Assembly (NCBI GenBank): GCA_021738105.1 | Contig: JAIPCS010000048.1 | Location: 1 to 17,504, forward strand | Direction: 5' to 3' | Length of the DNA: 17,504 bases | From: Sulfuritalea sp. | GTDB lineage: Bacteria > Pseudomonadota > Gammaproteobacteria > Burkholderiales > Rhodocyclaceae | In this document: positions 1 through 17,504 of the stretch, one piece after another | Layout of the letters: every line of letters starts with the position of its first letter | Numbering within the stretch: the first letter of the stretch is position 1 | The notes under the pieces: generated by a model | Database searches by the model: none | What the model was told of the DNA's origin: nothing | The model's input: the letters and a program-made list of their open reading frames with translations, nothing else | Position numbers and translations under genes: made by a program

Positions 1-30
1 CAGGGTTGCGTCGGGCGAAATAACTAGGTC

Positions 31-62
31 AGCGTCTGTGGAATGGGTAATAGTGTCTGTGG
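31..62. repeat. Direct repeat of an 11-mer, 21-bp period
   Basis: AGCGTCTGTGG (31-41) recurs as AGTGTCTGTGG (52-62) with one mismatch. The start-to-start distance is 21 bp, two helical turns, so both copies face the same side of the helix. Repeated boxes like this occur at transposase-binding ends of insertion sequences and at operators. No transposase gene is visible, and the window edge cuts off the context on the left. Confidence 0.45.
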
Positions 63-80
63 TCGCGTTCAAATGAACTC

Positions 81-116
81 CTGAATCGGCCTGCCCCTCG
101 CGGGGAACCGGTTCAG
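81..116. repeat. Imperfect inverted repeat, 9-bp arms with an inner GC stem
   Basis: CTGAATCGG (81-89) pairs with CCGGTTCAG (108-116) at 8 of 9 positions. Inside it, CCCC (94-97) pairs with GGGG (102-105) around the loop TCGC. Neither side is followed by a T-run, so it is not a standard intrinsic terminator. It could be an RNA hairpin or a remnant of a mobile-element end. Confidence 0.4.
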
Positions 117-183
117 GCGGCGAAGCGCTTGAGAGAGAAGCGGCAGGATGCCGAATTTGGCGCCAACCGGCAGGGCGCGCATG

Positions 184-203
184 GACTGTATTGTATTACA
201 GTC
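184..203. repeat. Perfect 7-bp inverted repeat, operator-like
   Basis: GACTGTA (184-190) and TACAGTC (197-203) are perfect inverted arms around the 6-bp spacer TTGTAT. The size and symmetry would suit a dimeric DNA-binding protein. No intact gene starts near enough to assign a target, so the role is unknown. Confidence 0.35.
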
Positions 204-236
204 AGCTTCCGTCCGCTCTGCGGGTCATATTCGAGC

Positions 237-486
237 CTATTTGAACAAGCCTTTGACGGCCGCACCGGCTTTGCCGAGCGCCTCGCTCGTTGACTTCATC
301 ATGCGGGCGAAGCTGAATGCACTCGTCAATCGACCGAGCCAACGTCAGCGCTGACTTGCGTCATTTTTCTTCCATGGTCGGCTATGGCGCTCTTGATCAG
401 GTCGTCAAAACAACGGAAAGCCAGAACAGTCCGGCGTCGATGACGGCGACAGAGACAATTGGAACCACGATGAGTTTTTTCATCAT
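237..486 (-). pseudogene. Remnant of an AsmA-like gene (frameshifted, middle deleted)
   Basis: An ATG at 486 overlaps the stop of the upstream hydrolase gene (ATGA). It opens a 29-codon frame that looks like a signal or anchor segment: MKKL, then a hydrophobic stretch. This frame stops at 397-399. One frame over, reading continues as LDDLIKSAIADHG, then KMTQVSADVGSVD, to a stop at 326-328. That pattern resembles the conserved N-terminal region of a family of AsmA-like periplasmic proteins. In a third frame the segment ends with SEALGKAGAAVKGLFK and a TAG at 237-239, like the Ala/Lys-rich tail ending in GLFK that I recall from the same family. The large central domain is absent. The reading is a pseudogene with at least one frameshift plus a large internal deletion. 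The family assignment is from memory of these motifs; the broken frames are seen directly. Confidence 0.6.
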
Positions 487-1328
487 GAGGTTTTCAAAAG
501 TTTCAGGGTGGCTTCAAACAGCGGTTGACTGGAATCACCCAGTGCTTCGACGGCCGTCAAGTGATGTCGGCCGGGTAGCGGAACATCTCTAAAAAAGCAA
601 TGCGGCCAGGCCTCGGCAATGAGACGGTTTTGTCGCTTGAACTCGGCACTTTCGTCTTCACCGACAGCAGTGACCAAACGACTGGCAACTTTCGGCAGGT
701 AGCGATTCGGGCTGACAGTTTGCGCCTGCATGCTGTTCAGTTTTATATCTTTGCGCAGAAATGGTGCGCGCGCGAGCGGCTGCAAATCATAAAGCCCCGA
801 AATGCATACGGTGCCGGATAGCAAATTGGAAGGAAGATCCTTCGACCAAGTTGACCAGTCGGCCGCCAGCATCATTGCGGCCAAATGCGCACCGGCAGAA
901 TGCCCGGCTACCACGATCCGCCGCCTGTCAATGTCGAATCGGGGTAGATTGCGATACAACCACGAAAGTGCGCGCAGCATCTGCAGGACCATTTCCTTCA
1001 ACGAAGTCTCAGGGGCCAATCCATAGTTCGGCATGGCAACGGCAACTCCTGCTTGCGCAAAAGCCGGTGCGAGAAAGGAAAAGTCCTGTTTGTCCAGCGC
1101 GCGCCAATAGCCACCATGAATGAATACCAAGAGTGGCGCGTTGGATTTGTTTGTCAGGAAAAGATCCAAGGATTCTGCCGGTGATGGGCCAAAGCGCAAA
1201 TCCGGCTGGTATTGCAGACAGTTACGCGCGAGTGCGGACTTCTCTCTCCACCGGTCAAATATCTGCTGATGATCCGGGATTGCCGCGCGAGCGTTATATT
1301 CTTGATCGAGTTGTTTCGGTGTCAACAT
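483..1328 (-). CDS. Alpha/beta hydrolase, arylformamidase-like
   Basis: A 281-residue soluble alpha/beta-hydrolase. The oxyanion-hole motif HGGYW is at residues 71-75, the nucleophile elbow GHSAG at 142-146 (Ser144), a likely acid at Asp225 and the catalytic His at 255 or 256 (GRHH). The N-terminus LDQEYNARAAIPDH is typical of a proteobacterial group annotated as kynurenine formamidase-like or esterase. The substrate cannot be read from the sequence, and no tryptophan-degradation genes lie nearby. I chose the ATG at 1328 because relatives usually begin a few residues before this LTPxxLxxxYN motif. The frame stays open upstream to a TTG at 1400, which would add 24 residues. Neither start has a strong Shine-Dalgarno. 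The stop overlaps the start of the decayed AsmA-like gene, so the two were once translationally coupled. Confidence 0.85.
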   Translation of the reverse strand: MLTPKQLDQEYNARAAIPDHQQIFDRWREKSALARNCLQYQPDLRFGPSPAESLDLFLTNKSNAPLLVFIHGGYWRALDKQDFSFLAPAFAQAGVAVAMPNYGLAPETSLKEMVLQMLRALSWLYRNLPRFDIDRRRIVVAGHSAGAHLAAMMLAADWSTWSKDLPSNLLSGTVCISGLYDLQPLARAPFLRKDIKLNSMQAQTVSPNRYLPKVASRLVTAVGEDESAEFKRQNRLIAEAWPHCFFRDVPLPGRHHLTAVEALGDSSQPLFEATLKLLKTS

Positions 1329-1435
1329 TTTCGAGTCCAGCGCGATATCGTCCTGATACCAGAGAATAGCGCCATCAAGGTTCGAAGTGTTTAGCGCCAA
1401 CCGAACTCATCTGTTTCGATCATGACTTTTTTGTT

Positions 1436-1453
1436 CCCCGGTTTATTCCGGGG
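1436..1453. repeat. GC-rich 6-bp inverted repeat in the lipoprotein-hydrolase gap
   Basis: CCCCGG (1436-1441) and CCGGGG (1448-1453) flank the loop TTTATT. On the minus strand the stem is followed by an A-rich tract rather than T's. On the plus strand the T-run precedes the stem. It is therefore not a canonical terminator in either direction, though it could still form an RNA stem in the roughly 260-bp gap between the lipoprotein and hydrolase genes. I see no gene in that gap. Confidence 0.35.
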
Positions 1454-1590
1454 GCACGTCGCCCAACGAGACCGACACTGACCAATCTTCAGATTTTTCG
1501 TTGCAGATTTCCAACCGAGTGACTTATCGGTGACACATGTAGCGCAATTGAATTCAGAAAATGTTCCGGAAACGGAATGTTGGTGCCTGG

Positions 1591-2022
1591 CTAACTCCTG
1601 ATTGCTCTTTTCGCGGGAGCAGGTCCCGGTCTGCTCGACGATTGCTTTTGTACCGGAGTCTCGTTGGCTTGCGCTGGTTCCGTCGGCTTGACACTGCTTT
1701 GAGGCAGAAGTTTTGGCTGGGGCTGGGCTTGCGGCTGCTGCATCTTGGGTTCTGAGTTCGCGATATCCAGATTGTTTTCGCGCATATAGACATCCATATC
1801 GCGCCAGCCTGAATAAATTGCCGCTTTCGGTGCTCGCCTGTTGACCTGATAGCAATCTTCAAGTCCACGACCGGCCTGGCGGCAACCACCCCCAATCGCC
1901 TTGCCTTCCTCTTCGTCGCGCGCCATCTGAGCGGCGGGCGTCTCCAGACCAAGCTGTTCACAGCCGGTTAAGGCTGGTGTCAGGAATGCCAGGATCAGAC
2001 CGTAGGAAAGCTTCATATTCAT
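1591..2022 (-). CDS. Small conserved hypothetical lipoprotein
   Basis: Predicted 143-residue lipoprotein. A short basic/hydrophobic leader ends in the lipobox LTGC with the lipidated Cys at residue 21. The mature part has a compact region with EEEGKAIGGGCRQAGRGLEDCY, then KAAIYSGWRDMDVYMREN. After this comes a Pro/Gln/Ser-rich, low-complexity C-terminal tail. I recall the Cys-containing block (CRxAGRxLEDCY...PKAA...GW) from uncharacterised betaproteobacterial proteins, but I know no function. The two mature Cys in the block, about ten residues apart, could form a disulfide. The start at 2022 is chosen because it gives a sensible signal peptide. An in-frame Met two codons on (2016) is equally possible, and the frame extends upstream to 2100 with no leader-like sequence. 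The Shine-Dalgarno is weak. Confidence 0.7.
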   Translation of the reverse strand: MNMKLSYGLILAFLTPALTGCEQLGLETPAAQMARDEEEGKAIGGGCRQAGRGLEDCYQVNRRAPKAAIYSGWRDMDVYMRENNLDIANSEPKMQQPQAQPQPKLLPQSSVKPTEPAQANETPVQKQSSSRPGPAPAKRAIRS

Positions 2023-2185
2023 CGCGTACGTTGATTGAAAAACCAACTCCGTTGAAAGCAGCGCCATGTTACATGGTGTCCTGCAGGAGCTGAAGTCCAA
2101 TTCCCTATCCAGCAGTTGCCAAGTGCAACGGCCGGAGCCAACGCGGATTGTACGGCAGAATTTTAGTGAGTCACGCCGCTTTCAA

Positions 2186-2692
2186 CTACGCCGGTTTCTT
2201 GCTGGTGATCTGGGTTGCGCTTGTTTTTAGCGCAGCAAGCAGTTCGTAAAGCTGGTTACGCTGCGTACCACTCATTCCGGCAAACAGTTCAACAATCCAA
2301 TCTTCATGCGCCTCAGCCATTTTGCGAAAGCTGCGACGACCTTCGGGTGTGAGTTTGACAATATAGGCACGCCTGTCCTTGGGGCTGTCTTCGCGAACCA
2401 CCAGCCCTTCTGCGACCAGTTGATCTGTAATGCCGGTCACATTGCCGCCCGTGACCATCATTCGCTTGGAAAGCTCGCCCATTTTCAGCCCCTGCGGAGA
2501 TCGCTCAAGCTGGGCCATCAGATCAAAGCGCGGCAGGGTGATATCAAACTCGGCGCGCAGACGCGATCGAATATGGTTTTCGATCAGGTTGGTGCACGCC
2601 AAGGTACGCAACCACAATCGCAGGTCGGGTGCGTGCTCGGACGTGGCACGAGTTTCAGTATCGGACGCGGTCGCGGCGGATTTTTTGGACAT
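2186..2692 (-). CDS. MarR-family transcriptional regulator
   Basis: A 168-residue winged-helix regulator. N-terminal helices lead into the DNA-binding domain at roughly residues 50-120: LPRFDLMAQLERSPQGLKMGELSKRMMVTGG covers the helices ahead of and into recognition. The classical MarR wing SPKDRRAYIVKLTPEG is at about 103-118. Members normally act as dimeric repressors that release DNA on binding small aromatic or phenolic ligands. The ligand here is unknown. The 20-residue N-terminal tail is low-complexity and may be shorter in vivo. There is no obvious Shine-Dalgarno; a hairpin (2704-2721) sits just upstream of the start. The flanking genes are SixA upstream and a lipoprotein downstream. 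Neither is an obvious target, so autoregulation is the simplest guess. Confidence 0.88.
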   Translation of the reverse strand: MSKKSAATASDTETRATSEHAPDLRLWLRTLACTNLIENHIRSRLRAEFDITLPRFDLMAQLERSPQGLKMGELSKRMMVTGGNVTGITDQLVAEGLVVREDSPKDRRAYIVKLTPEGRRSFRKMAEAHEDWIVELFAGMSGTQRNQLYELLAALKTSATQITSKKPA

Positions 2693-2703
2693 GTTTTTGA
2701 GGG

Positions 2704-2721
2704 GCGCTTGCCGGGAAGCGC
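2704..2721 (-). promoter_or_regulatory. Hairpin in the marR leader
   Basis: GCGCTT (2704-2709) and AAGCGC (2716-2721) are perfect inverted arms with a 6-bp spacer. They end 11 bases before the MarR ATG at 2692, where a ribosome-binding site would be expected and none is visible. It could be an operator or an RNA stem that affects initiation. Function is inferred from position only. Confidence 0.35.
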
Positions 2722-2731
2722 GATCTATTTA

Positions 2732-2748
2732 TATCAAGGCCTAAAATA
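2732..2748 (-). promoter_or_regulatory. Candidate marR operator (AT-rich partial palindrome)
   Basis: A 17-bp AT-rich sequence centred on the perfect palindrome AGGCCT, with outer TAT/ATA symmetry, lies 40 to 56 bp upstream of the MarR start. MarR proteins typically bind 16-20-bp AT-rich palindromes overlapping their own promoter. The surrounding sequence is the most AT-rich part of this gap and could hold a -10 box, but I cannot place a convincing -35/-10 pair. Confidence 0.3.
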
Positions 2749-2788
2749 TCAAAAACGGCTGCTTTCCGCAACGTATGAATGCTGATTT

Positions 2789-2823
2789 TCCGGATTGGCT
2801 GTTCGAATCAGACAAAATCCGGA
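2789..2823. repeat. 8-bp inverted repeat across the 3' end of sixA
   Basis: TCCGGATT (2789-2796) and AATCCGGA (2816-2823) are perfect inverted arms with a 19-bp spacer that contains the sixA stop codon. On the minus strand the stem is followed by AAATCAG, not a T-run. It may stabilise the mRNA 3' end rather than terminate by itself. A smaller inner CTG/CAG pairing is also possible. Confidence 0.4.
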
Positions 2824-3269
2824 TTCAAGACAGCGCGCAGTACTGTTTGGGGTTCCTCATCACGGGTTCGATTCGAAAACCACCAAATGCCGCCTTTTTT
2901 TACAGACCAGTTGTCTTCGGCTCCCCCAAGCAGGAGCGCTGCAACGCGCCCCAGGGTCGGTTGATGCCCGATGATCACAATGGCACCGTTGTGATTCGGC
3001 CAGTCGGCGACACGGAGCACATCTTTGACTGACGCACCGATGCCAAGTGCGGGTTCGATCTCATAGGGCAAGTCAAGTGCATGCGCTGTTTGCTGCGTAC
3101 GTTCCGCAGGGCTGACGAGCACTTTTTTTTTGCGGGGAAGGTGCGAACATAACCAGCGGGCCATTTGCCTGGCTTGCTTTTCGCCTCGTGTCGTCAGACG
3201 TCTTTTGTAATCTGGTAGCGTGGCACCACCTTCTTCCGCTTCTGCATGACGCCAGAGTATCAAATCCAT
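2808..3269 (-). CDS. sixA: SixA-type phosphohistidine phosphatase
   Basis: A 153-residue histidine phosphatase of the short SixA branch. The catalytic RHAEAE motif is at residues 7-12, with the phospho-accepting His8. RRLTTRGEKQA (23-33) is a SixA hallmark. A second arginine sits in SPAERTQQTA (53-62), and the second catalytic His is in GHQPT (101-105, His102). SixA enzymes dephosphorylate phosphohistidine; in E. coli the targets are ArcB and PTS-related HPr. A GGAGGAA Shine-Dalgarno precedes the ATG. The gene starts 33 bp after the CYTH-CHAD stop, so the two probably form an operon. I recall this pairing from other genomes as part of polyphosphate loci. The substrate here is inferred only. 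Confidence 0.88.
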   Translation of the reverse strand: MDLILWRHAEAEEGGATLPDYKRRLTTRGEKQARQMARWLCSHLPRKKKVLVSPAERTQQTAHALDLPYEIEPALGIGASVKDVLRVADWPNHNGAIVIIGHQPTLGRVAALLLGGAEDNWSVKKGGIWWFSNRTRDEEPQTVLRAVLNPDFV

Positions 3270-3302
3270 TTTTGTTCCTCCATCGACGGACTGTTGCCCG
3301 AT

Positions 3303-4838
3303 TCAAGAATATTGCGCAGGCCTTGCTTTCGTATCGCGGGCATTCAGTTTTGGCAAACGTATATGTGAGAGACGAGGTTGTTCCCGCGAGATGGCTTTTA
3401 ACAGTTTTGCATAGCGTGGGCCATGCCAGCCACCGATCAGCGTCACCGCTTCGCGAAGTCGCGGGTCGTCACCGGCGCAATCCATCAGTAAAGCACCTGC
3501 ATTGGTGAGGTCGTTGAGTTGTCCCAGACAATCCTGCATCGAAACCAGTTGGCTCAGCGTACGCTGCAAAGGCCGTCGGTGTACCAGTGGCGAAAAGAAC
3601 TCCAGTGCATAGCGCAAGCGTTTGATACCGATGCGCATGGCGTGGAGAGACGCCGGGTCTTCAATGCTGGCGGCTTTGGTCAATCGCCGCATTTTTCGTC
3701 GCAAGCGATGCAGACGCTCCGAGGCAAAGTGCTTCAGATCGACGTTTGTCGCGCTATTGGTGACTGTGACGTGTAATGCTTCGAGTGCAATCAGCAGCGT
3801 GAGCCCATAAGTCGGTGCCGCAAGCACGGAGATCGCTTCGGTACGTGATGCGTAGCATCTGTTGGTTATTTCGCTGGCGATCGCAGGAAGTCGTGGTTCC
3901 TTAGGTAAGGCAGTCAGTACCGGACCGACAATTTCGGAGAGCAGTACATCGAGATCCCGAGTGCGGCCTAAAGGTCGCATCAAAATCGAGAGAGGCTTAC
4001 TCAGAGAGGTCACCAGCTGCTGGGGGAGTACCGGGGTAAAGAGACGCAAGGCGGCTCGAAACCGACGTGTGGCAACGCGCATCTGATGAATGTATTCCGG
4101 GTCGTCGCTGCTTAGCGCGCCAGAATGATTCTGTTGTAAATGTTCGAGGCACGACAATGCAATTCGGCGAAAAGCCTCAATCGGCTGAATTGATGCCTGC
4201 AGCGCGATGCTTTCCGCCCTGAAGGGCGCTAGTGGTGTAGCGGCATGCAATCGGTATCCGCGTTCGGCTTTTGACAGTACCGATGGCACAAGCGCGACGG
4301 TTTTGGCGAGTTGGTTTGCGAGTTCGAAAATCGCGTGAATCGGCGCTTCATCGAGTTCCAGTTCAACTTCAGAAATGATCTGACGGCGGCCGTTGGCGAT
4401 CACCCAGCCTCTGTCCAGAGTCATCAAAACCGCGCCAGGGGCGGCATCAAACCGCCACGTGGTGCGTCGGAAGCGCGTTTCGCAGATCGGAACGATGTGC
4501 TTCAGCAGTTTGGGTTGTTGCAGCCATTCGCGTGCGGCTTGATGGTCGATCTGGGAGAAATCGAGCTGGCCGGTGTAAGGGATTTCCCACTCGGGGCGAG
4601 TGCTGAGTCCTGCGGAGGAATTTCCAGCCAGTTTTACTGTTTGCAACCAGTCTCGCCCCTGTCTACGCAGACGCAACGCGATACCCTTTCGGCGCAAGGA
4701 AAGGTCAGATGTGTCGTAGTAAATGTTGTCGAGGTTTTCGGTACGACGTTCGGTCGCCTGCTTCAGCAATGGATGACGCAGGAAGCGTGACTGATGAACC
4801 TCGGCAAGAGCCAGTTTGAGTTCGATTTCTTCAGCCAT
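3303..4838 (-). CDS. CYTH and CHAD domain protein (inorganic triphosphatase-like)
   Basis: A 511-residue two-domain protein. The N-terminal CYTH domain (about 3-200) carries the metal-binding signature EIELKL (4-9), an Arg/Lys-rich tunnel lining (RRKGIALRLRRQG, 49-61) and EVELELDE (157-164). CYTH tunnels bind triphosphates and in the YgiF group hydrolyse inorganic triphosphate. The C-terminal CHAD domain (about 218-490) has the two paired histidine helices HQMRVATRRFRAALRLF (251-267) and HAMRIGIKRLRYALEFF (399-415), plus GRTRDLDV and LGQLNDL. CHAD domains bind polyphosphate. The architecture matches E. coli YgiF. The following sixA gene reinforces a phosphate-polymer theme. A 7-bp inverted repeat sits immediately upstream of the start. 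No ppk or ppx is in the window. Confidence 0.9.
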   Translation of the reverse strand: MAEEIELKLALAEVHQSRFLRHPLLKQATERRTENLDNIYYDTSDLSLRRKGIALRLRRQGRDWLQTVKLAGNSSAGLSTRPEWEIPYTGQLDFSQIDHQAAREWLQQPKLLKHIVPICETRFRRTTWRFDAAPGAVLMTLDRGWVIANGRRQIISEVELELDEAPIHAIFELANQLAKTVALVPSVLSKAERGYRLHAATPLAPFRAESIALQASIQPIEAFRRIALSCLEHLQQNHSGALSSDDPEYIHQMRVATRRFRAALRLFTPVLPQQLVTSLSKPLSILMRPLGRTRDLDVLLSEIVGPVLTALPKEPRLPAIASEITNRCYASRTEAISVLAAPTYGLTLLIALEALHVTVTNSATNVDLKHFASERLHRLRRKMRRLTKAASIEDPASLHAMRIGIKRLRYALEFFSPLVHRRPLQRTLSQLVSMQDCLGQLNDLTNAGALLMDCAGDDPRLREAVTLIGGWHGPRYAKLLKAISREQPRLSHIRLPKLNARDTKARPAQYS

Positions 4839-4847
4839 GATTATTTC

Positions 4848-4871
4848 CGGATAAGGATGCTCAATTATCCG
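4848..4871 (-). promoter_or_regulatory. Inverted repeat upstream of the CYTH-CHAD gene
   Basis: CGGATAA (4848-4854) and TTATCCG (4865-4871) form a perfect 7-bp inverted repeat with a 10-bp spacer, 10 to 33 bp upstream of the ATG at 4838. The proximal arm touches the only purine-rich Shine-Dalgarno candidate (CCGGAAAT). It could be an operator or an RNA stem controlling translation. It also lies in the 74-bp gap after macB, so it could mark the start of a separate transcript. Confidence 0.4.
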
Positions 4872-4912
4872 CCATCCGTATTTCAGAATTTTGAAAAGTT
4901 GCCGGAAGCGCG

Positions 4913-6148
4913 TTACTCGTATCGCAGCGCTTCAATGGGCAGCAGTTGCGACGCCTTTTTTGCAGGATAGTAGCCGAAAAATATTCCGACGGCGCCAGCG
5001 AAGCCGGCGGCGAGTACGATTGATCCACTCGAAAGCTCGGTTCGCCAGCCGGCGAGTTCAGCAATTAGAGACGCGCCGCCGACGCCGAGCAGAATTCCTA
5101 TGGCACCGCCAATCAAGGAAAGTGTGACGGCTTCGACCAGAAACTGGGTCAGGATATCTTTGCCGCGGGCCCCGACCGCCATGCGCAAGCCGATCTCGCG
5201 GGTACGCTCGGTAACCGAGACCAGCATGATGTTCATGATTCCGATACCGCCTACAAGCAGCGAAACCGATGCAACGGCAGCCAGCAACAGCGTCATCACT
5301 TTCGAAGAGGCTTCCTGGGCGGAGAGAATCTCGGACAGGTTGCGTACGTAGAAGTCGTCGTCCTGACCTTGTTGCAATCGGTGGCGCTGGCGCATCAATT
5401 CGCGCATGTGGGCTTCTGCTTCGTCCATATTGGCGCCGTCCCTGATCTTGACCATGATCGATCCGACATTGCGACCCGCAGCATACCGGCTGGATCCAAG
5501 GACACGCTTTCTCGCGGTGCTTATTGGCATCAGAAGGATATCGTCCTGATCTTGTCCCATCATGTTCTGACCTTTGCGGCCGAGCACTCCAATTACGGTC
5601 AGCGGCACTTTATTGACGCGGACCACCTGATCGATGGGATTGGAATCACCGAAGAGATTCAACACTACGGTCTGGCCAAGCAGCACCACCTTGCTGGCGC
5701 CGTTCAACTCAGCCTGCTCGAAACCACGACCTTCTACGATAGGCCATTCACGCACGGTGAGGTATTCCGGCGTGGTGCCGTAGAGGGTGGTGGACCAGTT
5801 GGTGTTGCCGATCACGACCTGGCCGGATCCTCTCAGACTGGGTGCCGCTGCATGAACCTCGGTGACTTCCCGATTCATGGCATAGGCGTCATCCTCGGTG
5901 ATTGTGGGTTGCGAGCCGGATCCGCCACGTGCCCCGCTGGAGGTGGTCGATCCATTGAGAACCAGAATGATGTTGGAACCGAGGCTCTTGATCTGTTCTT
6001 CAACTCTAGCCTGAGCGCCATTGCCAACCGCAATCATGATGATCACGGCGGCGACGCCGATAATGATGCCGAGCATGGTCAGCGCCGAGCGCATCTTGTT
6101 CACCCTCAGTGCCAGCAGGGCGATCTTGAGAGTTGCCGCGAAATTCAT
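4913..6148 (-). CDS. macB: MacB/FtsX-type ABC transporter permease
   Basis: A 411-residue inner-membrane permease with the four-helix MacB/FtsX layout. TM1 is at about 18-41 (MLGIIIGVAAVIIMIAVG), followed by a large periplasmic domain at about 45-285. Three C-terminal helices follow at about 286-312, 335-360 and 375-398, with the family signature TERTREIGLRMAVGARGKDI between TM2 and TM3. The C-terminus LLPIEALRYE is a common ending. Unlike E. coli MacB the ATPase is not fused but is encoded just upstream, with an ATGA overlap (6145-6148). MacB-type systems do not pump across the membrane directly. They use a mechanotransmission mechanism on periplasmic substrates together with MacA and a TolC-like channel. 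The gene symbol is by family; the substrate is unknown. Confidence 0.88.
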   Translation of the reverse strand: MNFAATLKIALLALRVNKMRSALTMLGIIIGVAAVIIMIAVGNGAQARVEEQIKSLGSNIILVLNGSTTSSGARGGSGSQPTITEDDAYAMNREVTEVHAAAPSLRGSGQVVIGNTNWSTTLYGTTPEYLTVREWPIVEGRGFEQAELNGASKVVLLGQTVVLNLFGDSNPIDQVVRVNKVPLTVIGVLGRKGQNMMGQDQDDILLMPISTARKRVLGSSRYAAGRNVGSIMVKIRDGANMDEAEAHMRELMRQRHRLQQGQDDDFYVRNLSEILSAQEASSKVMTLLLAAVASVSLLVGGIGIMNIMLVSVTERTREIGLRMAVGARGKDILTQFLVEAVTLSLIGGAIGILLGVGGASLIAELAGWRTELSSGSIVLAAGFAGAVGIFFGYYPAKKASQLLPIEALRYE

Positions 6149-6861
6149 TGGAGAAGGGCTGCCGCGTCATTGGCGACATTGGCTTTGTCTTCGACGATTT
6201 TGCCGTCGCGAAAACTGATGATGCGTTTGGCGAAATGGGCAACATCGTTTTCGTGGGTCACCAATACGATGGTAATGCCCTCGCGGTTGAGTTGCTGCAG
6301 TAGCGCCATGATCTCTACACTGGTGTGTGAGTCGAGCGCACCGGTGGGTTCATCGGCCAGCACCAGTTGCGGATTATTGGCCAGCGCACGGGCTATGGCG
6401 ACCCGTTGCTGTTGCCCCCCGGAGAGTTGTGCCGGGTGATGGTCCATGCGATCAGCGAGGCCGACCTGGGCGAGGCGCTGTTCGGCGCGCTGCTTTCGCT
6501 CCAGCGGCCGCATTCCGCGATAGAGCAACGGAAGGGCAACATTCTCCAGCGCAGAGGTGCGGGCGAGCAAGTTGAAATGCTGAAAGACGAAACCGAGCTT
6601 GCGGTTTCTAACTCGCGCCAAATCATCACCCGAAAGCTGAGAAACTTCCTGTCCGCCAAGCCAATAGCGTCCGGTGCTGGGATGATCGAGGCAGCCCAGC
6701 AGGTTCATGAAGGTGGACTTTCCTGATCCGGAGGGTCCCATGACGGCGACAAACTCACCGGCAGCAATTTCAAGACTGACGCCACACAAGGCGGGTACCA
6801 CCGTGCTGCCCATGCGGTACTCCTTGGCGAGTTCCTCGACCCGGATCAGCGCTTCCGTCAT
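6145..6861 (-). CDS. MacB/LolD-type ABC transporter ATP-binding protein
   Basis: A 238-residue ATPase of the MacB/LolD/FtsE group. Walker A GPSGSGKS is at 42-49, the Q-loop near Gln94 (VFQHFNLL), the ABC signature LSGGQQQR at 146-153, Walker B LVLADE at 166-171 followed by the D-loop (GALD), and the H-loop His203 (VTHE). I chose the ATG at 6861, 7 bp after the macA stop, because MTEALIRVEEL is the usual family start. An upstream ATG at 6912 would add 17 residues without similarity and overlap macA by 44 bp. The stop overlaps the permease start by four bases, so translation of the two is coupled. It should energise the adjacent permease. Confidence 0.9.
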   Translation of the reverse strand: MTEALIRVEELAKEYRMGSTVVPALCGVSLEIAAGEFVAVMGPSGSGKSTFMNLLGCLDHPSTGRYWLGGQEVSQLSGDDLARVRNRKLGFVFQHFNLLARTSALENVALPLLYRGMRPLERKQRAEQRLAQVGLADRMDHHPAQLSGGQQQRVAIARALANNPQLVLADEPTGALDSHTSVEIMALLQQLNREGITIVLVTHENDVAHFAKRIISFRDGKIVEDKANVANDAAALLQ

Positions 6862-6868
6862 GAGCAGA

Positions 6869-8419
6869 TCAGAACAGGCGCGGACCGGGCATCCCGGATG
6901 ATTTTGTGCCATTGGTGGATTGCATGCCTACAATGACCTCGCTGCCTTCCTTGATGTCACCGGATGCGATCTCGGTCATGCTGCCGTCGGTAAGCCCGAG
7001 GCGAACTTCGATCGCTTTCGGTTTGCCATCGGTGGCGACAACCCAGACACGTCCACTACCGCCGCCGCCGCCGGCGCGAGCAGCCTGGGCCGCGCTGGCC
7101 ATTTCATCGTAGAGTTTCTTTTGCTCAGGAGTGAGAATGACTGAAACTTTCTCGCGAATCTCGGCACGATTACGTTCCTGCGCCTTGGATTTTTCTGCAT
7201 CAGGCAGGTCGCGTGCTGCGCGAAACTTGTCGCGCATGCCGGCAAAAATGGAGTCAAGTTTGCCCTGCTGATCATTGTCGAGTTTAAGATCGGCAACCAG
7301 TCGTTCGCGCAACTGGGCAAGACTGCCCCGACCACTAGACGCGTTGTTGCCAGCGTTACTGCCACTAAAACTCGGCGTTGGTGACACGGCGGGAGTCGCA
7401 CCCTTTTCGTCAGTTCGACCGGGTGGGCGAAAGCGTAGTGAAGCGTTGGGCACCTTGAGTGCTCTTTCCTTTTGCGCCGTGATGATACGCACATTCGCGG
7501 TCATGCCGGGAAGCAACGTGAGCTCCGGGTTATCTGCTGAAACCACCACGGTATAGGTGACGACATTGGAGACTACGGTTGCCGCCTTGCGCACTTGCAT
7601 GACTTCGCCTTCAAAGTGACGGCCGGCAAAAGCGTCTACCGTAAAGCTGGCCTTTTGGCCCTTGTGGATACGTCCGACATCTGCTTCGTCAATCGAAGTT
7701 TCCACTTGCATGTCGGACAGATTTCTGGCGATAACAAACAACTCGGGAGACTGCAGACTGGCGGCAACAGTTTGTCCCGGTTCGATACTGCGCTTGACCA
7801 CAATGCCATCAACAGGGGCTTTGATGGCAGTGCGTTCGAGATCGATTCGCGCTTGCGCCAGTTGTGCCTGGCGCTGGCGCACCTGCGCCGAGCTGTTTCT
7901 GGCTTGCGCTTCGGCGACCAGGACGGCGGCACGGCCGGCGTCATAATTCGATTGCGCCTTGTCGCGTTCAGCCGATGACAGAAAATTTTTCTCGACCAGC
8001 AGCTTTTTGCGTTCAAAGTCACGCTGCAATTCAGCCAGATTGGCTTTGGCGCGCATCACTTCGGCTTGCTGCACGCCAAGTGCCGCTTGAGTCGCCTCGA
8101 CATCGGCCTCAGCCTGTCGCACTCTGTACTGAAATGTTTCCGGATCGATGCGAGCAATCAACTGGTCTTTTTTCACCGGCGAATTGAAGTCGACCAGGAT
8201 TTCCTTGATTTGCCCCGACACTTGAGAACCGACCTGCACCGAAACCACCGGGTTCAGGGTACCAGTAGCAGAGACGGCCGATGTGAGCGGGCCGATTTCA
8301 ACCTTGGCAAGTTTGTAGCGCAGGGTATCGCTCGCGCCAGAATACGAGCGGAAGGCGAAGCCGCCGGCAGTGGCCAATGCCACGATTCCTGCCAGGATAT
8401 ACATTGCGCGTTTATTCAT
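6869..8419 (-). CDS. macA: MacA-like periplasmic adaptor with a Spy/CpxP-like insertion
   Basis: A 516-residue HlyD/MacA-type membrane-fusion protein. A single N-terminal anchor (about 7-25) is followed by the lipoyl half-motif region (60-92, ending IARIDPE), a long alpha-hairpin (about 95-195) and the second lipoyl half (198-232, APVDGIVVKR). The beta-barrel (about 236-330) follows. The membrane-proximal part is split by about 120 extra residues. At 333-365 is a Pro/Gly/Ser/Asn linker. At about 366-443 are two or three charged helices with LKLDNDQQGKLDSIF and VILTPEQKKLYDEM, resembling the LTxxQ repeats of Spy/CpxP chaperones. A poly-Gly linker (450-456) then leads to the conserved GRVWVV strand. 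MacA homologues are normally about 370-400 residues. It begins the adaptor-ATPase-permease operon. The Shine-Dalgarno is weak. Confidence 0.88.
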   Translation of the reverse strand: MNKRAMYILAGIVALATAGGFAFRSYSGASDTLRYKLAKVEIGPLTSAVSATGTLNPVVSVQVGSQVSGQIKEILVDFNSPVKKDQLIARIDPETFQYRVRQAEADVEATQAALGVQQAEVMRAKANLAELQRDFERKKLLVEKNFLSSAERDKAQSNYDAGRAAVLVAEAQARNSSAQVRQRQAQLAQARIDLERTAIKAPVDGIVVKRSIEPGQTVAASLQSPELFVIARNLSDMQVETSIDEADVGRIHKGQKASFTVDAFAGRHFEGEVMQVRKAATVVSNVVTYTVVVSADNPELTLLPGMTANVRIITAQKERALKVPNASLRFRPPGRTDEKGATPAVSPTPSFSGSNAGNNASSGRGSLAQLRERLVADLKLDNDQQGKLDSIFAGMRDKFRAARDLPDAEKSKAQERNRAEIREKVSVILTPEQKKLYDEMASAAQAARAGGGGGSGRVWVVATDGKPKAIEVRLGLTDGSMTEIASGDIKEGSEVIVGMQSTNGTKSSGMPGPRLF

Positions 8420-8447
8420 GGCCGGATTCTATAGGAGGGCGCACGCT

Positions 8448-8491
8448 CGCAACGTCTCGAAACGCAAGCAAATGTAAGCAAAAGCGTTGCG
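8448..8491 (-). promoter_or_regulatory. Repeat-rich leader of the macA operon
   Basis: The 73-bp gap between the secreted-protein gene and macA contains CGCAACG (8448-8454) and CGTTGCG (8485-8491), perfect 7-bp inverted arms 30 bp apart. Between the arms is a tandem AAGCAAA (8466-8472 and 8476-8482). A TATAGAAT-like stretch lies close to the macA start. No good -35/-10 pair could be fixed. These features suggest a separate leader for macA, but the function is unproven. Confidence 0.3.
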
Positions 8492-8492
8492 G

Positions 8493-9218
8493 CTAGTCGG
8501 CAATGGTGAAGCTGATCTCCTTGGCCAGCGATCCGTGATTGAAGTCACCCCACTCGGGGTCCCCATCGATGTTTCTTGCGTGAATGCGCCATGTATAGCT
8601 ACCCCCGGGCTTAAGCAATCCCGGAGGTAGCTTGAAAAAATTGTCCTTGATAATTTTGGTTTTCAGCAAATAGCGTTCGCTTTCCCACTCATCGCGCAGA
8701 TACACCTGATAGAAGGCAGCACCGGGAACAGGATCCCATCGTAGTTCAGTCGGCATGGGAATATTTTCAGCGCCAGCCGGTGGCTGCGGATTGCTTGCAA
8801 ACGGTAATAGTTTACGAAGAACATGGTCGCGGGCTTCAAATTTTCTGCCATCTTTCATGGTGATGCGGGCGCTGTACCAACCTTCCGGATTTTCGTTGGG
8901 TATCCCAAAGTGAGCTATGAGCACCCGCTTTTCCTCCTTGCCCGGTTCATCGACGACGCGATAGCGTTTTGGGTCGAACAGTCCCATGGTGCTTCCATTC
9001 GGGGTGAGTAGTTCTATGCGGGCGATATCATTGAAATGTTTGGTGGAGAACAAGGCCATTAGAAACAGTGGCTGATCCGGCCAGTTGCAGACGTGGATGT
9101 CAAAAAAGCCGGCCTCGGTATAGTGCGGATCCTTGTCCGATGTGGCGGCGAAAACCTGCAAGGTGAGAACGGTGAGGATTCCTAGCCCCATCACACGGAA
9201 GCAAGACAGTTGTTTCAT
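8493..9218 (-). CDS. Secreted hypothetical protein with FN3-like C-terminal domain
   Basis: A 241-residue protein with a signal peptide (residues about 1-25, cleavage near VFA-AT). The middle region (about 30-135) is of unknown fold, beginning YTEAGFFDIHVCNWPDQPLF. The C-terminal section (about 150-241) reads like a fibronectin type III or similar beta-sandwich: LRWDPVPGAAFYQVYLRD, then LPPGLLKPGGSYTWRIHARN, ending in a FTIAD strand. Only one Cys remains after cleavage. It probably acts in the periplasm or outside. The ATG overlaps the stop of the cyclic-nucleotide-binding gene (ATGA), so it belongs with that gene and the HEAT-repeat transporter. I cannot name a function. Confidence 0.78.
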   Translation of the reverse strand: MKQLSCFRVMGLGILTVLTLQVFAATSDKDPHYTEAGFFDIHVCNWPDQPLFLMALFSTKHFNDIARIELLTPNGSTMGLFDPKRYRVVDEPGKEEKRVLIAHFGIPNENPEGWYSARITMKDGRKFEARDHVLRKLLPFASNPQPPAGAENIPMPTELRWDPVPGAAFYQVYLRDEWESERYLLKTKIIKDNFFKLPPGLLKPGGSYTWRIHARNIDGDPEWGDFNHGSLAKEISFTIAD

Positions 9219-9670
9219 GGTTTCTCCTTTTCAGCATGCAAGGCATCGTTCGCATTGCGCAGGCGCAGGCTCATACCGTGAAGCAGACCCAAGGCAATGT
9301 GCGGGTACGAAAGCAGCAAGTCGTGAAGTTTGTCGCGGTTCAGCGATAGCAGTTCGACATTTTCGATCACGCGGGCTGTGGCCGAGCGGGGCTGACGGTC
9401 AAACAGGCCCATTTCGCCAAAAGCCTCTCCCGGCCCAAGAGTGCTGGCAACGTATTCACTTTCGCTTTCACTATCGAGCACGATCTCGATGAGTCCCGAG
9501 CGTACGATATACATTCGGTCGGCGACGTCTCCGCGACAGAAAACTTCCTCACCAGCGACATAGACCTCGTCTCGCAATTGTTCGGCCACTACGCGCAGGT
9601 CTTCGAGCGGCACCGCGGCGAATACTCGACTTTTTTTCAGCAGCAACAGGTGTTTGAAAAATCCATCCAT
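9215..9670 (-). CDS. Cyclic-nucleotide-binding-fold protein (single domain)
   Basis: A 151-residue protein made almost wholly of one cNMP-binding beta-roll (about 13-125). It contains AGEEVFCRGDVADRMYIVRSG (39-59) and a phosphate-binding cassette GEAFGEMGLFDRQPRSATA (81-99) in which FGE and Arg95-Ser96 match the residues that hold the cyclic phosphate. There is no HTH, so it is not a CRP/FNR transcription factor. No membrane segment is present. I chose the ATG at 9670, which shares one base with the transporter stop (TGATG) and has GGAG eight bases upstream. In-frame starts upstream (9682, 9706) lie inside the transporter gene. It is likely the cytosolic sensor subunit of the neighbouring HEAT-tailed transporter. 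Binding of cAMP or cGMP is inferred. Confidence 0.85.
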   Translation of the reverse strand: MDGFFKHLLLLKKSRVFAAVPLEDLRVVAEQLRDEVYVAGEEVFCRGDVADRMYIVRSGLIEIVLDSESESEYVASTLGPGEAFGEMGLFDRQPRSATARVIENVELLSLNRDKLHDLLLSYPHIALGLLHGMSLRLRNANDALHAEKEKP

Positions 9671-12282
9671 CAATAACTCCATTGCGCCGCACAGGACGCT
9701 AGCCATACATCTTTGCCGTTGCGAAGCTTTGTGATTGCGCTGGCCAGACTCGGTTCAGCCTGCTGTGCCATGTTTGCGGTTTGCGAGGAGAACAGCGCGT
9801 GCAGGACGAGTCGTGTGGATTTATCGGCAACCAGGGCGATGGCCTCATTGCAGCGGGCCCTGAGACGCAGGTCCGTGCTGTCGAGGGCCGCGTACAGCGT
9901 TCGCGCGAGATCCTGCAAATGACCGTGGCCGAGTGCGACAAAGCCCAGCCGGCGCAGGTCGAGTGCGCGTTCATTGAGCGCCGTTTGCAGCAGTTCGCCT
10001 GCAGGGTCGACCACGGCGACGAGTCGTTGCGAGATCCGGGTGTATTCGGCAGCTTGCTGCGCATAGCACTCGGCAAACGCTCGCATTGCGCTGCTATCCG
10101 ACTGCGTGGCAAGAATGTTCAGCGCGCATTCCTGTCCGCGCGGTCCCAGCGAACCATCCTCGAGCGATCTTTCAATCAGGTGCCGATAGCTCTCGAGGTT
10201 CTTTACGCACAATGCCGCCGTCGCGCCAGCGCCGACTTTTGGATGCGGGGTATTGAGAAGACGCAACAAAAGCGGAAACTGTTCTGCCTCTGGTAATCGG
10301 GTGATTACGGCAAGTAGTGTTGCTTGTCCCGCTGCATCGAAAGTGACCGGCAGGAGGTGGGCCAGGTCGGCAGCCAAGTCCGCTGGCAAGATCTGCTGCT
10401 GCGCGGCAATAGCATCCAGTAGGGATGATGTGGCGTCGGGGGTGTGCGCAGCCTTTAGGGACTCGAGCAGCAAGGGCAGTGCCGCCGGATTTGGTGCGAA
10501 CCTGAGAACAGTCAGAATTGCGCGGCGAAGGGCAATATCGCCTCTCATCAGATCCTCACGCAAGCTCTGCAGAGCATCAGGGTCGGGATTGTCCGTTAGC
10601 ATGGCTACCTTGCGGCAGGCGATCAGACGCGAATGGCTTTGGCTTACGGCCGGGCTGATACGATCCCAGGGAAGTGGCCAGCCGTGACGTAGCCCGATTG
10701 TCAGCGCACTGGCCTGGGAATGTATGTCGCCGGCGAGCAGTGTGGCATAGAGAATGTCGCGCTGATGCGCTTCCAATCTTGGCGCTGCAGCATGCGCCAG
10801 GCGGTCGCGCAGCGGCACCGGCAGTGTTGACAGACGGTTCAGGATGGGTTCGATCGCAATTGTCGGGAAATGCGCGAGGAGGACCCGGGCTGCATTTTCC
10901 ACGCTAGATAGATCCTCGGTCTGAAGCTGTCGCAGAAGTTCGTCGGCCAGTCGATTGTCTCCGCGTTGGTTCCAGCCGGAAAAACTCTCGGGGGCAACAA
11001 AGTGGCGTTCCCTCAGGGTATCCAGCAGCGCTAAGCCATACGCCCGATTCGCGCGCCACGAGTACCAAAGACACAGCAACGCTGTCCCTATTCCGACCAG
11101 GGTGATGGCGGTAGTCGACACCTGCAAAAAATAGAGAATCAGACCGGAGCAGATCATACCCAGCGGGATCATGATTACCAGGGCCAGGGCTCGAGCGCGG
11201 CCCTGCATGGTGTCCGGCAGCGCTTGCAGCATCAGCGCTCGCACCGGATTGCGCACCGCGGCGAGCAGCACATAGCGGTTGTAGGCGGCGGCTGCGGCGG
11301 CGGTCAGCGCCCACGGTGTCAACAGGGCCAGCAGCGCGCTTAGCAGTGTTAGGGGGAACACCAGATTCATTGCCCTCAGTCCGAAGCGTCGAATCAAGGC
11401 CGGCATCAGCCCTGATTGCAACAGGAAGGCACTGGCACCACTCACCAGAATGATCAGGCCGTACGTCTCGGCGAGCTTGTCGGCATCGGAGAATGCCCGC
11501 GCGAACGTACCTTTGAACAGGTAGGCTGAGATGAACAGCCCAATCAGAGCGAACAACATCGCCAACGATGTGTACGCCAACAAGGGCGAGCGGCGCAGGA
11601 ACTGAGCACCCTGGTGCAACTGACGCAAGGTTTGCGCCCAGGGTCGACTACGCGGTGCCGCACGAAATCTCCCAACCTCGCTGCGATGTCGGAGCAGTAT
11701 CAGTACCAGTGCCAGGCCGATGAACAGGGGCCACAGTAACACGATGAAGTCCGATCCCAGGCGCGGTGCGAGCAGAACCAGGGCAATGCCGCCGAGCATT
11801 TCACCGACCGGACTGCCAGCGGTGGCTATGGGCACCAGACGCTTTGCTTGCTCGCCGTAGAAAGTGGCGCCAATGTACAGCGTCGCGTGCATCGTCAGTA
11901 TTTCGGAAACTGTCTGGTACAGCAGATATACCGCGCCCCAGACGATATCAGGCGCTCCGGCCTGGGCAGCCAGCCACAAAACCAGGACGCCGACGACCGT
12001 AGCCCCGAGCATCGCCATCATTACGCGTTGTGGAGAATGCCGGTCGGCAACGGACGCATAGACCAGGCTGCACAGGCTCAGGGTAACACCCTGGATCAGG
12101 AATACTACGGGCAGATAGTCGATCCCGTAGCGATTGAGGAACAAGGTGTTGGATATCCCGCGTCCTATCGATAAGCCAACGCTGATCAGCAGTAGCAGCA
12201 GGAAAAAATACGGCATATCCATTCCGCTGGAACGTAGTTTGCCAGTGCTAGAGAACAGAGCGGAAAGGCGCGTAATCAGCAT
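9670..12282 (-). CDS. Transporter-like membrane protein with HEAT-repeat tail (Npt/MFS type)
   Basis: An 870-residue protein in two halves. Residues about 24-410 hold 10-12 hydrophobic segments with features of the ATP/ADP-translocase (Npt/Tlc)-like branch of the major facilitator fold: SIGRGISNTLFLNRYGIDYLP near 38-58 and the loop SVADRHSPQR at 77-86. Residues about 440-870 are soluble and built of short amphipathic Leu/Ala helices typical of HEAT or PBS-like repeats (for example RRAILTVLRFAPNPAALPLL and LDLRRLGFVALGHG). Related proteins often also carry a fused cyclic-nucleotide-binding domain; here that domain is the next, overlapping gene. The substrate is unknown and nucleotide transport should not be assumed. 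The start at 12282 is 67 bp after soxB with no terminator between, so co-transcription is possible. A second Met at 12222 (MDMPYFFLL) has a slightly better upstream context. Confidence 0.82.
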   Translation of the reverse strand: MLITRLSALFSSTGKLRSSGMDMPYFFLLLLLISVGLSIGRGISNTLFLNRYGIDYLPVVFLIQGVTLSLCSLVYASVADRHSPQRVMMAMLGATVVGVLVLWLAAQAGAPDIVWGAVYLLYQTVSEILTMHATLYIGATFYGEQAKRLVPIATAGSPVGEMLGGIALVLLAPRLGSDFIVLLWPLFIGLALVLILLRHRSEVGRFRAAPRSRPWAQTLRQLHQGAQFLRRSPLLAYTSLAMLFALIGLFISAYLFKGTFARAFSDADKLAETYGLIILVSGASAFLLQSGLMPALIRRFGLRAMNLVFPLTLLSALLALLTPWALTAAAAAAYNRYVLLAAVRNPVRALMLQALPDTMQGRARALALVIMIPLGMICSGLILYFLQVSTTAITLVGIGTALLCLWYSWRANRAYGLALLDTLRERHFVAPESFSGWNQRGDNRLADELLRQLQTEDLSSVENAARVLLAHFPTIAIEPILNRLSTLPVPLRDRLAHAAAPRLEAHQRDILYATLLAGDIHSQASALTIGLRHGWPLPWDRISPAVSQSHSRLIACRKVAMLTDNPDPDALQSLREDLMRGDIALRRAILTVLRFAPNPAALPLLLESLKAAHTPDATSSLLDAIAAQQQILPADLAADLAHLLPVTFDAAGQATLLAVITRLPEAEQFPLLLRLLNTPHPKVGAGATAALCVKNLESYRHLIERSLEDGSLGPRGQECALNILATQSDSSAMRAFAECYAQQAAEYTRISQRLVAVVDPAGELLQTALNERALDLRRLGFVALGHGHLQDLARTLYAALDSTDLRLRARCNEAIALVADKSTRLVLHALFSSQTANMAQQAEPSLASAITKLRNGKDVWLASCAAQWSY

Positions 12283-12349
12283 TCAGGATCTAGATCAATG
12301 TAAATACCTTCATTTTCTAAGCGTGACTGTGGATACTTGCTGATAATGC

Positions 12350-14068
12350 TCAGGCGAGCCCAGGGTTGCCCTTCACGCCCACAAGCTTGGGTACATTGAC
12401 CCTGCGTGCGCTGACAAGTTTTTTGTCTTTGAGCCAGCGTCCAACGACATCCCACACCGGTTCGCCCGTTGACGACGGGTCTACCGTCGCCCATCCGGCC
12501 ACTTTGTAAATTTTATCTGCTGCCATCGGTTTGTCATTGATGCGCATGTCTGAAATACGACGTCCTGCCGGTGCATTGGGGCTGCAGGTGTAGTTCATGC
12601 CGCCAACGCGGATCATGTCACCGCCCTGTTGGTAGTAAGGGTCTGGGTTGTAAAGGTTGTCGGCGATATCTTCCAGAATTTCCTTGATGCGCTGGCCCTT
12701 CATCTCGTTCAAGGTCGAGTAAGGGTAAGTGATGGCGGTTTGATCCATCAGATGTTCGAAAGTGATCGCGCTGCCCGGCAGCAAGGTGGTCCCCCAGCGA
12801 AAGCCAGGTGAGAAACCGATATCAGCGCCCTTGACGTCCATGATGGCATCCAGAATCAGTTGGTCCCAACTGCCATTGAAGTTGCCGCGTCTATAGAGAA
12901 GACCTTCCGTGACGGCAAGCTGTTCCTCCAGCTTTGCTTGGTGTGGAGCACGCACTTTTTCGATATAAGCCGCCATTTCGGTGTCGGCCGGTAACAGATT
13001 GGAGAAAACCGGCAGAAGCTTGTAGCGAAAATCCTGAACTTTGCCGCCGCGAACGTCGAAGTCGAGTACGGCAAGGAACTTGCCGTTGGAGCCCGCGTTG
13101 GTGACCAGTGTTTGGCCGCCAGCGTTTTTCACCGTAATCGGCTGCGGCACGCCGTCATGCGTGTGACCGCCCATGATGGCATCGATGCCGGTAACACGCG
13201 TTGCCATCTTGAGGTCTACATCCATGCCATTGTGGGAAAGGACGACAACAACTTTCGCACCTTTGGCACGTACTTCGTTGACCATCTTTTGCATGTTTTC
13301 GTCCTGGATGCCAAAGGTCCAATCCGCAATCATGTAGCGCGGGTTGGCGATGGGTGTGTAGGGGAACGCCTGTCCGATCACCGCAACTTGCACGCCATTC
13401 ATTTCGCGCATGGCATAAGGTGGAAAAACCGGGTCGCCGAAATCCGTGGTCTTGACGTTCTGGGCGAGGAATTCGATCTTGCCCTTCAAGTCCTTCTCGA
13501 CGATTTCCAATACGCGTTTGTCGCCCAGAGTGAATTCCCAGTGCGCCGACATCATGTCGACACCGAGCAGCTTGCAGGCATCCACCATGTCCTGCCCTTT
13601 GCTCCACAAAGCAGTGGCCGAGCCCTGCCAGGTATCGCCGCCGTCAAGCAAGAGCGCACCCGGGCGCTGGGCTCGCATTCGTTTGACCAGTGTCGCAAGG
13701 TGGGCGAAGCCGCCGACCTTGCCGTAGGTTTTTGCCGCCTCGGTGAAATCGAGATAAGTGAAGGCGTGCGCTTCGCGCGTTCCGGGCTTGATGTTGAAGG
13801 CCTTGAGAAGGTGTTCGCCGACCAGATGGGGTGCTTTTCCGAAGGCGCCGCTGATACCGAGATTGACGCTCGGCTCACGAAACCAAATCGGCAGCAGTTG
13901 CGCGTGGCAGTCGGTGAAGTGCATGAAATGCACGTTGCCGAATGTTGGAAGTTCGTACAAAGCGTCTGCGTTTTCGGCCGCCAGAAGCGACCGAGAGTCT
14001 AGGGCAACTCCGGCAACCGATGCGGCGGCCAGCATTTGCAGAAATTCGCGGCGGTTCATAGAGGACAT
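12350..14068 (-). CDS. soxB: SoxB, thiosulfohydrolase of the Sox pathway
   Basis: A 572-residue periplasmic dinuclear-Mn hydrolase. It releases sulfate from the SoxY-bound cysteine S-thiosulfonate. The N-terminus has a Tat-type signal (NRREFLQM at residues 5-12, then a hydrophobic Ala-rich stretch). The metallophosphoesterase/5'-nucleotidase-like motifs are FTDCHAQLLP (51-60), LLLDGGDTWQGSA (139-151), SAHWEFTLGD (174-183), a VVLSHNGMDVD stretch and GGHTHDG. The start at 14068 (MSSMNRREF) has GAGG eight bases upstream. The open frame extends to 14119, but that extension runs through an intrinsic terminator and is not plausible coding. It is the last gene of the sox cluster, after soxX. Confidence 0.96.
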   Translation of the reverse strand: MSSMNRREFLQMLAAASVAGVALDSRSLLAAENADALYELPTFGNVHFMHFTDCHAQLLPIWFREPSVNLGISGAFGKAPHLVGEHLLKAFNIKPGTREAHAFTYLDFTEAAKTYGKVGGFAHLATLVKRMRAQRPGALLLDGGDTWQGSATALWSKGQDMVDACKLLGVDMMSAHWEFTLGDKRVLEIVEKDLKGKIEFLAQNVKTTDFGDPVFPPYAMREMNGVQVAVIGQAFPYTPIANPRYMIADWTFGIQDENMQKMVNEVRAKGAKVVVVLSHNGMDVDLKMATRVTGIDAIMGGHTHDGVPQPITVKNAGGQTLVTNAGSNGKFLAVLDFDVRGGKVQDFRYKLLPVFSNLLPADTEMAAYIEKVRAPHQAKLEEQLAVTEGLLYRRGNFNGSWDQLILDAIMDVKGADIGFSPGFRWGTTLLPGSAITFEHLMDQTAITYPYSTLNEMKGQRIKEILEDIADNLYNPDPYYQQGGDMIRVGGMNYTCSPNAPAGRRISDMRINDKPMAADKIYKVAGWATVDPSSTGEPVWDVVGRWLKDKKLVSARRVNVPKLVGVKGNPGLA

Positions 14069-14089
14069 CTTGATACCTCGGGAAGAACA

Positions 14090-14116
14090 TAAAAAAGGCC
14101 TGACCGAGGTCAGGCC
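14090..14116 (-). terminator. Intrinsic terminator between soxX and soxB
   Basis: Read on the minus strand, GGCCTGAC pairs perfectly with GTCAGGCC around the tetraloop CTCG, followed directly by TTTTTT. The stem lies 20 bp after the soxX stop and ends before the soxB Shine-Dalgarno. An 8-bp GC-rich stem plus six T's is a textbook Rho-independent terminator. It should end many transcripts after soxYZAX and lower or decouple soxB expression. Confidence 0.85.
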
Positions 14117-14135
14117 CATGGTGCAGTAGGCAGCC

Positions 14136-14789
14136 TTATTTGTTGACCGGCGATGCAGGATCCACCAGCAGTGCGACCAAATCCTTGATCTGCTTCTCGT
14201 TCAAGGCACCCACGTGCCCAAAACGCGGCATCGCAGAGCAGGCATTGAAAGCCTTGGAGTTGTAGATCCTGGAATAGGCGTATTGCTGTGTTTCGATTGT
14301 GTTACCCCGCAGTTTGCCGAACCCGAGGAGACTAGGGCCGATGGTGCCGTAGGAGAGCTCCTGCGGTGAGATCTGGTGGCAGTTGTAGCAGTTGCCTCCG
14401 TTCTTTTCGGGTTTCATCTCCTTGTCTCGCCAAGTCATGCCCTTTCCGCTTTGAGCGAGCTTTTCTCCTGCCTTCCAGTCGCCCATATATTTGCCGTCGG
14501 CCGGCAACTTCAAGGTGGCGGTCTGCTCGGCTTCAAGTTTGGCCGCCAGTTCTGCTGATGGCGCGTCGCCGCTTGCGTTACAGGCATCTTGCAGCTTGTC
14601 TGTATCGAGACGATCCATGGTAGCAATTGCGCGCTTATGAAAGTCGCGCTTCATCGCAGCAAACGCTTTTTTGATCATTTCGGGTGAAGTTGAATGCGTG
14701 GCTTGACTTTGTTGCGTTGCGCAGCCGGCTACGAGGATGGCGGCGATACTCATTGAAATCGCCAGCATGGGGGTGTTGATCTTTTTCAT
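14136..14789 (-). CDS. soxX: SoxX, c-type cytochrome subunit of SoxAX
   Basis: A 217-residue monohaem cytochrome c. With SoxA it oxidatively links thiosulfate to the SoxY cysteine. The haem motif CYNCH is at 134-138 and the likely distal Met ligand at 187 (CSAMPRFGH). It ends in a typical cytochrome c helix (LNEKQIKDLVALLVDP). The leader ends in VAGC with Cys23, a lipobox, so the protein may be membrane-anchored. About 85 residues of helical, charged sequence separate this from the haem domain, so this is the long SoxX type. A GGAGGAAAG Shine-Dalgarno precedes the ATG. The gene follows soxA by 18 bp and is followed by a terminator. Confidence 0.95.
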   Translation of the reverse strand: MKKINTPMLAISMSIAAILVAGCATQQSQATHSTSPEMIKKAFAAMKRDFHKRAIATMDRLDTDKLQDACNASGDAPSAELAAKLEAEQTATLKLPADGKYMGDWKAGEKLAQSGKGMTWRDKEMKPEKNGGNCYNCHQISPQELSYGTIGPSLLGFGKLRGNTIETQQYAYSRIYNSKAFNACSAMPRFGHVGALNEKQIKDLVALLVDPASPVNK

Positions 14790-14807
14790 TGTCTTCTTTC
14801 CTCCGTA

Positions 14808-15617
14808 TTAGCGTTTCAGGGCCGGGCCTTTGTACAACTCACCCTCTCCGGTAACAGCAAGGTAGGTAATGAGCGCGTTGACCGACTCGGACATGTAACC
14901 AGGCTCCGGGAAACGCTGCTGGCGATAGCAGTCGTTGATGCGCCACTGCATTGAATGCAGGCGGCTGGTTGAAACACGGTAGGCCGGCCAAGCGGCGTGG
15001 GAAGCTTTGGTGTCTCTGGCCGAGGTCAGGTTGGGAAGGCCTTGCAGTCGAATCCTCTTGTCATCCTGGCCATGGCATGTCGCGCAAGAAAAATCGTAAG
15101 GGCCGGCTCTGACAAAGAACAGCGCTTTCCCAAGTTCATAGGCTTCCTTTTCCTTCGGATGGCTATTGGGTGGAGATATCTTCATCCCTTTCGAGGCGGT
15201 GATCACATAAGCGAGAAGATCCTCGATATGGGAGGGCTTGTCGGCGCTACCAAAAGGTTTCTTGCGAACATCTGCCGCGCTGAAGCCCTGGATTTTCTCC
15301 CGGCACCAGTTGATCCGAGATTCGATGTCCATTACTTGACCGGCATCCGCAAAAAAGCGCGGCGTTTGGGCGTACGCACCTTTGATCACTCCAGGGCCAA
15401 GACCGAGATCACATTTTTCCAAGGATACTTTATTGGGTCCGTCGGCCTTTTTCCAAAGAATTGCACCACGGGCTTCATAGAGTTCGGCCGGGTTGTCATC
15501 CCCGAGCATTTCTCGGTACTGCTCAATGCCCGCAATGGAAGGATCCTTGTCCTGGGCCAGAGCCGTTCCTGTCCAGGCGACGGTCAGCGCTGTGATTACT
15601 ACAATGCGATATTTCAT
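14808..15617 (-). CDS. soxA: SoxA, L-cysteine S-thiosulfotransferase cytochrome subunit
   Basis: A 269-residue periplasmic cytochrome, the catalytic subunit of SoxAX. A signal peptide runs to about residue 22 (TALA-QDK). One haem motif, CATCH, is at 178-182 in the C-terminal domain. The expected active-site Cys that ligates the haem and carries sulfur is Cys230 (INDCYRQQRFPEPGY). In the N-terminal domain the region CDLGLGPGVIKGAYAQ keeps a single Cys69 and pairs with Cys105, where dihaem SoxA has CxxCH. This is therefore the monohaem type, with a disulfide replacing the first haem. I chose 15617 for its GGAGGAG Shine-Dalgarno and leader. The open frame to 15668 adds 17 non-signal-like residues. 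It follows soxZ by 65 bp. Confidence 0.95.
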   Translation of the reverse strand: MKYRIVVITALTVAWTGTALAQDKDPSIAGIEQYREMLGDDNPAELYEARGAILWKKADGPNKVSLEKCDLGLGPGVIKGAYAQTPRFFADAGQVMDIESRINWCREKIQGFSAADVRKKPFGSADKPSHIEDLLAYVITASKGMKISPPNSHPKEKEAYELGKALFFVRAGPYDFSCATCHGQDDKRIRLQGLPNLTSARDTKASHAAWPAYRVSTSRLHSMQWRINDCYRQQRFPEPGYMSESVNALITYLAVTGEGELYKGPALKR

Positions 15618-15682
15618 TTTTTCTCCTCCAGGGTACGTGTCGCCGGTCTTGTACGCCGGCCTGTGCAAACAAACGGATTGAT

Positions 15683-15994
15683 TTAAGCAATCACGGCTTC
15701 GTCTGTTCTTTTATCGCCCTTGTTGTCGATCCAGCTAATGACAACCTTATCGCCAGTCTTGGCTCCTTTCATCTTGAAACCGAACACTGGATTGCGTGAC
15801 ACTGACGTGCCAATTTGACCATCTACGATTTTCTTACCTGCCACTTCGACGGTCAAAGATTGAATGAAAAGAGGCGGAATAGGCTTGCCAGCCGCATCTT
15901 TACGCTGACCAGTTTCCATTGGGTGGCCCATCAGGACTCTAATTTCCGCAATGTCACCCTTCATCTTTGCACGAATTTTCATCGGATCTGCCAT
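15683..15994 (-). CDS. soxZ: SoxZ, sulfur-carrier complex subunit
   Basis: A 103-residue beta-sandwich protein without a signal peptide. It partners SoxY, and the SoxYZ heterodimer is carried to the periplasm on SoxY's Tat signal. It shows the family pattern KIRAK near the N-terminus, VLMGHPMETGQRKDAAGKPIP (about 20-40), FIQSLTVEVAGKK and SVSRNPVFGFKMKGAKTGD. The length matches the family. The ATG at 15994 has GGAAAA upstream; the open frame to 16096 overlaps soxY and is not needed. It sits between soxY (28-bp gap) and soxA. Confidence 0.95.
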   Translation of the reverse strand: MADPMKIRAKMKGDIAEIRVLMGHPMETGQRKDAAGKPIPPLFIQSLTVEVAGKKIVDGQIGTSVSRNPVFGFKMKGAKTGDKVVISWIDNKGDKRTDEAVIA

Positions 15995-16022
15995 GGTGTT
16001 TTCCTTTTCTCTGATGATCTGA

Positions 16023-16499
16023 TTAGCCGCCGCAGCCGCCAACGGTAACCTTGACTTCTTTTTGCGCCATATAGGATTTTCCGTCCGCTTTCGCAACAGC
16101 CTTGATCAGGGATGTCTGCCCCAATTTAAGGCGAGCGGAAACTTCCGGCAGTGCGCCATTGGAAAAGTCAAATTGCGCAGACAGAGGGAAAGGATTCTTC
16201 TCTACCAGTATCGCGATTGAGGTGGTATTGGGGATATTGCTGACGACTTCCACAGGCACGACAGCACCGTTTTCAGCGATGTCGGGCACCTTGAGCAACA
16301 AGTCTTTGCTCTCGTCTGTGGTCGCGGCACCAATGCCCTTTAGTGCTCCAGCAGAATCTCGGGCTTCAAAAGCTCCTTTGTTCCACTCGGCGGCGAAAGC
16401 CGCAGTAGGTTTGAGCACCCCCGCGGCGATAAGTGCCGAAAGCGCTCCCAAGCTTCCAGCACCGCGAAGCACTGTTCTTCGTGTCACGTTTATTTCCAT
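16023..16499 (-). CDS. soxY: SoxY, sulfur-carrier protein with C-terminal GGCGG
   Basis: A 158-residue periplasmic carrier to which thiosulfate sulfur is covalently attached. It has a Tat signal (TRRTVLRG at 6-13, then a hydrophobic segment to about 36, AAFA). The swinging arm at the very C-terminus, VTVGGCGG, places the carrier Cys at 156. The upstream part matches SoxY: AENGAVVPVEV, NPFPLSAQF and QTSLIKAVAKADGK. The ATG at 16499 follows a strong GGAGGT nine bases upstream. It is the first gene of the sox cluster, with a promoter candidate 60 to 90 bp upstream. Confidence 0.96.
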   Translation of the reverse strand: MEINVTRRTVLRGAGSLGALSALIAAGVLKPTAAFAAEWNKGAFEARDSAGALKGIGAATTDESKDLLLKVPDIAENGAVVPVEVVSNIPNTTSIAILVEKNPFPLSAQFDFSNGALPEVSARLKLGQTSLIKAVAKADGKSYMAQKEVKVTVGGCGG

Positions 16500-16560
16500 G
16501 CTTGATTTACCTCCGTATCATTATTTTAGATCTATACTAATCCGCGAACAAACCTAACAC

Positions 16561-16589
16561 TTTATGGATCAAAAATAAAGTCTTGTCGA
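16561..16589 (-). promoter_or_regulatory. Candidate sox promoter
   Basis: On the minus strand TCGACA (16589-16584, five of six matches to TTGACA) is separated by 17 bp from CATAAA (16566-16561, four of six to TATAAT). Transcription would begin near 16554, giving a 5' leader of about 55 bases before soxY. The -10 is weak, in keeping with a promoter that needs an activator. A repeated motif overlaps and precedes the -35. Confidence 0.4.
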
Positions 16590-16611
16590 TCCAACGAGAG
16601 GCAAAGTCTTG
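16577..16611 (-). promoter_or_regulatory. Direct repeat overlapping the sox -35 region
   Basis: The 9-mer CAAGACTTT (minus strand) occurs twice, at 16611-16603 and 16585-16577, 26 bp apart. The proximal copy overlaps the candidate -35 box and the distal copy lies just upstream. Exact repeats in this position are typical of activator sites. No regulator gene is in the window to pair with it. Confidence 0.4.
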
Positions 16612-16612
16612 C

Positions 16613-17183
16613 ATACAATGCGCTTGGGGTAAATGGGAAAAATCTATTTGAGAAATCACTCAAACAATGGAATAAACCATTGCCGGGTTTCGTCATCCTT
16701 ATGTCGCAGCGCAGCAGTCGAAGCCGTTCCCTTGGTTGTCGGATTGATGCGGGAGGGGGGCGGTCTGAATGCAGTTCGCCACGTTTTTCATGGATCGATT
16801 TGGCAGGCGTCATTTGAGCAGATTGCTTGCTCGGCTCCGGGAGAGCTATTTTGAGGCAGCGGCCGAGTTCTCATTGCTTTCAATCTTGCGCAGGCCCCGG
16901 GTATCCTGACTGCGTCCGAACCATTTCGCAGAAGATTGCCAAGCCAGCGGGCTCGGTTTGATTCCGATGCCAAAATTTGGTGCTCCGCACCATCGGGAGG
17001 CGTGTCAACAGTCGCAAATTGGTTTTTAGTTTTGAAATCCGACAATTCGTCATTAATCTTGTTTGTCTTGAGCACGATGAATTTGTATTTTCCAAGTGGG
17101 CAGCAAGTATGTCTTCCCACGTGTTAACAACCGTTGCGGCAATGACTGAAGTGTTCAACAGAAACAGTTTCATACACAGAACA
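16613..17183. other. Noncoding or decayed stretch before the tRNA
   Basis: I accept no gene here. On the minus strand an ATG at 17173 opens a leader-like stretch (MKLFLLNTSVIAATVV). From about 17100 down, a different minus frame looks more protein-like (KYKFIVLKTNKINDELSDFK), so a small frameshifted gene is possible but unproven. On the plus strand, 16633-16854 is open and includes VEAVPLVVGLMREGGG, with no recognisable domain or good start. Base composition is uneven, as in old or decayed sequence. Confidence 0.3.
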
Positions 17184-17212
17184 TTGTGGGACGAGTCAGT
17201 TTGTCGGATAAT
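17184..17212 (+). promoter_or_regulatory. Promoter of the tRNA-Leu gene
   Basis: TTGTGG (17184-17189) and GATAAT (17207-17212) are separated by exactly 17 bp. The -10 is followed by GCGCGCC, a GC-rich discriminator as found at stable-RNA promoters under ppGpp control. Transcription would start near 17219, giving a leader of about 37 bases before the mature 5' end. Confidence 0.65.
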
Positions 17213-17255
17213 GCGCGCCTCGCAGATAGGGAATTGAGGTTCTGCGACATCCCGG

Positions 17256-17340
17256 GCCGGGGTGACGGAATCGGTAGACGTAGCGGTCTCAAACACCGCC
17301 GCCGCAAGGCGTGGGGATTCGACTTCCCCCCCCGGCACCA
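17256..17340 (+). tRNA. leuX: tRNA-Leu (anticodon CAA)
   Basis: A class II tRNA with encoded CCA (17338-17340). The acceptor stem GCCGGGG (17256-17262) pairs with CCCCGGC (17330-17336). The anticodon stem GCGGT/ACCGC encloses the loop CTCAAAC with anticodon CAA at 17290-17292, which reads UUG. A long variable arm (CGCC, GCAA, GGCG) and a T-arm GGGGA/TCCCC with loop TTCGACT complete the fold. The long variable arm and CAA anticodon together identify leucine. The symbol follows E. coli usage. It is the only accepted plus-strand gene in the window. Confidence 0.95.
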
Positions 17341-17383
17341 ACAGCGTTATTTTTGCCGCGTAGCTTGTGCTGATAGAGCTGAC

Positions 17384-17405
17384 GGTATTGGAAAGGCGCA
17401 ATACC
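17384..17405 (+). terminator. Weak hairpin downstream of tRNA-Leu
   Basis: GGTATTG (17384-17390) and CAATACC (17399-17405) form a perfect 7-bp stem with an 8-base loop, 44 bp after the tRNA. The sequence that follows (TACTTG) is not a real T-run, so termination would be inefficient. It is listed as the only candidate for the end of the tRNA transcript. Confidence 0.3.
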
Positions 17406-17504
17406 TACTTGCCCTGGAACTCGAATGTTCGGGTTTCTGTACCGGAAAGTGCTGTTGGGGACGATGGGCGGGATTGAGGATTAAACTGAGGCATATGGGC
17501 ACCT

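What the first reader, a model, noticed from the sequence alone, without database searches (positions are those of the whole stretch)
8493..12282. Split HEAT-tailed transporter, cyclic-nucleotide sensor and secreted FN3 protein in one overlapped unit
Seen: three minus-strand genes joined by TGATG and ATGA overlaps encode a multi-helix transporter-like protein with about 430 residues of HEAT-like repeats, a lone cNMP-binding domain with an intact phosphate-binding cassette, and a signal-peptide protein ending in an FN3-like domain. Established: related Npt/MFS-HEAT proteins are often fused to a cNMP domain. Inference: here the sensor is a separate coupled subunit docking on the HEAT tail, and the secreted protein is a periplasmic partner, giving a second-messenger-gated membrane system. 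The unit lies 67 bp after soxB with no visible terminator.
Basis: partly seen in the sequence, partly recalled or inferred. Interest (0 to 1): 0.75.

Follow-up and report, generated by a model that had tools for sequence, protein, structure and literature searches.

The report
Cyclic-nucleotide-controlled transporter unit with secreted partner
Three neighbouring bacterial genes that tend to travel together encode a nucleotide-transporter-like membrane protein, a separate cyclic-nucleotide receptor and a secreted protein of an unnamed family, and they probably form one membrane machine switched by a cyclic-nucleotide signal.

Summary
Three minus-strand genes joined by TGATG and ATGA encode an 870-aa MFS-HEAT protein, a lone cNMP domain with an intact phosphate-binding cassette, and a signal-peptide protein with two Ig/FN3-like sandwiches. 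The linkage is real: MFS-HEAT and cNMP genes lie beside the secreted gene in 42 of 52 relative loci (40 by a fixed rule), and in 37 junctions MFS-HEAT and cNMP genes are at most 15 bp apart. In a 274-genome sample the secreted family and this MFS-HEAT subfamily occur together in 8 genomes, each alone in one. Three relatives fuse the cNMP domain to the HEAT tail, which supports a detached receptor subunit. The membrane domain has an NTT (ATP/ADP translocase) fold, but the ADP-binding lysine of plastid NTT1 is missing in 35 of 35 aligned proteins. Class III cyclases lie within 5 kb in 15 of 52 loci (0.55 expected). NTT-HEAT plus adjacent or fused cNBD is already published (Major et al. 2017); my searches found no print on the secreted third member or the cyclase link. 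Ligand binding, transport and a physical complex are not shown. Sox genes adjoin the unit in only 4 of 52 loci and the window.

The parts
9670..12282 (-). MFS-HEAT membrane protein gene, 870 aa (NTT-fold transporter domain plus alpha-solenoid)
   Evidence: family profile matches NTT1 structures; fold of the relative L009
11008..12282 (-). membrane domain, residues 1-425
   Evidence: alignment A5 of 35 proteins; profile match to NTT1 E 5.7e-5
9673..10965 (-). HEAT-like alpha-solenoid, about residues 440-870
   Evidence: HEAT_2 weak; profile hits to alphaRep and HEAT structures; helical pairs in the model of L009
9668..9672 (-). TGATG stop/start overlap, MFS-HEAT to cNMP
9215..9706 (-). lone cNMP-binding protein (likely start at 9670)
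   Evidence: PF00027 8e-25
9377..9421 (-). phosphate-binding cassette FGEMGLFDRQPRSAT
   Evidence: Glu and Arg kept in 39 of 39 unit cNMP domains examined, window included
9215..9218 (-). ATGA overlap, cNMP to secreted protein
8493..9218 (-). secreted two-domain Ig/FN3-like protein of an unnamed family, 241 aa
   Evidence: 459 proteins at E <= 1e-3, itself included; no Pfam or NCBIfam; model
9147..9218 (-). signal peptide, about residues 1-24
   Evidence: read from sequence; low pLDDT at residues 1-5 and 18-27
8820..9125 (-). N-terminal sandwich with GFFDIHVCNWP signature
8496..8786 (-). C-terminal FN3-like domain
12283..12349 (-). 67-bp gap after soxB without terminator-like site
12350..14119 (-). 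soxB, upstream neighbour (likely true start near 14068, by eye)
   Evidence: TIGR04486 883 bits

Best explanation
The three genes encode one membrane unit. The 870-aa protein is an MFS transporter of the NTT (nucleotide translocase) lineage whose substrate is probably not the classical ATP/ADP pair; its HEAT tail is a cytoplasmic scaffold. The small cNMP protein is a detached receptor subunit that docks at the end of the HEAT tail; binding of a cyclic nucleotide, most likely cAMP from class III cyclases that in some relatives lie beside the unit, changes the solenoid and so gates transport. The secreted two-sandwich protein is a periplasmic partner (substrate-handling or docking subunit) of the same unit. 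Shown: the genes, their linkage and co-occurrence, the fusions, the cassette, the NTT fold of a relative, the cyclase neighbourhood. Inferred: docking, gating, ligand, transport, and the place of the secreted protein.
Confidence: 0.58

Rival explanations
1. The MFS-HEAT protein no longer transports: it is a membrane receptor (transceptor), the secreted protein senses a periplasmic signal, and the cNMP protein is the cytoplasmic output.
For: ADP-site lysine absent in 35 of 35 aligned proteins; the window protein also lacks D45, K50 and E267, kept in 27, 33 and 32 of 35; the secreted protein is strongly conserved (30 invariant columns in 40 sequences).
Against: Charged residues of the membrane domain stay invariant in 35 of 35 (D80, H132, K147, R148, H199, R362) and the AKR motif is shared with NTT1, which argues for retained transport; no output domain beyond cNMP.
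Confidence: 0.15
2. It is the published NTT-HEAT plus cNBD pair acting as a cAMP-tuned nucleotide carrier, and the secreted protein is a passenger in the operon.
For: Major et al. 2017 proposed cAMP tuning of ATP uptake (passages); G147 and four other NTT-HEAT pairs (L108, L109, L110, L112) have no secreted gene in the fetched stretch.
Against: The secreted family tracks this subfamily across the sample (8 of 9 each way) and in five genomes is kept although unlinked to it; the ADP lysine is absent.
Confidence: 0.17
3. The unit belongs to thiosulfate oxidation: it moves a sulfur compound or sulfate for the Sox enzymes, switched by a second messenger.
For: sox genes upstream in the window, L001 and L018; soxYZ downstream in L005 and L038; soxB over cut-off in 38 of 49 carrier genomes against 104 of 265 non-carriers of the class sample (Fisher 7e-7).
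Against: 48 of 52 loci have no sox gene in the fetched flanks, L042 counted here although it has a 23%-identity SoxB-like stretch (many flanks are short); G007, a 2.6-Mb single contig, carries the parts without a soxB over the cut-off; carriers may simply come from sulfur-rich habitats.
Confidence: 0.08

Closest known systems
NTT-HEAT and NTT-HEAT-cNBD proteins (Major, Embley and Williams 2017, PMC5381601; passages seen)
   Same: NTT-type membrane domain, HEAT tail, cNBD either fused or encoded a few nucleotides downstream
   Different: The passages seen mention no secreted third gene, linked cyclase or sulfur oxidisers; the window protein has no PF03219 hit and lacks the ADP-site lysine
AtNTT1 / Chlamydia NTT1 ATP/ADP translocases (PDB 9j3j, 9j3l, 9j3m, 9j3n, 9j3o)
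   Different: No HEAT or cNBD; canonical lysine present there, absent here
SLC9C1, cAMP- and voltage-gated Na+/H+ exchanger
   Same: Secondary transporter with a cytoplasmic cNBD; top Foldseek rows of the L009 model; gating shown there (PMC10651576, passages)
   Different: Global TM only 0.11-0.13, so not the same fold; cNBD fused, voltage sensor, no HEAT (recalled)
MFS transporters with fused regulatory domains, CNBD included (review PMC10710835, passages)
   Same: Same design idea
   Different: Here the receptor is a separate gene and a secreted protein is linked

Membership tests
NTT nucleotide translocases | NTT fold / sequence kinship | tested here: met
NTT nucleotide translocases | ADP-binding lysine (K155 of AtNTT1; role from PMC3306366, passages; its mapping to the TKD motif is recalled) | tested here: not met
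   Ala 23, Ser 6, Thr 6 of 35; Ser in the window
NTT nucleotide translocases | nucleotide exchange activity | not testable with these tools
   needs a transport assay
NTT-HEAT with linked cNBD (Major 2017) | HEAT tail C-terminal to NTT domain | tested here: met
   (weak)
NTT-HEAT with linked cNBD (Major 2017) | cNBD fused or encoded nucleotides downstream | tested here: met
   TGATG in window; 37 junctions -37 to +15; fusions L009, L046
cyclic-nucleotide-binding domains | cassette Glu and Arg | tested here: met
   39 of 39: the window and 38 of 52 loci; the other 14 loci, whose gene just upstream was not labelled or not called, were not examined
cyclic-nucleotide-binding domains | binds a cyclic nucleotide | not testable with these tools
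   needs calorimetry
FN3/Ig-like secreted proteins | beta-sandwich fold | tested here: met

The most novel reading that the evidence does not exclude
A three-part, cyclic-nucleotide-gated transport complex that spans the envelope: NTT-fold carrier with HEAT neck, detachable cAMP receptor, and a periplasmic Ig/FN3 subunit of a new family, moving an anionic substrate other than ADP/ATP, mostly in sulfur-oxidising proteobacteria, under neighbouring CHASE2-type cyclases.
Probability: 0.3. Interest if true: 0.72.

Novelty: new variant of a known kind. Interest (0 to 1): 0.55.

Why it matters
NTT-HEAT and NTT-HEAT-cNBD proteins are found in chlamydiae, cyanobacteria and oomycetes, and the 2017 paper says the functions of these fusions are unknown (passages). 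Here nature supplies a two-gene version, cyclases beside it in some relatives and a secreted partner, so the question 'does a cyclic nucleotide gate this carrier, and what does it carry' becomes testable with small soluble parts.

Tried and rejected
Own-genome search: none held. Secreted protein against solved structures by sequence: one match, E 0.83. MFS-HEAT by single sequence: eight matches at E 0.02 to 0.94, taken as chance or designed repeats. Papers joining the terms of this unit: none. brought the papers cited and a few unrelated or merely related ones that I did not open. Preprints and most subscription journals are not in that library.

Considered and dropped: an exclusive link to Sox (48 of 52 loci without sox in the fetched flanks); soxB as universal companion (11 of 49 carrier genomes not over cut-off; some show only partial matches: G006 and G038 cut at a contig edge, G009 and G023 partial). 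Rows dropped: loci L052 and L054-L057 as spurious partial matches (E 2e-5 to 4e-4), 3 of 12 genomes (G094, G241, G271; E about 1e-4 or weaker), 34 of 43 genomes, best 204 bits or less, taken as other MFS/NTT proteins. G028 counts as secreted-only in the sample because its unit (L029) starts at a contig edge. Of the 15 cyclase loci, L053's two genes lack the motifs sought, L041 is weak (E 4e-5) and L010 is cut; without L053 and L041 it is 13 of 52. Alignment A4 held 21 of the 23 members of that cluster plus one ABC transporter (L008) by mistake; 15 of its 22 rows have PF00211 and 5 have TPR domains, the rows not being named. No baseline for cyclases in non-carrier genomes was taken. The 'class' sample has soxB over cut-off in 112 of 274, so it may not be typical of proteobacteria at large.

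Full report
What is there. Three minus-strand genes fill 8493-12282. The first, 870 aa, is a multi-helix membrane domain (about 12 helices in the model of the relative L009) followed by about 430 residues of helical repeats; the second, 163 aa as listed (151 aa from the TGATG start), is a single cNMP domain (PF00027, 8e-25); the third, 241 aa, looks to have a signal peptide and has no Pfam or NCBIfam family. Junctions are TGATG and ATGA. Upstream lie soxY, soxZ and soxB (NCBIfam), a SoxA/TsdA-type cytochrome and another cytochrome c, which I call soxA and soxX by Pfam and position. Downstream is a macAB-like pump.

Conservation. The secreted protein has 459 proteins at E <= 1e-3, itself included, 120 listed; 40 of those aligned show 30 invariant columns and the signature GFFDIHVCNWP. 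Its profile found 57 loci in genome contigs, 52 of them genuine, in 49 genomes. MFS-HEAT and cNMP genes lie beside it in 42 of 52: 40 by a fixed tblastn rule, plus L016, where the secreted gene comes first, and L021, a contig-cut HEAT-cNMP fusion. Among these L017 has the secreted gene divergent and L027 has two called ORFs between. The other ten: L007, L020 and L034 have the cNMP gene beside it but no MFS-HEAT; L006, L014, L015, L037, L041, L047 and L053 have neither. L041 and L047 are second copies in genomes that also hold a unit (L032, L029). In the genomes of L006, L007, L014, L015 and L037 an MFS-HEAT match of 340 to 628 bits lies elsewhere: beside a cNMP gene in four, and in G007 (one 2.6-Mb contig) beside LolA and MMPL genes. 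The genomes of L020, L034 and L053 show none; L020 and L034 are on contigs that end before the transporter would appear.

Sample count. In 274 genomes drawn from the class of G016 (Sulfuriferula multivorans, L017), 9 hold the secreted family (3 stray matches dropped) and 9 the MFS-HEAT subfamily at over 400 bits, the next match being 204 bits. Eight hold both (Fisher 1e-13). Seven of the nine secreted-family carriers were already in the discovery set, so this is not fully independent. G147 has the pair without the secreted gene; G028 has the secreted gene with the transporter cut by a contig edge.

Split and fused. The MFS-HEAT to cNMP gap is -37 to +15 in 37 junctions, window included. In L009 the two are one 1048-aa protein, in L046 one 747-aa protein with a shortened tail (only PF00027 passes in Pfam), in L021 a HEAT-cNMP chain cut by the contig; all three are followed by the secreted gene. 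So the separate cNMP protein is the same part, detached. More distant MFS-HEAT proteins show the same pairing, the cNMP gene on either side (L108, L109, L110, L112).

Signal. The Glu and Arg of the cassette are present in 39 of 39 unit cNMP domains examined (window and 38 of 52 loci; four have Leu or Ile in place of the Phe). A class III cyclase lies within 5 kb of the secreted gene in 15 of 52 loci; 0.55 were expected from 183 PF00211 matches in about 137 Mb of 49 carrier genomes. By simple pattern 13 of them show the N..R motif and 10 the lysine typical of adenylate cyclases (motifs recalled). CHASE2, DUF5939 and dCache-HAMP types occur. All 49 carrier genomes hold a class III cyclase, against 5 of 14 named control genomes; non-carriers of the sample were not tested. 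Nine loci carry beside the unit (eight upstream, L042 downstream) a LolA-like protein and a 913-921 aa protein that in L013, the one scanned, is an MMPL transporter with its own C-terminal cNMP domain. cAMP is therefore the likeliest ligand. A protoglobin-GGDEF gene near L028 and GGDEF-like genes near L025 (by eye) leave c-di-GMP open as a second input.

Sox. soxB is over cut-off in 38 of 49 carrier genomes against 112 of 274 in the sample; in the sample 8 of 9 carriers are over the cut-off and the ninth, G009, has a partial match of 471 bits. Sox genes adjoin the unit in the window, L001 and L018, and soxYZ follow in L005 and L038; 48 of 52 loci have none in the fetched flanks, but only 19 of 52 loci span 20 kb. 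In the window a hairpin with a T run lies between soxX and the likely soxB start, with similar sequences by eye in L001 (weaker) and L018, so soxB may be read with the unit rather than with soxYZAX; the number of terminator-like sites in the scanned stretch is no more than shuffles give (7 against 6.7). G007 carries the parts without a soxB over cut-off. A bias toward sulfur oxidisers is supported, an obligatory role in thiosulfate oxidation is not.

Known or new. Major et al. (PMC5381601, passages) described NTT-HEAT proteins followed within nucleotides by a cNBD, their fusions, and the idea of cAMP tuning. A review (PMC10710835, passages) lists CNBD fusions of MFS carriers. The secreted partner and the cyclase linkage did not turn up in the searches. 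I rate it a new variant of a known kind.

Noticed in passing
window 14096-14117: Intrinsic-terminator-like hairpin (9 pairs, then TTTTTT) between soxX and the likely start of soxB at about 14068; similar sequence at the same place in L018 and, weaker, in L001 by eye. soxB may be transcribed with the transporter unit.
   Followed up: partly
L013:2502-6772, also L012, L019, L022, L024, L036, L042, L048, L049, L113: LolA-like protein plus an MMPL transporter with a C-terminal cNMP domain (Pfam run on L013 only), in most of these loci with a 189-aa membrane coiled-coil protein, near the unit or its MFS-HEAT gene: a second transporter that looks cyclic-nucleotide-controlled.
   Followed up: partly
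L007 and L113 (G007): In one single-contig genome the set is broken in two: cNMP, secreted gene and a cyclase in one place, LolA, MMPL, coiled coil and MFS-HEAT about 1.7 Mb away by record coordinates, less round the circle if it is closed.
   Followed up: yes
L006, L014: Secreted gene beside three small related genes; the two scanned in L006 match DUF2173; Thiobacillaceae and Thiobacillus records.
   Followed up: no
L028:4650-5699: Protoglobin-GGDEF protein upstream of the unit.
   Followed up: no
window 6869-8419: MacA/HlyD-like adaptor seems to carry a helical, CpxP/Spy-like insert with an LTPEQKK stretch before its last domain (motif recalled, not searched).
   Followed up: no
L010, L048: My ORF calls are broken inside the unit (MFS-HEAT in two pieces in L010; cNMP not called in L048 although tblastn finds it); draft errors, decay or a fault of my caller.
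   Followed up: no
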